From Yinghuangia soli (GTDB lineage Bacteria > Actinomycetota > Actinomycetes > Streptomycetales > Streptomycetaceae): 64,000 nucleotides of DNA. The stretch's first letter is position 1. Each line of letters starts with the position of its first letter. A model generated the notes under the pieces. It worked only from the letters and a program-made list of their open reading frames with translations. It ran no database searches and was not told the DNA's origin. The stretch is from contig NZ_JAKFHA010000003.1 of NCBI RefSeq assembly GCF_021502675.1, positions 342,103 to 406,102 of the forward strand, given 5' to 3'. Both the position numbers and the translations under genes were made by a program. This document shows positions 1-64,000 of this stretch, piece by piece.

Positions 1-1302
1 GGCCATGAGCGCGAACGCGTGGGTGAACGCGTCCTGGGTGGGCAGCGGCGGCGCGCCGGGCATCGAGACGGTGTCCCGGGCCAGTACCGACCCGCTGAGC
101 GCGAAGCCGAGCGAGGATCCGAAGGAGAACATCACCGACACGATCCCGGGGAGGAACGCAGGGGTCTCCGCCGGCGAGAACAGCACGCCGAGCCCGGTCG
201 CCGCTGTCATCGCCGCGCCGGCGAAGACGCAGGTCACCAGAGTTGCGAACACGAACGCGGGAACCGCGGAGTCCATGCACAGGGCGAGACCGACCAGCCC
301 CGCGCCCGCCAGCGAGGTGGCGGTGACCAGGATCGGCCGCCACCCGACCCGGCGCGCGAGGTTGCCCATGGCCGGGGCGATGCACACGGTCAGGAAGGTG
401 CCGGGCAGGACGGCCAGCGAGTAGTCGGTGGCGCTCAGTCCGAACCCTCCGACCGCCTCGGGAAGTTCTGCCCAGAACGGCATGAGCATGTTGGCGGCGC
501 CCATGAACCCGGCCATGCCGAACAAGATGATGGCCGCCAGGCCCCACACACGGCGGCTGGCGAGCAGCCCGACCTGGACCATCGGGTGCGCCGAGACCCG
601 CTCGACGACGACGAACGCAGCGATCAGGGCGGCTCCGACGGCCAGCAGCCCGAGCGTTCCGGCGTCCGTCCAGCCCCAGGTGCCGGACTGCGCGAGGCCT
701 GTCGAGACCGCGACCACGCCGGCGCCGAGCGTGGCGATGCCCAGCCAGTCGGTGCGTTGGGACACCGCTTCCGAGCGGGGTACGAAGGCGGCCACGCACA
801 CGACCGCGGCTGCGCCGACCGCCGCGGCGATCCAGAAGATCCCCCGGTACCCGACCGTGTCGGTGACCCGTCCGGCGATGAAGATGTCGATGCCGCTCAC
901 CCCGCTGTTGAGCGCGTTCAGCCACCCCAGGTACAGCGGGTACTCCTCGGCCGGGACCTGGTCGCGCAGGATCAGGAACGACAGCGGCAGCGCGACCACC
1001 CCGGTGGCCTGCAGCCAGCGCCCCAGGTCGAACAGGACCAGGTTCCCCGACGTCGCCACCAGCACGCTGCCGGCGATCCCGAGCACCAGTACCGCCAGCA
1101 GCATCCGCCGCCGTCCGAACCGGTCGCTGACCGGGAGCGACGCGGCGGCCAGCCCGCCGAATGCGAAGAACAGCGCCTGGGACAGCGACATTTGCGATGC
1201 GGACGCCCCCAGATCAGGGCCGATCTTCGGCAGTGCCGGAGTGATCATCACCGCCGCCACCTGGAACGAGGAGATCGCCAGGAGCAGCGTCGCCAGCAGC
1301 AC
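1..1302 (-). CDS. MFS drug/solute exporter (DHA2-like), 3' end outside the window
   Basis: Reading leftward from a GTG at 1302, the frame stays open to the window edge, so the C-terminus is missing. The translation is strongly hydrophobic with many membrane helices. It has the MFS motif-A loop (SDRFGRRRM) after the second helix and a FLILRDQVPAEEYPLYLGW segment typical of DHA2-type proton antiporters. Only a GTG is available as start, because a TAG lies 120 bases upstream in frame. It diverges from the Lrp/AsnC-type regulator at 1472 across 169 bases, the usual layout of an exporter and its cognate regulator. The substrate cannot be told. The MFS assignment is seen in the sequence; control by the neighbour is inferred. 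Confidence 0.85.
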   Translation of the reverse strand, partial: MLLATLLLAISSFQVAAVMITPALPKIGPDLGASASQMSLSQALFFAFGGLAAASLPVSDRFGRRRMLLAVLVLGIAGSVLVATSGNLVLFDLGRWLQATGVVALPLSFLILRDQVPAEEYPLYLGWLNALNSGVSGIDIFIAGRVTDTVGYRGIFWIAAAVGAAAVVCVAAFVPRSEAVSQRTDWLGIATLGAGVVAVSTGLAQSGTWGWTDAGTLGLLAVGAALIAAFVVVERVSAHPMVQVGLLASRRVWGLAAIILFGMAGFMGAANMLMPFWAELPEAVGGFGLSATDYSLAVLPGTFLTVCIAPAMGNLARRVGWRPILVTATSLAGAGLVGLALCMDSAVPAFVFATLVTCVFAGAAMTAATGLGVLFSPAETPAFLPGIVSVMFSFGSSLGFALSGSVLARDTVSMPGAPPLPTQDAFTHAFALMA

Positions 1303-1471
1303 CCCGCGCGAGACCGGGCGAGAGGCCGGGCGGGCGGGTCTGGCGGTCGGGGAGGATCCGGGCTCTCCGCGGAGGCCGGTGGGGCACAGCAGGGCTTCAT
1401 CAGCCCTGATCGTGGCGCCCGATGCACCGGAACCCCTGATCTACCGGATACCGCCGCGTAGAGTGCCGCCC

Positions 1472-2506
1472 ATGCCTGATTCCGTCGCCGATCGCGCGCC
1501 CATGGACGAGTTGGACCTCGCCGTGGTCCAGGCCGTGGAGCGCGCGCCGCGCGGGTCCTGGGCCGTGATCGGCGCCGCCGTGGGCGCCGACCCGACCACC
1601 GCCGCCCGGCGCTGGGAACGCCTCGAGGCCGCCGGCGCGGCATGGGTGACCTGCTATCCGGTCCTGCTCACCTCGCTCGCCGTCGCGATCGTGGAGGTGG
1701 GCTGCGCCCCCGGGACGGCGCTGACCACCGCGCGCACCATCGCCCGCGACCCCCAGGCCGTCTTCGTCGACGTCGTCACGGGCACGACCGACGTCCTCGC
1801 CACCGTCGTCACCGATGGCATGGCCTCGATGTCCGCCTACGTCCTCGAACGCCTCGGCGCCATACCAGGCGTCACCGCCGTACACACCCACCCGGTCCTG
1901 ACCGTGCACTCCGAAGGCACCCACATCGGCCACGCCGCACTCGACAAGGCCGCCCTCGACCGCCTCCCCGTGCCCGACCACGGCCGCATCACCGGCGCCA
2001 CCGACGGCATCGACGACATCGACGGCCTCGACTGGGCCATCTGCCTCGCCCTCAGCCGCGACGGCCGCCGGCCGCTCAGTGCCCTCAGCCAGGACGTGGG
2101 CTTCAGCGAGGCCACCGTCCGCCGCCGCCTGGCCAAGCTCACCCGGCTGCACGCCCTGCGCATGATGGTCGAGGTCGCCGCCGCCCAGACCCCCGCGCCG
2201 CTCACCGCCTGGTACACCGCGCGCACCCCCGCCGACACCCTCGCCACCGCCGCCGCGACGATCGCCGCGCTGCCCAACATCAAAGCCGTCACCTCGGTCG
2301 CCGGCCCCGACAACCTCGTCTTCAAGGCCGTGTTCCGCGATCTCGCCGACATCCACCGCTTCGACATCGACTTGAAGCGTCTGCTCCCCGAACTGGACGC
2401 CACCGACCGCAAGATCGTGCTCCGCCCCATCCGTCTCATGAGCCGACTCGTCGACCCCGACGGGTACGCCACGGAAGTGGTGTCCATCGACATCCGGCGC
2501 AGCTGA
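1472..2506 (+). CDS. Lrp/AsnC-family regulator with two AsnC modules
   Basis: A 344-residue DNA-binding regulator about twice the length of a standard Lrp (150-160 aa). It contains two successive modules: an AsnC-type helix-turn-helix at residues 10-55 (LDLAVVQAVERAPRGSWAVI) with a ligand-binding segment to about 150, then a second helix-turn-helix near 185-230 (LDWAICLALSRDGRRPLSAL) with its own RAM-like domain. This duplicated form is common in actinobacteria. The ATG at 1472 is used; an in-frame ATG at 1502 directly before the first HTH (MDELDLAVV) is an alternative. It diverges from the MFS exporter, which it probably controls in response to an amino acid or similar small molecule. Confidence 0.85.
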   Translation: MPDSVADRAPMDELDLAVVQAVERAPRGSWAVIGAAVGADPTTAARRWERLEAAGAAWVTCYPVLLTSLAVAIVEVGCAPGTALTTARTIARDPQAVFVDVVTGTTDVLATVVTDGMASMSAYVLERLGAIPGVTAVHTHPVLTVHSEGTHIGHAALDKAALDRLPVPDHGRITGATDGIDDIDGLDWAICLALSRDGRRPLSALSQDVGFSEATVRRRLAKLTRLHALRMMVEVAAAQTPAPLTAWYTARTPADTLATAAATIAALPNIKAVTSVAGPDNLVFKAVFRDLADIHRFDIDLKRLLPELDATDRKIVLRPIRLMSRLVDPDGYATEVVSIDIRRS

Positions 2507-2588
2507 CGCCCCTGGTTCCGGCGCACCTTGTCCGGGACAGGCACACCACGCCGCCGGCAGGCAGGCGACGGCGCGTCGGCGGGCGCGC

Positions 2589-2855
2589 TCATTCGCCTGC
2601 GGCGTCCTCCGCGTCCTCCGCGTCCTCGGGCTCCCCTAGCTCCCCCGGCTCCCCCGGTTCCCAGCGGAGCAGGTCGCCCGGTTGGCAGTCGAGGACCTCG
2701 CAGAGCGCGGCGAGCGTCGTGAAGCGCACCGCCTTGGCGCGGCCGTTCTTGAGTACCGCCAGATTGGCCGGTGTGATCCCCACGCGGTCCGCAAGTTCGC
2801 CCACGGACATCTTCCGCTTGGCCAGCATCACGTCGATGTCGACGGTGATGGGCAT
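2589..2855 (-). CDS. small XRE/YozG-type HTH repressor
   Basis: An 88-residue protein that is almost entirely a Cro/CI-type helix-turn-helix (MLAKRKMSVGELADRVGITPANLAVLKNGRAKAV, quoted by its ends: residues 9-45), followed by the CEVLDCQPGDLLRW motif typical of YozG-like regulators. The tail is a low-complexity Glu/Asp/Ala run. Its ATG at 2855 overlaps the stop of the DUF2975 gene by one base (TGATG), so the two are translationally coupled. YozG-type regulators are classically paired with DUF2975 membrane proteins. It is probably the autorepressor acting at the two palindromes upstream of the pair (3358-3395). Confidence 0.85.
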   Translation of the reverse strand: MPITVDIDVMLAKRKMSVGELADRVGITPANLAVLKNGRAKAVRFTTLAALCEVLDCQPGDLLRWEPGEPGELGEPEDAEDAEDAAGE

Positions 2856-3346
2856 CAGATCACCTGGTCCAACTCGGCCTGCATGCACGTCGCTTGGACG
2901 TCACGGTCGACGGCCTGGGCGAGCAGCGTACGCAGCACGAGCACGACGAGGGCCATGCCGAGGATGGCCACGCCGATCCCGGCCATGATGCCCGTGACAC
3001 CGGGGTCGTCCCGCTGGTCCGGCGCGTTCACCGCGGTGACCGCGAACCACACGAGCGCGGCCGCGACGATGGCCCCGATGATGCCGTCCACGTAGCGGAA
3101 GGCGGCGTGGGAGAAGACGGTTCCGCGTCGCACCATGGACACCAGGCGCCAGATGCAGACCATGGCGACTTGGGCCGTGCCGATGCCGACGATCGTGATC
3201 ACGCGCAGCGCGGTCAGCGGAAGCGAACCGTCCTCCGGGTCCTTCCCGCTGATCAGCATCCACAGCATCAGAACCTGGACGAGCACACTGCCGGTGAGCA
3301 CCACAGCGAGCACGGCATGCAACGCGCGTACGGTCAGCTTTCCCAC
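2855..3346 (-). CDS. DUF2975 membrane protein
   Basis: A 163-residue protein with four predicted membrane helices (near residues 6-28, 45-70, 88-108 and 125-148), matching the DUF2975 family that accompanies YozG regulators. Start choice: an ATG exists at 3361, but a strong Shine-Dalgarno (GGGAGGG) lies just after it and seven bases before the GTG at 3346, so GTG 3346 is preferred (protein begins VGKLTVRALH). The gene is first in a two-gene operon with the HTH gene. The family's biochemical role is unknown; a membrane-sensing partner for the repressor is a guess. Confidence 0.8.
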   Translation of the reverse strand: MGKLTVRALHAVLAVVLTGSVLVQVLMLWMLISGKDPEDGSLPLTALRVITIVGIGTAQVAMVCIWRLVSMVRRGTVFSHAAFRYVDGIIGAIVAAALVWFAVTAVNAPDQRDDPGVTGIMAGIGVAILGMALVVLVLRTLLAQAVDRDVQATCMQAELDQVI

Positions 3347-3357
3347 GGCACACCCTC

Positions 3358-3395
3358 CCATCGAATCACGATGGGAATCTATCGAATTTCGATAG
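3358..3395 (-). promoter_or_regulatory. two adjacent palindromic operators before the DUF2975/XRE operon
   Basis: Two dyads sharing the half-site ATCGA lie next to each other. CCATCGAATCACGATGG (3358-3374) has 6-bp arms. CTATCGAATTTCGATAG (3379-3395) has perfect 8-bp arms around one central base. They lie 12-50 bases upstream of the chosen GTG, where a repressor would block transcription. The likely ligand is the XRE protein encoded second in the operon. Confidence 0.6.
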
Positions 3396-3587
3396 ATCAA
3401 GCAAGGTTGAAGGGGGCGATGACGGCTTCGTGTCCCGCCGGGAGGCTGCCGCCCTGCCGTGCCGACGACCGCGCATGGCACAAGGCGGGGATCGACAGCC
3501 TCTGCGCGCCGAAATGCTCTCGTACGCATGCTGTTTGCGTAGAGAGAATGATCGCGGCAGGTAGGGGTTTCGGGGCGAGGGGACAGC

Positions 3588-4295
3588 ATGGCGGCGTCGC
3601 GGGCGGCTTTGCGGCCGGAGGGACTCCGGGCGAGGGTGGTGGTCCAGCGGGTGCGGTTGGGTGACGACGAGTACCGGGTGATCCGTCCCGTCCGTACGAA
3701 GAACGTCGCTCTGTATGCCGCCGAGGGCGGCAACTATGGGCTGTGCGTGGACCGGGCGGACGGCCGGCAGCTGGGCACGCTGCTGATGCTGGCGGCCCGT
3801 TCGCCCCGGTCCCTTGTGTACCTGCCGCTGCGCTCGACCCCCGGGGTCCCGGGTATCGGGCCGCCGGACGAGCAGCCGCTCGACCTGTTGCTGGTGCCCC
3901 GAGCCCAGCAGTTCCGGCCGGCCCACTGGAAAGCACTGCGCGCGAGGATCACGGCGGGCAACGCCCCGCGCGAACTCCGCACGGCGAGCGTGCCGGAGAG
4001 CGATCTGGGCAAGGACGTCGCGTGCAGCCGACCGCCCGGGGAACGGCACACGCTCCGCCAGCACCTGCACGCAGAGACGCTGTTCCTGACAGGTTCGTCC
4101 GGTGCCTTCCGCAAGGCCGCGCGGCACGTGTTCGCATTGACCGCGGACGGACCGCCGATAGCGGCCAAGTACCGAGACCTGTACTACGCGTGGGGCTGCA
4201 ACTACCACCACTGCACCAACTTGTACGACTGGGAGGAACTCCCGGACGACTGGCGGCAGATCCACTTGATCTTCCATCCGACGTGGGCGAGGTGA
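3588..4295 (+). CDS. conserved-looking hypothetical protein, 235 aa
   Basis: I do not recognise a family. The protein is soluble with no signal peptide. The first 100 residues are rich in beta-strand and Arg; the C-terminus holds an aromatic and His/Cys-rich stretch (YYAWGCNYHHCTNLYDWEEL, residues 203-222) that could bind a metal. The ATG at 3588 follows a GAGGGGA Shine-Dalgarno with six-base spacing. It is a stand-alone gene convergent with the mug gene. Confidence 0.6.
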   Translation: MAASRAALRPEGLRARVVVQRVRLGDDEYRVIRPVRTKNVALYAAEGGNYGLCVDRADGRQLGTLLMLAARSPRSLVYLPLRSTPGVPGIGPPDEQPLDLLLVPRAQQFRPAHWKALRARITAGNAPRELRTASVPESDLGKDVACSRPPGERHTLRQHLHAETLFLTGSSGAFRKAARHVFALTADGPPIAAKYRDLYYAWGCNYHHCTNLYDWEELPDDWRQIHLIFHPTWAR

Positions 4296-4362
4296 GCGCC
4301 GCAGCCGGAAAGAGACCGACAGCTTCGCACCGGACCCCGTTGATGCGGCCCCGGTGGTGCGA

Positions 4363-4911
4363 TCACTCCTCGACGGCGGCTTTCAGTTCGGCGAAGCGTT
4401 CGCCGAGGGTCTCGGCGGTGAAGTGGGCGTTCAGGCCGCTCGGATTGGGGAGGACCCAGATGCCGGTCTTCCCGAGCGTGCGGTCCTGGCGGCCGAGGGC
4501 CGCGCGCGGCGCCGCGAACGCGGTGCGGTACGCGCCGATGCCGACGACGGCGAGCCAGCGCGGGCGGTACTTCTCGACCTTGGCGCGCAGGATCTCGCCG
4601 CCCTGGATGTACTCCTCCTTGGTGAGCTCCGCTGCCCCGGCGGTCGCGCGTGCGACCACGTTGGTGATGCCCAGTCCCAGGTCGGTCAGCGTGTCCTGCT
4701 CATCGGGCCGGTACAGCCGCGGGGTGAACCCGGACAGGTGCAGCGCCGGCCAGAAGCGGTTGCCGGGGCGGGCGAAGTGGTGGCCGGTGACGGCCGACAT
4801 GAGGCCGGGATTGATGCCGCAGAAGAGGACGTCGAGGCCCTTGGCGATGACGTCCGGGATGGTCTGCCCGTTGGCGGCGGCGAGTTCTTCTCGGCTGTAG
4901 CGCTTGGTCAC
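4363..4911 (-). CDS. mug: G/U(T) mismatch-specific DNA glycosylase
   Basis: Excises uracil or thymine mispaired with guanine, starting base-excision repair. The 182-residue protein has both Mug/TDG signature motifs: GINPG at residues 32-36 (catalytic Asn of the first motif) and NPSGLN at 156-161 (DNA intercalation loop). Length agrees with the 168-residue E. coli Mug. The frame can begin at a TTG (4944), but the GTG at 4911 (VTKRYSREEL) gives a family-like N-terminus and is preferred. The gene stands alone, divergent from the desaturase gene. Confidence 0.88.
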   Translation of the reverse strand: MTKRYSREELAAANGQTIPDVIAKGLDVLFCGINPGLMSAVTGHHFARPGNRFWPALHLSGFTPRLYRPDEQDTLTDLGLGITNVVARATAGAAELTKEEYIQGGEILRAKVEKYRPRWLAVVGIGAYRTAFAAPRAALGRQDRTLGKTGIWVLPNPSGLNAHFTAETLGERFAELKAAVEE

Positions 4912-5017
4912 CCGGACATTGTCCGCTACTGCTCGGATGGGCAATCGACTGCGTGGGCCAACGGGTGGGGTCTATCGTTGTCGGGGGTGTCGGCGCACGA
5001 GCGCGGACGGGGGAATC

Positions 5018-6136
5018 GTGTCAGCACGGGGGAATCCGGCTATTCCGGTGGGGCTCGAGGCGGTGCTTCGGGCTTATCGCAAAGACGAGTTGCGGCATCG
5101 CCGGCGTCCGCCGGCGGTGCGCTACTGGAGTGACCTGGCAGTGCGGGCGGCCGCGCTCGCGATGGGCTATGCGCTGTGCTTCGCGGCGTCGCCGTTGTTG
5201 TACGTGCCCGGCGTGGTGCTCTTTGCGCTCGTTTCGGTGTCGATGATCGGGTCGTGGTTCCACGACGCGTTGCACGGCAATGTCCCGGGCGGCCGGTGGC
5301 GGGTCGCGGCGATCCTGCGGGCCGGGTCGGCGCCCACCGGTATCGGTCCGCGCTGGTGGTTCCACAAGCACGTGCAATTGCATCATCGGCATGTCGGGGA
5401 CGCGCGGTTCGATCCGGATATCCAGTTCCACTACTTCGGGCGGGTGACCGCCGACCAGCAGTGGTTTCCGCAGCACCGCTACCAGCATCTGTACATGTGG
5501 TTCCTGTTGCCGTTCTCGACGTTGAACATGCTCAAGCCCAGTGAGCTCTGGACGGTACGCCGCGAGGCGGTCCAGGCTGTGCTGGGCGGCCGGGGGCGCC
5601 GGTACGGCTGGGTCTTGTTGCTCGACAAGTACCTGCCGCATGTGCTGGTGTGGGCCCCGCTGTTCGCGTGGCTGCCCCTCGGGCGGGCGGCGGCGCTCTA
5701 TCTCGCGTTCCATCTGATCGCCGGCACGTTCGTCTCCCTGATCACCCAGGTCCAGCACAACACCGACCTGGCGGAGTACGGGGGCGGCGGCGAGACCACG
5801 GCTTCGCTTGTCACGCACCTGCGGCGCTCCACGGACGTCGGGCAGCGCCGCGGCTTTTGGTACTGGCTCAGCGGCGGCACCACGTATCACGTGGTGCACC
5901 ACCTCGCACCCAGCCTCTCGTTCCAGGAACTCCCTTACTCCACAAAGCGATTGGTGTCCGCTCTGGAAGGCACCGGGGAACGGGTGCGCGTACACCCCGG
6001 CATGTGGGCGGCGGTCAAGTCGCACGGCCGCCTCATCCGCACCTTGTCGAACCCACCGGACGAAGCGAAGGCGGTAGCTCGTGGCACACGGGAGAACGGC
6101 CCCGTCGGGGAACACGCCCGGCCGAGTCGAGCCTGA
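5018..6136 (+). CDS. membrane-bound fatty acid desaturase
   Basis: An integral-membrane di-iron desaturase of 372 aa that would introduce a double bond into an acyl chain or related lipid. It has three His boxes: HDALH (82-86), HKHVQLHHRH (116-125) and HVVHH near residue 312, with hydrophobic segments at about 44-78 and 205-250. The GTG at 5018 follows a GGGGGA stretch; longer starts would prefix an Arg/Gly-rich run with no family character. Its 3' end overlaps the next gene by 56 bases, so it is coupled to the membrane protein and patatin downstream, suggesting a membrane-lipid remodelling set. Substrate unknown. Confidence 0.85.
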   Translation: MSARGNPAIPVGLEAVLRAYRKDELRHRRRPPAVRYWSDLAVRAAALAMGYALCFAASPLLYVPGVVLFALVSVSMIGSWFHDALHGNVPGGRWRVAAILRAGSAPTGIGPRWWFHKHVQLHHRHVGDARFDPDIQFHYFGRVTADQQWFPQHRYQHLYMWFLLPFSTLNMLKPSELWTVRREAVQAVLGGRGRRYGWVLLLDKYLPHVLVWAPLFAWLPLGRAAALYLAFHLIAGTFVSLITQVQHNTDLAEYGGGGETTASLVTHLRRSTDVGQRRGFWYWLSGGTTYHVVHHLAPSLSFQELPYSTKRLVSALEGTGERVRVHPGMWAAVKSHGRLIRTLSNPPDEAKAVARGTRENGPVGEHARPSRA

Positions 6137-7367
6137 GGACCTCAACATCAGGCCGTTCCTCGTGGACCCCATCATCCTGGCCAGGATCCGCAAGCACCGG
6201 CCCGCGACACAGACCGCTGCCCCGGCCCCGACTCCCCCGACCGGCCTCGCGGGGGCGTCCGACGAACGCTCGCCGTACGCGGTCGCTGTCGTCTGCACGC
6301 TTGCCGTCGTGGCGCTCATCTCCTGGTCCGCGCTCATCACCGGCGACTTCTACCGGCCGGACTGGAACGTGGCGGTCTTTCCGGACCTCTGGGACTTCGC
6401 GTCGCGGTCGCCGAGCAGCGACCCGACTGCGGACTCCGTGCCCTATCTGCGCGACTACCCCTCCTGGATCCTCACCGCCTCGATATCCGCCTCCGTGCCC
6501 CTGGTCTTCGGGATCTACGTCAGCCTCCAGAGTCTGCACGAGAGCCTCGACAAGTCGCACTGCATCAAGTGCGACGACGCTGCCCGCGTGCAGCTCAAGG
6601 CCGAAGTCGACAAGCTCAACAAGAGTTTCGAACGGCACGGGAAATACTCGTGGTTGGCGATCCTCGCGTGCGCTGCCGTGGTGGTCGGGCTCAATCTGCG
6701 CATGCAGGGCAACCTGTTCTCCTTCTTGGAGACCGATCACCTGTACGACCACTGGTGGGCGCGGCTCGCGCCGTTCAGTGTCGGGGGTCTCGTCTGGGTA
6801 TTGATGGGCACCGTCGGCATGTACATGGTGTACGCCGAGGCCGTCGTCGGCATTCGCTACGTGGGCTTCCTCAAGCGGGTCCGAGACCAGTACAAATTCG
6901 GCACCAATCCGCTCAACCCGGATAACTTCTACGGCTGGCTGAAGCTCCGCCAGGCCGTCACCAACCTGCAGGGCGGCGTGATCTGCACCGTCGCCACCGC
7001 GTTCGGCATGTTCTTCTTTCTGCAACCGGCGATCGGCTCGGTCCTGACCGTCATCGTCCTGGGGCTCTTCATCGGCATGGTCCTGTGGGTGTTCGTGGCG
7101 TCGATGACCCATATCCGCAAGGCCGTCGCGGTCGACCGGCAAGAGCAGATCGACGAGCTCATCCAGGCGATAGGGCACATTCCGAGGAGCCCGAGCGCGT
7201 CGGCGTCCGACAACCTGCATTACCTGGTCACCCTGAAGCGCCTGAGGGATGTCCAAGCCCTCCCGTCCATGCCCATCAACAAGGGCGTCCTGCTGGCGAG
7301 CGCACTTTCCGTCCTCGCTCCGACCGTGGCGATCGTGGTGCAGATCGCCCGCATGGTGCGATCCTGA
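6081..7367 (+). CDS. polytopic membrane protein of unknown function
   Basis: 428 aa starting at a GTG inside the desaturase gene (56-base overlap). About six or seven membrane helices are visible (near 66-86, 128-148, 190-207, 227-252, 300-345 and 404-425). A soluble loop after the second helix contains a HCIKCDD motif (a possible metal or redox site, near residue 160) followed by a charged helix. I do not recognise the family. The overlap with the desaturase and the patatin 66 bases downstream argue for one transcription unit and a shared lipid-related role. Confidence 0.7.
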   Translation: MAHGRTAPSGNTPGRVEPEDLNIRPFLVDPIILARIRKHRPATQTAAPAPTPPTGLAGASDERSPYAVAVVCTLAVVALISWSALITGDFYRPDWNVAVFPDLWDFASRSPSSDPTADSVPYLRDYPSWILTASISASVPLVFGIYVSLQSLHESLDKSHCIKCDDAARVQLKAEVDKLNKSFERHGKYSWLAILACAAVVVGLNLRMQGNLFSFLETDHLYDHWWARLAPFSVGGLVWVLMGTVGMYMVYAEAVVGIRYVGFLKRVRDQYKFGTNPLNPDNFYGWLKLRQAVTNLQGGVICTVATAFGMFFFLQPAIGSVLTVIVLGLFIGMVLWVFVASMTHIRKAVAVDRQEQIDELIQAIGHIPRSPSASASDNLHYLVTLKRLRDVQALPSMPINKGVLLASALSVLAPTVAIVVQIARMVRS

Positions 7368-7433
7368 ACGGAAGTTCCCGCCCGGACCGGCAGCCGGAAT
7401 CCGAGACCCGACCCGAGACTCAGGGAGCCGAAC

Positions 7434-8333
7434 GTGCTTGCGGTGGCGATTCAAGGCGGCGCGATGCGGTCGATCTACGCGCTGGGTGCGGTACGAGCCA
7501 TGGTCGACCTCGGCCTTCCCGAGCAAGTGGGAGCGGTGTACTCCTCAAGTGCGGGCTGCGTGGCCGGATCGGTCCTGGCCGGCCAGGCAGGTGCGGAACG
7601 GCCGCCCGCGGTCGAGGAACTCGTCGACATCTTTCTGGACGAGCTCAGCGGCGGCCGCTTCATCGACCACCGGCGCTGGCGCAAGGTGGTGGACGTGGAC
7701 CTCTTGGTCTCGGTGATCCGCAGCCGTACCGGGATCTCGGTGGACGCGCTCAAGTCCCGCGGCCTGCGTTTCGAGGTCGCCGCCACGGACGCCCGGACCG
7801 GGGCCGCCGAATACTTCGACCTGGGGCACTGCGCCTCGGACGCGGAACTGTTCGAAGTGCTGCGCGCGACCATGGCCATCCCGCTCCTGTACCACCGCAA
7901 GGTGCCCATCCGGACCGGCGCGTACATCGACGGCGGCATCTCCGACCCGCTGCCGGTGCTGCGCTGCCTGGCCCAGCAGCCCACCGCGGTGATCGCGGTC
8001 TCCACGGTCGGCGTGGGAGTGCTGGGCCGTCCCCGCGTCGGCCGCGAGGCCCGGATGGTCCAGGCCGCGCCGGGGCTGTCCCGGCCGGTGCGCGGGCTGA
8101 TGCTCGCCGCCAACCCGCTGGCGCGCAGCGCCGAGGACCTCCTGCTCATCGGACGCTGCGGCAACGTGCCCATCCACGCGGTCACTCCGTCGGACCCCGA
8201 CATCCTCACCAGCCGCGTCGAGACCCGCCGCGAACCTTTGATGCGCGCCGAACAACTCGGTTACGCGGACGCCATGGCCAGCCTCGCAGGCATCAGCTTC
8301 GACACCGGCGCACCCCAAGGCGCGTCCGGATAG
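7434..8333 (+). CDS. patatin-like phospholipase
   Basis: A 299-residue serine acyl hydrolase with a Ser-Asp dyad. It shows the oxyanion-hole motif GGAMR (residues 8-12), the nucleophile elbow with Ser39 and the DGG catalytic aspartate at Asp167. The elbow reads S-S-S-A-G rather than the canonical G-x-S-x-G, so the first Gly is replaced. The GTG at 7434 has a GGGAG Shine-Dalgarno. No signal peptide, so it acts in the cytoplasm or on the inner membrane face. Last gene of the desaturase unit; it may release acyl chains from the lipids the desaturase modifies. Confidence 0.85.
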   Translation: MLAVAIQGGAMRSIYALGAVRAMVDLGLPEQVGAVYSSSAGCVAGSVLAGQAGAERPPAVEELVDIFLDELSGGRFIDHRRWRKVVDVDLLVSVIRSRTGISVDALKSRGLRFEVAATDARTGAAEYFDLGHCASDAELFEVLRATMAIPLLYHRKVPIRTGAYIDGGISDPLPVLRCLAQQPTAVIAVSTVGVGVLGRPRVGREARMVQAAPGLSRPVRGLMLAANPLARSAEDLLLIGRCGNVPIHAVTPSDPDILTSRVETRREPLMRAEQLGYADAMASLAGISFDTGAPQGASG

Positions 8334-8368
8334 CGGCCGACGCAGGGCTCCACGCGCGCCCGCAAGGG

Positions 8369-9223
8369 TCACGGCGTGGTGCAGATTCCCCAAGCGGTGA
8401 CGGTCTGGGGGGTGCTGCCGACGTTGACGGCGCGGGTCGTCCAGAGGCGGACGTTCTGCTCGGCGTCCGCGCTCGGGAGCGTGTCCCGGACGTAGGCGAA
8501 GTCGTCGCTGGTCTGCACGCCTCCCCCGGTCAGGAACTGGCCCCGCGGGCAGATGACCGTCGAAGACCCGGACGTGCCGGGGGCGATCTCGGCGTCCGGG
8601 CCGAAGTGGACGGCGTGCGGGACGGTCGAGCAGGTGACGTTGACCCATAGGCGGCCGGGCTGCGCGTCGACGTTCTTGGCCGTGGCCGCCCAGCCGTCGG
8701 TGAACGGGATCGAGTCGTTGATGAGCATGCGGCCGGAGGACGTGCGCGGTCCGCCGCCGGTCGGCACCTGGCCGCTCGGGCAGCGGGCGATGTGTGAGCG
8801 GACTTCGCCCGGCGGGACGTCGACTCCGCCTCCTTCGGGTTCCATCAGCACGGTGTGGGGAGCCGGGGAGCAGACGACGTACGAGATCACCGAGATGGAT
8901 CTGTCGGGGCCGAGGAGGTTGTGCGCCTGGGTGACCCAGAAGTTGCTGCCGCCGTACGACCCGACAGTGAAGGCGGCCGGGTCGTCGTAGTCGTAGTTGA
9001 AGCTGCCGCCTCCCGTGGCGAACTCACCCTGGGGACAGGACGCGACGGTCGTCAGCAGCTCGCCGTACCGAGCCTGTTTGAAGATGCCGCTGTAGAGCTT
9101 GTGGGGCGATGGCGCCGCCGCGGCGGGGCGGGCGTTCGCCGGGCCGGTGGTGGATGCCGTGATCGCGGTGCAGCCGAGCAGGATTGCGGCGGCAAGGGCC
9201 TTGAGACGGGTGCGTCGGGTCAT
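8369..9223 (-). CDS. secreted protein with three Cys-containing repeats
   Basis: 284 aa with a clear Sec signal peptide (residues 1-32, cleavage near NARPAAA). The mature part has three repeats of about 80 residues, each starting with CP-x-G-x-x-x-x-TGGG: CPQGEFATGGGSF, CPSGQVPTGGGPR and CPRGQFLTGGGVQ. Each repeat ends in a second Cys (YVVCSP, NVTCST, WGICTT), so each probably forms one disulfide. I know this type only as an uncharacterised extracellular family of actinobacteria. It is monocistronic and transcribed away from the SDR gene. Confidence 0.7.
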   Translation of the reverse strand: MTRRTRLKALAAAILLGCTAITASTTGPANARPAAAAPSPHKLYSGIFKQARYGELLTTVASCPQGEFATGGGSFNYDYDDPAAFTVGSYGGSNFWVTQAHNLLGPDRSISVISYVVCSPAPHTVLMEPEGGGVDVPPGEVRSHIARCPSGQVPTGGGPRTSSGRMLINDSIPFTDGWAATAKNVDAQPGRLWVNVTCSTVPHAVHFGPDAEIAPGTSGSSTVICPRGQFLTGGGVQTSDDFAYVRDTLPSADAEQNVRLWTTRAVNVGSTPQTVTAWGICTTP

Positions 9224-9504
9224 GGCGGCCTCTCAGCAGCAGGGACAGGTAGACCCAACCGCACGGATGCCGTACGCGTACGGCAAGGACACGCCGAGCA
9301 CGAGAGTGGTGACGTCGACTTTCACCCGAACGGGCGCGTGCCGTGCGGCGCAAGGGCCGTGGCAGCAGGGCCTTCGTCCGTCGGTTCGCGTCGCCGAGCG
9401 CTTCTCGGCCGCGGGCCGCGGTCGCCCCGATAGTGTCCGTTACCGGTCCGGCGCGTCCCGCGCGGACCGGCGGACCACAGGCGACGGACGACGCGGGGAG
9501 CATC

Positions 9505-10233
9505 ATGGCCGATCGGATGCGGAACGGAACGGGGGCGCCGGTCACGCTGGTCACCGGCGGGTCGAGCGGGATCGGCCTGGAGGCTGTGCGGCGGCTGCTG
9601 GAGGCGGGCCACATGGTGGCCATGACCGGCCGGGACGAGAAGAAGCTGGCTGCCGCGGTCGAGGAACTGGAGGCCGGTGAGCACGTGTTGGCGCTGCCCG
9701 GAGACGCGGCGGACTGGGCCGCCGTGTCGCACGCGGTCGCCGAGACCGTGCGCGTGTTCGGGCGCCTCGACAACGCGGTGGCCAACGCCGGCTTCGCGGT
9801 CCCCGGGAGCGTGGAGACCGCGGATCCGGACGACATGCGGGCGATGGTGCTGACCAACGTGCTGGGCCCGACCCTGCTGGTGAAGGCCGCGCTGCCGGAA
9901 CTTAGGCGTACGCAGGGCCGCATCGTGCTGGTCGGCAGCGTCGCCGGGTTCAAGAACACCGCGGGCAACCTGTACTCGGTGACGAAGTGGGCGGTCACCG
10001 CGCTGGCGGAGAACACCCGGATGCTCGTCACCGGCGAAGGCGTCGGCGTGACGCTGCTGGCACCGGGGCGGGTGCTGACCCCGTTCTGGGACGACCGCCC
10101 GGGCGGCGCGGCCGCCGCGGGTCCGATGCTGACCCCGGATCAGATCGCGGACGCCATCGTGTGGGCAGTGAGCCAGCCGGAGGGCGTGGACGTCAACACG
10201 CTCGTGATCCGGCCCATCGGCCAGCCGAACTGA
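9505..10233 (+). CDS. short-chain dehydrogenase/reductase
   Basis: A 242-residue classical SDR: NAD(P)-binding TGGSSGIG at 17-24, NAG near 93-95, and the catalytic pair Tyr157/Lys161 (YSVTK) after Ser145. The Arg in GRDEKK after strand 2 favours NADP. The ATG at 9505 is set by a GGGGAG Shine-Dalgarno. Substrate unknown. It converges on the ROK regulator with only 18 bases between the two stops. Confidence 0.85.
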   Translation: MADRMRNGTGAPVTLVTGGSSGIGLEAVRRLLEAGHMVAMTGRDEKKLAAAVEELEAGEHVLALPGDAADWAAVSHAVAETVRVFGRLDNAVANAGFAVPGSVETADPDDMRAMVLTNVLGPTLLVKAALPELRRTQGRIVLVGSVAGFKNTAGNLYSVTKWAVTALAENTRMLVTGEGVGVTLLAPGRVLTPFWDDRPGGAAAAGPMLTPDQIADAIVWAVSQPEGVDVNTLVIRPIGQPN

Positions 10234-10251
10234 CCCGGCGCGCCGGCCTGG

Positions 10252-11406
10252 TCAGGAGTACGCCGCGCCCTCGTGGTCGATCGGGAACAGCCGTTGCTCG
10301 GCGCGGTCGAGGGCGATGCGCAGGGCGCCGAGGGCGATGCCGTCGGCGCCCAGGGCGGACAGTTCGACGCGCGGGAGGCGCAGGCAGAAGCGTCCCAGTT
10401 CGGTGCGCAGGGGTTCGACGACGTCGTCGATGCCCGCCGCCCAGCCGCCGACCACGACGATCTCGGGGTCGAGGGTGAGCACCATGGCGGTGATGTCGTG
10501 CACGAGGCGCTGCACGAAGCGGTCGACGGCTTCCTTGGCGACCGGGTCGCCGGTGCGGGCGAGCCGGAAGACCTCGGCGACGGCTTCCTCGTCGAGCGGG
10601 ACGAGGGGCGTCCCGGTGGTCGACAGGAGGCTTTCCGGGGGCGCTTGGCGGCCGAGGAGGTGCAGGGCGCCGATCTCGCCGGCCGCGCCGCCGAAGCCGC
10701 GGTGCACGCGGCCGCCGATGAGGGATCCGGCGCCGGGGCTGAGTCCGGCCAGGATGTAGACCACGTCGTCGGAGCCGGCCGCGACGCCTTGCCAGCGCTC
10801 GCCGATCGCGGCGAGGTTGGCGTCGTTCTCGACCAGGACCGGGCAGCGCAGCGAGCGGGCGAGGCGGCCGCCGAGGTCGGTGCCGGTCCAGCCGGGCAGC
10901 GCGGCGCTGAAGGTGACGACGCCGTCCCGGTCCACGATGCCGGGGGTGCCGACGCCGGCCGCCCAGAGCCGGTCGCGCGGGATGTGCGCGCGGCGCAGCA
11001 GTTCGGCGATCGCGGTGCGGGTGCGGTCCAGGCGCTCCTCGGCGCCGACGTAGTCGACGGGACGGCTGTGCCGGGCCACCACGCGGCCGGTGAGGTCGGC
11101 GAGGACGCAGCGCACTTCGCGGCTGCCGATGTCGACGCCGAGCAGGTGGCCGGCCTCGGCGTGGAAGCGGAAGCGGCGGGCCGGGCGGCCGCGGCGGCGG
11201 GCGTCGGGGCCGTCCGGTTCGGCCTCGACCACGAGGCGCTCGTGCAGCAGGCCTTCCACGACGCCTTCGACGGTCGGCCGGGACAGGCCGGTGGCGTCCA
11301 TGAGCTCGGTGACGGTCAGGTGCGCGCCGCCGCGCAGCGCGCGCAGGGTGGCCGCGGAGTTGATGCGGCGCAGCAGCGAGGAGTCTCCGCCGGTGAGTCC
11401 GGTCAC
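10252..11406 (-). CDS. ROK-family transcriptional regulator
   Basis: 384 aa: an N-terminal winged HTH (12-65, LRALRGGAHLTVTELMDATG) joined to a ROK sugar-kinase fold (LLGVDIGSREVRCVLADL, GVGTPGIVD, ENDANLAA). The usual ROK zinc motif CxCGxxGC is absent; the corresponding region reads GEIGALHLLGRQAPPES. With the HTH this points to a NagC/Rok-type sugar-responsive repressor rather than a kinase. Starts at GTG 11406. It lies 61 bases downstream of the DasR-like GntR gene on the same strand, so the two may form a sugar-sensing regulatory operon. Confidence 0.85.
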   Translation of the reverse strand: MTGLTGGDSSLLRRINSAATLRALRGGAHLTVTELMDATGLSRPTVEGVVEGLLHERLVVEAEPDGPDARRRGRPARRFRFHAEAGHLLGVDIGSREVRCVLADLTGRVVARHSRPVDYVGAEERLDRTRTAIAELLRRAHIPRDRLWAAGVGTPGIVDRDGVVTFSAALPGWTGTDLGGRLARSLRCPVLVENDANLAAIGERWQGVAAGSDDVVYILAGLSPGAGSLIGGRVHRGFGGAAGEIGALHLLGRQAPPESLLSTTGTPLVPLDEEAVAEVFRLARTGDPVAKEAVDRFVQRLVHDITAMVLTLDPEIVVVGGWAAGIDDVVEPLRTELGRFCLRLPRVELSALGADGIALGALRIALDRAEQRLFPIDHEGAAYS

Positions 11407-11467
11407 GGGCGCGGTCTCCTCTCTGGTGCGGCGCGTCGGCGGATGCTACCGGACCGGGGCGACGCGA

Positions 11468-12277
11468 TCACGAGGCCGAGCGGGTGCCCATCGCCATGGC
11501 CGGGACGGGCGGCGCGCCGGGGCCGCCGCGTCTGCCCTCGGTGGCGTCGCCGTGGTCGCCCAGGACGTCGCCGAACGCCAGTCGGCAGGTGTCCGCGCGG
11601 TACGTGGCGACCGCGAGCGCGGCGGTGCGGCCCTGGGCGGTGTACGAGGTGGTCACGACGAGGACGGGGGTGCCGGGCGGACGTTCGAGGAGCCGGGCTT
11701 CCTCGGGTTCGGCGACGCCGACCTCGACCGACCGGGTGAGGCCCTGCAGCGGGTGGTGGCGCAGGTGGCGCAGGACGAGGGCGGCGCGGCGGTTGTCGCC
11801 GAGGAGTTCGGGGACACGCGGCACGATCGCGCGCGGCACGTACAGGCATTCGATGCCGACGGCCTGGCGCATGGACAGCTGGCGGCGCCGGATGCGGTGC
11901 ACCATGGCGCGCGGCCGCACGCCGAGCTGGGCGGCGAGGCGGCCGGGGACCGCTGCGGTGGTGCCGTCCACGAGCTGCCGGTCGCCGAGTTCGATGCCGG
12001 GCCAGCCTTCGCCCTGGGTGCCCAGCGCGATGTCGACGCGCGGTCCGGCGACCACGGTGCCGGCGCCGCGGCGGCGGCTGAGGCGGCCTTCGAGTTCGAG
12101 TTGCTCGAGCGCCTGGCGCAGGGTGGCCCGGGCGACGCCGAATCTGGCCGCGAGGTCGCGCTCGTTGGGGAGGCTCTGGCCGGCCGTGAACTCGGATTCG
12201 ATGGTCTGCACGAGCACCGTGCGCAGGTGCCAGTACTTCGGTTCGGCCGCCACCTCGACGGTCGCCGTCGTCGCCAT
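11468..12277 (-). CDS. GntR-family regulator, HutC/DasR-like
   Basis: 269 aa with an N-terminal GntR winged HTH (residues 14-75; FGVARATLRQALEQLELEGR is the recognition region) and a C-terminal UTRA effector domain (about 90-235). The opening EPKYWHLRTVL and the HTH order resemble DasR, the GlcNAc-phosphate-responsive regulator of Streptomyces, but the UTRA part is divergent, so this is probably a paralogue rather than DasR itself. A DasR-type site (12351-12362) lies 74 bases upstream of its ATG, consistent with autoregulation. Operonic with the ROK gene. Confidence 0.8.
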   Translation of the reverse strand: MATTATVEVAAEPKYWHLRTVLVQTIESEFTAGQSLPNERDLAARFGVARATLRQALEQLELEGRLSRRRGAGTVVAGPRVDIALGTQGEGWPGIELGDRQLVDGTTAAVPGRLAAQLGVRPRAMVHRIRRRQLSMRQAVGIECLYVPRAIVPRVPELLGDNRRAALVLRHLRHHPLQGLTRSVEVGVAEPEEARLLERPPGTPVLVVTTSYTAQGRTAALAVATYRADTCRLAFGDVLGDHGDATEGRRGGPGAPPVPAMAMGTRSAS

Positions 12278-12350
12278 GCCGCCCCCCTGGCGGGATTTAC
12301 GCTTCCCGCTTTATTAAAGGTGCTTGGACTTATCCCCGGCGACAGTACGC

Positions 12351-12362
12351 AGGTCCAGACCA
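12351..12362 (+). promoter_or_regulatory. DasR-responsive-element-like site upstream of the GntR gene
   Basis: AGGTCCAGACCA matches the known dre core TGGTCTAGACCA at 10 of 12 positions and has the GGTC...GACC dyad. It sits 74-85 bases upstream of the GntR start. The same GGTCCAGACCA core recurs in the 21014-21025 site before the wall-polymer cluster. Confidence 0.45.
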
Positions 12363-12389
12363 ATGGTCAAGGAACGCGGCGGTGAACTC

Positions 12390-12424
12390 CGCAGCTGTCC
12401 TGACGGACCGTCAGGACAGCTGCG
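12390..12424. terminator. perfect 35-bp palindrome, likely terminator
   Basis: Two perfect 17-bp arms (CGCAGCTGTCCTGACGG and its complement) flank a single central base. It lies 72 bases beyond the stop of the GNAT gene and upstream of the GntR start, so it would terminate GNAT transcription. There is no T-run, which is usual in streptomycetes. With a one-base centre it could also be a protein-binding site or extrude as a cruciform. Confidence 0.6.
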
Positions 12425-12495
12425 TGTCCGGGACGTGGCCCCCGGGTGTCCGCCGGGGTGGCCGGGCGGGGGCTCGCGGGGCGTCCGGGCGGGGC

Positions 12496-13035
12496 TCAGA
12501 GGTCGCGCACGAAGCACACGCGCGGCAGTCCTTCGCCGTCGTAGTGCGACTTCACCGGCACACCGTCCACGTCGGTGTCGCCGTCCTCGAGCCGGAAGCC
12601 CATGCGGGTGTGGTAGGCGACGGACGCGAGGTTCGCGGGGCCGGTGATGCACCGCACCCGGGTGCGCCCGGCGGCCCGCGCGAGTGCGAAGAACCGCTCG
12701 TACAGGGCGGATCCGAGCCCGGCGCGCTTGTGCTCGGGGGCCACGCCGACGAAGTGGATGTACGCCTCGTCCGGGCGGTCCTGCGACAGGAAACCGACGA
12801 GGAACGCGACGAGCCGGCCGTCGGCGTCGTCGACCACGAAGGACGTACTGGTGAAGTGCTGCAGGAACAGCCGCGGCACCAGCAGCCGGCGCTGCTGCGC
12901 GCCCGCTTCGCCGCCCAGGCCGCCCCACCAGTGCGTGAGGCCGTCCTGGATGCGGGCGAAGTCGTCCTCAGTAGGGCGGCGCGCGGTCAGCCCTCCGGCG
13001 AGCGCCTCGGGGGTGCGGGCGGGGCTCAGGGTCAT
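12496..13035 (-). CDS. GNAT-family N-acetyltransferase
   Basis: 179 aa with the GNAT acetyl-CoA motif A (IHFVGVAPEHKRAGLGSALYERF, residues 93-115; the RAGLGSAL loop binds the pyrophosphate) and motif B (ANLASVAYHTRMGFRLED). The ATG at 13035 follows GAGGAG. The substrate cannot be inferred. Diverges from the AlkD-like gene. Confidence 0.85.
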   Translation of the reverse strand: MTLSPARTPEALAGGLTARRPTEDDFARIQDGLTHWWGGLGGEAGAQQRRLLVPRLFLQHFTSTSFVVDDADGRLVAFLVGFLSQDRPDEAYIHFVGVAPEHKRAGLGSALYERFFALARAAGRTRVRCITGPANLASVAYHTRMGFRLEDGDTDVDGVPVKSHYDGEGLPRVCFVRDL

Positions 13036-13191
13036 GGGGTGCTCCTCGGAGAGGTCGGTCGGACCTTCCTTCCTATCGGAGGCCTCGGACCTGCGACGCG
13101 GCCGGTGGGAGGCACAGGCGGCCCCGCAGCCGGACACGCCCGGCCTGCCGATATCCGCACCGCTGTCGGCCGGGTGCGATAGGCAGGAGTG

Positions 13192-14049
<858 letters not shown>

Positions 14050-14063
14050 GCACGGAGGCAGCG

Positions 14064-14483
14064 ATGGCGCAGGGCAAAGCAGGCCAGGCGGGCAGGGCAG
14101 GCAGGCCCGGCAAGGGCAAGGCGGTCACCAACGCGGAGCTGCGCAGCATGCTGCTCGCGCTGCCGGAGGCCGAGGAGGTGATGGTCGAGGCATGGGGCCA
14201 TCCGACGTACCGGGTGCGGAACAAGATGTTCGCGTCCACGTCCGAAGGCTCCCCCACGGTGTGCCTGAAGGCCGCCAAGGAGACCCAGCAGGCGCTGCTC
14301 GCCTCCGACCCCGCGACCTTCACCTTCCCGGCGTACGTCGGGCGGCACGGCTGGGTGGATGTGGCGCTGGCCACGGTCGACCGCGGGGAACTGGCCGAAC
14401 TCGTCGCCGAGGCCTGGCGGTTGACCGCACCGAAGCGGCTGGTGAAGGCGTACGACGAGGAAAATGCCTTGCCGCGTCCGTGA
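14064..14483 (+). CDS. MmcQ/YjbR-family protein
   Basis: 139 aa. After a Gly/Lys-rich N-terminus it has the MmcQ/YjbR fold: LRSMLLALPEAEEVMVEAWGHPTYRVRNKMFAS, cited by its ends at about residues 27-60, and the C-terminal HGWVDVAL...ELAELVAEAWRLTAPKR. The family has a CyaY-like fold and is thought to bind DNA; no reaction is known. ATG 14064 is chosen because GGAGG lies five bases before it; an earlier in-frame ATG (14046) overlaps the AlkD stop without a good site. The neighbour suggests a DNA-damage context. Confidence 0.75.
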   Translation: MAQGKAGQAGRAGRPGKGKAVTNAELRSMLLALPEAEEVMVEAWGHPTYRVRNKMFASTSEGSPTVCLKAAKETQQALLASDPATFTFPAYVGRHGWVDVALATVDRGELAELVAEAWRLTAPKRLVKAYDEENALPRP

Positions 14484-14889
14484 GCGTCGCCTAACGTCGT
14501 GATCAAGCCGGTCCGCCGGCCGGACGCCTTCCGAGGTGCCCGCACGTCACTTCTGTACGCCGCTTCGAAGGAGATAGGCCGTTGCTCTTCTGAGGTTGGA
14601 GACCGCACCCGCACCGCGGAGCCCCGGGATCGCTGGATCCCCGGGTGGCCCGTGCGGCGGCGCGATTCCCGACCTCGGCATAGAGCCGCCTGCCTGATTT
14701 CGTCGTACGGCATCCCCGGCCAGGCCGTCGCCACGGTTTCCCCGTGCGGCCTGCGTCCGGACCCGGCGCCCTGAGCGCCCCGTACCTCCCCCTCGGCACC
14801 GGCACCGCGCCTTTTCCGGTCGTGTCCCGCGCCCGCGTGTCTCCCCCCGCCGCCCTGTTTCCCGTGCGAGCGCCCCCGGAGGCCGCCTC
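14484..14889 (+). promoter_or_regulatory. 406-base leader of the ABC-F gene with possible attenuator hairpin
   Basis: No convincing gene is present. A hairpin can form at about 14622-14649 (CCCGGGATC pairing with GATCCCCGGG, one bulged C). Weak short open frames exist upstream of it. Antibiotic-resistance ABC-F genes are often controlled by ribosome-mediated attenuation in such leaders; that role here is inference. Confidence 0.35.
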
Positions 14890-16500
14890 TTGTCTACTCC
14901 TCATGCATCCATCGTCTGCACCTCCCTCGACTTCGCCTGGTCGGACGGCACCTCGGTGTTCTCCGGTTTCGACCTGTCCGTGGGTCCCGGCCGCACCGGC
15001 CTGGTCGGCCTCAACGGTGCCGGGAAGTCCACTTTGCTGCGCCTGATGGCCGGCGACCTCGCTCCGACCGGTGGTTCGGTGCGGATCACCGGCGAATTCG
15101 GCTACCTGCCGCAGAACCTCACCCTCGACACCTCGGCGCGCGTGGACGAGGTCCTCGGCATCGCCGAGGTGCGCGCCGCGCTGCACGCCATCGAGAAGGG
15201 CGAGGTCGACGAGGCGCACTTCACCGCGGTCGGCGACGACTGGGACGTGGAGGAGCGCGCCCTTGCCATGCTCGACCGGCTCGGTCTCGGGCGGCTCGGG
15301 CTGGACCGCACGACCGGGGAGCTGTCCGGCGGCGAGTCCGTACTGCTGGGCCTGGCCGGGCAGTTGCTGCGGCGTCCCGACGTCCTGCTGCTCGACGAGC
15401 CGACCAACAACCTCGACATCGAGGCGCGCGAGCGGCTCTACGACGCGGTCGAGTCGTGGGGCGGGCTGCTGGTCGTGGTCAGCCACGACCGCGGTCTCCT
15501 GGAGCTGGTCGACCAGATCGCCGACCTGCACGATGGCGAAGTGCGCTGGTATGGCGGCACGTTCAGCGAGTACGAGCAGATCCTGGAGGTCGAGCAGGAC
15601 GCCGCGGAGCGCCAGGTGCGCTCCGCGGAGTCGGACGTCCGCCGGCAGAAGCGCGAACTCGTCGAGGCCCAGGTCCAGACCGCGCGCCGGAACCGCCAGG
15701 GGCGCAAGGTCGAGGAGAGCCGGAGCCTGCCCAAGATCCTGATCGGCGCCCGCAAGCGCCGCGCGCAGGTGTCGGCGGGCAAGTTGAAGTCGGTGCACAC
15801 CGAGCGCCTCGCCGAGGCGCGCGACCGGCTGACCGAGGCCGAACAAGCGGTGCGCGACGACGACTTGATCCGCGTCGACCTGCCGCTGACCGCGGTGCCC
15901 GAGGGGCGCGGCGTCGTCGCGCTGCAGCAGGTCCGGCTGCAGTACGGCCCGCGCGTCAAGATGGACATCCGCGGCCCGGAGCGGATCGCGCTGGTCGGCC
16001 GCAACGGTTCGGGGAAGACGACACTGCTGCGGACCATCGCAGGGCTGCTGCCCCCGGCGGCCGGCGAGGTACGGCGCGAAGTGCCGCTCCGCTACCTGCC
16101 GCAGCGCCTGGACCTGCTGTTCGACGATCTGTCGATCGCGGAGAACGTCGGCCGGTTCGCCCCGGCGGCGACCGACAACGAGATCCGGGCGCGGCTGGCG
16201 CGGTTCCTGTTCAAGGGCCGCCGGGCCGACCAGAAAGCCGGGACGCTGTCCGGCGGGGAGCGCTTCCGGGCCGCGCTGGCGGCGCTCATGCTCGCCGAGC
16301 CGGCCCCGCAGCTGCTCCTGCTGGACGAGCCGACCAACAACCTCGACATGTCCAGCGTCCGGCAGTTGACGACGGCGCTCGAGTCGTACCAGGGGGCGCT
16401 GATCGTGGCGAGCCACGACGTGCCGTTCCTGCGCGACATGGGTGCCACGCGGTGGCTGCGGCTGGACGAGGACGGGCTGACCCGGGTCGACCCGATGTAG
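14890..16500 (+). CDS. ABC-F family ATPase (ribosome-protection or translation factor type)
   Basis: 536 aa with two ABC domains and no membrane helices. Walker A: GLNGAGKST (40-48) and GRNGSGKTT (about 370-378). Signatures: LSGGES and LSGGER. Walker B: LLLDEPTNN in both halves. The two halves are joined by a charged linker (about 235-320, QRVRSAESDVRRQKRELVEA region) that would reach toward the peptidyl-transferase centre. ABC-F proteins either confer resistance to ribosome-targeting antibiotics or act as translation factors; the class cannot be decided here. Start is TTG 14890 with GGAGG nine bases upstream. A strong terminator follows at 16532. Confidence 0.88.
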   Translation: MSTPHASIVCTSLDFAWSDGTSVFSGFDLSVGPGRTGLVGLNGAGKSTLLRLMAGDLAPTGGSVRITGEFGYLPQNLTLDTSARVDEVLGIAEVRAALHAIEKGEVDEAHFTAVGDDWDVEERALAMLDRLGLGRLGLDRTTGELSGGESVLLGLAGQLLRRPDVLLLDEPTNNLDIEARERLYDAVESWGGLLVVVSHDRGLLELVDQIADLHDGEVRWYGGTFSEYEQILEVEQDAAERQVRSAESDVRRQKRELVEAQVQTARRNRQGRKVEESRSLPKILIGARKRRAQVSAGKLKSVHTERLAEARDRLTEAEQAVRDDDLIRVDLPLTAVPEGRGVVALQQVRLQYGPRVKMDIRGPERIALVGRNGSGKTTLLRTIAGLLPPAAGEVRREVPLRYLPQRLDLLFDDLSIAENVGRFAPAATDNEIRARLARFLFKGRRADQKAGTLSGGERFRAALAALMLAEPAPQLLLLDEPTNNLDMSSVRQLTTALESYQGALIVASHDVPFLRDMGATRWLRLDEDGLTRVDPM

Positions 16501-16531
16501 GCCGGGCCCCCGGACTCCACCGGATATGAAT

Positions 16532-16576
16532 GCGGCTGCCTGCCACCCCGCCCCGGCCGGGATGGCAGGCAGCCGC
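16532..16576. terminator. bidirectional terminator hairpin
   Basis: A perfect 14-bp stem (GCGGCTGCCTGCCA and its complement) with a 17-base loop. It lies between the convergent ABC-F and lipase genes, 31 bases past the first stop and 27 bases from the second. Confidence 0.85.
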
Positions 16577-16602
16577 TGTCCTTGCGCGTGCCTGGCGGCC
16601 GG

Positions 16603-17598
16603 TCAGCCGCCGAACACCGGGAGGACCAGCGCGCAGGTGCGCTGCTGGTGGGCCGGGTCCAGCGCGTTGAGCACCTCGCGCAGCGCCACGCGGTCGTAGA
16701 TGAGCGCGAGGTGGTCGGCGAAGTCGAGGATGCAGCGGTCCTGGACGACGATGTTCTTCGCGTTCGGACCCTTGAGGAAGCTGTACGTGTAGGGCGTGAC
16801 GACCTCGTCGAACTTGCTGGCGATCACGGTGTACTGGACACCGGGGACGGTGTCGCCGCCCGCGTTCAGCGCGTTCAGGAAGTCCGAACCGGCGGCCTGC
16901 TGGCCGCAGGCCGTGCAGACCAGGTCGAGCAGCTCCGCGGACCACGGGAAGGCCGTGGCCAGCCTGGTCAGGCCCCAGAACTCGGTGCCGTAGTTCGACG
17001 GCGCGAGGCCGACGAGCGCACGCACCTTGTCCTCGCCGCCGAGGTTCTGGATGAAGTACCGCGGCATCATGCCGCCTTGCGAGTGCCCGACGATGTCGAC
17101 CTCGGCGGCCCCGGTGGCGGCGCGCACCTTGTCGACGAACGCGGCAAGTTGCGCGGCGCTGGTCGGGATGTCGCCGTAGCCCTGGAAGAGGCCGCCGGGC
17201 TTGCCGCCGTAGTCGAGCGCGAAGACGCAGTAGCCGTTGTTGGCAAGCAGCGGCGACAGAGTCTGCCAACTGTCGGTCATGTTGCCGAAGGTGCCGTGCA
17301 CGAGGACCACGGGGTACGGGTGCGCGGCGCTCGGCTTGCAGGAGAAGTCGTTCGATCCGACCGGCGCCGAGCCGGGGTTCAGGAGCTGGGCCGCGATACC
17401 GGCTGCGAACGAGTACGGCACGGGGTACTTCGTGGCGGCCGCGGCAGTGCCGGGCAGCGTCCAGGCCAGACAGGCCGCGAGCAGGGCGACGGCCGCGCGG
17501 CGCAGGCCGCGGGCCCGGGCACGAACCGGCGTACGGAACGCCGTTCGCTCATCGGTACGACGAAACGGCATGCGGAAGGGACGGACCGCACCGGGCAT
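16603..17598 (-). CDS. secreted triacylglycerol lipase/esterase (lipase class 2 type)
   Basis: 331 aa. The N-terminal signal peptide has an Arg-rich n-region and a hydrophobic core AAVALLAACLAW, with cleavage near Ala54. It is an alpha/beta hydrolase with oxyanion motif LVHGTFG (99-105) and nucleophile elbow GHSQGG (Ser173); DFADHLALIYD carries the likely catalytic His. Close in layout to Streptomyces extracellular lipases. ATG 17598 is fixed by a GGAGG six bases upstream. Converges on the ABC-F gene and diverges from the ADP-ribosylglycohydrolase gene. Confidence 0.85.
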   Translation of the reverse strand: MPGAVRPFRMPFRRTDERTAFRTPVRARARGLRRAAVALLAACLAWTLPGTAAAATKYPVPYSFAAGIAAQLLNPGSAPVGSNDFSCKPSAAHPYPVVLVHGTFGNMTDSWQTLSPLLANNGYCVFALDYGGKPGGLFQGYGDIPTSAAQLAAFVDKVRAATGAAEVDIVGHSQGGMMPRYFIQNLGGEDKVRALVGLAPSNYGTEFWGLTRLATAFPWSAELLDLVCTACGQQAAGSDFLNALNAGGDTVPGVQYTVIASKFDEVVTPYTYSFLKGPNAKNIVVQDRCILDFADHLALIYDRVALREVLNALDPAHQQRTCALVLPVFGG

Positions 17599-17782
17599 GA
17601 ACGACCTCCACATCGACGGGAACAGCCGTACAGCCGGTGACCCCCGGCCAGGGTTACCGGAGGTTACATACGGGGCGCGGCGACTGCAATGCTGCCCGCC
17701 GGTTGGTTTGCGCGGGGCCCTTCGCCTGGTTTGCGCAGATGCTTCGCCCCGATTGGGTGCGATATTTCGTCCGCCCGATCCA

Positions 17783-17796
17783 CCTGGCATGCCAGG
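17783..17796. promoter_or_regulatory. 14-bp perfect palindrome before the ADP-ribosylglycohydrolase gene
   Basis: CCTGGCATGCCAGG ends 10 bases before the ATG at 17807, overlapping the likely transcription or translation start. It is a candidate operator; the binding protein is unknown. Confidence 0.4.
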
Positions 17797-17806
17797 ATGT
17801 CGGCCG

Positions 17807-18805
17807 ATGACATCTCCGATACCGACAACTCCCACAGACTCCCCCTCTGACATCACCTCCGACTCCGCCCCCGACTCCGCGTCCGGCCCGACGCCCGGCC
17901 CGACGCCCGGCTCGGCGTCCGATTCCGTCGCCGCGAGCCGCGCCCGCGACTCCCTCCTCGCCCTCTCCGTCGGCGACGCGTTCGGCGCCCAGTTCTTCGT
18001 CCCGGAGAACCTCCCGCGCCTCCGCAACCGCCAGCTGCCGCAGGCCCCTTGGCCGTGGACCGACGACACCGAGATGGCCTGCGCGGTATACGCCGAACTC
18101 GCCGTCCAGGGGCACATCGACCAGGACCGCCTCGCCGCGTCCTTCGCCCGGCACCACGACTTCGACCGCGGCTACGGCCCCACCGTCAACCGCATGCTGC
18201 GCCTGATCCGCAAGGGCCGCCCCTGGCGCGAACTCGCCGCGGAGCCCTTCGAGGGCACGGGCTCGTGGGGCAACGGCGCCGCGATGCGGGTGGCCCCGCT
18301 AGGCGCCTGGTTCGCGGACGACCCGGCCCGCGCCGCCCGCGAGGCCGCCGCCTCCGCCGCGGTCACCCACCAGCACCCCGAGGGCATCGCCGGAGCCGTC
18401 GCCGTGGCCGCCGCCACCGCGCTGGCCTGCCGCCCCGGCCCCGTCGACCCGGCCGCCTTCATCGCCGCCGTCGCCACCGCCACCCCGCCCGGCCTGGTCC
18501 GCCAACGCCTCCACGCCGCAAGCACGTTGGCCGGCCGCACCGACCCCGCCCAAGTCGGCCGCACCCTGGGCAACGGCCGCCGCGTCAGCGCGCCGGACAC
18601 CGTCCCCTTCACCGTCTGGGTCGCCGCCCACTACCCGGACAACTTCGAGGCGGCCCTGTGGGCCACCAGCTCCGCAGGCGGCGACGTCGACACCACCTGC
18701 GCCATAGTCGCCGGCATCCTGGGCGCCCGCGTGGGCCCCGACGGCATCCCCGCCGCGTGGCGCCGGGCTGCCGAGCCCTTGCCGGCCTGGTCCACGGCCA
18801 CCTGA
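17807..18805 (+). CDS. ADP-ribosylglycohydrolase (DraG family)
   Basis: Removes ADP-ribose from modified proteins or nucleic acids using two Mg ions. 332 aa: a Ser/Pro/Asp-rich disordered N-terminus (1-42, with PTPGPTPG), then the DraG fold with TDDTEM (85-90) and the C-terminal metal site SAGGDVDTT (near 298-306). GDAFGAQF (56-63) is the family's opening motif. ATG 17807 is chosen; an in-frame ATG at 17789 is possible. The substrate is unknown and there is no ADP-ribosyltransferase next to it. Confidence 0.88.
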   Translation: MTSPIPTTPTDSPSDITSDSAPDSASGPTPGPTPGSASDSVAASRARDSLLALSVGDAFGAQFFVPENLPRLRNRQLPQAPWPWTDDTEMACAVYAELAVQGHIDQDRLAASFARHHDFDRGYGPTVNRMLRLIRKGRPWRELAAEPFEGTGSWGNGAAMRVAPLGAWFADDPARAAREAAASAAVTHQHPEGIAGAVAVAAATALACRPGPVDPAAFIAAVATATPPGLVRQRLHAASTLAGRTDPAQVGRTLGNGRRVSAPDTVPFTVWVAAHYPDNFEAALWATSSAGGDVDTTCAIVAGILGARVGPDGIPAAWRRAAEPLPAWSTAT

Positions 18806-18817
18806 CCAGCCGAGCAA

Positions 18818-19315
18818 CTACCCGCGGGGCACGACCCCGTGGTCGTTCTCCGCCGAGCGCCGCACGGACTCCGCCCAGTCCTGCCAACGGGCGGGGTCCG
18901 TGACCAGGTACATCCAGAAGATCGCCACATCGCCGTCCAGGCTGTCGGGCACCCGCTCGAGGTATTTATCGACCACGTAGAACGTCGCCAGGTACGCCTC
19001 CTCCAGCGTCAGCCTTGCAGGCAGGGGGTGTTCGGCAGCGCCGCGCCCACCCGCACGGCACTCCGGCACCGCCCTAAGCGCGGCCCGCTCGTCGTGGGGG
19101 TCGACCCCCTTGCCATTGGCGAGCCCCAGGCGCACGGCATCCGTCCAGTCATCCCAGCGCCCCGGGTCGTTCGCGAGATACCGCTGGAGGCCGACAAGAG
19201 CCTCGGCCGGAGTGTCCCCTTCCACTTCGACGTACGTGGTGACCATGTAGTACGCGGCCACATACGCCTCGTCCAGGGTGAGTTCCGCAGGCAAAGGCCG
19301 TTCCGTCTCGTCCAC
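18818..19315 (-). CDS. hypothetical protein made of two LTLEEAY repeats
   Basis: 165 aa formed by two copies of a 65-70-residue unit. Copy 1 begins PLPAELTLDEAYVAAYYMV and ends DPGRWDDWTDAVRLG. Copy 2 begins PLPARLTLEEAYLATFYVV and ends DPARWQDWAESVRRS. Single-unit proteins of this kind (LTLEEAY ... DP-W-DW) occur widely in actinobacteria, often near polymorphic-toxin or type VII secretion loci, but no function is established and no toxin lies nearby. The GTG at 19315 follows a G-rich stretch; the start is uncertain. Confidence 0.6.
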   Translation of the reverse strand: MDETERPLPAELTLDEAYVAAYYMVTTYVEVEGDTPAEALVGLQRYLANDPGRWDDWTDAVRLGLANGKGVDPHDERAALRAVPECRAGGRGAAEHPLPARLTLEEAYLATFYVVDKYLERVPDSLDGDVAIFWMYLVTDPARWQDWAESVRRSAENDHGVVPRG

Positions 19316-19521
19316 GCCCCCATGATCGCCCACCCGCCGCCGCACACCCGGAGGCCCGGACATCGCACCGCACTCCGTCACGCCGCCACGCCGTCACCTT
19401 GGCCGGCGCCCCAGCCTGCCCCGACCCCGCATGCGAGATGGGCCAACCGTGCTGTTAGGTTCCGTGGTCGCCCTGACCTGGGACCGATTCCCGGGTGCTC
19501 ATCCGAAAGCAGTTGGCCCCC

Positions 19522-20424
19522 ATGCGCCACCGTTCCGCCGTGTCAGCCGTCGCGCTGGCCGCGGCAGCCGTCGTCTCCCTGTCCGCCATGACCGGCTGCT
19601 CGGGCGGCGGTGGCGGCGGCAAGGCCGCGGAGGCCTCAGCGTCGGCCGCGGAGTACCGCGAACTGGGCGCCAAGGACGTGCTCGCGGCGGTCCGGGCCGC
19701 GACGTCGGCCCACGTGTACACGACGGAGTCGTTCGGGGACGCGTCCCTGACCGGGACCAAGGTGACGGTCCGGGTCGGCGCCGACGGCGCCTCCGAGATC
19801 GAGCGGACGTTCACCCGCGAAGCCATCGAACTGGTGGGCGAGGACCCGGCGCAGGGGCTCAACACCCTGACCGTGCGCAGCGTCGGCGGGCAGCACTACA
19901 TGCAGGCCCGGCTGATGGACCCGAGCGCCAAGTCCGACTGGCCCAAGCCGTGGATGCACGTCGACCTGGACGCGGCCGGGGGCGCGCTGGCCGACGCCGC
20001 GCGCGAGGCGTTCGCCGGCGGATTCCGGATCCCGGCGTCGGCGGTCTGGCCCATCGTGCTCATGGCCTCCTCGCCGGACACCCGGGCGACCCGCCAGGGC
20101 ACACCGGGCGTCGACGAGCAGTGGATCTTCACCGGCACGGTCACCACAAGCGAACTCGAGGCGTACGACCTGGCCGAGCTCGACCTCACGCAGGCCGGGC
20201 GGGACCAGCTCGTCAAGGCGCTGCCCGGCAACGAGTTCACGGTCGCCCTGTACACGGACGGCCGCGGCCTGCCGCAGCGCATGACCCTCGCCGGGCAGAT
20301 GCGCGGCAGGGACGGCGAGGTCCGCGGTTCGCGTGTCGACGTCACCTTCAGCCGCTGGAACGAGCCGGTGGCCATCACTGCGCCCCGCCCGGACGAGACG
20401 TTCGAGGCATCCGACCTGAAGTGA
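19522..20424 (+). CDS. lipoprotein of LppX/LprG-like type
   Basis: 300 aa with a type II signal peptide (lipobox MTGC, lipidated Cys near residue 26) followed by a Gly run. The mature domain (about 45-300) alternates strands and helices like the LppX/LprG/LolA-fold lipid-carrier lipoproteins of actinobacteria, which move lipids or bind ligands outside the membrane; this is judged from pattern rather than a diagnostic motif. ATG 19522 precedes the signal peptide; a GTG at 19495 would add nine residues. Confidence 0.7.
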   Translation: MRHRSAVSAVALAAAAVVSLSAMTGCSGGGGGGKAAEASASAAEYRELGAKDVLAAVRAATSAHVYTTESFGDASLTGTKVTVRVGADGASEIERTFTREAIELVGEDPAQGLNTLTVRSVGGQHYMQARLMDPSAKSDWPKPWMHVDLDAAGGALADAAREAFAGGFRIPASAVWPIVLMASSPDTRATRQGTPGVDEQWIFTGTVTTSELEAYDLAELDLTQAGRDQLVKALPGNEFTVALYTDGRGLPQRMTLAGQMRGRDGEVRGSRVDVTFSRWNEPVAITAPRPDETFEASDLK

Positions 20425-21235
20425 GAATGGGCGCGGCAGCGGCGTCTCGACTGACGGGTCGAATTCGCCGGGCCGCTCGGAGTTCGGCTCGGAATTTCGG
20501 CTGTGTGGCCTCGGTATCGCCGCGTCGCGGTGGAGGGCGGGACCTGCGCGGGATACGGCCACAGTCGGCGGATCATGCATTTGCGCTGGTCAGGGCACTC
20601 AAGCCGGGCATGGGGGTCGGCCGGGTAATCGCTGACGGTGCTTTGCGCGGCAGTCCGCGACGCCGCAGAAAAAGGCCAGGAACGGAAAATTCTGAATTCC
20701 GCATCGTGCGGAAGTTTCGCGAGCCCGGCGGCACCCCTGCGGCGGGGGCCCGACGGGCCGCCACCGCAGGTCGGGACGGCGACGCCCCGCGGGCGGGTCC
20801 GGCGCCGCGCGCTGCGGTCACTTTTGCGGATGGACTTCGCCGAACTGGCGGAAGCAGCATCTTGGGGGCGCGTGCACCGCGGCGCCCGGCCGGCGCTCTT
20901 GGTGGGGCGAACGGCACTGCCCCGTAGGGGCGATCGGCAGGGCCGAAGGCCCCGGGAGGCGTTCGCGGTCGACCCCGCGTGCCCCTCGGATTGGATCGGA
21001 CCATTTTCAGTATTGGTCCAGACCATGTGGCGCATCGAAGATCACCGTGCGCACACGGGAGATATCCCCTCAGTTGCAGGACTCTTCCCGCGTCACATTG
21101 GTTTCAGTGGCGCTCATCACATACGCGTGAGTATGGTGACGATTTGTCCGGGTTTGCGAAGGAAGCCAGATGTTTGTTTGTGGTTAACCTTGCTTTCCCT
21201 TTACCCAACTGACTGTTCACACGGGGCGATAACGC
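20425..21235. other. 811-base intergenic region before the wall-polymer cluster
   Basis: No convincing gene on either strand. The right third (about 21000-21235) is distinctly less GC-rich, contains a DasR-like dyad (21014-21025) and the octamer palindrome GGTTAACC (21182-21189), and probably holds the cluster promoter and regulatory sites. The left part has no structure I can interpret. Confidence 0.6.
21014..21025. promoter_or_regulatory. DasR-responsive-element-like site upstream of the wall-polymer cluster
   Basis: TGGTCCAGACCA matches the dre core TGGTCTAGACCA at 11 of 12 bases, with perfect 5-bp arms. It lies about 210 bases upstream of the first cluster gene. It shares the core GGTCCAGACCA with the site in front of the DasR-like gene at 12351. 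Confidence 0.5.
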
Positions 21236-22729
21236 GTGTCTTCATCCGGATCATCCGCATCTGTCCTTCCGGACGCCTCCCCCGCGGAGGTCGAGGACGC
21301 GCGGCCCACGGTCGCGATCATCCTGGCCGGCGGTGTCGGCGAACGCGTCGGGCTGCCGATGCCCAAGCAGCTCGCCAAGGTGGCCGGGAAGCCGATCATC
21401 GAGCACACGCTGACCGTGTTCGAGTCGAGCCCCGACGTGGACGAGATCATCGTCATGATGGCCGCCGGGCACGTGCCCGCGGTCCAGGACATCGTGCGCC
21501 GGTCGGGCTTCACGAAGATCAGCTGCGTGGTCGAGGGCGGCGCCACCCGCAACGAGTCGACCGAGCGCGCGCTCGACGTCATCGGCGACCGCGAGTGCAA
21601 CGTCCTGTTCCACGACGCCGTACGGCCGTTCGTCACGCACCGCATCATCGCCGAGTGCGTCGCGCAGCTGCGCGAGTACGAAGCCGTCGACGTGGTGATC
21701 CCCTCCGCGGACACCATCGTGGTGGCCGACGGGCCGGTGCTCGCCGCGATTCCGCCGCGGGCCAGCTTGCGCCGCGGCCAGACCCCGCAGGGCTTCCGGC
21801 TGTCGACCATCCGCAAGGCGTACAAAATCGCGGCCGGCGACCCGTCGTTCGCCGCGACCGACGACTGCGGTGTGGTGCTGCGCTACCTGCCCGAGGTGCC
21901 GATCGGCCTGGTCGCGGGCAGCGCCGAGAACATGAAGGTCACCGAGCCGGTCGACCTGTTCATCGCGGACAAGCTCTTCCAGCTCGCCGCGCACCAGCCC
22001 CTCCCCGGACACCCGCCGGCCGCGTACGACGAGGCGCTGCGCGGCAAGACGCTCGTGGTGTTCGGCGGCAGCTACGGCATCGGCGCCGACGTCGCCGAAC
22101 TGGCCGCGAGCCACGGGGCCGACGTGTTCGCGTTCAGCCGCAGCGACAGCGGTACGCACGTGGAGAACCCCGAGCACGTCGAGGCGGCGCTCGCCGAGGT
22201 GCACGCGAAGACCGGGCGCATCGACTACGTGGTCAACACCGCGGGCGTGCTGCGCACCGGCGAGCTGGCCGACACCGACCACGCCACCATCGAGGAGGCG
22301 CTGCGGGTCAACTACCTGGCCCCGGTGCACATCGCGAGATCGGCGTTCCCGTACCTGGCGCACACCCAGGGCCAGTTGCTGCTCTACACCTCCAGCTCGT
22401 ACACCCGCGGCCGCGCGGACTACAGCCTGTACTCCTCCGCCAAGGCGGCCGTGGTCAACCTGACCCAGGCGCTCGCCGAGGAGTGGGCGCCGCACGGCGT
22501 GCGCATCAACTGCATCAACCCGGAGCGCACCCGCACGCCGATGCGTACGCGCGCCTTCGGCGACGAGCCGGCCGACACCCTGCTGGCCTCCGGCGAGGTC
22601 GCGAAGGTGTCCGTCGACACGCTGATCTCGGCGCAGACCGGCCACGTCATCGACGTGCGCCGCGACGACCCGATGCGCGCCCAGGTGCCGCAGGCGCGGA
22701 CGGCGGTCGCCGCGGATGTAGCGGGCTGA
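21236..22729 (+). CDS. bifunctional D-ribitol-5-phosphate cytidylyltransferase / SDR reductase (TarI-TarJ-like)
   Basis: 497 aa. Residues 20-245 are an IspD/TarI-type cytidylyltransferase (LAGGVGERVGLPMPKQ binds CTP). Residues 265-480 are a short-chain dehydrogenase (GGSYGIG; YSLYSSAK with Tyr and Lys catalytic). Such fusions (compare Haemophilus Bcs1) reduce ribulose-5-phosphate to ribitol-5-phosphate and activate it as CDP-ribitol for wall teichoic acid or a capsule. The GTG at 21236 has a GGGG nine bases before it. First gene of a six-gene cluster; the next start follows two bases after its stop. Confidence 0.85.
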   Translation: MSSSGSSASVLPDASPAEVEDARPTVAIILAGGVGERVGLPMPKQLAKVAGKPIIEHTLTVFESSPDVDEIIVMMAAGHVPAVQDIVRRSGFTKISCVVEGGATRNESTERALDVIGDRECNVLFHDAVRPFVTHRIIAECVAQLREYEAVDVVIPSADTIVVADGPVLAAIPPRASLRRGQTPQGFRLSTIRKAYKIAAGDPSFAATDDCGVVLRYLPEVPIGLVAGSAENMKVTEPVDLFIADKLFQLAAHQPLPGHPPAAYDEALRGKTLVVFGGSYGIGADVAELAASHGADVFAFSRSDSGTHVENPEHVEAALAEVHAKTGRIDYVVNTAGVLRTGELADTDHATIEEALRVNYLAPVHIARSAFPYLAHTQGQLLLYTSSSYTRGRADYSLYSSAKAAVVNLTQALAEEWAPHGVRINCINPERTRTPMRTRAFGDEPADTLLASGEVAKVSVDTLISAQTGHVIDVRRDDPMRAQVPQARTAVAADVAG

Positions 22730-22731
22730 GC

Positions 22732-24648
22732 ATGCGTGTCACGGTCGTGGTGCCCGTGCACGACGTCGGTCCGCACTTCCGGCCGTGCCTGGAGTCCCTG
22801 CGCGCGCAGACGCTGCCGCGCGAGGACTTCGAGGTCGTCTTCGTCGACGACGGTTCGGGCGACGGCAGCGGTCGCAGGATGACGGAGGAAGTGGCGCTCA
22901 GCCGCAACCTGCGCGTCGTGCAGCTGCCGCACACCGGCGGCCCGGGCGCCGCCCGCAACACCGGACTCGACCAGGCACGCGGCGAGTTCGTGCTGTTCGT
23001 GGACGACCGCGACCGGCTGGCTCCCGAAGCCTTGGAGGCGCTGTACGCCAAGGCCTCGGCCACGGGCGCGGACATCGTCGTGCCCAGGACCGCGGGCCAC
23101 GGCCGCACCGTCCCGCAGGACGCGTGGGCGGTGCCGCTGGACCACGGCCACCTGCTCACCCATCCGCAGCTGGCCGCCGCGCTGACGCCGCGCATGCTGT
23201 TCCGCCGGTCCTTTCTCCAGGAGCAGCAACTCCGCTTCGCCGAGGGCCCGGTACCGCTCGGCGGCGAGGCGTTCGCGCTGCGCGCGCACCTGACCGCGCG
23301 GTCGGTCGCGGTGGTCCACGACCGGGTCTGCTACCACCGCGCCCAGCCGGTACGCGGGCTGCCCGCCGCGGCCGACGGCAGCGGAGCGCCCGATGCCGGG
23401 CATGCCCGGGCGCTGTCGGCGTCCGGGCTGTTCGACCTGCTCGACTGGGCGCTCGAAGCCGGGCCGGTCAAGGACCAAGTGGCCGCGGTCTGCTACCGCA
23501 GCGCGCTCCTCGACGCGCTGCCCGAGCACGTCAAGCGCACGCCCGGGCCGGCCCTGGCCGACCTGGTGGGCCGCTGGTCCGAGGTCGCCAACCGGCGGGT
23601 GGCGCCGTCCGCGGACGCGTACCTGCCGATGTTCGCCCGGGTGCGTTCCGCGGTGCTGCGCACCGGGCGCCCGGAGGCGGTCGCGGCGCTCCTGGAGGCG
23701 GAGGCGGGCATCACGCACCAGCCGTGCCTGGACGGTGCGGAGTGGCGCGGGGGGCGGTTCACCGTCGAGGTCTCGACCCACCTCGTACGCCACGTCAAAG
23801 GCCGCGCCCCCGAACCGGTGCGCTTCGTGCAGGACGGCGACCACCTGCGCTGGGACCTCCCGGCGGGCCTGGCCGCGCTGCCCGGCGTCGCGCAGGCCGC
23901 GGCGGCCACCGGTGAACTGCCCGCGGCCCGGCTGCGCGCGGTGGCCCGGCACCGCGAGCTTGGCGAAGAGCTCGTCCTGCCCGGCGAGCACCTTCTGACC
24001 GCGGTGCAGTTGGGCCGCAACGCGCAGGGGCTGGCGACGTTCGCCCTGCGCATCGACGCCACCTCGCACTTCGACCCCGTGCCGCAGCACGGCGCGGTCC
24101 CCGCCGGCCTGTGGGACTTCTCCGCCGAACTGGCGGTCTGCGGGCACACCGTAGTCCGGCGGCTCGGCAACCAGCGCGGCGTGCTCGTGGACGCGCGCAT
24201 GCGCGTGGCCTTCGTCCCCGGGCCGACGTTCGTGGACCCGTACTGGACCAACAACGACTTCCTCACCGTGTGGGTCTCCCCGACCACGTACGCCCCGCTG
24301 CGCAAGGGGCTGCGCGAGGCGGAGCGCAGCCTGGTCCGCGCCGACGGACAGCAGGTGTCGGTGCAGATCCCGCTCGAACTCGGCGGGCTGCCCGAGCCGG
24401 TTCCCGTCGTGGTCTCGCTGACCGCTCCGGACGCCCCGGCCGCGCATTGCCGCGGCGTGATCGACGCGCCCGCCGCGCCGGACCTCGCGGTGCTGCGGTT
24501 CACCGTGCCGGTCGCCGAACTCCCGGTCGCCGCCGAGGCGGCCTGGCGGCTCGGCGTCGGCAGGGACACGACCGCCGCGGACCTGCGCCTGAACCTGCGC
24601 TACCACGCGCCGGACGGGCGCTGGGCCGTGGAGCGCGTCCCGCAGTGA
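22732..24648 (+). CDS. GT2-family glycosyltransferase with degenerate active site
   Basis: 638 aa: an N-terminal GT-A domain (1-200) and a long beta-rich C-terminal part (about 330-638). It is clearly paralogous to the GT2 at 29354 (shared RAHL, GHGR and NPYWT/DPYWT blocks). The catalytic positions differ. The metal-binding DDDD of the paralogue is DDRD here (91-94), and its catalytic ED-D (178-180) is GGE (177-179). The nucleotide-binding VDDGS (38-42) is kept. It may therefore be an inactive or altered partner that dimerises with the intact enzyme, or a scaffold. Starts two bases after the upstream stop. Confidence 0.82.
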   Translation: MRVTVVVPVHDVGPHFRPCLESLRAQTLPREDFEVVFVDDGSGDGSGRRMTEEVALSRNLRVVQLPHTGGPGAARNTGLDQARGEFVLFVDDRDRLAPEALEALYAKASATGADIVVPRTAGHGRTVPQDAWAVPLDHGHLLTHPQLAAALTPRMLFRRSFLQEQQLRFAEGPVPLGGEAFALRAHLTARSVAVVHDRVCYHRAQPVRGLPAAADGSGAPDAGHARALSASGLFDLLDWALEAGPVKDQVAAVCYRSALLDALPEHVKRTPGPALADLVGRWSEVANRRVAPSADAYLPMFARVRSAVLRTGRPEAVAALLEAEAGITHQPCLDGAEWRGGRFTVEVSTHLVRHVKGRAPEPVRFVQDGDHLRWDLPAGLAALPGVAQAAAATGELPAARLRAVARHRELGEELVLPGEHLLTAVQLGRNAQGLATFALRIDATSHFDPVPQHGAVPAGLWDFSAELAVCGHTVVRRLGNQRGVLVDARMRVAFVPGPTFVDPYWTNNDFLTVWVSPTTYAPLRKGLREAERSLVRADGQQVSVQIPLELGGLPEPVPVVVSLTAPDAPAAHCRGVIDAPAAPDLAVLRFTVPVAELPVAAEAAWRLGVGRDTTAADLRLNLRYHAPDGRWAVERVPQ

Positions 24649-24732
24649 CGGCTTCGCCGCCGCCGTGATCCGCCCCCGCCATCCGTCTTCCCGACCTCCT
24701 CGTACCGCTTCCCCCCGACCAGATGAGTCCCC

Positions 24733-25896
24733 GTGTCCTTTGAGCACCAGCCCGATCAGCCGACGTCCGACGCCGCGGCCAGGCCCGCCGACGACGCTTC
24801 CGCGGCCCCGGCGGCATCCGCCGCGCCGGAACCCGCGGAAGGCGGCCGCCGCGCACGCCGACGTGCCGAGCGCCCGCGGCGCCGGTGGCGCAAGCCGCTG
24901 CTGATCACGCTGTCGCTGCTGCTCGTGCTCCTCGGCGGTGCCGCGGGCTGCCTCTGGTACACCGTCAAGCAGCTGGACGGCAACATCAAGCGGGTCGACA
25001 ACGCCCTGTCCCGGGAAGGCCTGCCCATCGAGGCGGGCCCCCGCCCGACCGCCGACCCCGCGGCCGGCAAGGCGATGAACATCCTGCTGGTGGGCTCCGA
25101 TTCGCGCGGTCCGGCGACGACCGGCAGCGACGCGGGCGGCGACATCGAGGCGTCCCGCGGCGACCGCACCGACACGATGATGCTGCTGCACATCCCGTCC
25201 GACCGGTCCGCGGTCCGCGCGGTGTCGCTGCCGCGCGACCTGTGGGTGCCGATCCCCGGGCGCGGCGAGGCCAAGCTCAACGCGGCGTTCTCGTGGGGCG
25301 GCCCGCAGCTGCTCGTGGCGACCATCGAGAACCTCACCCAGGTCCGCATCGACCACTACGTCGCCATCGACTTCGACGGCTTCAAGAACATGGTCGACAC
25401 GCTCGGCGGCGTCGAGGTGACGCTCAAGAAGGCGACCCACGACCCGTCCCAGAACGTCGACTTCACGGCCGGGGTCAACAAGCTCGACGGCACCCGCGCG
25501 CTGCAGTTCGTGCGCCAGCGGCACGGCCTGCCGCGCGGCGACTTCGACCGGATCGTGCGCCAGCAGCAGCTGCTCGGCGCGATCGCGAGCAAGGTACTCG
25601 GCGACGGCGTGCTGAGCCACCCGCTGCGCACCAAGGACCTGCTGGAGTCCCTGACCAAGTCGATGACCGCGGACCGCGGCTTCGGATTCACCGATCTGAT
25701 GGGCCTGGCCAACAGCCTCAAGGACGTCAAGGACGACGACCTGGAGTTCCGCACCATCCCGACGTCCGGCACCGGTACGCGCGAACGCCAGAGCGTGGTG
25801 CTGCTCGATGCGGCCCGCGCGCAGGTGCTCTTCGCCGCGGTCCGGGTCGACGGCCCGTGGCCGGCCGCGCCGAAGAACGAGACCTGGCAGCCGTGA
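24733..25896 (+). CDS. LytR-CpsA-Psr (LCP) family wall-polymer transferase
   Basis: LCP enzymes move teichoic acid or other undecaprenyl-linked polymers onto peptidoglycan. 387 aa: a disordered Ala/Pro/Arg-rich cytoplasmic head (1-52), one membrane anchor (about 55-78), and the extracellular LCP domain (about 112-330) with LLVGSDSR, DTMMLLHIP, VSLPRDLWVPIPG, AKLNAAFSWGG and QFVRQRHGLPRGDFDR, whose Arg and Asp residues bind the lipid pyrophosphate. GTG start. Its stop overlaps the next gene's GTG (GTGA). Confidence 0.88.
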   Translation: MSFEHQPDQPTSDAAARPADDASAAPAASAAPEPAEGGRRARRRAERPRRRWRKPLLITLSLLLVLLGGAAGCLWYTVKQLDGNIKRVDNALSREGLPIEAGPRPTADPAAGKAMNILLVGSDSRGPATTGSDAGGDIEASRGDRTDTMMLLHIPSDRSAVRAVSLPRDLWVPIPGRGEAKLNAAFSWGGPQLLVATIENLTQVRIDHYVAIDFDGFKNMVDTLGGVEVTLKKATHDPSQNVDFTAGVNKLDGTRALQFVRQRHGLPRGDFDRIVRQQQLLGAIASKVLGDGVLSHPLRTKDLLESLTKSMTADRGFGFTDLMGLANSLKDVKDDDLEFRTIPTSGTGTRERQSVVLLDAARAQVLFAAVRVDGPWPAAPKNETWQP

Positions 25897-26993
25897 CCGG
25901 TCCCGTCCGTCCAGCCGCCGGCCGGCCGGTGCCCTCCGGGCCCGGCCGCCGTGCCGTGCTGCGCTCCGCAGCCGCGGCGGCTTCCGCGCTGGCCGTGGCC
26001 GCGTGCTCGGGACCGGGGCGGGCCGGGGCGCCGGAACCGCAGTCGACCCTGCTGCCCGACTCGCCGCGCTTCGACCTGGACGCCGCACCCGGCACGCTCT
26101 TCCGCGAGCAGCCGCTGGCCGGCACCGACACGATCATGCAGTCGTTCGCCTTCGACGATGCGGGGCAACGCCTGTACGCGGTCCAGGTGCTGGACCGGGC
26201 GTCCGGCGACCTGACGGTGTCGCGGCTGACCTGGGACGGGCGGCTGGACGGCGCGATGGAGCTGCGCGGTTTCGGACACGGGACGCAGATCGGCGCGGAG
26301 CGTGCCGACGACGGCGAGCTCTACCTGTGGGTCGAGTCGCACGCTGTGGCCTCGGACGTGCCGGGGGCCTCAGCGTGGGGCACGCGGATCACCCGGCTGC
26401 GCTTCGCGGACGGGGACGCCGTCGACAGCGGCGCGGAACGCGAAGGGGACCGCTCCTTCGACCTGGTCCCCGGCGCCGGCAGCGTCTCCTGCGCGACCGA
26501 CCTGGCTCACGGGCAACTCGCGCTGCGGTTCCACCGCGACGGCCTCATGTGGTTCCGCGTCTACGGCCTCGCCGACCTTGTGCACGGCCACGGTTCGGTG
26601 CGCTGCGAGATCCCCGAACCGCCGCTGCACGTGAGCGAGGCGAACCCGCGGCCGAGTCCGCAAGGGTTCGCGCTGTACGGCCGCTACCTCTACACGCTCG
26701 AAGGCGACGCGTACGGCAGCGCAGGTTCGGAGCCGCCGGTCGGCAACACCTACATCACGTGCACCGACCTCGGCGTGCCCGGCGGGCGCAAGGTCGCCGA
26801 CACGCTGGTGGCCGCGTCCGCGCACCTGCGGCACCGCGAGCCCGAGGGCCTGGCGATCCAGCGTTCGGGCGGCCCCATGATGACCGGCCGCGCCCGCCTG
26901 GCCGTCGGCTTCGCCTCCTACTCCGGGCCGGCGGACCGGCCGGTCCGGCTCGCATCGGTGCACACCTTCCCGACCCGGGCCGGTGCTCCGTGA
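25893..26993 (+). CDS. TagC-like/phage-baseplate-like lipoprotein
   Basis: 366 aa exported protein. It has a twin Arg (GRRAVLRSAAAA) followed by a lipobox-like AVAACSG (Cys near 38), so it is probably a Tat-exported lipoprotein. The mature part is a beta-propeller-like sequence (MQSFAFDDAGQRLYAVQV, GTQIGAE, QGFALYGRYLYTLEG) of the kind annotated as teichoic acid biosynthesis protein C or baseplate protein. The GTG at 25893 overlaps the LCP stop, indicating translational coupling. A surface role tied to the polymer is inferred. Confidence 0.75.
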   Translation: MTGPVRPAAGRPVPSGPGRRAVLRSAAAAASALAVAACSGPGRAGAPEPQSTLLPDSPRFDLDAAPGTLFREQPLAGTDTIMQSFAFDDAGQRLYAVQVLDRASGDLTVSRLTWDGRLDGAMELRGFGHGTQIGAERADDGELYLWVESHAVASDVPGASAWGTRITRLRFADGDAVDSGAEREGDRSFDLVPGAGSVSCATDLAHGQLALRFHRDGLMWFRVYGLADLVHGHGSVRCEIPEPPLHVSEANPRPSPQGFALYGRYLYTLEGDAYGSAGSEPPVGNTYITCTDLGVPGGRKVADTLVAASAHLRHREPEGLAIQRSGGPMMTGRARLAVGFASYSGPADRPVRLASVHTFPTRAGAP

Positions 26994-27060
26994 CCACCAC
27001 CGCCGCACGCCGCACCGCCGCACGCCCAGCCGTGACCGCCCCCGACCAAGGAAACCCCCG

Positions 27061-29295
27061 ATGAGCAGAGACCCCCGCGCCCCCCAGGCGACCGGCACCG
27101 ACCCGAGTGCCGACGGCACGACGCGCCGCGTCGCCATGGTGGTCGCCGCGAAGAGGTTCGTCGGCGTCGAGCGCCTGCGCGGCCTCGTGGCGACCGCGGG
27201 GCTGGTCGGCGGCAGCATCGCGCTGCTGGTCGGGGCGCTCATGCCGCAGGTCTGGGTGTTCCTGGCGGCCGCGGTCGTCAGCTACGTCTCCGACCTGTAC
27301 CTGCACGTTTCGGACCCCGGGTTCATGCGCAAGCTGGGCCGGTTCCGGCTCGGCGTCACCGTCCGCTTCCTGTTCCGCAGTTCGCTGCTGCTGATCATCA
27401 TGGCGCGGGTCGGCTGGGAGCACCGCCAGCTGTTCGACGTCGCGACGATCCTGCTGCCGCTGCTGTTCATCGCCCAGGTCACCTTCACCGGCATGCTGTC
27501 GGTGGTACGCCGCCGCCGCGCGCTGCCGGTCGCCACCCGCAACATCGTGCTGGGCCGCCTGCGCATCGCCGATGCCCCGCCGCAGTGGCTCATGCAGGGC
27601 TACGGCCGCCAGCTGCTGCACCTGGAAATCCTGGGCGTGGCCGGTGTGGTGGCCACGCTGGCGGTACGGAACCCGTGGTGGGCGCTCGGCGGTCTCGGCG
27701 CCGCGCTGGCGGTGCGCGCCGGGCTGCTCCTCGCACTGCTGCCGCACCTCGCGCGGGCCATGCGCTTCCCCAGCCGCAACAACGTGCTGCGCAAGGTCGA
27801 CTACTGGTTCGCGCAGCACCGCCCGGAGGTGGTGCTGTACTTCAGCGGCTCGAAGGACTCCGCGTACCAGATCAACATGTGGCTGGCCACGCTCGAACAG
27901 CTGGACCAGCGCGCGGTGGTGATCCTGCGCGAGCGCCACACCCTGGACAACCTGGCCACCACGTCGCTGCCCGTGCTGTGCGTGCCGAGCGCGGTGCACC
28001 TGATGAACATGGACCTGTCGTCGGTGCGCGTCGCGCTGTACCCGGCGAACGTCGGCAAGAACATCCACATGCTGCGCGAGCCGCACGTCAAGCACGTGTT
28101 CATCGGGCACGGCGACAGCGACAAGATCGCCAGCGTCAACCCGTACAGCAAGGTGTACGACGAGGTCTGGGTGGCCGGCCCGGCCGGCCGCGAGCGCTAC
28201 GCGACGGCCCAAGTGGGCGTCCGCGACGACGAGATCGTCGAGGTCGGCCGCCCGCAGCTGTCCCAGGTGCACACCGGCCCGCGGCAGGCGCCGGTCCCGA
28301 CGGTGCTCTACGCGCCCACCTGGGAAGGCTGGACCGACGACCCGGGCAACACGTCGCTCATCACCGCCGGTCCGGGCATCGTCAAGGCACTGCTCGGCTC
28401 GCCGCTGCCGGTCCGCGTCGTCTACAAGCCGCACCCCTTCACCGGCACCCGCGACCGCAAGGCCAAGGACGCCCACCTGCAGATCACCAAGATGCTCGAC
28501 AAGGCCAACGCCCGCCTGGGCGCGGGCGAGCGCGCGGACCAAGAGGCGGCCGCGCACGCACAGGGCATCCTGGCCGCGATCGAGGACGACCTGGCCGAAG
28601 AGCTCGAGCGCGGCCGCAGCGAGCGGGCGGACGACGCGCAGCGTTCGCGGGACAGCGCCCCGGGCTCCGGCCCGCGCGCGGACCGCGTGGCCGCGCTGCA
28701 GAGCGAGCGCGACCGCGAGTACTGGACCGCGGCCGGGCCGCTGCGGCACCACGTGGTCGGCGCGTACCCGCACTTGTACGCGTGCTTCAACGAGGCCGAC
28801 ATGCTGATCAGCGACATCTCCAGCGTGGTCGCGGACTTCCTCGCCAGCGGCAAGGCGTACGCGCTGACCGACACCGCACGGATCGGCGCGGACGAGTTCC
28901 GGGCCCGCAATACGGCGGCGCGCGCCGCGTACCTGCTGCAGCCCGACAAGAAGCGGCTCGCCGCGGGCGTGCGGGCGCTGGTGGAGCTGCTGCACGACCG
29001 CCGCGACGACCACTTTGCCGAGGACCGCGACCAGCTGCGCGTCTATCTGCTGGGGCCGGACCACCCGGATTCCCGGACCAGGTTCCAGGCCGCGACCACC
29101 GACCTGGTCGCCCGCTCCGCGGAGCGCGCCCGCGTGTTCGAGGAGCAGGACGAACGCGAGCTGGCCATGAGCGGGTTCACCGAGCTGTTCACCGACGACC
29201 CGGACGCCGACCCGCAGCCCGGACACGACGCGGCGGCCGCACCCGAACCGCAAGCGGTCCTGTACGGGACCGTGCTGCAGAGGCACCAGTCGTGA
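27061..29295 (+). CDS. CDP-glycerol/ribitol phosphotransferase (TagF/TarL-like) with membrane N-terminus
   Basis: 744 aa. The N-terminal 240 residues hold about six membrane helices. Residues 250-680 form the glycerophosphotransferase domain, with the catalytic HGDSDK (His of the TagF HG motif), YAPTWEGW, YKPHPF and ISDISSVVADF motifs. A charged insertion (about 490-555) splits the domain, and the C-terminus is acidic. TagF-type enzymes polymerise glycerol- or ribitol-phosphate units from the CDP-activated precursor made by the first gene of the cluster. ATG 27061 has AAGGAA seven bases upstream. Confidence 0.86.
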   Translation: MSRDPRAPQATGTDPSADGTTRRVAMVVAAKRFVGVERLRGLVATAGLVGGSIALLVGALMPQVWVFLAAAVVSYVSDLYLHVSDPGFMRKLGRFRLGVTVRFLFRSSLLLIIMARVGWEHRQLFDVATILLPLLFIAQVTFTGMLSVVRRRRALPVATRNIVLGRLRIADAPPQWLMQGYGRQLLHLEILGVAGVVATLAVRNPWWALGGLGAALAVRAGLLLALLPHLARAMRFPSRNNVLRKVDYWFAQHRPEVVLYFSGSKDSAYQINMWLATLEQLDQRAVVILRERHTLDNLATTSLPVLCVPSAVHLMNMDLSSVRVALYPANVGKNIHMLREPHVKHVFIGHGDSDKIASVNPYSKVYDEVWVAGPAGRERYATAQVGVRDDEIVEVGRPQLSQVHTGPRQAPVPTVLYAPTWEGWTDDPGNTSLITAGPGIVKALLGSPLPVRVVYKPHPFTGTRDRKAKDAHLQITKMLDKANARLGAGERADQEAAAHAQGILAAIEDDLAEELERGRSERADDAQRSRDSAPGSGPRADRVAALQSERDREYWTAAGPLRHHVVGAYPHLYACFNEADMLISDISSVVADFLASGKAYALTDTARIGADEFRARNTAARAAYLLQPDKKRLAAGVRALVELLHDRRDDHFAEDRDQLRVYLLGPDHPDSRTRFQAATTDLVARSAERARVFEEQDERELAMSGFTELFTDDPDADPQPGHDAAAAPEPQAVLYGTVLQRHQS

Positions 29296-29353
29296 CCGGC
29301 CGCCCGAGCCCTTCTTCCCCGCACCGCCGCATCCCGGAAAGCTGGAGCACCGC

Positions 29354-31255
29354 ATGATCAAGGTCACCGTCGTCGTCCCGGCGCACAACTCCGGCGAAGC
29401 CATCCTCGTCGGACTGGAGGCGCTGCGGCGGCAGAGCCTGCCCGACCACGAGTACGAGGTCATCTACGTCAACGACGGCTCGACCGACGACACCGGCACC
29501 ATCCTGGAGAAGCACACCGCGGGCCTCCACAACTTCCGCGTCCTGCACATCCCCAACTCCGGTTGGCCGGGCAAGCCGCGCAACCTCGGCATCGAGGAGG
29601 CCCGCGGCGAGTTCATCTACTTCGTCGACGACGATGACTGGATCGAGCCCGAATCGCTGGAGCGCCTCTACAACAAGGCCGTGGCGAACGACTCGGACAT
29701 CGTGGTGCCCAAGATGGTGGGCCACGGGCGCAGCGCGCCCCGCGAGACGACGTCCTACCCGCTGGACGCCGGACATGTGGTGACGCACCCGATCCTGCTC
29801 GGCTCGATGTCGGTCCTCAAGCTGTTCCGGCGCTCGTTCCTGCTGGAGAACCACCTGCGGTTCGCCGAGGAGAAGGTCCGCCTCGAGGACGACATGTTCA
29901 TGCTGCGCGCCCATCTCGCCGCGCGCCGGGTGTCCGTGCTGCACGACTACACCTGCTACCACTCGGTCCGCAACGAGGGCTTCGGCAACATCTCGTTCTC
30001 GAAGCTGGACCCCTTCGAGTACTTCCCCAGCGTCGGCATGGTCTTCGACATCATCGACCAGCACCTGGCGCCGGGAACGGTCCGCGACAGCTTCATCGCC
30101 CGCTGGTACCACGTGAAGATGCTCAACCAGCTGGACGAGCGGATCCTGCGCCACGAACGCGGCTACTACCTCGACATCTACCGGGTCATCCTCGACCTGG
30201 TGAACACCCGCATCCCCCCGCACATCGACAGCCACCTGCCGGCGAACCTGCGGGTCCGGTCCGCCGTCCTGCGCTCCGGCGATCCCGACCTGATGCTGAA
30301 GCTCGCCGCCTGGGAGGCGAACACCAACCACCAGCCGCGCATCGAGTCGATCGGCTGGCGCGACGGCTCGCTGCACGTGGCCATCAGCAGCGACCTCGCC
30401 CGCTTCGCGAAGGACGGCACCGCCGACCCGGTGCGCTTCCTGCACCGCGACGGCCGGATCCTCTGGGACCTGCCGTCGTCGCTGCTGGCCGTTCCCGGAG
30501 TGGCCGAGGCACGCGACGTCACCGACCTCCTCGAGACCGTCAAGATGCGTCCGTTCGTGCGCTACCGCGACGTCGGCGGCGACCTGTTCGTCCCGAAGTC
30601 GTACGCGCTCGCCTGGCGTCCGCTCGGCCACAACGCCCAGGGCGAGCAGACGTTCGCGCTGCGCGTGGACGGCCAGGCGCGCATCGACCCGCTGACCACC
30701 AATCACGGTGCCCCGATCAGCGGCATCTGGGATGTCTTCGTGCTGGTCGAGGCGTTCGGCTGGGGCAAAACCCGGCGCCTCGGCGACAACCGCAACAAGA
30801 TGGTCGACGCGCAGGTCCGCCCGGCCTTCCTCGGCCCGCACGGCGTCTTCGTCAATCCGTACTGGACGAAGCCGTACTCGAACCTGAGCCTCACCGTCGA
30901 CTCGGGGTCGCTGAACACGCTGCGCGGCGCCGCCCGCGAGATCGAAGAGGCCACGGTGACCGGCACGCCGCACGGCGTCGCGGTCTCGCTCCCCCTCGAA
31001 GTCGCCCCGCTCGCCGCGCCGGTGTCGCTGCTGGCCTGCCTCACCGACGAGAACAAGCAGACGGTACGCATCCCGGCGCTTCTGACCGACGCGCATCCGC
31101 CGGCCTCGCCGCGCCTGGACTTCACCGTCCCGGCGCACGTCCTCAACGGCCGGGGCCCGTGCCGCCTGTCCGTCGAATACTTCGGACGCGGCGGCGACTT
31201 GGGCCTCAGCCTGGCGCCCGACCGCACTCCCGGGAGCTGGTACCTGACGCGCTAG
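29354..31255 (+). CDS. GT2-family glycosyltransferase, wall-polymer decorating
   Basis: 633 aa: GT-A domain (1-200) with VNDGS (39-43), metal-binding DDDD (92-95) and catalytic EDD (178-180), followed by a C-terminal domain of about 300 residues shared with the paralogue at 22732. The architecture resembles TarS/TarP-type enzymes that add sugars to teichoic acid. The active site is intact, unlike its paralogue. Its TAG stop lies within a CTAG that is duplicated on the far side of the 160-bp element that follows. Confidence 0.87.
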   Translation: MIKVTVVVPAHNSGEAILVGLEALRRQSLPDHEYEVIYVNDGSTDDTGTILEKHTAGLHNFRVLHIPNSGWPGKPRNLGIEEARGEFIYFVDDDDWIEPESLERLYNKAVANDSDIVVPKMVGHGRSAPRETTSYPLDAGHVVTHPILLGSMSVLKLFRRSFLLENHLRFAEEKVRLEDDMFMLRAHLAARRVSVLHDYTCYHSVRNEGFGNISFSKLDPFEYFPSVGMVFDIIDQHLAPGTVRDSFIARWYHVKMLNQLDERILRHERGYYLDIYRVILDLVNTRIPPHIDSHLPANLRVRSAVLRSGDPDLMLKLAAWEANTNHQPRIESIGWRDGSLHVAISSDLARFAKDGTADPVRFLHRDGRILWDLPSSLLAVPGVAEARDVTDLLETVKMRPFVRYRDVGGDLFVPKSYALAWRPLGHNAQGEQTFALRVDGQARIDPLTTNHGAPISGIWDVFVLVEAFGWGKTRRLGDNRNKMVDAQVRPAFLGPHGVFVNPYWTKPYSNLSLTVDSGSLNTLRGAAREIEEATVTGTPHGVAVSLPLEVAPLAAPVSLLACLTDENKQTVRIPALLTDAHPPASPRLDFTVPAHVLNGRGPCRLSVEYFGRGGDLGLSLAPDRTPGSWYLTR

Positions 31256-31415
31256 GCCGTGTCTGCCGGATCTTGATACCGCTCACGCGCCCTGGCACAT
31301 CACCTCGCGGCGTTGCAGGACCTCGCAAGTACGACCGAGTACGAACTTCGGCCCTGCGCCTTGCGATGCAACGCACCAGAACACACGAGCGGCACCAAGA
31401 TCCGACAGACACGAC
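31256..31415. mobile_element. 160-bp fold-back MITE flanked by CTAG
   Basis: The element starts GCCGTGTCTGCCGGATCTTG and its other end, read in reverse complement, starts GTCGTGTCTGTCGGATCTTG. About 45 bases of imperfect inverted repeat continue inward, with nearly all differences being transitions. It is flanked by CTAG at 31252-31255 and 31416-31419, a plausible target duplication of an IS5-related transposase. There is no coding capacity. The two CTAGs contain the stop codons of the flanking convergent genes. Confidence 0.7.
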
Positions 31416-32339
31416 CTAGCCGCCGACGGAGGCAGGGTCGGCTGCGGTGGCGTCGCGGAGGGCGCGGGCGAAGGCGGCCACCCTTGCGGAGGGGGCCGCA
31501 CCGCTGCGCAGCCAGGTCAGCGCCAGGGCCGATTCGGGCAACCCGGTGACCGGGACGAATACGAGGGACCGCCGCGCGTGGTACTCGGCGGTCGGGCGGC
31601 ACAGGAGCATCGCGCCGCGGTCGGCGGCGGCCATGCTGAGGCCTTCCTGCAGGGTGCGGACGGCCGGACCGCACGGGATGCCGCGTCCGGACGGGGTGAG
31701 TTCGGGCGCGTTGGCCCGGCGCCAGTAGCCGGGTGCCGGTCCTGCGACGGTGATCAGTTCGCAGGCGGCGAGTTCCTCGGCGTCGATCACATCGCGCCCG
31801 GCGAAGCGGTGGCGTACCGACACGGCCAGGGTCTGTGCCTGGCGGGAGAACACCGGGCCCACTGCCACGTCGGGTTCCTCTGCCGGGAGCATGACGACCG
31901 CCGCGTCGACCTCGCCGCGGCGCAGCGGCCCGAAGGGATCGTTCAGCGGCACCTCGCCGATCTCCGCGGCGCTGCCGGGGTGGCGGGCCTCGAAGGCTGC
32001 GACGGCCTCCATGAGCTGGTCGTTCGCGGTGCCTTGGAAGCCGAGCCGCAGGACTCCGGCGACCTCGCCGGCCGCCGCGCGGGTCTCGTCCAGGGCGCTG
32101 TGCAGCGCCGCGTACGCGGGTGTCAGCTGCGTACGGAAGCGCTCGCCGAGCGGCGTCAGGCGGACGCGCCGGCTCGTGCGCTCGACGAGGCGTGCCCCGA
32201 CGCGGTGCTCGAGCGCGCGCAGGAGCTGGCTGACCCGGCTCTGCGAGATGTAGAGGCGCTCGCCGGTGCGCCCGAAGTGCAGCTCTTCGGCGAGCGCGAG
32301 GAACGCCTCGATCTCCCTGATCTCGATGCCGCCTGCCAC
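31416..32339 (-). CDS. LysR-family transcriptional regulator
   Basis: 307 aa: N-terminal LysR HTH (IREIEAFLALAEELHFGRTG, then ISQSRVSQLLRALEHRVGARLVERTSR cited by its ends) and a substrate-binding domain (about 95-295). GTG start at 32339. It diverges from an MFS exporter across 113 bases containing a 7-bp-arm palindrome (32379-32397), so it most likely controls that exporter. Its stop lies in the CTAG bordering the MITE. Confidence 0.88.
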   Translation of the reverse strand: MAGGIEIREIEAFLALAEELHFGRTGERLYISQSRVSQLLRALEHRVGARLVERTSRRVRLTPLGERFRTQLTPAYAALHSALDETRAAAGEVAGVLRLGFQGTANDQLMEAVAAFEARHPGSAAEIGEVPLNDPFGPLRRGEVDAAVVMLPAEEPDVAVGPVFSRQAQTLAVSVRHRFAGRDVIDAEELAACELITVAGPAPGYWRRANAPELTPSGRGIPCGPAVRTLQEGLSMAAADRGAMLLCRPTAEYHARRSLVFVPVTGLPESALALTWLRSGAAPSARVAAFARALRDATAADPASVGG

Positions 32340-32378
32340 GCCGTACCGCCTTTTTCTGCCGTCCGGGCTCGCCGGGAC

Positions 32379-32397
32379 CGATGAGCCGTACTCATCG
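32379..32397. promoter_or_regulatory. palindrome in the LysR/MFS intergenic region
   Basis: CGATGAG and CTCATCG flank five bases. A further ATGAG half-site follows at 32403. This is a likely LysR-type operator controlling both divergent genes. Confidence 0.5.
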
Positions 32398-32452
32398 AAA
32401 GCATGAGAGATCGCCCGTTGTTCCGCGTCCGCCGGGGCGGTTGCCTGGCGGC

Positions 32453-33667
32453 ATGGCTCTTACCGATCACGTCGAACCCTTCGATCACCCCGGACCCTCC
32501 GATCGCCCCGATCGGCCCGGCCATTCCGTGCGGCGCGGCTGGACCGCCGCCGCGGTCGTCGCGGCCGGGACGTTCACCGTCGTCACCTCCGAGATGCTGC
32601 CCGTCGGCCTGCTCACCCCGATCGGCGGCGCGCTCGGCGTCTCCGAGGGGACCGCGGGGCTCACCCTCACCACGACCGGCCTGGCCGCGGCCGTCGCCGC
32701 GCCCGTGCTGACGCCGCTGTTCGCCCGGTACGAGCGGCGCCGCGTGATGTGCCTGCTGATGGCGCTCGTCGGCGTCGGCAACCTGATCGGTGCGTGGGCG
32801 CCGAACTTCGCCGTGATGACCGGCGCCCGGGTGCTGGTCGGCATCGGGATGGGCGGCGTGTGGGCGCTGGCGGCCGGCATCGCGGTACGCCTGGTTCCGG
32901 CCCGGTCCGTCGGCGCGGCCACGTCGCTCGTGTTCAGCGGCATCGCGGTGGCCTCGGTGCTCGGCGTGCCGGCCGGGGCGTTCATCGGTGAATGGCTGGG
33001 GTGGCGTGCGGCGTTCGCGGCCGCCGGGGTCCTGGGGCTGCTGGTCGCCGCCGCGCTGGCCGCGGCCCTGCCGGCGCTGCCGCCCGAGACCGCGCGCCCG
33101 CGGCTGACCGCACCCCTCGCGGACGCCCGGGTGCGGGTCGCGCTGACCGTGGTCGCGTTGCTGGTGACCGGGCACTTCGCGGCCTACACCTACGTGCGGC
33201 CGGTGCTCGAGGAGGTCGCGGGCATCCGTCCGGCGCTGGTCGGCGTGCTGCTTCTGGGATACGGACTCGCGGGCGTGGTCGGCAACTTCGCAGCCGGAGC
33301 AGGCGCGGCGCGATCGCCGCGCGGGACTTTGCTGGTCCTGTCCGCTCTGCTCGCCGCGACCGTGTTCCTCGTCCCGGCACTCGGAGACTCCGCGGTCGCT
33401 GCCGCGGTCCTGCTGGTGGCGTGGGGCCTGGCCTACGGCGGGGTGTCGGTCGGCGTGCAGAGCTGGTTGCTCGCGGCCGTCCCCCAGGCACGCGAGGCGG
33501 CCTCGGCGCTCCTGGTGGGCGTGTTCAACACCGCTATAGCCCTCGGCGCCTTCACCGGCGGCCGGGCCGCGGACGGCCTGGGCACGTCGTCGGTGATGTA
33601 CATCGGCGGCGCGGCAGCGACCGCCGCGGCGATCGTCCTGGCCGCCACGCGCAGGCGCCCGCGATGA
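32453..33667 (+). CDS. MFS exporter, DHA1/AraJ-like
   Basis: 404 aa with about 12 membrane helices and an N-terminal cytoplasmic tail of 28 residues. It has the DHA1 opening helix motif TVVTSEMLPVGLL, the loop FARYERRRVM and a GIGMGGVWALA segment, as in AraJ/YdhP-type sugar or drug exporters. ATG 32453. The divergent LysR gene and shared palindrome suggest substrate-induced efflux; the substrate is unknown. Confidence 0.85.
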   Translation: MALTDHVEPFDHPGPSDRPDRPGHSVRRGWTAAAVVAAGTFTVVTSEMLPVGLLTPIGGALGVSEGTAGLTLTTTGLAAAVAAPVLTPLFARYERRRVMCLLMALVGVGNLIGAWAPNFAVMTGARVLVGIGMGGVWALAAGIAVRLVPARSVGAATSLVFSGIAVASVLGVPAGAFIGEWLGWRAAFAAAGVLGLLVAAALAAALPALPPETARPRLTAPLADARVRVALTVVALLVTGHFAAYTYVRPVLEEVAGIRPALVGVLLLGYGLAGVVGNFAAGAGAARSPRGTLLVLSALLAATVFLVPALGDSAVAAAVLLVAWGLAYGGVSVGVQSWLLAAVPQAREAASALLVGVFNTAIALGAFTGGRAADGLGTSSVMYIGGAAATAAAIVLAATRRRPR

Positions 33668-33685
33668 TGCCGACCGGCCCCCGCG

Positions 33686-35752
<2,067 letters not shown>

Positions 35753-35836
35753 GTCCGGGTCTCCTCGCGATGTCGGCGGCGCGGCTCCCCTGCGGGGGCG
35801 CGGCTGCGGCCCGGTCGGGCCGGCAGCGCCCAGCGG

Positions 35837-35861
35837 CTACCCGGGAAGGCCCCGGCGAACC
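35837..35861 (-). promoter_or_regulatory. SigB-type promoter of katE
   Basis: On the minus strand: GGTT-N15-GGGTAG, fitting the streptomycete SigB consensus GNNT-N14-16-GGGTA. The leader to the start codon is about 80 bases. Confidence 0.65.
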
Positions 35862-36008
35862 GGACGGGTGGGAGGCGGGCGGTGCGCAGCGGGAAGCGGA
35901 ATGCGGGAAACCTCCGCGGGAGTGCGCGTGTGGCGGAGGCGGGCGGCGGGCAGCGGCCGAGCGAGTGTGCGGCGTCCGGCCGTACGCCTGTGCAGGACAG
36001 GACCCGCG

Positions 36009-36581
36009 ATGACGCACGGACTCGACATGATCGCCGAGCTGACCGCCGACCACCACGAGATCGAGCAGCTGTTCCAGCGGCTCGAAGCGCTTCCGCACGG
36101 GGATCCGGGCAGGCGCGCGCTCGCCGACGCGGTCACCCTCGAACTGGTGCAGCACGCCGTCGCGGAGGATGAGTACCTCTACCCGGCAATCCGCGCGTGC
36201 GTGCCCGGCGGCGCTGCGCTGGCCGATCAGGCGGCCGCCGTGCATGCCGAGGTCGAGCGGATCCTGCGGGACCTCGAAGGGCGTCCCGCTGACGAACCGC
36301 GGTTCGACGTGCTGGTCGCCCAGGCGGCGCTCCTGGTCCGGACCCACATCGAGGACGAGAAGGCCTTGGTGTTCCCGCGTCTGGCCCGGTCCTGCGACGC
36401 CGAGTACCTCGCCGGGCTGGGAAGCCGGATGAAGTACGCCAAGACGCACGCCTCGGGCCCTCCGCATCCGCACACCGGCCGTCCGCGCGCGGACAGGATG
36501 CTCGCGCCGGGACCGGGGCTCGTCGACCGCGCCCGCGACATGATCGCCGGCCGCGGGCGGTCGACGGGCGGCCGGCCGTGA
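36009..36581 (+). CDS. hemerythrin HHE-domain protein
   Basis: 190 aa. A four-helix HHE domain (residues 7-140) with the di-iron ligands HHEIE (15-19), EHAV-like QHAVAEDEYLYP and RTHIEDEKALVFP. The C-terminal tail is Pro/Arg-rich. HHE proteins bind O2 or NO or repair iron centres; actinobacterial ones are commonly stress-induced. ATG 36009. Divergent from katE and convergent with the pyruvate-oxidase gene, inside the SigB-controlled island, although no SigB-type promoter is visible directly in front of it. Confidence 0.85.
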   Translation: MTHGLDMIAELTADHHEIEQLFQRLEALPHGDPGRRALADAVTLELVQHAVAEDEYLYPAIRACVPGGAALADQAAAVHAEVERILRDLEGRPADEPRFDVLVAQAALLVRTHIEDEKALVFPRLARSCDAEYLAGLGSRMKYAKTHASGPPHPHTGRPRADRMLAPGPGLVDRARDMIAGRGRSTGGRP

Positions 36582-36598
36582 GCACGTGAGTCCTCGGC

Positions 36599-38407
36599 TC
36601 ACGAGTCTTTGCGGTGCGGGGACTTGCCGCCGGGCAGGAAGTCCTGGAGCTTGGCCTTGAGCCCCTGCTTGACCACCGCGGCGCGGTCGCTGTCGCCGCG
36701 CAGCACGGCTTCCGCGGCCGACTCGATCTGGTCCCAGGTGGCGTGCGGCGGGATGGGCGGCACTGCCGGGTCGGTGCGGATCTCCAGCACGCACGGCCGG
36801 TCGGAGGCCAGCGCGGCCTCCCACGCGGGCGCGACCGCGTCCTTCTCGACCGCCTGGAAGCCGCGCAGCCCGATGGCAGCAGCGAAGTCCGCGTACGGGA
36901 CCGGGGGCAACTCCTGCGAGGGCAGGAATTGCGGGGCGCCTTGCAAGGCGCGCATCTCCCAGGTGACCTGGTTGAGGTCGCGGTTGTCCAGGACGCACAC
37001 GACCAGGCGCGGATCGGCCCATTCCTGCCAGTACTTGGCCACGGTGATCATCTCCGCGAGGCCGTTCATCTGCATCGCGCCGTCGCCGACGACGGCGATC
37101 ACCGGGCGGTCCGGGTGCGCGAACTTCGCGCCGATCGCGTAGGGGACGCCGGGGCCCATGGTGGCCAGGGTGCCGGACAGCGAGCCGCGCATGGTCCCCC
37201 GCATGCGGAGGTGGCGGGCGTACCAATTCGCCGCGGAGCCCGAGTCGGCGCAGATGATGGCGTCGTCGGGCAGCAGGTGGTCGAGCGTGTGCACGGCGTA
37301 CTCGGGGTTGACGGGGTCGGCGCTCACCGCGGCGCGCCGTTCCATGACCTCCCACCAGCGCTCGGTGTTCTCGCACACCGTGCGCTGCCAGCTGCGGTCC
37401 TCCTTGCGGACGAGCAGCGGCATGAGCCGTTCCAGCGTCGCGGCGGCGTCGCCGACCAGGTTGACCTCGAAGGGGTAGCGCAGGCCGACCATGAAGGGGT
37501 CGATGTCGATCTGCACCGCGCGGGCCTGGTCGAACTCGGGGAGGAACTGCGTGTAGGGGAAGCTGGACCCGATGCTGAGGAGGGTGTCGCAGTCGCGCAT
37601 CAGCTCGTAGGAAGCCCGGGTGCCGAGCAGGCCGATCGCGCCGGTGACATACGGGAGCGTGTCGGGCAGGACGTCCTTGCCGAGCAGCGCCTTGGCGACG
37701 CCCGCGCCGAGGCGTTCGGCGAGCTCCTCCACGTGCGGGCGGGCGTTGCGTGCGCCTTGGCCGACCAGGACGGCGACGCGCTCCCCCGCGTTGAGGACGG
37801 CCGCGGCGCGCCTCAGGTCCTCGTCGGCGGGCACCGGCGCGGAATGCGCCATGCCGAGGCTGGACGGCACCATCTTGAAGGCGTGCGAGGGGGGTTCGTA
37901 GTCCAGATCCTGTACGTCGTTGGGCAGGATCACGGCGGTGACGGTGCGCCGCGCATAGGCGGTGCGCACCGCCCGGTCGAGCACGTTGGGGAGTTGCTCG
38001 GGGACGGTGACCATCTGGCAGTACTCGCCGGCGACGTCCTTGAACAGGCTCAGCAGGTCGACTTCCTGCTGGTACGAGCCGCCCATCGCACTGCGGTCGG
38101 TCTGCCCGACGATCGCGACCACCGGAACGTGGTCGAGTTTGGCGTCGTAGAGCCCGTTGAGCAGGTGGATCGCACCGGGGCCAGAGGTCGCCGCGCAGAC
38201 GCCGACGCGGCCGGAGAACTTGGCGTAGCCCACCGCGGCGAGCGCCGCCATCTCCTCGTGCCGGGCCTGGATGAACCGCGGCCGGTCGCCGGCCCGTCCC
38301 CAGGCCGCCAGCAGGCCGTTGATGCCGTCGCCGGGGTAGGCGAAGACGTATTCGACGTCCCATTCACGCAGCCGCTGCAGGATGTAGTCGGAGACTTTTG
38401 CGGACAC
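36599..38407 (-). CDS. thiamine-diphosphate enzyme, pyruvate oxidase/dehydrogenase (PoxB)-like
   Basis: 602 aa with the three domains of the POX/acetolactate synthase family. The N-terminal TPP-activating Glu is in ARHEEMAALAA, the central FAD-type domain spans about 190-330, and the C-terminal TPP-binding GDGAMQMNGLAEM...DNRDLNQ is near 440-480. PoxB-type enzymes decarboxylate pyruvate to acetate at the membrane, typically in stationary phase under general-stress sigma control. GTG 38407 has AAGGGG eight bases upstream. Its leader holds a 4 x 15-bp tandem repeat and, further up, a SigB-like promoter. Confidence 0.85.
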   Translation of the reverse strand: MSAKVSDYILQRLREWDVEYVFAYPGDGINGLLAAWGRAGDRPRFIQARHEEMAALAAVGYAKFSGRVGVCAATSGPGAIHLLNGLYDAKLDHVPVVAIVGQTDRSAMGGSYQQEVDLLSLFKDVAGEYCQMVTVPEQLPNVLDRAVRTAYARRTVTAVILPNDVQDLDYEPPSHAFKMVPSSLGMAHSAPVPADEDLRRAAAVLNAGERVAVLVGQGARNARPHVEELAERLGAGVAKALLGKDVLPDTLPYVTGAIGLLGTRASYELMRDCDTLLSIGSSFPYTQFLPEFDQARAVQIDIDPFMVGLRYPFEVNLVGDAAATLERLMPLLVRKEDRSWQRTVCENTERWWEVMERRAAVSADPVNPEYAVHTLDHLLPDDAIICADSGSAANWYARHLRMRGTMRGSLSGTLATMGPGVPYAIGAKFAHPDRPVIAVVGDGAMQMNGLAEMITVAKYWQEWADPRLVVCVLDNRDLNQVTWEMRALQGAPQFLPSQELPPVPYADFAAAIGLRGFQAVEKDAVAPAWEAALASDRPCVLEIRTDPAVPPIPPHATWDQIESAAEAVLRGDSDRAAVVKQGLKAKLQDFLPGGKSPHRKDS

Positions 38408-38427
38408 GGAAACCGCCCCTTCCGGTT

Positions 38428-38492
38428 TTGCGGTGCGAAGTGTTGCGGTGCGAGGTGTTGCGGTGCGAGGTGTTGCGGTGCGAGGTGTTGCG
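38428..38492. repeat. four tandem 15-bp repeats in the poxB-like leader
   Basis: The unit TTGCGGTGCGAGGTG is repeated four times (38428-38487, the first copy with one change), plus five bases of a fifth. It lies 20-85 bases upstream of the GTG, between the SigB-like promoter and the start codon. Confidence 0.95.
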
Positions 38493-38554
38493 CCTTGCCG
38501 AACGGGTCGGCGCCGGTCGCGGGGCGCGCGACGCCCGCCCGCTCCGTCCAGCGG

Positions 38555-38579
38555 CTAGCCGCTTCGGGCGGCGGGAAAC
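38555..38579 (-). promoter_or_regulatory. SigB-like promoter of the poxB-like gene
   Basis: On the minus strand: GTTT-N15-GGCTAG, one base away from the GGGTAG used by its neighbours, with the same 15-base spacing. It starts within bases of the stop of the ligase pseudogene. Confidence 0.5.
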
Positions 38580-38580
38580 A

Positions 38581-39735
38581 TCACACGTGTGCGGATCGGG
38601 CCGGAGCCGGCCGGCAGCCGTCGTCGGTGGAACCGGCTTCCGTGCAGGCCGCCAACGTCTCGACCACGTCTTGCAGCCGTCCGTGCCGGCGGTAGGCCGC
38701 GCGCTGGAGGCGCGCGCCGTCGCCGGCCGCCAGCAGCGACTTCAGGAGGCCCTCCGCGGCGTCGAAATCCCCGGCGGCGAGGAGCCCGGGGCGCGCCCGG
38801 AGCAGCAGTGCCCGGGCCAGTTGCGCAGCCGGGACGCATCGGCCGGTGGCCGGGTCGATGCCCTGACCGGCAAGGCCGTCGCGAGCGGCCCGCCAATGCG
38901 CGACCCGCAGCAACTGGTCGGGGAGCGCGGGCGCGTCGCGGCCCGCCCGGACATCGTCCAGCAGGCCTGCACACAGTCCGCGCACCAACGCGGCGGCGAG
39001 CACGGTCGTGGACACGTCGGCGTTGCTGTCGGCGACGCGGATCTCCAGCGTCGGGTGCTGCTCGGACAGCCGCGCGTACCAATAGATCATGCGCCGGTCG
39101 ATGAGCGTCTCCGAGGCGACCAGGGCGTCGGCGGTGACGTCGTAGGCTGCGGCGTCCGCGAACAGCGGGGTCGGGCCGGCGGTAGGCCATTGCGCCCACT
39201 GCATCGGCCGCCACGCCGCATATCCGCTGTCCCGGCCGTCCAGGAACGGCGAGTTGGCAGTGAGGGCCTGGACGGTCGGCAGCCAGGGCCGGAGGTGGTT
39301 GGCGACGCGCACCGCCTATTCGCGGTCGCCGATCCCGACGTGTATGTGGCATCCGCAAACACCGTCGCCTTGGGCGCCGACGACCGCGGCGAACCGCTCG
39401 GCCATGTGCCGGTAGCGCGGCCCTGCGGTCAGGACCGCGGCATGCGTGCCGCGCAGGACGGCGGTGCCGGTCGCGACGAGGCGGCAGTCGGCGAACGCGG
39501 CCGCTGCCGACGCGGCACGCCGCAGCGCGACGAGGTCGCGCCGCAGCGCGTCCAGCTCGCAGGTCGGCTGGGTGGCCGTCTCCACCTGGGTACGCAGGAA
39601 TTCCGCCTGCAGGTCTCCGCCGATCATGTCGCGCCCCCAGGCCAGGACTTCGGGCGCACGCGGGACGGTCCTGCCCGTGGCCCGGTCGACGAGGAAGAAC
39701 TCCTCCTCGACTCCGAAGCTGAGGATGCCGGTCAT
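38581..39735 (-). pseudogene. glutamate-cysteine ligase type 2 (YbdK-like) interrupted by an in-frame TAG
   Basis: A 384-codon frame whose two halves are both family-like and in the same frame. Part 1 (39735-39316) begins MTGILSFGVEEEFFLVD and ends CGCHIHVGIGDRE. Then comes TAG, then AVRVANHLRPWLPTVQALTANSPFLDGRD and so on to 38581. Relatives continue without a break at this point (DREEAV or DRETAV), so a single base change (GAG or CAG to TAG) explains it. Both halves remain open and conserved, so the mutation is recent, a sequencing error, or tolerated by readthrough. A GTG one codon after the TAG could allow reinitiation. GGGTAG lies nine bases before the ATG. Confidence 0.85.
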
Positions 39736-39744
39736 GATCCGGCG

Positions 39745-39750
39745 CTACCC
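39745..39750 (-). promoter_or_regulatory. SigB-type -10 element of the ligase gene
   Basis: GGGTAG on the minus strand, exactly nine bases before the ATG at 39735. No good -35 is seen (GATA at the expected place). If used, the transcript would be nearly leaderless. Confidence 0.4.
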
Positions 39751-39820
39751 GCGGACCGCCGCCGCTATCGGCCCGCGGCGAAGTACCCGGGGACATGCCG
39801 GAACCGCGCCGCATTGCCGC

Positions 39821-39845
39821 GTGTCGCACGTCCGGACCCGGGTAG
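39821..39845 (+). promoter_or_regulatory. SigB-type promoter of the DUF3040 gene
   Basis: GTGT-N15-GGGTAG, 29 bases before the GTG at 39875. Fits the SigB consensus and has the same spacing as the other sites in the island. Confidence 0.65.
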
Positions 39846-39874
39846 CGGCGGACGGTGACGGAAGGAAACGCGCC

Positions 39875-40225
39875 GTGGAGATGAGTTCGATGGACGGGTC
39901 AGGACTATCCCCTCGGGAGACGCAGCTGCTGGCGCAGATCGAGGCCGCCCTGAGCGTGGACCGGCGGCTGACCCGGATGCTGGCCACGATGCAGCCTCGA
40001 CGTGTCCGCCGGCCCCGGTCCGACGGACGCATACGGATGCGCTGCGCGGCGCTGCTCGTCGTCGTCGGCGTCTTCCTGCTCGCCGCCGCACTCGGCACCG
40101 GAGTCGCCGTGCTGATCGCCGCTTGGACGGCCTGCTGGGGGCTCGCGCTGCTTCTCGCCGCCACCGCGCTCGCCGACCGCCTGCAGCGGCGGCACCGCAA
40201 GCCGCCCGATCCGCAGTCTCCGTGA
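39875..40225 (+). CDS. DUF3040 membrane protein
   Basis: 116 aa: the DUF3040 N-terminal motif (LSPRETQLLAQIEAALSVDRR), a basic linker and two closely spaced membrane helices (about 55-98). The family is restricted to actinobacteria and has no known function. GTG 39875 is favoured by an AAGGAA seven bases upstream; an ATG at 39881 lies too close to the second GGAG. Preceded by a SigB-type promoter, so probably a general-stress membrane protein. Confidence 0.8.
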   Translation: MEMSSMDGSGLSPRETQLLAQIEAALSVDRRLTRMLATMQPRRVRRPRSDGRIRMRCAALLVVVGVFLLAAALGTGVAVLIAAWTACWGLALLLAATALADRLQRRHRKPPDPQSP

Positions 40226-40281
40226 CCAGCCGGCGCGCGGATCACCCCTCCGCGTGCCGAAGTTCCGCGAAAGGACCGGCC

Positions 40282-40473
40282 ATGACCATCCCGTTCCCCT
40301 CCGACCCCGACGCGCAGCCGCCCGCGCCGGGACGCTTCCCGCCGCCCGACCCCCAGCCCCAGCCGGTGCCCGATCCGGGCCCGCTCCCGCCCGATCCCGG
40401 TCCGCTCCCGCCCGACCCGGGTCCCGGTCCCGGACCGGCTCCCGACCCGGAGCCCCAGCCCGAACCGGTCTAG
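40282..40473 (+). CDS. 63-aa proline-rich small protein
   Basis: A small protein almost wholly of Pro, Asp, Gln, Gly and Leu, with a repeated PLPPDPGP unit (DNA repeats of 21 bases near 40378-40420). No membrane segment. The ATG at 40282 has AAAGGA eight bases upstream. It follows the DUF3040 gene by 56 bases and could be co-transcribed from the same SigB-type promoter. Low complexity, so a chance frame cannot be excluded, but the ribosome site and position support it. Confidence 0.45.
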   Translation: MTIPFPSDPDAQPPAPGRFPPPDPQPQPVPDPGPLPPDPGPLPPDPGPGPGPAPDPEPQPEPV

Positions 40474-40520
40474 GCACGCGCCGCTCGGCCGGCCTGGGGA
40501 ATGTCCGGGCCGCGCCGGCC

Positions 40521-40545
40521 GTGTCAGGGTCTCGAGAGCGGGTAG
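40521..40545 (+). promoter_or_regulatory. SigB-type promoter of the sigma factor operon
   Basis: GTGT-N15-GGGTAG about 200 bases upstream of the sigma factor start, suggesting autoregulation. An 80-codon ATG frame (40555-40797) begins nine bases after the GGGTAG; whether it is translated is unknown. Confidence 0.65.
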
Positions 40546-40747
40546 GGGTCTCTTATGGCTGGCGAGCCCTCTCGGGCTCGACCGCCGGACGGTATATGTC
40601 CGTCCGCCAGGCACTCTCGTGCCGGGTCTGCCGCCCGCCCGAAGCAGTCGGGTGTCCGGAGGCCTTCCACGATGTACAACCCTGCGCGCGCCCTGCTGCG
40701 CTGCGCCGGTGATCCCGTGGACTCAGGATCCGCAAGGAGCCGACGCC

Positions 40748-41686
40748 ATGTCCGCCCTCCCCGAGACCCCGCGCGTTACCGCGTGCCCCCGCTATAGCCA
40801 GGCTCAACTGCGCCGCATGTCCAAGGACGAGGCCCGGGCCGTCAGCGACAAGCTCATCGGGGAGATGCGCCGACTGGACCCGGCCGACCCGCTGCACGGC
40901 GAATTGCGGGCGGTGGTCGTCGAACTCAACATGCCGCTCGTCCGCTATGTCGCCCGCAGGTTCTCGCATCGGCGCGAGCCGTACGACGACATCCTGCAGA
41001 CCGGCGTGGTCGGCCTGATCAAGGCGATCGACGCGTTCGACCTGGAGCGCGGCGTGGCGTTCCCGGGCTTTGCGCTGCCGACCATCTCCGGCGAGATCAA
41101 GCGGTTCTTCCGCGACACGTCCTGGCCGCTGCACGTCACCCGCGGCCTGCAGGAACGCTTCATGGCCGTGGCGCGCGCGTCCGACGACCTCGAACAGGCG
41201 AACGGGCACGAGGCGACCGACGACGAGGTCGCCGCGGAGCTCGGCATCACGGCCGCCGAGGTCCGCGAGGGCCGCGACGCCGGGCACGGCTACATGGTCG
41301 ACTCGCTCGACGTGGGCAGCCACGATCCCGACCCCGGAGGCGGTCCGCTGACGCGCATCCCCCTGGCGGAACGGCTCGGCTCCGACGACGTCGAGCTGGA
41401 ACTGGTCGAGTTCCGGGTCGCGGTCAAGCCGCTGCTGGCCGAGCTGCCGTACCGCGAGCGCCGGATGCTCGAACTGCGTTTCTGGGGCGACCTGTCGCAG
41501 CGGGACATCGCCGAGCAGCTCGGGTTGTCGCAAATGCACGTATCGCGCCTGCTCAGCGCGACTATGACGACGCTGCGCGAGCGCCTCGAGGCGGACCCCG
41601 AGACGGACTCCGAGCCGGACTCTGCGGCGGAGCGTCCCCGGGCCGACGCGCGCGTGCCGGCCGGACCCCCCGGAGCCGTGGCATGA
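40748..41686 (+). CDS. RNA polymerase sigma factor, SigB/SigF subfamily
   Basis: 312 aa group-3 sigma factor. Region 2 (ELNMPLVRYVARRFSHRREP, DDILQTGVVGLIKAIDAFD, the core-binding and -10 recognition helices), region 3, and region 4 (ELPYRERRMLELRFWGDLSQ, then the HTH DIAEQLGLSQMHVSRLLSAT). An acidic and Pro/Ala-rich tail of about 40 residues follows. SigB-type factors run general and osmotic stress responses in streptomycetes. ATG 40748 has AAGGAG eight bases upstream. Its stop overlaps the anti-sigma kinase start (ATGA). Confidence 0.92.
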   Translation: MSALPETPRVTACPRYSQAQLRRMSKDEARAVSDKLIGEMRRLDPADPLHGELRAVVVELNMPLVRYVARRFSHRREPYDDILQTGVVGLIKAIDAFDLERGVAFPGFALPTISGEIKRFFRDTSWPLHVTRGLQERFMAVARASDDLEQANGHEATDDEVAAELGITAAEVREGRDAGHGYMVDSLDVGSHDPDPGGGPLTRIPLAERLGSDDVELELVEFRVAVKPLLAELPYRERRMLELRFWGDLSQRDIAEQLGLSQMHVSRLLSATMTTLRERLEADPETDSEPDSAAERPRADARVPAGPPGAVA

Positions 41687-42210
41687 CGTGGCGCGATCCA
41701 CCGAGTCCGCTCGTCCGGATCCTCCGCAACGACCGGACGGACCGGCCCGGGGCCGTCCAAGGCCGGCGACTGGTCGTCGACCTCGACGGCTCGGCCGGTT
41801 CGGTGCGCACGGCACGCCTGGCGGCCGCGTCTTTTCTCACCGATGCCGAGGCCGTCCCCGCCCTTGCCGCAGCCTTCGCGTCGCCGCGCGGCGCCTACCG
41901 CACGGCACTGGAGGACGTCCTGCTCGTGATCGCCGAGTTGGTGGCCAACGCGTGCCGGCACGCGCCGGGCCCGTGCCGCCTGACCGTGTACCCGACGGCC
42001 GAGACCATCGAGGTCGCCGTCCACGACCGGGGCGGCGACCGGCTGCGGCTCGGATCCGACGGGCTGCGCGCCTGCTACGGGCTGATCATCGTCGCCCGGC
42101 TGACCCGCGGGATCCGGGTGACCGCCGAGCGCGACGGGAAGGTCGTCCAGGCCGCGGTGCCGCTCGGTGTGTCGTCTCCAGGAACCGTGCCGCGTCCCGG
42201 CCTACGCTGA
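41683..42210 (+). CDS. RsbW-like anti-sigma factor histidine-kinase-type ATPase
   Basis: 175 aa HATPase_c protein: N box ELVANACRHAPG (about 86-97) and G1 box DRGGD (about 114-118), the GHKL fold of anti-sigma serine kinases. The first 30 residues are extra. Its ATG overlaps the sigma factor stop, so the two are made in a fixed ratio. It should sequester the sigma factor until an anti-sigma antagonist is dephosphorylated, possibly by the PP2C phosphatase downstream. No antagonist gene is seen in the window. Confidence 0.85.
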   Translation: MTWRDPPSPLVRILRNDRTDRPGAVQGRRLVVDLDGSAGSVRTARLAAASFLTDAEAVPALAAAFASPRGAYRTALEDVLLVIAELVANACRHAPGPCRLTVYPTAETIEVAVHDRGGDRLRLGSDGLRACYGLIIVARLTRGIRVTAERDGKVVQAAVPLGVSSPGTVPRPGLR

Positions 42211-42213
42211 AAA

Positions 42214-42238
42214 GGGTTCGGTGCCCGGCCCCGGGTGC
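42214..42238 (+). promoter_or_regulatory. possible SigB-type promoter of the PP2C phosphatase gene
   Basis: GGGT-N15-GGGTGC, 20 bases before the start codon. The -10 is weaker than in the other sites but the spacing is the same. Confidence 0.4.
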
Positions 42239-42257
42239 CGCCCTGCCGGGAGTGATG

Positions 42258-44747
42258 ATGGCCGAGGTGTACGGAACCGCGGCGGACCCGGGCCCTCCCG
42301 AGGGCGGGCCGCCGGATCCGGTGACGGCCGCGACCGTCGACCGGCTGCGCGGCGAGGTCACCGGACTGCGGCAGGCCATGCGGTCGCGCGCGGTCATCGA
42401 ACAGGCGAAGGGCGTGCTGATGGCACGCCGCGGGTGTTCCGCGGACGAGGCGTTCGCGGAGCTGGCGCAGCTGTCCCAGGACACCAATACCAAGCTCGTG
42501 GACGTCGCCGCCGACCTGCTGGGCGTGGTCGCGCCGCCGGCCGGGGACCGGGCCGCGGCCGCGCCGGGCGCGCCGGCCGCCGCGGATCCCCCCGCTCCCC
42601 CGGACTTGGAGGGCTCCCGCGCAGCCCGGCCCTCCGCTCACGACCGCACGACAGGCGGCGCGGAACCGCACGCCGCGGAACCCGCGGACGCGCCGGACGC
42701 CTTCGCGGCGCGCTACCACGTGGCTGCGGCCGCCGCGGCTGCCGCAGCGGACGCCGACGAGCTGGCCCGGCTGCTGTGCCGCGAATGCGCCGCGGTCCTG
42801 GGCGCCGACGCGGTGGCCGTCGCGGCCCTCGAACCGGACGGCGGGCTGCGGCTCGTGGGCACGTCCGGCGTTGCGATGGCACGCGTCAGCGAGTGGCACC
42901 GCATCCCGCCGCAGACCTCGATCCCGCTCGTCGACGCGGTCCGCACGGAGCGTCCGGTGCGGATCCGGGACCAGGCCGACTTCGCCGCCCGCTATCCACA
43001 TCTGGCCGCGGGGCGGCTCATGCCCGGCGCGGGGTTGTGCGCGCTTCCGCTGTCCGGTCCGGACGGTGCCGCACTCGGTTCGGTCGCGGTGTCCTTCCCG
43101 GGGACGGATGCGGTCCTGGACGACGCCGACGCCATGGCGTACCTGCACTCGTTGGCAGGGCTGTGCGCCCGGGCGCTGGCGCGGATCGGCGCGGGGGCGG
43201 CGCCCGGCGAGGCGGGTCCGGGCGGCGCCATGTGGTTCCGCGCGTTCGTGGACACCCTGCTCGACCCGATGCTGATCCTCGTGCCGCTGCGTGCGGACGA
43301 CGGGCCGCGGGCCGTCGCGGACTTCCGCGTCGAGTACGCCAATTCGGCGACCGTCGACCTCGCCGGCCGGACCGCCGAGGATTTGACCGGCGGCCGGATG
43401 AGCGAGTTGTACCCGGGCATGGTCGAGTCGGGGGTCTTCGCGCGGCTCCTGGAGGTCCAGGCGACCGGTGTCGCCTACGAAGGGCTCGCCGAGCAGTTCG
43501 TGGAACTGGTGTCGGGCGCGCTGCACTCGTCCACGATGACGCTGCGTGCCGTGCGCTTCCTCGACCGCCTGCTGGTGAGCTGGCGCATCCACGACGAGGA
43601 CGAGCGCCACGCAGCGCAGCTCTCCCAGGCCCGGTCGCTGGGCCGCATCGGCACCTGGCACTACGCCGTGGGTACCGGCGAACTGGCCTGCTCACCCGAG
43701 GTGTTCGAGATCATCGGGCTGCCCGAGTCGGCCGCGCTCCCGACACTGGGGCAGGCCGCCGAACTGGTGAATGCGGCCGATCTGGATGCCATCACGACCG
43801 CCTGGGACAAGCTGCTCACCGAGCACCGGCGGCAGACGGTGGAGTTCCGGATCGCCCGGCCGGACGGCGGCGTGCGCAGCGTACGGGCGTCCGCCGAGGC
43901 CGCCCCCGGGCCGGATGCCGAGTCGGCGCTCATGGTCAGCGGCGTCCTGCAGGACGTGACCGCGGGGCGGCGCACCCAGGACGCCCTGGCTGCGGCGCGC
44001 AGCGCACTGGTCGAGGAGCGCGGGCGGACCGAGGTGCAGCACGACGCGGTCCTGACCCTGCAGCAGGCGCTGGTGCGGTCACCGGAGAGCGTCCCCGCCG
44101 ACATCCGCTTCGAGGCGCACTACATTCCTGCCGAATCCGCGGCCCGGGTGGGCGGCGACTGGTACGACGTGGCGGGGCTGCCGGACGGCCGGACACTGGT
44201 GGCCATCGGCGATGTGTCCGGGCACGGCCTGCCCGCGGTCGCGGGCATGATGCAGTTGCGGCACGCGCTGCGCGGCATGGCCTACACGGGCGCCGAGCCT
44301 GCACAGATCCTCGCGTGGCTCAACCGCATGCTGTGCCACCAGCGGGCGGACTACATCGCGACGGCGGTGTGCGGCCACCTGGTGGACGGGGTCTTCACCT
44401 GGGCGCAGGCCGGCCATCTGCCCCCGCTGCGGGTGCGGGACGGCGTACCGGACGTCCTCACGCCGCCGTCCGGCATGGTGCTGGGCGCGGTCGAAGAGGC
44501 CCGGTACGCCTCGACCGCGGTCCGTGTCGCGCCCGGCGACGTCGTGCTGCTGTACACGGACGGTCTGATCGAGCACCGCGGAGACGACCTGGGACGCGGC
44601 CTGTCGCGTCTGGTCCGCACGGTCCGCGACGGCCCGGCCGACGATGTCCGGGCGTGTGTGGCACACGTGATGAAGACGCTCGGCACGCCAAACCCGCAGG
44701 ACGACACCTGCCTGATCGGCTTCCAGGTCCCGTCCGGTCCCGGATGA
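42258..44747 (+). CDS. ANTAR-GAF-PAS-PAS-PP2C phosphatase (RsbU/SpoIIE type)
   Basis: 829 aa multidomain regulator. An N-terminal ANTAR RNA-binding helix bundle (about 25-90, SRAVIEQAKGVLMARRGCSA) is followed by an Ala/Pro linker, a GAF sensor (about 150-310), two PAS-type sensors (about 325-430 and 450-580), and a C-terminal SpoIIE/PP2C phosphatase (about 610-829; GGDWYDV, GDVSGHGLPA, YTDGLIE and DDTCLI carry the metal-binding Asp residues). It should dephosphorylate an anti-sigma antagonist and so release the sigma factor encoded upstream. ATG 42258 has GGGAG at the best spacing; ATG 42255 is alternative. An ANTAR domain at the N-terminus of a phosphatase is uncommon. Confidence 0.88.
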   Translation: MAEVYGTAADPGPPEGGPPDPVTAATVDRLRGEVTGLRQAMRSRAVIEQAKGVLMARRGCSADEAFAELAQLSQDTNTKLVDVAADLLGVVAPPAGDRAAAAPGAPAAADPPAPPDLEGSRAARPSAHDRTTGGAEPHAAEPADAPDAFAARYHVAAAAAAAAADADELARLLCRECAAVLGADAVAVAALEPDGGLRLVGTSGVAMARVSEWHRIPPQTSIPLVDAVRTERPVRIRDQADFAARYPHLAAGRLMPGAGLCALPLSGPDGAALGSVAVSFPGTDAVLDDADAMAYLHSLAGLCARALARIGAGAAPGEAGPGGAMWFRAFVDTLLDPMLILVPLRADDGPRAVADFRVEYANSATVDLAGRTAEDLTGGRMSELYPGMVESGVFARLLEVQATGVAYEGLAEQFVELVSGALHSSTMTLRAVRFLDRLLVSWRIHDEDERHAAQLSQARSLGRIGTWHYAVGTGELACSPEVFEIIGLPESAALPTLGQAAELVNAADLDAITTAWDKLLTEHRRQTVEFRIARPDGGVRSVRASAEAAPGPDAESALMVSGVLQDVTAGRRTQDALAAARSALVEERGRTEVQHDAVLTLQQALVRSPESVPADIRFEAHYIPAESAARVGGDWYDVAGLPDGRTLVAIGDVSGHGLPAVAGMMQLRHALRGMAYTGAEPAQILAWLNRMLCHQRADYIATAVCGHLVDGVFTWAQAGHLPPLRVRDGVPDVLTPPSGMVLGAVEEARYASTAVRVAPGDVVLLYTDGLIEHRGDDLGRGLSRLVRTVRDGPADDVRACVAHVMKTLGTPNPQDDTCLIGFQVPSGPG

Positions 44748-44765
44748 TCCAATAGCGCTCCCGGC

Positions 44766-44790
44766 GGGTCATCGAGGAGCCCGGGGGTAG
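44766..44790 (+). promoter_or_regulatory. SigB-type promoter of the small membrane protein gene
   Basis: GGGT-N15-GGGTAG with the ATG at 44800 only nine bases after the -10, so the transcript should be leaderless or nearly so. No Shine-Dalgarno is present. Confidence 0.6.
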
Positions 44791-44799
44791 CCGCCGGGC

Positions 44800-45219
44800 A
44801 TGACTTCCCTCGCCTTTGCCGACCTGGCCGCCCCGAGTGCCGGGACCGTCGCGCTCGCGATCCTGGCCGTCGCGGTCATCGCCGGGCTGCTGATCCTCCC
44901 GGTCGTCCACGGCGTACGCCACCGCCGTCGGCCGCCGCCCGAGGCGCCGCCGTTCCGCGCGCATTCGTGGGACACCCCCGACCACCGGAACGCATCCGAG
45001 GCGAGCCCGCAGCTCGAGCCGGACGAGGGCACCGGCGCCGACGCGCGCACGGACTCGGGCTCGGGCTCGGGCGCCGACACCTGGACCGCCGCGGGGCCGC
45101 ATCCGGAGGAGCGCGAACCGTCCGAGCTGCCGCATGACGGGAGCCGGATGACTCCCCACGAGTTCCCCGGGTTCGGCAACATGAGCTCGCGCATACGGCG
45201 CCGCCCCCGCAAGCCCTGA
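44800..45219 (+). CDS. single-pass membrane protein (DUF6479-like)
   Basis: 139 aa: one N-terminal membrane helix (about 15-38, TVALAILAVAVIAGLLILPVV), a basic HRRRPPPE stretch, then a disordered Ser/Gly/Asp-rich cytoplasmic tail. It resembles the short DUF6479-type proteins of Streptomyces, with no known function. Expressed from a SigB-type promoter with nine bases between the -10 and ATG. Confidence 0.65.
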   Translation: MTSLAFADLAAPSAGTVALAILAVAVIAGLLILPVVHGVRHRRRPPPEAPPFRAHSWDTPDHRNASEASPQLEPDEGTGADARTDSGSGSGADTWTAAGPHPEEREPSELPHDGSRMTPHEFPGFGNMSSRIRRRPRKP

Positions 45220-45233
45220 GCCGCCGCGCGGTC

Positions 45234-45258
45234 GAATGCGCTGCGGTCCCCCGGGTAG
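45234..45258 (+). promoter_or_regulatory. SigB-type promoter of the CDF transporter gene
   Basis: GAAT-N15-GGGTAG, again exactly nine bases before the ATG (45268) and without a Shine-Dalgarno: a second probable leaderless SigB-dependent gene. Confidence 0.55.
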
Positions 45259-45267
45259 CTGCCCGAC

Positions 45268-46308
45268 ATGGCAGGCGACGACGTGCACGGACATGCCCGC
45301 ACGTCCGCGTCCGCGGACGATGCGGGCACCCGCCTGACCGTCTGGGTGGCGCTGGCCGCCAATGCGGTGATCGCGGTCGCCAAGGCAGTCGCAGGTGCCG
45401 TCGCCGGCGCCCCCGCGCTGCTCTCCGAGGCCGCGCATTCGGGCGCGGACTGCCTCAACGAGGGCTTCCTGCTCGCCTCGCTGGCCCGCAGCCGCCGCTC
45501 GCCCGATACCGAGCACCCGTTCGGCTACGGCAAGGAACGCTACTTCTGGTCGCTGCTCGCCGCCGTCGGCATCTTCGTGGTCGGCGGCTGCTACTCGTTC
45601 TTCCAGGGCTTCGAGGCGCTGCGCGAGACGGCCGAGCCGGACGTGGGCGCGTACACCGCGGGCTTGGCCGTCCTCGGCATCGCCCTCCTCGCCGAAGGCG
45701 CCTCGCTGCTCCGGGCCCTCGCGCAGGTCCGCGGGCAGGCCCGCGAAGCGGGCGTCCCGGTGCTGCGGCAGATGCGTACCGTGCCGGACCCGGCGCTGCG
45801 CACGGTGCTGGCCGAGGACAGCACCGCGGTACTCGGTGTCCTGCTGGCCGCGGCGGGGCTCGGTCTGCATATGGCCACGGGCAACCCGGCGTGGGAGGCC
45901 GCGGCGTCGATGTCGATCGGCCTGCTGCTGGTGTTCACCGCGTACCGGCTCGGGCGCGCGGCGCGGGACCAGCTGATCGGCGAGGCGGTCGACGCCGGGC
46001 TGCAGCGCGACATCCTGCGGTACCTGTCCGCGCAGCCGGAGGTCGACGTCGTCACCCAGTTGCTGACCATGCGCCTCGGCCTGCACTCGACCCTGCTGGC
46101 CGTCCGCATCGACCTGACCGACGGCCTGGACAGCGCCGGGGTCGAGGCGATGTCGGGACGGCTGAAGCAGGGGATCCGGGAACGCTGGCCGCACCTGGAC
46201 CACGTGTTCCTGGACATCACCCGGGCCGGCGCCGGGGATCGCCGGGCGGCGCGCCGCTTCCGCGCCGAACTGGACGACGCCGTGGCCGAGTCCGCGGCGC
46301 CGGACTGA
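45268..46308 (+). CDS. cation diffusion facilitator (CDF) metal exporter
   Basis: 346 aa with six membrane helices (first near 26-48) and a C-terminal cytoplasmic domain (about 235-330). Metal site 1 reads HSGADCLNEG in helix 2 and EDSTAVLG in helix 5, the HxxxD/DxxxD-like positions of CDF proteins (one Asp replaced by Glu or Asn types). HPFGYGKERYFWSL after helix 2 is the family signature. Likely exports Zn, Fe or Mn by proton antiport. The SigB-type promoter places metal efflux in the stress response. Confidence 0.88.
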   Translation: MAGDDVHGHARTSASADDAGTRLTVWVALAANAVIAVAKAVAGAVAGAPALLSEAAHSGADCLNEGFLLASLARSRRSPDTEHPFGYGKERYFWSLLAAVGIFVVGGCYSFFQGFEALRETAEPDVGAYTAGLAVLGIALLAEGASLLRALAQVRGQAREAGVPVLRQMRTVPDPALRTVLAEDSTAVLGVLLAAAGLGLHMATGNPAWEAAASMSIGLLLVFTAYRLGRAARDQLIGEAVDAGLQRDILRYLSAQPEVDVVTQLLTMRLGLHSTLLAVRIDLTDGLDSAGVEAMSGRLKQGIRERWPHLDHVFLDITRAGAGDRRAARRFRAELDDAVAESAAPD

Positions 46309-46314
46309 GCCGGG

Positions 46315-47439
46315 TCAGGCGACGATGGCCATCTCGTGGGGCGTGTTGTTGAGGCGGCGGCCGCCGTCCGCGGTGACGGTGACGATGTCCTCGATGCGGA
46401 CCCCGAAGCGGCCCGGTAGGTAGATGCCGGGTTCGATCGAGAAGCACATGCCCTCGACGAGGGGCTGCTCCTCGCCTTCGATCATGTACGGGGGTTCGTG
46501 CGTGGTGGTGCCGATGCCGTGGCCGGTGCGGTGGATGAAGTACTCGCCGTAGCCCGCGTCCGCGATGTGGCGGCGGGCCGCGCGGTCGACCTCCTGGCAG
46601 GCGATGCCGGGGCGGACGGCCTGGTAGCCGGCTTCCTGCGCGGCGCGCACGACGTCGTGGACCTGCTGCTCCTCGGCGCTGGGTTCGCCGACGTGCACGG
46701 TCCGGGTCGTGTCGGAGCCGTAGCCGTGCTTGAGGCCGCCGAAGTCGAGGACGACCATGTCGCCGTGCTCGATGGTGCGTTCGCCCGCCTCGTGGTGCGG
46801 GTTGGCGCCGTTGGGGCCCGAGCCGACGACCGTGAAGTCGACCTGCGAGTGGCCGAACTGCCGCAGCAGGTCGGCGAGATCGGCGGCCACCTCGGTCTCC
46901 TTGCGGCCCGCGAAGCGGACCTTCTTGATCTCCTCGTATGCGGCGTCGGCGGCCGCCCCGGCCGCGGCGACGCGGGCCAGTTCGGCGGCGTCCTTGACGG
47001 CCCGGAGCATCGGGAGCGCCTTGGTGACCGCGGCGTACGAGGTGTCCGGGAGGGTCTCCTGCAGGCCGAGCAGGTGCATGGCCCAGGTGCTGTCGCTCAG
47101 CGCGTACCGGCCCGCGGTGTCGAGGAGCGGGGAGACCGCGGCGTAGGGGTCCTGGCCGTCGGTCCAGTCCCGGAGGGTCAGCGCGGGCGCGCCGGCGGCG
47201 GCGGACGCGTCGGGTGCCTCCAGCACGGGGACGACCATGACGGGGTCATGTCCGGCGCGCAGCACCAGGAGCGTGAGGCGTTCGGTCATCGCGGTCGGCT
47301 GGTAGCCGGTGAGCCAGACGAGGTCGGGGCCGGGGGCCACGAGCAGTCCGGCGAGTCCGGCGTCGGCGGCCGATCCGGCGGCGTGCGCCATGCGGGCCTT
47401 GTAGTCGTCGCTCGTGAACGGGGCGGGGGCGTCGGTCAT
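46315..47439 (-). CDS. Xaa-Pro peptidase (M24 family)
   Basis: Cleaves Xaa-Pro dipeptides or N-terminal Xaa-Pro bonds. 374 aa: creatinase-like N-terminal domain (1-150) and pita-bread domain with the five metal ligands: Asp in VVLDFGG, Asp in GYGSDTTRT, His in RTGHGIG, Glu in SIEPGIY, and Glu in RIEDIV. ATG 47439 has GGAGAG. Convergent with the CDF gene (six bases between stops). Confidence 0.9.
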   Translation of the reverse strand: MTDAPAPFTSDDYKARMAHAAGSAADAGLAGLLVAPGPDLVWLTGYQPTAMTERLTLLVLRAGHDPVMVVPVLEAPDASAAAGAPALTLRDWTDGQDPYAAVSPLLDTAGRYALSDSTWAMHLLGLQETLPDTSYAAVTKALPMLRAVKDAAELARVAAAGAAADAAYEEIKKVRFAGRKETEVAADLADLLRQFGHSQVDFTVVGSGPNGANPHHEAGERTIEHGDMVVLDFGGLKHGYGSDTTRTVHVGEPSAEEQQVHDVVRAAQEAGYQAVRPGIACQEVDRAARRHIADAGYGEYFIHRTGHGIGTTTHEPPYMIEGEEQPLVEGMCFSIEPGIYLPGRFGVRIEDIVTVTADGGRRLNNTPHEMAIVA

Positions 47440-47538
47440 CAGGCTCTCCGTCGGGGCGCCGGGTGGTCGAGATCCACGACCATGCTCACCCGCACGGCGC
47501 AGGCGCGCGACCCGGCGGGTGCGGTGCGGGCGTACGGA

Positions 47539-48822
47539 TCAGGCGTCCGGCGCGGCCGGCTGCGGCCCCGGTGCCGCGCGCCAGGCGGGCCGCGGGACGA
47601 GTGCCGCCCCGGCAATCAGGCCGAGGGCGATCACCACGACCTGGGTGACCAGTTCGCCCAGGTCCTGGAAGCCCTGGATCTTGTGGCCGCCGGCCAGGAC
47701 GGTGAGTCCGCGCAGGCCGAGCGAGCCGACGGTGAGGGTGAAGAAGCCGGCCAGGACGAGGACGATCCGCGGCGGCCGGTGGTCGGGCCGGGCCAGGAAG
47801 GAGGCCGCGGCGGACAGCACGGTGGCCGCGACGAAGGTGCCCGCGACGGACCCGGCGACCTTGGTGGCGCCGGCCTGCACGGCGAGCGGCAGGTAGACCA
47901 GCACGAGCATCCAGCCGAAGAGCCGCCACGGCACGCCGAAGGCGAGCAGCGCGCCCAGCGCGAAGACCGCCCAGCCGAGCAGGACGGCCCAGTAGGGCAG
48001 GTCGTCGGGCGCCTGCCGGTCCGTGAAGGTGCGCAGCGAGGTCCCGGTGAGCGCGGCGCCGATCACCACCCCGATATAGAGCTGGACCAGCAGGAACGTC
48101 GCGTACACGAGGCGGACCGCGCCGGTGGTCAGGCTGCCCGCGGCGAGTTCGGTGGCCGCGGCGCTGAGGATGTCGCCGGGCACCAGGAAGAACAGCGCCG
48201 GGAGCATGATGAGCACCTTGCCGCCGTGCGAGCTGTCCTGGGCGAAGACGGCCAGGGCGGTGGTGGCCACGGCGGTGGAGGCGAGCAGCGGGAAGACCAG
48301 GTTCAGCCGCGGCCGGGTGGCGGCCGCGACCGCGAGCACGGCGGTGATGGTGGCCAGGACCGCAGTGGAGCCCACCTCGTACCAGGTGCGCTGCACGGCC
48401 GGGGCGAACCCGACGGAGAAGAGCACGATGCCGACCAGCCGCAGCCACCACGGGTACGGGTCGGGCGATTCGGTGATCGCCCGGAGCCGCTTCTCGGCGG
48501 TCGGCAGGTCGACGCGCTGCCGCGTGATGTCCACCGCCAGCTGCTTGACGGCGACGGCGCGGTCCAGGCGTCCCACATCCGGGAACCGGCGTACGACGAA
48601 AGTACGGGTCTCTCCCCCGCCGGTGATGCTGACCGCCGCGCTCTCCGCGGTGAGCAGCAGGTCGGCCCGCCCGCCGTAGGCCCGCGCGACGTCGTCGGCG
48701 ATCTCGGCGATGGCCTCGGCGCCTTCCCCGCTGCCGTGCAGCATGAGCCCGGTGAGCTCGTCCAGCAGCGCGGCCAGCCGGTCCAGGTCGACCGGCCCGG
48801 TTGCCGGGGCCGTCGCGGTCAC
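47539..48822 (-). CDS. threonine/serine exporter family protein (ThrE-like, fused two-module form)
   Basis: 427 aa: an N-terminal soluble domain (about 15-130, ELTGLMLHGSGEGAEAIAEI and AVKQLAVDITRQRVDLPTAE, the ThrE/YjjP amphipathic region) and about ten membrane helices. The ThrE (YjjP plus YjjB) layout in one chain suits amino-acid export. GTG 48822 has GGAGG five bases upstream. A 9-bp-arm inverted repeat lies 50-95 bases upstream, possibly an Lrp-type operator. Confidence 0.85.
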   Translation of the reverse strand: MTATAPATGPVDLDRLAALLDELTGLMLHGSGEGAEAIAEIADDVARAYGGRADLLLTAESAAVSITGGGETRTFVVRRFPDVGRLDRAVAVKQLAVDITRQRVDLPTAEKRLRAITESPDPYPWWLRLVGIVLFSVGFAPAVQRTWYEVGSTAVLATITAVLAVAAATRPRLNLVFPLLASTAVATTALAVFAQDSSHGGKVLIMLPALFFLVPGDILSAAATELAAGSLTTGAVRLVYATFLLVQLYIGVVIGAALTGTSLRTFTDRQAPDDLPYWAVLLGWAVFALGALLAFGVPWRLFGWMLVLVYLPLAVQAGATKVAGSVAGTFVAATVLSAAASFLARPDHRPPRIVLVLAGFFTLTVGSLGLRGLTVLAGGHKIQGFQDLGELVTQVVVIALGLIAGAALVPRPAWRAAPGPQPAAPDA

Positions 48823-48872
48823 AGGCGCCTCCGCAGTCGATGGAGCGGGGACGCCGGCGCCTCTCGGCCGAC

Positions 48873-48918
48873 GCAATCCGCCTATCGGGACAAGTTAGGC
48901 GTATTTACTGCGGATTGC
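48873..48918 (-). promoter_or_regulatory. inverted repeat upstream of the ThrE-like gene
   Basis: GCAATCCGC (48873-48881) and GCGGATTGC (48910-48918) are perfect 9-bp complements separated by 28 AT-richer bases that may hold the promoter. This is a likely regulator-binding region. Confidence 0.4.
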
Positions 48919-48962
48919 CCTGATTGCCGGAGCCCGTGTCGCGCCGGACGGCCCGCACACGC

Positions 48963-49005
48963 CGAAGGGCCGTCCCGGTCTGGTGCAGACCGGGACGGCC
49001 CTTCG
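48963..49005. terminator. strong terminator of argG
   Basis: A perfect 20-bp stem (starting CGAAGGGCCGTCCCGGTCTG) with a GTG loop, 26 bases past the argG stop. Confidence 0.92.
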
Positions 49006-49030
49006 AAGGTGCTGCGCGCGTGATGGGGCG

Positions 49031-50500
<1,470 letters not shown>

Positions 50501-50762
50501 AAGGCCGTTTCACATATCGGTCACTCGTCCGGGTAAAAACTCGGCCTTGCGCACGATGCCAATGCCCCAGTTCAGGGCGAAACGGACAAGCATGAGGGAC
50601 GCGAAGCCGCGGGCGCGCGGGACCTTCGTCACATCCCGCACGAGTCCCGCGCCGGTTCGGCACCGGTACGGCCGATGCGTCACCACCCAGGCATATGGGT
50701 TATACAGGCCAGACGTTTCACCCGTGTCACCCGGGTCTCACCGGCCCCGGGCGGCGCCGCGG

Positions 50763-51533
50763 TCAGGCCGCCGGCGGGATGGTGAGGGTCATGAACGAGC
50801 CGGTCAGGGCGAAGCCGAGCTTGTCGTAGGTGTTGCGGGCCCGGTTGCCCTCGGTGACCGTGAGGCCGATCGCGCGCACCCCGTCCTGCGCGGCGCGGGC
50901 CAGGGTGCTGCGCAGCACGGTCACCCCGAGGCCGGCGTACCGGGAGGCCGCGTCGCGGAAGACCTCGGTGATCCACGGCCCGCCCATCGGCGCGCTGCCC
51001 GGGCGGTCGCTCACCAGGCAGGCGGCGATCGGCCGGGAGCCGTCCAGGACCGCGACGCTGCACGGCATGAGTCCGCCGATCAGCGTCCCGTCGAACAGGA
51101 TCGCGAGCTGCTCGCGGGCGCTCTCGAAGGTCTCGCCGTGCCGGTTGTCCGGGTGGCCGACCGGATACGCGGACATCCACGCGGGCGTGAGGTGGGCCGC
51201 CTCGAGGTCGCCCGCCGGGACCATCACCATCGTGCGCGGCAGGGCCGGGAACTCCCAGCGCGGTTCCGGCGGGGCGGCCGCCAGGTCCCAGGTGTAGCAG
51301 TGCGAATGCCGGCGCAACTCGGCGCCGTGCGCCGCCAGTTGCACGCCGACCTCCTCGTCGACGGACACGTGCCAGTCCGGCAGGCCGGCGCGGATGGCGG
51401 CGACGAGGTCGGGTACCGGCGTACCGGGCGCGGCGCGCAGGTCGTCCGCCCACGGGCGGCCGCCGCGCATGCCGGCCAAGTAGTCGGCGACGATGCGCCC
51501 CCGGGCATCGCGGAGTGGCTCTCGTTCGGTCAT
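50763..51533 (-). CDS. GNAT-family acetyltransferase
   Basis: 256 aa. The GNAT core lies in the C-terminal half: ITEVFRDAASRYAGLGVTVL (motif A, with the Q/RxxGxG/A loop reading RYAGLG) and LTVTEGNRARNTYDKLGFAL (motif B). The N-terminal 130 residues have no recognisable domain. ATG 51533. Substrate unknown. Monocistronic, upstream of argG on the same strand but 295 bases away. Confidence 0.82.
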   Translation of the reverse strand: MTEREPLRDARGRIVADYLAGMRGGRPWADDLRAAPGTPVPDLVAAIRAGLPDWHVSVDEEVGVQLAAHGAELRRHSHCYTWDLAAAPPEPRWEFPALPRTMVMVPAGDLEAAHLTPAWMSAYPVGHPDNRHGETFESAREQLAILFDGTLIGGLMPCSVAVLDGSRPIAACLVSDRPGSAPMGGPWITEVFRDAASRYAGLGVTVLRSTLARAAQDGVRAIGLTVTEGNRARNTYDKLGFALTGSFMTLTIPPAA

Positions 51534-51681
51534 CAGGTCATTGTCGCGGGAGCCCGGAAGCCAGGCGATGCGGAGGACCAATTGCGCGCAGTTCCGGCGA
51601 AGTTGCGGCGAACTGCCCTGCTGCGGACCGCGCCGCGGACCCGGTGGCGGGTGCGCACCGGCGCGCACATAGGGTGTCCGC

Positions 51682-52215
51682 ATGGGACCTCTGACGCCTG
51701 ACGTCGCCGACCTGATTGTCGCCATCCTCGCGTTCGCCTTTGTGTTCGCGATAGTCGGCGGCGTGCTGATACCCCGCATCACCAAGGTCCTCGCCGACCG
51801 CCACGACGCGCTCGAGGGCGGCTTCGACCGCGTCGGCCGCCTCGAGGAGGAGATCCGCGAGGCGAAGGCCGAGCTCGTCCGCGAGACCGCCGACGCGCGC
51901 CGCGAGGCGGCCCGGATCCGCCAGGACGCCGTCGACGAGGGCGCCGAGGCGGTCGCCGAGGCGCGCGGCGAGGCCGGCCGGGTGCGCGACGAGCTGGTCG
52001 CCGCGGGCCGCACCGCGATCGCTGCGGAGCGTGCCGCCGCCGAGGTCGTGCTGCACGCCGAGATCGGCATCATCGCGACCGAGCTGGCCGCCAAGATCAT
52101 CGGCGAGCAGCTCGGCGAGTTCACCGCCTCGGGCGACACCGTGACCCGGTTCCTGGCCGAGGTCGAGGCCCGCGACGCCGCCAAGTCGGGCGCTGCGGAA
52201 GCTGCGGACGCCTGA
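51682..52215 (+). CDS. orphan ATP synthase b-subunit (AtpF-like) protein
   Basis: 177 aa: one N-terminal membrane helix (about 10-32, LIVAILAFAFVFAIVGGVLIP), then a long charged coiled coil with the b-subunit pattern (ITKVLADRHDALEGGFDRVG ... LAAKIIGEQL) and a short Ala-rich tail. It looks like the b subunit of actinobacterial F-type ATP synthases, but none of the other atp genes lie near it; the flanking genes are a GNAT and a MarR regulator. Probably a paralogue that replaces or modifies the stator stalk, or has gained another scaffold role. A terminator follows 17 bases downstream. Confidence 0.8.
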   Translation: MGPLTPDVADLIVAILAFAFVFAIVGGVLIPRITKVLADRHDALEGGFDRVGRLEEEIREAKAELVRETADARREAARIRQDAVDEGAEAVAEARGEAGRVRDELVAAGRTAIAAERAAAEVVLHAEIGIIATELAAKIIGEQLGEFTASGDTVTRFLAEVEARDAAKSGAAEAADA

Positions 52216-52231
52216 GTCCGAATCTTCGGCC

Positions 52232-52268
52232 GAGGGGCCATCGGGGCGTTTCGCCCTGATGGCCCCTC
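52232..52268 (+). terminator. rho-independent terminator after the AtpF-like gene
   Basis: A 17-bp stem with one G-T mismatch (GAGGGGCCATC on the left arm) and a TTT loop, followed by TGTTTT, which also serves as the likely -35 of the next gene. Confidence 0.85.
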
Positions 52269-52293
52269 GCTGTTTTCCGGGCCGCGCGGCGCC

Positions 52294-52315
52294 TATACTG
52301 GACAACAAAGTTGTC
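52294..52315 (+). promoter_or_regulatory. MarR promoter -10 with overlapping palindromic operator
   Basis: TATACT (52294-52299) is a good -10, followed directly by GACAACAAAGTTGTC (52301-52315), a perfect 6-bp-arm dyad over the expected transcription start. This suits autorepression by the MarR protein. Confidence 0.65.
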
Positions 52316-52335
52316 GATATGCGAGGGGTACGCCG

Positions 52336-52818
52336 ATGGCTTCCGCGCCGCACGATGCGCCGGGCTTCGAGCTCCCGCTGCGCATGTTCATGGCCTTCCG
52401 CATGGCCCTCGACGAAGTGCACGCCGAACTCGCCGCCCAGGGCCACCCGGATGTGCGCCCCACGCACGGCTACGTCTTCCAGGCCATCGGCCCGCACGGC
52501 ACCACCGCCGCCGACCTGGGCCGCGCGCTCGGCATCTCCAAGCAGGCCGCCGGCAAGTCCATCGCCACGTTGGAAGGCCTCGGCTACGTCACCCTTTCCC
52601 CCGACCCGCACGACGCGCGCCGCAAGCTCGTGCACCTGACCGCGCGCGGGGTGGACGTCCTGGTCCGCTCGGCCCGGGTCTTCGAGACCATCCGGGCCCG
52701 CTGGGCGGCCGAGCTGGGCCCCGAGCGGCTGCGCGAACTCGAGGCCGACATGCGCCGGATGACCCCGGACGACTTCTTCCGGCTGGACGTCCCCGGCTGG
52801 TTCGGCTCGGTCGGCTGA
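52336..52818 (+). CDS. MarR-family transcriptional regulator
   Basis: 160 aa winged-HTH protein: PTHGYVFQAIGPHGTTAADLGRAL, then the recognition helix GISKQAAGKSIATLEGLGYV and the wing PDPHDARRKLVHLTARG, with dimerisation helices at both ends. MarR proteins are released from DNA by phenolics or oxidants. ATG 52336. A perfect palindrome immediately after the -10 indicates autoregulation. No obvious effector gene adjoins it; the following lipoprotein is 109 bases downstream. Confidence 0.88.
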   Translation: MASAPHDAPGFELPLRMFMAFRMALDEVHAELAAQGHPDVRPTHGYVFQAIGPHGTTAADLGRALGISKQAAGKSIATLEGLGYVTLSPDPHDARRKLVHLTARGVDVLVRSARVFETIRARWAAELGPERLRELEADMRRMTPDDFFRLDVPGWFGSVG

Positions 52819-52927
52819 CTCCCGGCGGCACCCCAGTCCGCACCCGGCGCCCGGCCGGGCCGCGCTAGCATCCCTCCGGGCTGCCGGGGGGCGAGCCAGG
52901 GACACGTCTACGGACAGGGGGACCGTG

Positions 52928-53365
52928 ATGATGCGTAGCGGGGAGCGGACCGGAAGATCCGCGGCGGCGCGGCGCGCCGCCCGGCGGGCCGCGGTGGGCG
53001 CTCCGCTGATCGCGGCGGCATTCGCGGTCGCTGCGTGCTCGTCCGACATCATGGACGGCCCGATCCACGACACCACCCGCGACTACCTCAAGGCGGTCGC
53101 CGCAGGCGGCTCGGCCGAGGCGTTCCACGGCCAGTGCGGCGGGAAGCCCGGCGAGGACCCGTTGAAGGTCCTGGCCGGGGAAGGCACCGGGTTCACCGCC
53201 GAACTGACCGGCTCCGTGGAGAGCGGCGACACCGCGACGGTGAACGTGTCGATCACCGGCACGGACAAGACGCCGAGCCCCTACAACGTCGATCTGCGCC
53301 GCGAGGGCGGGACGTGGCGGGTGTGCGGGATCTCCACGGGCAGCGTCCACATCGACGTGGACTGA
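52928..53365 (+). CDS. small lipoprotein
   Basis: 145 aa with a type II signal peptide: Arg-rich n-region, PLIAAAFAVAAC lipobox, then CSSDIMDG. The mature domain of about 105 residues includes two Cys (GQCGG, WRVCGI) that may pair, and a lumazine-like DUF4878-type layout (DYLKAVAAGGSAEAF ... VNVSITGTDK ... GGTWRVCGI) typical of small actinobacterial lipoproteins of unknown function. Three starts abut (GTG 52925, ATG 52928, ATG 52931); AGGGGGA spacing favours 52928. Confidence 0.75.
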   Translation: MMRSGERTGRSAAARRAARRAAVGAPLIAAAFAVAACSSDIMDGPIHDTTRDYLKAVAAGGSAEAFHGQCGGKPGEDPLKVLAGEGTGFTAELTGSVESGDTATVNVSITGTDKTPSPYNVDLRREGGTWRVCGISTGSVHIDVD

Positions 53366-53386
53366 CCGGCCGCCCGCCCGGCGCCG

Positions 53387-53405
53387 GGCCGGCCGTCGGC
53401 CGGCC
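53387..53405. terminator. possible bidirectional terminator
   Basis: GGCCGGCCG-T-CGGCCGGCC, a perfect 9-bp-arm palindrome between the convergent lipoprotein and carbonic anhydrase genes. Next to it a 14-bp unit (GCTGCGCTGGTCAG) is repeated twice in tandem. Confidence 0.4.
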
Positions 53406-53440
53406 GCGGCGCCCAGGCTGCGCTGGTCAGGCTGCGCTGG

Positions 53441-54067
53441 TCAGGCGGGCACCTCGACGCCGCGCGCCGTCACGACGCGCGTGCTGCCCTCGGCGAGCCG
53501 GTACGACATGCCCACGACGGCCGCGCGCCCGGCCTCGACCAGCTCGGCCAGCACCCGGGAGCGGTCCATGAGGACGTCGACGGTGTGCCGGACGTGCTCG
53601 TCGATGATGTCGTCGTCGGAGGTGAGTCCCGCGGCCCGGGCGGCGAGGACGCTGGGGGTCACGCGCTCGATGACGTCGCGCACGTAGCCGCTGGTCGGCA
53701 GCCCCTCCTCGACGGCCTGCCGGGCGGCCGCGACCGCACCGCACGAGTCGTGGCCGAGCACGACGACCAGGCGGCAGTCGAGCACTCCGGTCCCGTACTC
53801 GATGCTGCCCAGCACCTCGGCGCCGAGCACCTGGCCCGCGGTGCGCACCACGAACAGGTCGCCGAGCCCCTGGTCGAAGATGATCTCGGCGGCCAGGCGC
53901 GAGTCGGAGCAGCCCAGCAGCACCGCGAACGGCGTCTGCGCGGGCGCCTGGTCGGCGCGGCGCGTGGCGTCCTGGTTGGGGTGCTCGGGCACGCCCGAGA
54001 CGAAGCGCTGGTTGCCCGCGAGCAGTCGGGCGAGAGTCTCGGCAGGCGAAGACGCGGCAGATCCCAT
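53441..54067 (-). CDS. beta-class carbonic anhydrase
   Basis: Converts CO2 to bicarbonate at a zinc centre. 208 aa with the ligands Cys53 (GCSDSR; Asp55 and Arg57 form the catalytic dyad), His106 and Cys109 (LGHDSCG). No signal peptide, so cytoplasmic. ATG 54067. Monocistronic; the 388 bases upstream hold no gene. Confidence 0.93.
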   Translation of the reverse strand: MGSAASSPAETLARLLAGNQRFVSGVPEHPNQDATRRADQAPAQTPFAVLLGCSDSRLAAEIIFDQGLGDLFVVRTAGQVLGAEVLGSIEYGTGVLDCRLVVVLGHDSCGAVAAARQAVEEGLPTSGYVRDVIERVTPSVLAARAAGLTSDDDIIDEHVRHTVDVLMDRSRVLAELVEAGRAAVVGMSYRLAEGSTRVVTARGVEVPA

Positions 54068-54455
54068 ATGGCTGAGCCTACGAGCGCCGTGATCATCCTG
54101 TGCGGCCACCCCCCTGCGCGTCCGCCCCGCGTCACCCATTCGCCTGCATGCGCCGGACGTTGGCCGCCCGGCTGAGGCATCCACGATGCGAGACACTGCG
54201 CATCGTGGACCTCGCCCGCCGGGGCGGCAGCGCGACGCGCGACGCCTGTTGCCGGACGCGACGGGCACCGCCGTACGGCCGGGGACGGCCCGAACTCCCC
54301 GCATTCCGCGCCGAGATGCCCCGGATCGCTCCGCAACGCGCCGTCCGCCGAAGCCGTTCGCGGATGGCGCTGACGCGGCGGCCGTCCTCGGGACACCAGT
54401 TCCGCAATCCGGTGCCGAGTTCCCGCGGCAACGCCCGGAGCGGCGCGGGCGGGGT
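54068..54455. other. 388-base stretch without a recognisable gene
   Basis: Lies between the carbonic anhydrase start and the LysR stop. Open frames here have no family character or ribosome sites. It presumably contains the carbonic anhydrase promoter at its left end. Confidence 0.6.
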
Positions 54456-55337
54456 TCAGGACCCGGCGAGCATGGACGCCACCAAGGCCAGCGGCGGCCA
54501 GTCGCGGCGCCCGTGCGGGGCGACCGCGTAGCAGCGCATCTCCACGTGCGGCGAGGCGAGCGGCAGGATGCGGACGCCCGGAACCACGGGGACGTCCATC
54601 GGGAGCAGGCCGACGCCCAGGTCCGCGGCGATCATCTCCTGGACCAGGTCGAGGCTGTCCGCGCGGTGCGTGATGCGCGGATGGAAGCCGGCCATCGAGC
54701 CCAGCGTGCCGATCACGACGTCGTCGGCGGTGTTCCGCGAGTTGACGATCCAGTCCCGGGTCCGGAAGCGGGCGAAGACGTCGACCGCGTCGGCGGGCGG
54801 CAGCGCGCCCTCGTCGGGTACGGCCAGTCCCCAGCGCGTGGTCCACAGCCGGGTCGTCCACACCGAAGGGTCGGGCGGCTCCGGGGCCATGTTGTAGTCG
54901 TACGTCAGGGCCAGGTCGACCTCGTCCGCGGCCAGCATCGCCAGCGCCTCGGCCGGCTCGTGCTCGCGGACCAGCACGTGCAGGCGCGGATGCGTCCCGG
55001 CGAGCTCGCGGACGACGGGCAGGAGCGAGCGGCGTACCGCGGTGGCGAATCCGGCGGCCCGCAGCGTGCCGTTCGGCTCGGCGTCCGAGCCCACGTCGAG
55101 GCGGGCCGCCTCGACCGCGGCGAGGATCGTCACGGCGTGCTCGGCGAGGCGGCGGCCCTGCGGGGTGAGGCGTACGCGCCGCCCGTCGGGCTCGATCAGG
55201 GTGGCCCGCATCTCGCGGGCGAGGACGCCGATCTGCTGGGAGACCGTCGAGGTGGTGGTGTCCATCGCCTCCGCGACCGCGCGCATCGAGCCGAGCCGGG
55301 CCAATTCCGCGAGCATCTCCAGGCGGCGTGTCTCCAT
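54456..55337 (-). CDS. LysR-family transcriptional regulator
   Basis: 293 aa: LysR HTH (ETRRLEMLAELARLGSMRAV, then AMDTTTSTVSQQIGVLAREM) and a periplasmic-binding-like effector domain (about 90-290, ending DLGVGLLPMDVP). ATG 55337; an upstream ATG at 55376 would add 13 residues. It diverges from the EamA transporter gene across 84 bases that include a CACGTG and a GGATCAT/ATGATCC pair, so it likely regulates that exporter. Confidence 0.88.
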   Translation of the reverse strand: METRRLEMLAELARLGSMRAVAEAMDTTTSTVSQQIGVLAREMRATLIEPDGRRVRLTPQGRRLAEHAVTILAAVEAARLDVGSDAEPNGTLRAAGFATAVRRSLLPVVRELAGTHPRLHVLVREHEPAEALAMLAADEVDLALTYDYNMAPEPPDPSVWTTRLWTTRWGLAVPDEGALPPADAVDVFARFRTRDWIVNSRNTADDVVIGTLGSMAGFHPRITHRADSLDLVQEMIAADLGVGLLPMDVPVVPGVRILPLASPHVEMRCYAVAPHGRRDWPPLALVASMLAGS

Positions 55338-55421
55338 GAGCCCATTGTCCGTCATCTTCGAACGGATCATCAACAATCAACACGTGGACACGAATGATCC
55401 ATACGGCGTGTACTGGTCCCC

Positions 55422-56363
55422 ATGAAGACCCACCACCTGGCTCCGCCTGCCCGCGGAGTCCAAGCCGGCGCGCTCATGGCGGTATCGGCCATGCTGTGCG
55501 TCCAGCTCGGGCTGGCCGCCTCGGTCCACATGTTCGACAGCCTCGGCCCGCTCGGCGCGGCCTGGGTCCGGCTCGCCTGGGCGGGCGTGATCCTCCTGGT
55601 CCTCATACGCCCGCGCCCCTCCGACTTCACCCGCAAAGACCTGATCGCGTGCGTGGTCCTCGGCGTCGCGACCGCCGCGATGATGCTGCTGTTCATGAGC
55701 GCGGCCGCCCGCATCCCCCTGGGCACCGCCAGCGCGCTGGAGTTCCTCGGCCCGCTGGGCGTGGCCATGTACACCGCCCGCGGCGGCCGGAAGATCTGGG
55801 CGCTGATCGCGGCGGCCGGCGTCCTGCTCCTCACCGAGCCGTGGCACGGCGGCGTCGACCTGCTCGGCGTCGGCTTCGCACTCGCGGCCGCGGTCGGCTG
55901 GGCCGCCTACATCCTGCTCACCCAGCACGTCGGCGACAACGTCACAGGCCTCAAGGGCCTCGCCGTATCGATGCCGGTCGCCGCCCTGGCCGCCACCTTC
56001 GTCGCCGCACCGACCGAGGCGGGCAACCTCACCTGGCAGCTGCTGCTCATCACCCTGGCGCTGGCCGTGCTGCACCCGGTCCTGCCGTTCACCCTCGAAT
56101 TCCTGGCCCTGCGGAAGCTGAGCACCGCATCCTTCGGCGTCCTGATGAGCGTGGAACCGGCCATCGCCCTGCTGATCGGCCTGGTCTTCCTCGGCCAGAT
56201 CCCGGGCCCGGCCTCGGTCCTCGGCGTCGTGTGCGTGGTCGCCGCGGGGATGGGCGCCACCCGGTCGGGTGCGCGTACCGAGTCGGCAGATTCCCCGGCC
56301 GAGGTTCCCGCTCCCCCTGCAGAGCCCGTCCCGGACGACACGCGCTCCGGCGCGCTCGTCTGA
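55422..56363 (+). CDS. EamA/RhtA-family metabolite exporter
   Basis: 313 aa, ten membrane helices in two five-helix halves (DMT superfamily): [20 protein letters not shown] opens half 1, and [21 protein letters not shown] plus [17 protein letters not shown] belong to half 2, as in RhtA threonine/homoserine exporters. The C-terminal 30 residues are Pro/Ala-rich and cytoplasmic. ATG 55422. Divergent from its probable LysR regulator. Confidence 0.87.
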
Positions 56364-56381
56364 GCGCCGGCCGGCGTCCGC

Positions 56382-57161
56382 TCAGGTGGTCTCCGCCGCG
56401 CACCAGTCCACTGCGGAGAGGCCGAACTCCGCCATCAGGCGCCGCATTCCGGGGAGGGCGGCCGGGTGGGCCCCGGCGAAAGCCAGCACGGACACCAGCG
56501 GCCCGTCCTCCAGTCCGTAGACGGTGACGCCCTCGCCCGCGTCGAAGGCGTACGACCCGGCCACCCGGCCCGGCTGCCCGCCGAACCCGACGCCCCGGTG
56601 GACCTGGCCCTGTACCGGGATCAACTCCGTCAGCCGCTGCATCGGCAGGGCGACGCCGTCCAGAGGAACGGTCGGCGTCGCCCGCACGTGCAACTGGTCG
56701 AAGACGCGCAACTGCCGGCCTTCGTGCGTCACCTGCTGAGCATGGAACCGGTGGATCCGGCGGATCTCGGCCAGCTCCATCGCCACCTCCGCACCGACCA
56801 GGCCGGACACCAACTCGACCTGCCGCCAGTCGTCTTCGTGCAGCATGAAGAGCGGCTCGGGGCCGTCGTGCGGCTCCATCGCCGGGAGCGGGTCGCACAG
56901 TGTGGGCATCGAGTACTTCACGTCGCGCGGGGCCACCTGCTCGACGCGGGCCAGCGTCAGGACCAGGCGCCCCTGGGCCACGTACTCGGCGGCCGTGGGC
57001 GGATCGGCCCGGACCACCTCCCAGTCCACGCCGCCCATCGCCAACTGCGTCGCCGTCTCGAAGGATTCCGGCAGGTGACCCGCGGGCACCGGGCTGCGCG
57101 CGAACTCCGCGCCGGTCGCGGCGTCCACGAACAGGACTTGGATGACTGCTTCGTCGGCCAT
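56382..57161 (-). CDS. hypothetical protein, 259 aa
   Basis: I do not recognise a family. Soluble, no signal peptide. The N-terminal 50 residues (VIQVLFVDAATGAEFARSPV) and the middle (TLARVEQVAPRDVKYSMPTL) look like alternating strands and helices. FDAGEGVTVYGLEDGPLVSVL suggests a beta sandwich. ATG 57161. It lies 71 bases downstream of metX on the same strand, so it may be read through from the metY-metX operon, but nothing ties it to methionine. Confidence 0.55.
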   Translation of the reverse strand: MADEAVIQVLFVDAATGAEFARSPVPAGHLPESFETATQLAMGGVDWEVVRADPPTAAEYVAQGRLVLTLARVEQVAPRDVKYSMPTLCDPLPAMEPHDGPEPLFMLHEDDWRQVELVSGLVGAEVAMELAEIRRIHRFHAQQVTHEGRQLRVFDQLHVRATPTVPLDGVALPMQRLTELIPVQGQVHRGVGFGGQPGRVAGSYAFDAGEGVTVYGLEDGPLVSVLAFAGAHPAALPGMRRLMAEFGLSAVDWCAAETT

Positions 57162-57232
57162 CCGCGTACGGTATCCGGCGTTCACGGGCCGCCGCAGGAG
57201 TCGCCCCCCTCGGCCGCCGCGGCCCCTCGGGG

Positions 57233-58360
57233 TCAGAAGGCTCCCCACGGAGTCGAAGGGCGGGTGTGGACGGCAGCCGGTGTGCGGGTCAGGGCGGCGG
57301 CCACCAGCGGGGCGACCTGGTCGAGTTCGATCAGGAAGCCGTCATGCCCGTAGGGCGAGTCGATCCAGGCCAGGTCGCGGGCGGTCGGGATGGCCTCGGC
57401 CAGGGCGCGCTGCTGGGCGGGCGGGTAGAGGCGGTCGGTGCCGACCGCGGCGACGGTGGTGGGGGCGGTGATCCGCGACAGCGCCGCGGCGATGCCGCCG
57501 CGGCCGCGGCCCACGTCGTGGCTGTTCATGGCCTCGGTGAGGACCACGTAGCTGCCCGCGTCGAAGCGGGCCACCAGCTTCGCGGAGTGGTGGTCCAGGT
57601 ACGACTCGACCGCGTACCGCCCGTGCGGGCCCTCGCCCGGTTGGCGTTCCCGGCCGAAGCGGGCCTGGAGTTCGGCCTCGCTGCGGTAGGTGATGTGCGC
57701 GATGCGCCGGGCCACGCCGAGGCCGCGCCACGGGCCGGACTCCGGCGGCAGGTGGTGGTAGTCGCCGCCGTGCCAGCCCGGGTCGGCGCGGATGGCGTGG
57801 GTCTGGGCCGCGCACCAGGCGATCTGGTCCGCGGTGGCCGCGGCTCCGCAGGCGGCCAGGAAGAGCGCCCCCACGCGGTCAGGGTGGGTGACGGCCCATT
57901 CGAGGGCCCGCATGCCGCCCATCGAGCCGCCGACGACCGCCGCCCACCGGTCGATGCCGAGCGCGTCCGCGGCGGCGGCCTCGGCCGCCACCTGGTCGCG
58001 GATGGTGAGCCGCGGGAAGCGGCTGCCCCAGGCCCGCCCGTCGGGTGCGAGGGACGCCGGGCCGGTGGTGCCGCGGCAGCCCCCGAGCACGTTGGGGGCC
58101 ATGACGAACCACCGGTCGGTGTCCAGCGCCCGCCCGGGCCCGACGAGTCCGTCCCACCAGCCGGGGCTGGGGAACCCCGGGCCGGCGGGTCCGGCGACGT
58201 GGCTGTCGCCGGTGAGCGCGTGCAGGACGAGCACGGCGTTCGACCGGTCCGGGGCGAGCGTCCCCCAGGTCTCGTAGCCGATCCGGACATCGGGCAGCAC
58301 GCCGCCGGACTCGAGGTGCAGGGGACGGTCGAGGGCCAAGGTGCGCAGGCCGGACGGCAT
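57233..58360 (-). CDS. metX: homoserine O-acetyltransferase
   Basis: Acetylates L-homoserine with acetyl-CoA, giving the substrate for MetY. 375 aa alpha/beta hydrolase fold with the family motifs [10 protein letters not shown] (oxyanion region), nucleophile elbow GGSMGGM (Ser146), [12 protein letters not shown] and the catalytic His in [10 protein letters not shown]; Asp in GTDRLYPP completes the triad. ATG 58360, 17 bases after the metY stop, so the two form one operon in the order metY-metX. Confidence 0.92.
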
Positions 58361-58377
58361 GCCGCTGCTCCGACCGG

Positions 58378-59820
58378 TCAGGCCGTCGGCACGGCGGCCG
58401 GCGGCGCGGGCGGGGCGGCGGCGTCCGCGCCGGGTTCCGCCGAGGCGCGGAATCCGGCCTCCAGGTCGGCGGTCAGGTCGGCGAGCCCTTCGATGCCGAC
58501 CGCGAGCCGGACCAGTCCGGGCGTCACCCCGGTGGCGAGCCGCTCCTCCGGGGTGAGCTGGGCGTGCGTGGTGCTGGCCGGGTGGATCACCAGGCTGCGC
58601 ACGTCGCCGATGTTGGCGAGGTGGCTGAAGAGCGTGAGCGCGTCCACGAAGCGCCGCCCGGCCGCGACTCCCCCGGCGAGTTCGAACGCCACGATGGCGC
58701 CGGCGCCGCGCGGCAGGTACCGCTGCCCTGCCTCGTACCAGCGGCTGTTCGGGAGTCCCGCGTAGTGCACGTGCTCGACCTCGGGGCGGCCGGACAGCCA
58801 GTCGGCGATCGCCGCGGCGTTGGCCACGTGCCGCTCCACGCGCAGCGAGAGCGTCTCCAGGCCCTGCAGGATGAGGAAGCTGGTGAGCGGCGCGATGGAC
58901 GCCCCCACGTCGCGCAGCAGTTGCACGCGGAGCTTCGCGGCATAGGCGCCCGAGCCCAGGTCCGGCCAGTAGCGCAGCCCGTTGTAGCTCGCGTCCGGGG
59001 TGACGAAGCCGGGGAAGCGCTCGGCGTGCGCGCCGAAGTCGAACGTCCCGGCGTCGACCACGATGCCGCCGATGGCCGTGCCGTGGCCGCCGAGGTACTT
59101 GGTCGCGGAGTGCACGACGACGTCCGCGCCGTGCTCGATGGGGCGCAGCAGGTACGGCGTGGGCACGGTGTTGTCGACCACCAGCGGGACCCCGGCCGCA
59201 TGCGCGACCCCGGCGACCGCCTCGATGTCCAGGACGTTCCCGCGCGGGTTGCCGAGGGTCTCCGCGAACAGCAGTTTCGTCTCGGGGCGGATCGCGGCCT
59301 GCCACGCGGCCGGGTCGTCGGGGTCCTCGACGAACGTCACGTCGATGCCGAGCTTGGGCAGCGTCCAGTGGAAGAGGTTGTACGTACCGCCGTACAGCGA
59401 CGCGCTGGACACGATGTGGTCGCCCGCGCCCGCGAGGTTGAGCACCGCGAGCGTCGTGGCGGCCTGGCCGGATGCGGTGGCCACGGCCGCGACGCCGCCT
59501 TCGAGTGCCGCGACGCGCTGTTCGAGCGCGTCCGTGGTCGGGTTGTGGATGCGGGTGTAGATGTGGCCGGCCTGGGACAGGTCGAACAGCCCTGCGGCGT
59601 GGTCGGTGTCACGGAAGACGAACGAGGTCGTCTGGTAGATCGGGACGGCCCGTGCGCCGGTGGCCGGATCGGGTGCGGTGCCCGCGTGGATCTGGCGGGT
59701 CTCGAAGGACCACGTCGACGGATCGAGCGGCTCGGGCGCCGCCGCAAGGCCGTCGGCGGCATCGGCAGCCGTGTCGAGGGCAGTGCCGGGGGCGGCGTCG
59801 AGGGTGGTGTCGACAGTCAT
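58378..59820 (-). CDS. metY: O-acetylhomoserine sulfhydrylase
   Basis: PLP enzyme that makes homocysteine from O-acetylhomoserine and sulfide. 480 aa: an extra 36-residue Ala/Asp-rich N-terminus, then [20 protein letters not shown] (39-58), YTRIHNPT (88-95), [16 protein letters not shown] and the PLP lysine Lys241 ([11 protein letters not shown]). ATG 59820 has CAGGAG six bases upstream. First gene of metY-metX. It diverges from a second, oxygenase-fused sulfhydrylase at 60268; the two PLP domains share most motifs, so they are paralogues. Confidence 0.93.
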
Positions 59821-60267
59821 GCGCATCTCCTGCGGGGTCGCGGCGGCAGGCCGTGATGGTAGGCAGCAACTCACCAGGTCACCAAGGCTTTTGCGGCCTT
59901 CCGGGCGATCCGGCAACGACTCGTTCGCGCCGCGTTCACAAGTGGACGGACCGGCTGCGGGCGTGCTTTCATCGCCGCCATGGCCCCGCAGCAGATCATG
60001 TCCGCGCTCCTCGACCCGTTCTGGGCCGGGCGCCGCGCCGACCACTTCGACCAGATCTGTCGCTGACGCGCGCCCGGCGGCCCGGCACAGCCCGGAAGAC
60101 CGCCGCTTCGCCCGCCCTCCGCTCCGCCGAGCCCCCCGACGCACCCCGTACGCCCCGTCCCGTCGCGCCCTTCGCCCGTGCGCCGTACGGCAGTTGCCGC
60201 ACCGCGCCGCACGCGGCTGCCGAACCGCGCACCGATCGGCCGTACCGGGCATTTCCGAGGACCACGC
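59821..60267. promoter_or_regulatory. 447-base divergent control region between metY and the oxygenase-sulfhydrylase gene
   Basis: Must hold both promoters. On the plus strand a 28-codon frame (59980-60066) ends in ...GRRADHFDQICR, similar to the short Cys-containing leader peptides (ending ICR or CR) found before sulfur genes in streptomycetes, about 200 bases before the main start. On the minus strand a short frame with Cys codons ends at 59871. No SAM riboswitch consensus is visible. Attenuation by cysteine availability is a hypothesis. Confidence 0.4.
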
Positions 60268-62727
60268 ATGTCAGCGACCACAGTGCCACCTGCCTCCGCC
60301 TCTCCCGACTCCGTCTCCCCCGCATCGACCGCCCCCGGCTCGGACCGGGCCTCCGGCTCCCCCGCGCTCCCGGTGATCGACATTTCCCGGTTCCGCGGCA
60401 CCCCCGGCGAGCGCGCCGCGCTGCTGGCCGAACTCCGGCACGCGGCACGCGAGATCGGCTTCTTCTACGTCGTCGGCCACGGCGTCGACCCCGGACTACG
60501 GGCGCAGGCCCTCGCGGTCGCGCGACGCTTCTTCGCGCTGCCCGAGGAGCAGCGCCTGGAGATCGAGAACGTCCGGTCTCCGCAGTTCCGCGGCTACACT
60601 CGCACCGGCACCGAGTACACCGCCGGCGGCCCCGACTGGCGCGAGCAACTGGACATCGGCCCGGAGCGGCAGGCGCTGCGCATCGAGCCCGGCGACCCGG
60701 CGTACCTGCGCCTCGTCGGCCCGAACCAATGGCCCTCCGCACTACCGGAGTTGAAGGACGTCGTGCTGCGCTGGCAGGCCGAGGCGCTGCGGGTGAGCCG
60801 TGAGGTGCTCCGCGCGCTGGCCGCCGCCCTCGGCCAGGACTCCGGCTACTTCGACGAGTGGTTCGACGACGAGGCGGCGGTCCACGTCAAGGTCGTGCAC
60901 TATCCGGGCCGTCCCGCCGCCGACGTCGAGCAGGGCGTGGGCGCGCACAAGGACTACGGGTATCTGGCGCTGCTCCAGCAGGACGAGGTCGGCGGGCTCC
61001 AGGTCCAGGCACGCGACGGTTCGTGGATCGACGCGGCACCGCTGCCCGACTCGTTCGTCTTCAACATCGGCGAGATGCTGGAGATCGCCACCGGCGGCTA
61101 TCTGCGGGCCACGCAGCACCGGGTGGTGGCCCCGCCGCCGGGCGTGGACCGCTATTCCCTGCCGTTCTTCCTGGGCCCGCGGCTGGACGCGGTGGTCGAG
61201 CCGCTGACCCTGCCCGCGGAGCTGGCCGCGGTCGCGGACGGCGTCACCGAGGATCCCGGCAATCCGCTCGAACCCGCGTTCGGCGAGAACGCCCTGCTGG
61301 GCTGGCTGCGTTCGCACCCGCGCGTGGTCGACCGCTGGTGGCGCGACCTCGCGGAGGGCGGGGCAGTGCGCAGCGGCCCGGCGTTCGACACGCTGCAGGT
61401 CCACGCGGGCGCCCGTCCCGATCCGGTGACGGGTGCGCGGGCCGTGCCGGTGTACCTGACGACGAGCTACGTGTTCCGCGACACCGGGCACGCCGCCGAC
61501 GCGTTCGCGCTCACCGACCTCGACACGCACGCGTACACCCGCCTGTCCAACCCGACGACCGCGGCGGCCGAGGAGCGGATCGCCGCGCTGGAAGGCGGCA
61601 CCGCGGCGGTCGCGGTGGGCAGCGGCCAGGCGGCCACCACGCTTGCGCTGCTCAATCTGGTGCGGGCCGGCGGCCACATCGCCGCGGCGGCGTCGCTGTA
61701 CGGCGGCACCCGCACGTTGCTCGAACACACCTTCGCCGACCTGGGCATCGACGTGACGTTCGTCGACGACCCCGACGACATCGGCGCGTGGCGGCGCGCG
61801 GTCCGCCCCGAGACGCGGGCGCTGTTCGCGGAGAGCATCGGCAACCCGCGCGGGAATGTGCTCGACATCGCTGCGGTCGCCGGCGTCGCGCATGCGGCCG
61901 GGGTGCCGCTGGTGGTCGACAACACGGTCCTCACGCCGTACCTCCTGCGCCCGCTGGAGCACGGTGCGGACATCGTGGTGCACTCGACCACGAAGTTCCT
62001 GGGCGGGCACGGCACGGCGATCGGGGGCGTGGTGGTCGACGGCGGCCGCTTCGACTTCGGGGCGCGCCCGGAGCGCTGGCCCGGGCTGGTGGCGCCGGAT
62101 CCGACGTACCACGGGCTGTCGTTCTGGGACCGGTTCGGCGCCGACCGGGTGGCGTACGCGCTGCGCCTGCGCGTACGCCTGCTGCGCGACCTCGGCCCAG
62201 CCGTCTCGCCGCTCAACAGCTTCCTTCTCCTCCAGGGCCTGGAGACGCTGTCCCTGCGCGTCGCCCGGCACACCGCGAACGCCGAGCAGGTGGCGGCCTG
62301 GCTCGCCGGGCAGCCCGGCGTGCTGCGCGTCGACCATCCGAGCCTGCCGTCCAGCCCGTGGCACGAGGCCGCCCGGCGGTACCTGCCGCGCGGTGCGGGT
62401 GCGGTGCTCGCGGTCGACCTCGCGGGCGGGCTCGACGCGGGCCGCCGGTTCGTCGAAGGGCTGCGGCTGTTCAGCCACTTGGCGAACATCGGGGACGCGC
62501 GCAGCCTGGCGATCCATCCGGCGTCCACCACGCATGCGCAGCTCGACGCGGCGCAGCAGGCGGCCGCGGGCGTGTCGCCCGGTCTGGTCCGGCTGTCGGT
62601 GGGCCTGGAGGGCGTCGGCGACCTGATCGCGGACCTGCGGCGCGGCCTCGCCGCGACTCTCGACTCCGCACCCGTCGCGGGCGATGCTGATGCGGCTCTG
62701 GACCCGACCGCGGAGGCGCGCTCATGA
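60268..62727 (+). CDS. fusion of IPNS-like 2-oxoglutarate/Fe(II) oxygenase and O-acetylhomoserine sulfhydrylase
   Basis: One uninterrupted 819-residue chain. Residues 33-345 are an isopenicillin-N-synthase-family oxygenase: DIOX_N part (LPVIDISRFRG...GFFYVVGHGV, 34-73), iron ligands His227, Asp229 (AHKDYG) and His284 (TQHRV), and the 2-oxoglutarate anchor Arg295-x-Ser297 (DRYSLPFF). After a short linker, residues 373-800 are a full MetY-type PLP enzyme: FDTLQVHAG, YTRLSNPT, SGQAAT, VDNTVLTPYL, Lys576 (HSTTKFLGGHG). All visible catalytic residues of both halves are present. ATG 60268 has GAGGA seven bases upstream. The stop overlaps the hydrolase start (ATGA). The oxygenase probably oxidises an organosulfur or thiol compound whose sulfur is then fixed by the second domain. 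Confidence 0.9.
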   Translation: MSATTVPPASASPDSVSPASTAPGSDRASGSPALPVIDISRFRGTPGERAALLAELRHAAREIGFFYVVGHGVDPGLRAQALAVARRFFALPEEQRLEIENVRSPQFRGYTRTGTEYTAGGPDWREQLDIGPERQALRIEPGDPAYLRLVGPNQWPSALPELKDVVLRWQAEALRVSREVLRALAAALGQDSGYFDEWFDDEAAVHVKVVHYPGRPAADVEQGVGAHKDYGYLALLQQDEVGGLQVQARDGSWIDAAPLPDSFVFNIGEMLEIATGGYLRATQHRVVAPPPGVDRYSLPFFLGPRLDAVVEPLTLPAELAAVADGVTEDPGNPLEPAFGENALLGWLRSHPRVVDRWWRDLAEGGAVRSGPAFDTLQVHAGARPDPVTGARAVPVYLTTSYVFRDTGHAADAFALTDLDTHAYTRLSNPTTAAAEERIAALEGGTAAVAVGSGQAATTLALLNLVRAGGHIAAAASLYGGTRTLLEHTFADLGIDVTFVDDPDDIGAWRRAVRPETRALFAESIGNPRGNVLDIAAVAGVAHAAGVPLVVDNTVLTPYLLRPLEHGADIVVHSTTKFLGGHGTAIGGVVVDGGRFDFGARPERWPGLVAPDPTYHGLSFWDRFGADRVAYALRLRVRLLRDLGPAVSPLNSFLLLQGLETLSLRVARHTANAEQVAAWLAGQPGVLRVDHPSLPSSPWHEAARRYLPRGAGAVLAVDLAGGLDAGRRFVEGLRLFSHLANIGDARSLAIHPASTTHAQLDAAQQAAAGVSPGLVRLSVGLEGVGDLIADLRRGLAATLDSAPVAGDADAALDPTAEARS

Positions 62728-63647
62728 CGATCCATCACCTCACTGCCCGGGAGATCAAGCTGCGCGGCGCCCGCGGAGAGTTCCACCTGCGGGTCTGGCC
62801 GGCGGCCGCGGCCACCGGCGCCGCGGAGGCGGCGAGCGGCGCCGATGCGTCCGGCAGCCCGCAGACCGCACCTGCGGGGGTCGTGCTCTTCCTCCACGGA
62901 CTGGGCGAACACGGGGGCCTGTACGGCCCGTTGGCCGAGCGGCTGGCCGCGGACGGGGTCGAGCTGTGGGCGCCCGACCACATCGGGCACGGTCTGAGCG
63001 ACGGTACGCGCGTCCTGGTGGAGAGCCTGGACGCGCTGGCCGACGACGCCGAGCTGATCCTCGCCCGCATCGCGGAGGAGCGTCCCGGCGTGCCGCTGGT
63101 GCTCGCGGGCCATTCGCTCGGTGCCGCGATCAGCCTGCTGCTGGCCGGCGAACGCCCGTCCGCCGCACATGCGAAGGCCTTGGTGCTGGCCGGCGCGAGC
63201 ATCGGGCTCTCCGCCGACGGAAACCCGGAGGCGGACCGGGCGGGCGGCCTGCGCAAGCTCCTCGAAGAGCTCGGGATCGACCCGTTGGACCTGCGCAAGG
63301 ACCCGTCCGAGCTGTGCGGCAACTCCGCGTACGCGGACCAGGTCCGCAACGATCCCCTGGTCTGGGACGGCGGTCTGCGCCTGGAGACCCTGGACGCCCT
63401 GGAGGAGGGCGGCCGCCGCATCGCCGGGATCGTCGGCGCCGGGCGCCCGACCGTCCCGATCCTGTTCCTGCACGGCGGCGCCGACGACCTGGCGCCGGCC
63501 GCCGCGGTCGAGGCCACCGCCGCGCGCCTGCCGAACGCACGGGCCCGGGTCTTCCCCGAGGACCGGCACAACGTGCTCGCCGAGACCGACCAGGCGGACG
63601 TGTACGACGAGTTCGCCGCGTTCGTGCGGGCCGCCGTCACCGCGTAG
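62724..63647 (+). CDS. alpha/beta hydrolase (monoacylglycerol lipase/lysophospholipase-like)
   Basis: 307 aa: oxyanion HGLGEHGG (58-65 region), DHIGHGLSDG, nucleophile elbow AGHSLGAAI (Ser near 132), acid in HGGADDLAP and His in EDRHNVLAE, the Hydrolase_4 pattern. No signal peptide. Its ATG overlaps the stop of the oxygenase-sulfhydrylase fusion (ATGA), so it is made with that enzyme and probably acts on the same pathway, perhaps hydrolysing an ester or thioester of the imported substrate. Confidence 0.87.
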   Translation: MTIHHLTAREIKLRGARGEFHLRVWPAAAATGAAEAASGADASGSPQTAPAGVVLFLHGLGEHGGLYGPLAERLAADGVELWAPDHIGHGLSDGTRVLVESLDALADDAELILARIAEERPGVPLVLAGHSLGAAISLLLAGERPSAAHAKALVLAGASIGLSADGNPEADRAGGLRKLLEELGIDPLDLRKDPSELCGNSAYADQVRNDPLVWDGGLRLETLDALEEGGRRIAGIVGAGRPTVPILFLHGGADDLAPAAAVEATAARLPNARARVFPEDRHNVLAETDQADVYDEFAAFVRAAVTA

Positions 63648-63690
63648 CGGCCCCGCGGCCGCCGCCGCGAACCACCAGTCCGTCTTCCCC

Positions 63691-63726
63691 TTCCCTTCGT
63701 TCCCTTCGTTCCCTTCGTTCCCGGCG
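63691..63726 (+). repeat. 9-bp tandem repeats between the hydrolase and the binding protein gene
   Basis: TTCCCTTCG occurs three times in tandem, then once as TTCCCGGCG. It is pyrimidine-rich on the plus strand, 55-90 bases before the next start. Confidence 0.9.
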
Positions 63727-63780
63727 TTCCCGCCACGACTTCACCGGCCACGTGCCGCCCTGCAAGGAGATCACTTCACC

Positions 63781-64000
63781 ATGCGCAGATCCCTTTTCCG
63801 CCTCGCGACCGCCCTCGTGCTGACCGGTGCCGCCGGCTTCGGCGCGGTCGCGTGCGGTACGGGCGAGTCGCCGTCGGGCAACGACGGGAACACCTCGACG
63901 GGCGCCGCCGGCCCGTCCGGAAGCCCGTCCACCGCACCGGACTCCGCACTCGACCCGAACGCCACGGTCAACGTGCGCCTGGTGCTCGAACCGACCAGCC
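63781..64000 (+). CDS. ABC transporter substrate-binding lipoprotein, 5' part only
   Basis: The first 73 residues: signal peptide with lipobox FGAVAC (Cys near 25), then a Ser/Gly/Asn linker and the start of the mature domain, NATVNVRLVLEPTS. The latter resembles the opening strand of family-5 (peptide/nickel-type) solute-binding proteins. ATG 63781 has AAGGAG. The gene runs off the window. It is probably the first gene of an importer serving the oxygenase-sulfhydrylase pathway. Confidence 0.75.
   Translation, partial: MRRSLFRLATALVLTGAAGFGAVACGTGESPSGNDGNTSTGAAGPSGSPSTAPDSALDPNATVNVRLVLEPTS

Follow-up and report, generated by a model that had tools for sequence, protein, structure and literature searches.

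Among the gases central to the sulfur cycle are methanethiol and dimethyl sulfide. The net result of the methylthio-alkane reductase MarBHDK together with an O-acetylhomoserine sulfhydrylase (OAHS) in Rhodospirillum and Rhodopseudomonas, namely cleavage of a methylthio C-S bond and transfer of methanethiol to the OAHS, is like that proposed below for a fused oxygenase-OAHS protein. The oxygenase is a predicted O2-dependent mononuclear iron enzyme without homology to the nitrogenase-like reductase, and Pfam searches of the fusion found none of the nitrogenase-like D/K subunits, the likeness being one of functional analogy; in Rhodopseudomonas-type genomes, the two systems have a gene neighbourhood in common. 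Methanethiol "can be directly utilized by O-acetyl-l-homoserine sulfhydrylase" (PMC5893883), a use termed presumed for R. palustris in that study. Its release from 2-(methylthio)ethanol was seen aerobically and was not detected anaerobically (PMC5893883), and the enzyme converting 2-(methylthio)ethanol into methanethiol aerobically in the DHAP-methanethiol shunt was reported unknown in 2018 (PMC5893883).

The flavin monooxygenases DmoA, SfnG and SsuD also cleave C-S bonds oxidatively for sulfur acquisition and are often neighbours of oxygenase-OAHS gene pairs, but they belong to a protein family unrelated to the oxygenase and use another cofactor. The second half of the fusion is a full member of the MetY family (TIGR01326; solved structures 4kam, 8sf5 and 7kb0) with the PLP lysine kept, and differs from MetY in being fused to an oxygenase, in forming its own clade nested in actinobacterial MetY, in carrying a valine in place of F716 and in falling under the PRK07812 cut-off. 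The first half resembles bacterial DIOX_N/2OG-FeII oxygenases of the isopenicillin-N-synthase (IPNS) superfamily (9ovh and 6jyv, the latter presumably P. aeruginosa PA4191; both compared under their depositors' names) over residues 1-287 of a 326-residue query, with the iron triad and the R-x-S motif in common, and is distinguished from them by its fusion to, or gene neighbourhood with, an OAHS. No description of the fusion or of an oxygenase-OAHS gene pair was found in the titles and abstracts searched, which included few subscription journals.

Structure of the fused gene

The window, i.e. the whole stretch of 64,000 nucleotides analysed, carries the fused gene on the plus strand (60268..62727), encoding a 2-oxoglutarate (2OG)-Fe(II) oxygenase, a linker and an OAHS in 819 aa from an ATG start; an upstream in-frame GTG at 60178 is an alternative start giving 849 aa. 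The fusion is real, a single frame with both enzyme halves intact, as the earlier note had read it: all 819 codons are open, the Pfam domains DIOX_N (residues 34-157), 2OG-FeII_Oxy (209-304) and Cys_Met_Meta_PP (374-794) score well over cut-off, and the catalytic residues lie at the numbers it had given (H227, D229, H284 and R295, with S297, in the first half and K576 in the second). The separate genes of most relatives could suggest that two genes had been joined by sequencing or assembly, but this explanation was rejected as extremely improbable, because the open frame is found in five assemblies of two genera, the four others being Yinghuangia seranimata, Embleya hyalina, E. scabrispora and G005, with linkers that vary in length and sequence and keep the frame throughout. 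Relatives that always encode two separate proteins, which the earlier note had named as evidence against a fusion, were thus not what was found. Between the window and Y. seranimata, dN/dS was about 0.10 and 0.12 for the two halves and 0.35 for the linker, and purifying selection acts on both halves of the fusion.

The oxygenase half (60367..61317, plus strand; residues 34-350) contains the triad H227/D229/H284 and R295-x-S297, and belongs to the 2OG-Fe(II) oxygenase superfamily (PF03171, 81.3 bits; PF14226, 118.1 bits). Across 70 aligned oxygenase rows, H227, D229, H284 and S297 were conserved in all and R295 in 69, and the five fused proteins retained 77 of 77 near-invariant positions. The R-x-S motif, expected to bind the 2OG carboxylate, also occurs in IPNS, an enzyme that does not use 2OG. 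Among the best 60 of 80 matches in a sequence search with this half, 9ovh, named as an ethylene/succinate-forming enzyme, matched over most of the domain (3.9e-70), other entries so named matched over about half of it (6.9e-16 to 6.1e-15), and the best IPNS entry reached 2.7e-14. The R. palustris oxygenase homolog gave no match to NCBIfam models. The oxygenase fold was assigned from sequence, because the structure search with the whole fusion model listed the PLP half only.

The OAHS half (61381..62658, plus strand; residues 372-797) matches TIGR01326 at full length over residues 373-794 (585.8 bits, cut-off 495.1) and carries the PLP lysine K576, a lysine in 74 of 74 aligned OAHS rows. It missed the cut-off of the PRK07812 equivalog (NF005872; 670.7 vs 703), which the neighbouring metY product passes (786.7). 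F716, near-invariant in other OAHS, is replaced by valine throughout the five fused proteins, some of which also vary at two further near-invariant positions. In the structure search, 4kam was found at Z 52.5 and rmsd 1.4, and the structural neighbours included Fub7 and a "promiscuous amino acid gamma synthase". Fungal Fub7 is a precedent for the use of an OAHS-like enzyme in biosynthesis, and these neighbours, together with an importer close to nickel/metallophore-type families, agree with a biosynthetic role in which the OAHS half would first combine O-acetylhomoserine with a nucleophile (amine, carbon or thiol) into an unusual gamma-substituted amino acid, to be modified afterwards by the oxygenase on the way to a natural product or metallophore. 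We regard such a role as unlikely, as the identified gene neighbours are importers and organosulfur monooxygenases, without assembly-line or export genes.

The linker (61318..61380, plus strand; residues 351-371) is short, as the earlier note had described. The same note had seen no internal start, which did not hold up: an in-frame GTG (61366..61368, plus strand; V367) preceded by GGAGGG is a possible internal start of the OAHS half, while possible junction starts in the other four fused genes have no comparable upstream site. AlphaFold confidence at the junction was low from about residue 361 to 430 and below 50 at 365-383 and 386-390.

Neighbouring genes in the window

A separate canonical metY, divergent from the fusion and 67% identical to its C half, lies next door (58378..59820, minus strand; 5' end inferred from the ORF), as the earlier note had stated, and adjoins metX, encoding homoserine O-acetyltransferase (57233..58330, minus strand; NF047917, 538.1 bits, cut-off 475). 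On this reading of the genes, the O-acetylhomoserine needed by both sulfhydrylases would come from MetX. Downstream, an alpha/beta hydrolase gene (62724..63647, plus strand; Hydrolase_4 in the L014 homologue) is likely co-translated with the fusion, since its ATG overlaps the fusion stop by 4 bases (ATGA). It is followed by the start of a gene for an ABC importer substrate-binding lipoprotein (63781..64000, plus strand; L189:884-2473), which stayed under every curated cut-off and is given the Opp/Nik/Gsi-type class only, without a ligand; the permease and ATPase genes of this importer continue past the window end. A riboswitch scan at the window locus found none.

Distribution of the fusion and of separate gene pairs

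Searching relatives for the fused architecture, as the earlier note had proposed, recovered it in 5 of 394 sampled family genomes, all Embleya or Yinghuangia, and in the phylum sample (396 genomes) a full-length match occurred in the window genome only, in both cases among the matches listed. Comparison of the sequences indicates that the fusion arose once, from a single event. Elsewhere, the usual state is separate neighbouring genes (21 distinct close pairs), with such pairs, in either order or divergent, found repeatedly among both Actinobacteria and Proteobacteria. The view in the earlier note that the two domains are not known to go together therefore fails at the gene level, the two being recurrent gene neighbours. 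Its suggestion of substrate channelling is not supported either, separate neighbouring genes being the rule and the junction being predicted at low confidence. The loci were picked by patterns from both halves, so that these frequencies are not unbiased.

In the OAHS tree, 11 rows of actinobacterial partners formed a clade within actinobacterial MetY (100*), other partners fell in a proteobacterial group, and the Actinacidiphila OAHS grouped with canonical MetY. The OAHS partners of the oxygenase thus come from three lineages or more, and the link therefore looks functional. Both trees are quick trees with SH-aLRT only; the duplicate loci L142, L131, L144 and L129 were left out of both and of the conservation count, 14 canonical Streptomyces metY loci were thinned out of the OAHS tree, and L052, L048 and L070_10249 were excluded from the "others" of the conservation count. 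Among close oxygenase orthologs, L040 and L128 (divergent to canonical metY) have no adjacent partner OAHS, and more distant relatives have no OAHS nearby. Several distant homologs (50-55% identity, family sample, among the matches listed) also sit in long open frames, and no OAHS match was found at 15 long-frame loci, at 20 distant loci (L103-L122) or in ten wider regions.

In the Streptomyces pairs L016, L125, L126 and L127, and also at L034 and L047, the stop of the first gene overlaps the start of the next in another frame. Such overlaps, the single origin of the fusion and its fast-evolving junction of low predicted confidence would fit two activities in unrelated steps of a sulfur-starvation response, fused when translationally coupled genes lost an overlapping stop, with co-expression as the sole meaning; this appears quite improbable in view of the repeated pairing with OAHS of different lineages and of the strong purifying selection on both halves as a fusion.

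Among 72,556 plasmid records, 267 matched, and in 38 of them a single place covered 80% or more of the query. Three of the five single-piece matches (L201, L202 and L203; best 30 of 38) were rejected as fusions, as stops separate the genes, and at L205 the gene order is reversed, in two frames.

Organosulfur gene context of the pairs

Genes for SsuA-like proteins, SfnB or flavin (LLM) monooxygenases, or mar-like genes, were found at 19 of 23 non-actinobacterial paired loci, compared to 1 of 8 other OAHS loci in five of these genomes, 1 of 27 actinobacterial metY loci (excluding L035 and L041) and 1 of 20 oxygenase-only loci. Only 3 of 11 actinobacterial pairs (excluding the fused locus L130) had a listed sulfur gene, all of the DmoA family (34-40% identity) and all in Streptomyces, and the fused loci L092, L131, L142 and L144 had no SsuA, SfnB, LLM or Mar match. 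An Opp/Nik-type binding protein, to which no ligand was assigned, lay near 9 of the 11. Proteobacterial pairs have a strong organosulfur context and actinobacterial pairs a weaker one; as the context queries came from paired loci, these counts are biased to near relatives, and identity is as low as about 30% for several LLM matches.

Annotated records agree with this context, with ssuD, SfnB, LLM and flavin reductase near the pair in Shinella, a sulfonate binding protein and ssuD in Roseomonas, and SfnB in Rhizobium NXC24. Downstream of the pair in Streptomyces G278 lie a gene for an Opp/Nik-type binding protein and, farther on the same strand, two for NtaA/DmoA-family monooxygenases. Riboswitch scans of loci other than the window locus (sets of 8, 10, 7 and 8) gave a single SAM-IV match, ahead of the divergent importer gene in Streptomyces MBT65 (L016; 93.1 bits, cut-off 38), besides one ZMP-ZTP and two ar15 matches without clear bearing.

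All 8 Rhodopseudomonas-type genomes that carry both the oxygenase gene and a methylthio-alkane-reductase-like marD have the two 1.8-5.6 kb apart, and one of the nine close-marD genomes (G877) has no close oxygenase gene. In a relative without a marD match, the oxygenase gene directly adjoins the orthologous OAHS.

Proposed function

Given the organosulfur-acquisition and mar-like neighbours, the best reading is C-S cleavage followed by trapping on O-acetylhomoserine, as the earlier note had proposed, although sulfite, one of the products it had named, is less probable. An OAHS cannot use sulfite unless it is reduced, which makes a thiol, most likely methanethiol giving methionine, the more probable product. 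We consider it somewhat probable that the fusion is a two-step organosulfur-to-methionine enzyme, in which S-dealkylation of a methylthio compound would supply methanethiol to be trapped by the OAHS as methionine. The oxygenase half would use Fe(II), O2 and 2-oxoglutarate to hydroxylate the S-adjacent carbon of R-CH2-S-CH3, and the hemithioacetal would then break down, releasing methanethiol (or a different small thiol) along with an aldehyde. The OAHS half, judged by its family, would join this thiol to MetX-made O-acetylhomoserine, with methionine as the direct product. In the window organism, the downstream Opp/Nik-type ABC transporter would probably import the substrate, and the hydrolase overlapping the fusion stop may trim it before the oxygenase acts. 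The fusion may be a late local step uniting two genes long kept together; it would fix synthesis at 1:1 and might limit escape of a volatile thiol.

An alternative is that the oxygenase frees sulfide or sulfite, e.g. from a thiol, sulfonate or sulfate ester, and that the OAHS half converts sulfide into homocysteine. Sulfide use is part of the OAHS family definition, and the SsuA-like importers and SsuD-type monooxygenases by several pairs point to sulfonates. However, an ordinary reductase and any MetY would handle sulfite, leaving a dedicated second OAHS unexplained, and the nearby mar-like genes and DmoA-family monooxygenases point to methylthio compounds; release of sulfide or sulfite is in our view improbable.

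Returning to methanethiol release, the oxygenase family is a candidate for the aerobic enzyme producing methanethiol from 2-(methylthio)ethanol. More broadly, and as a tentative and rather doubtful proposal, it could be an O2-dependent counterpart of methylthio-alkane reductase (a "methylthio-alkane oxygenase"), acting on 2-(methylthio)ethanol aerobically in Rhodopseudomonas and as an OAHS-fused thioether-to-methionine enzyme in Embleya/Yinghuangia. On genome evidence, this gene family should need O2, and both its location and its OAHS partner are those to be expected of such an enzyme. If true, sulfur nutrition would gain a non-flavin oxygenase route of C-S cleavage, of which the fusion would be the clearest sign at genome level. 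The host of the fusion makes one protein of two enzymes whose genes stand side by side in many other bacteria, amid genes for sulfur scavenging.

In the window organism, 2-(methylthio)ethanol is no obvious substrate and that of the fusion may differ, since its salvage genes, i.e. mtnP, two mtnA-type genes, mtnB (TIGR03328, 169.2 vs 137.05) and an ARD-type gene assigned by PF03079 (the frame used matched no NCBIfam model), suggest the usual methionine/MTA salvage route. This host is a soil actinobacterium.

The fused protein

The frame at 60268-62727 (+), which the earlier note had described as continuous, is open and encodes 819 residues, and the catalytic residues listed there for the two halves (His227, Asp229, His284 and Arg295; Lys576) were all found and are conserved across relatives. 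Residues 34-304 hold the Pfam domains DIOX_N and 2OG-FeII_Oxy; residues 374-794 form a Cys/Met PLP enzyme domain. This second half, an O-acetylhomoserine sulfhydrylase (OAHS), passed the TIGR01326 model (585.8 versus a cut-off of 495.1) and missed the PRK07812 cut-off, which was passed by the neighbouring metY. MetY structures aligned to it with Z scores of ~50-56 in a structure search, while the oxygenase half was placed by sequence only (9ovh, 3.9e-70; 6jyv, 3.7e-56). The AlphaFold model had a mean pLDDT of 86.3. Confidence was low at both termini and over residues ~361-430, in the linker and the beginning of the OAHS half; with a pTM of only 0.58, the model does not fix the placement of the two halves relative to each other. 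Among 115 OAHS positions near-invariant elsewhere, F716 was replaced by valine in all five fused proteins, position 472 was altered in the window protein and position 548 in three of the other fused proteins; two further deviating positions were alignment ends.

Distribution and origin of the fusion

An oxygenase match (E 1e-90) was present in 187 of the 394 sampled genomes of the window organism's family. The search for the fused architecture that the earlier note had proposed recovered it, among the matches listed, in five of these 394 genomes (frames of 816-895 aa): the window organism, Yinghuangia seranimata as one of its two congeners in the sample, and a second genus with three genomes, of which two are represented by Embleya loci. 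Because the fused proteins formed one clade in both the OAHS and the oxygenase trees (SH-aLRT 99, quick trees), these sequences point to a single fusion event, the fusion having arisen once.

Close separate oxygenase orthologs (73-79% identity) occurred in five further genomes of the family, with OAHS directly 3' in four and the fifth (L128) divergent to metY. Of the remaining, distant homologs, those read had no OAHS match nearby; they comprised 15 located in long frames, the 20 loci of the listing and ten broader regions. One Streptomycetaceae oxygenase group (L132-L141), ~50-56% identical to the oxygenase half, had no OAHS in the loci read.

Recurrent pairing of separate genes

Outside the fusion group, oxygenase and OAHS are separate genes in most relatives. 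The loci were sampled using patterns taken from the two halves, and pairing frequencies are therefore not unbiased. In this sample, 21 distinct loci carried same-strand pairs less than 700 bases apart (oxygenase first in 14, OAHS first in 7); elsewhere the two genes were divergent (L052, L070) or separated by 3-5 kb. The first gene's stop codon overlaps the start codon of the second, read in a different frame, in L034, L047 and four Streptomyces pairs, so a small frame change would be enough for fusion.

The actinobacterial OAHS partners (11 rows, including the fused ones) formed a clade (SH-aLRT 100) nested in actinobacterial MetY, apart from the OAHS partners of Proteobacteria. The partner in Actinacidiphila (L017) clustered with canonical MetY. 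This scatter indicates that one oxygenase group was joined with OAHS of different lineages. The oxygenase tree shows at least six switches between the unpaired state and the paired one, in which the genes are fused, adjacent or no more than 6 kb apart. Both domains are already known; no description of their single-chain combination or of the recurrent gene pair was found in the literature searched.

Four Mesorhizobium loci (L062, L063, L065, L089) had two oxygenase copies flanking one OAHS. In Shinella kummerowiae (L066:7412-8619), the oxygenase gene was broken across two frames beside an intact OAHS, as a pseudogene or a sequencing error. The OAHS of L035, on a contig labelled Candidatus Melainabacteria, clustered with Actinosynnema (SH-aLRT 100), and this locus is probably from a contaminated MAG.

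Organosulfur genes around the pairs

Proteobacterial pairs were surrounded by genes for SsuA-family binding proteins, SfnB (603.6 bits versus a cut-off of 430.9), and NtaA/DmoA-family and SsuD-type flavin monooxygenases. Counting any SsuA, SfnB, LLM or Mar gene in the available stretch (BLAST E 1e-12, 120 residues), with queries taken from paired loci, unequal locus lengths and some LLM matches near 30% identity, such a gene lay near 19 of 23 non-actinobacterial and 3 of 11 actinobacterial paired loci, and near none of the four fused loci compared. The controls gave 1/8 for other OAHS loci (taken from five of the same genomes), 1/27 for actinobacterial metY loci, 1/20 for proteobacterial oxygenase-only loci and 1/13 for other Streptomycetaceae oxygenase loci.

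An Opp/Nik-type binding protein was encoded near nine of the 11 actinobacterial paired loci. Two Streptomyces genomes (G278, G327) each possessed two NtaA/DmoA-family genes past the importer genes on the same strand. In Streptomyces MBT65 the divergent SBP_bac_5 importer gene is preceded by a SAM-IV riboswitch, which ties this importer, in one genome, to methionine or SAM supply. A MetQ-type binding protein occurred near 7 of 20 proteobacterial oxygenase-only loci; these seven are rhizobial homologs without OAHS (L068, L076, L078, L080, L083, L085, L088) that adjoin MetQ-type methionine ABC transporter genes.

Proposed reaction

The oxygenase half would hydroxylate the carbon next to sulfur, giving an unstable hemithioacetal from which a thiol is released, and the OAHS half would add this thiol to O-acetylhomoserine; with methanethiol, methionine would form in one step. 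We lean slightly towards such C-S cleavage feeding a thiol to the OAHS half, which would be a form of oxidative organosulfur assimilation. Channelling between the halves is possible. Since methionine-salvage genes are present in the window organism, import is the more likely source of its natural substrate; the Opp/Nik-type importer and the hydrolase whose gene start overlaps the fusion stop may take part in this. The ORF at 56385-57248, downstream of metX, matched no NCBIfam model.

A mar-like locus in Rhodopseudomonas

In PMC5893883, R. palustris released methanethiol from 2-(methylthio)ethanol aerobically, with none detected anaerobically, the enzyme(s) were reported as unknown, and the methanethiol was presumably used by OAHS. 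According to PMC10986504, 2-methylthioethanol builds up in E. coli with the same shunt as R. palustris. Flavin monooxygenases acting on dimethyl sulfide have been described (PMC13352529), in a text that does not contain '2-oxoglutarate'. A joint reading, which gives the Rhodopseudomonas homologs this specific role on 2-(methylthio)ethanol and also takes in the fused enzyme, appears less likely than not; under it, the oxygenase family is a candidate for the enzyme of the aerobic step.

R. palustris JSC-3b possessed an OAHS gene followed by two nitrogenase-component-1-like genes and, divergently, the oxygenase gene followed by radical-SAM and NifH-like genes. This content agrees with marBHDK, the methylthio-alkane reductase gene set that PMC12552129 names from R. 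rubrum. On the basis of their families and order the genes are read as putatively mar-like; their scores against curated nitrogenase models were far below the cut-offs. Among 296 sampled genomes of the Rhodopseudomonas family (E 1e-120), marD matched in nine, the oxygenase in nine and both in eight, always 1.8-5.6 kb apart (hypergeometric 6e-14, for genomes that probably belong to one genus and are thus not independent). G877 had marD and no close oxygenase gene; G895 had no marD match, and its oxygenase lay directly beside the orthologous OAHS (68%), surrounded by SsuA-, SfnB- and DmoA-type genes. Near the mar-like cluster of JSC-3b, soxY- and soxZ-like genes were also present (L174:7648-8456).
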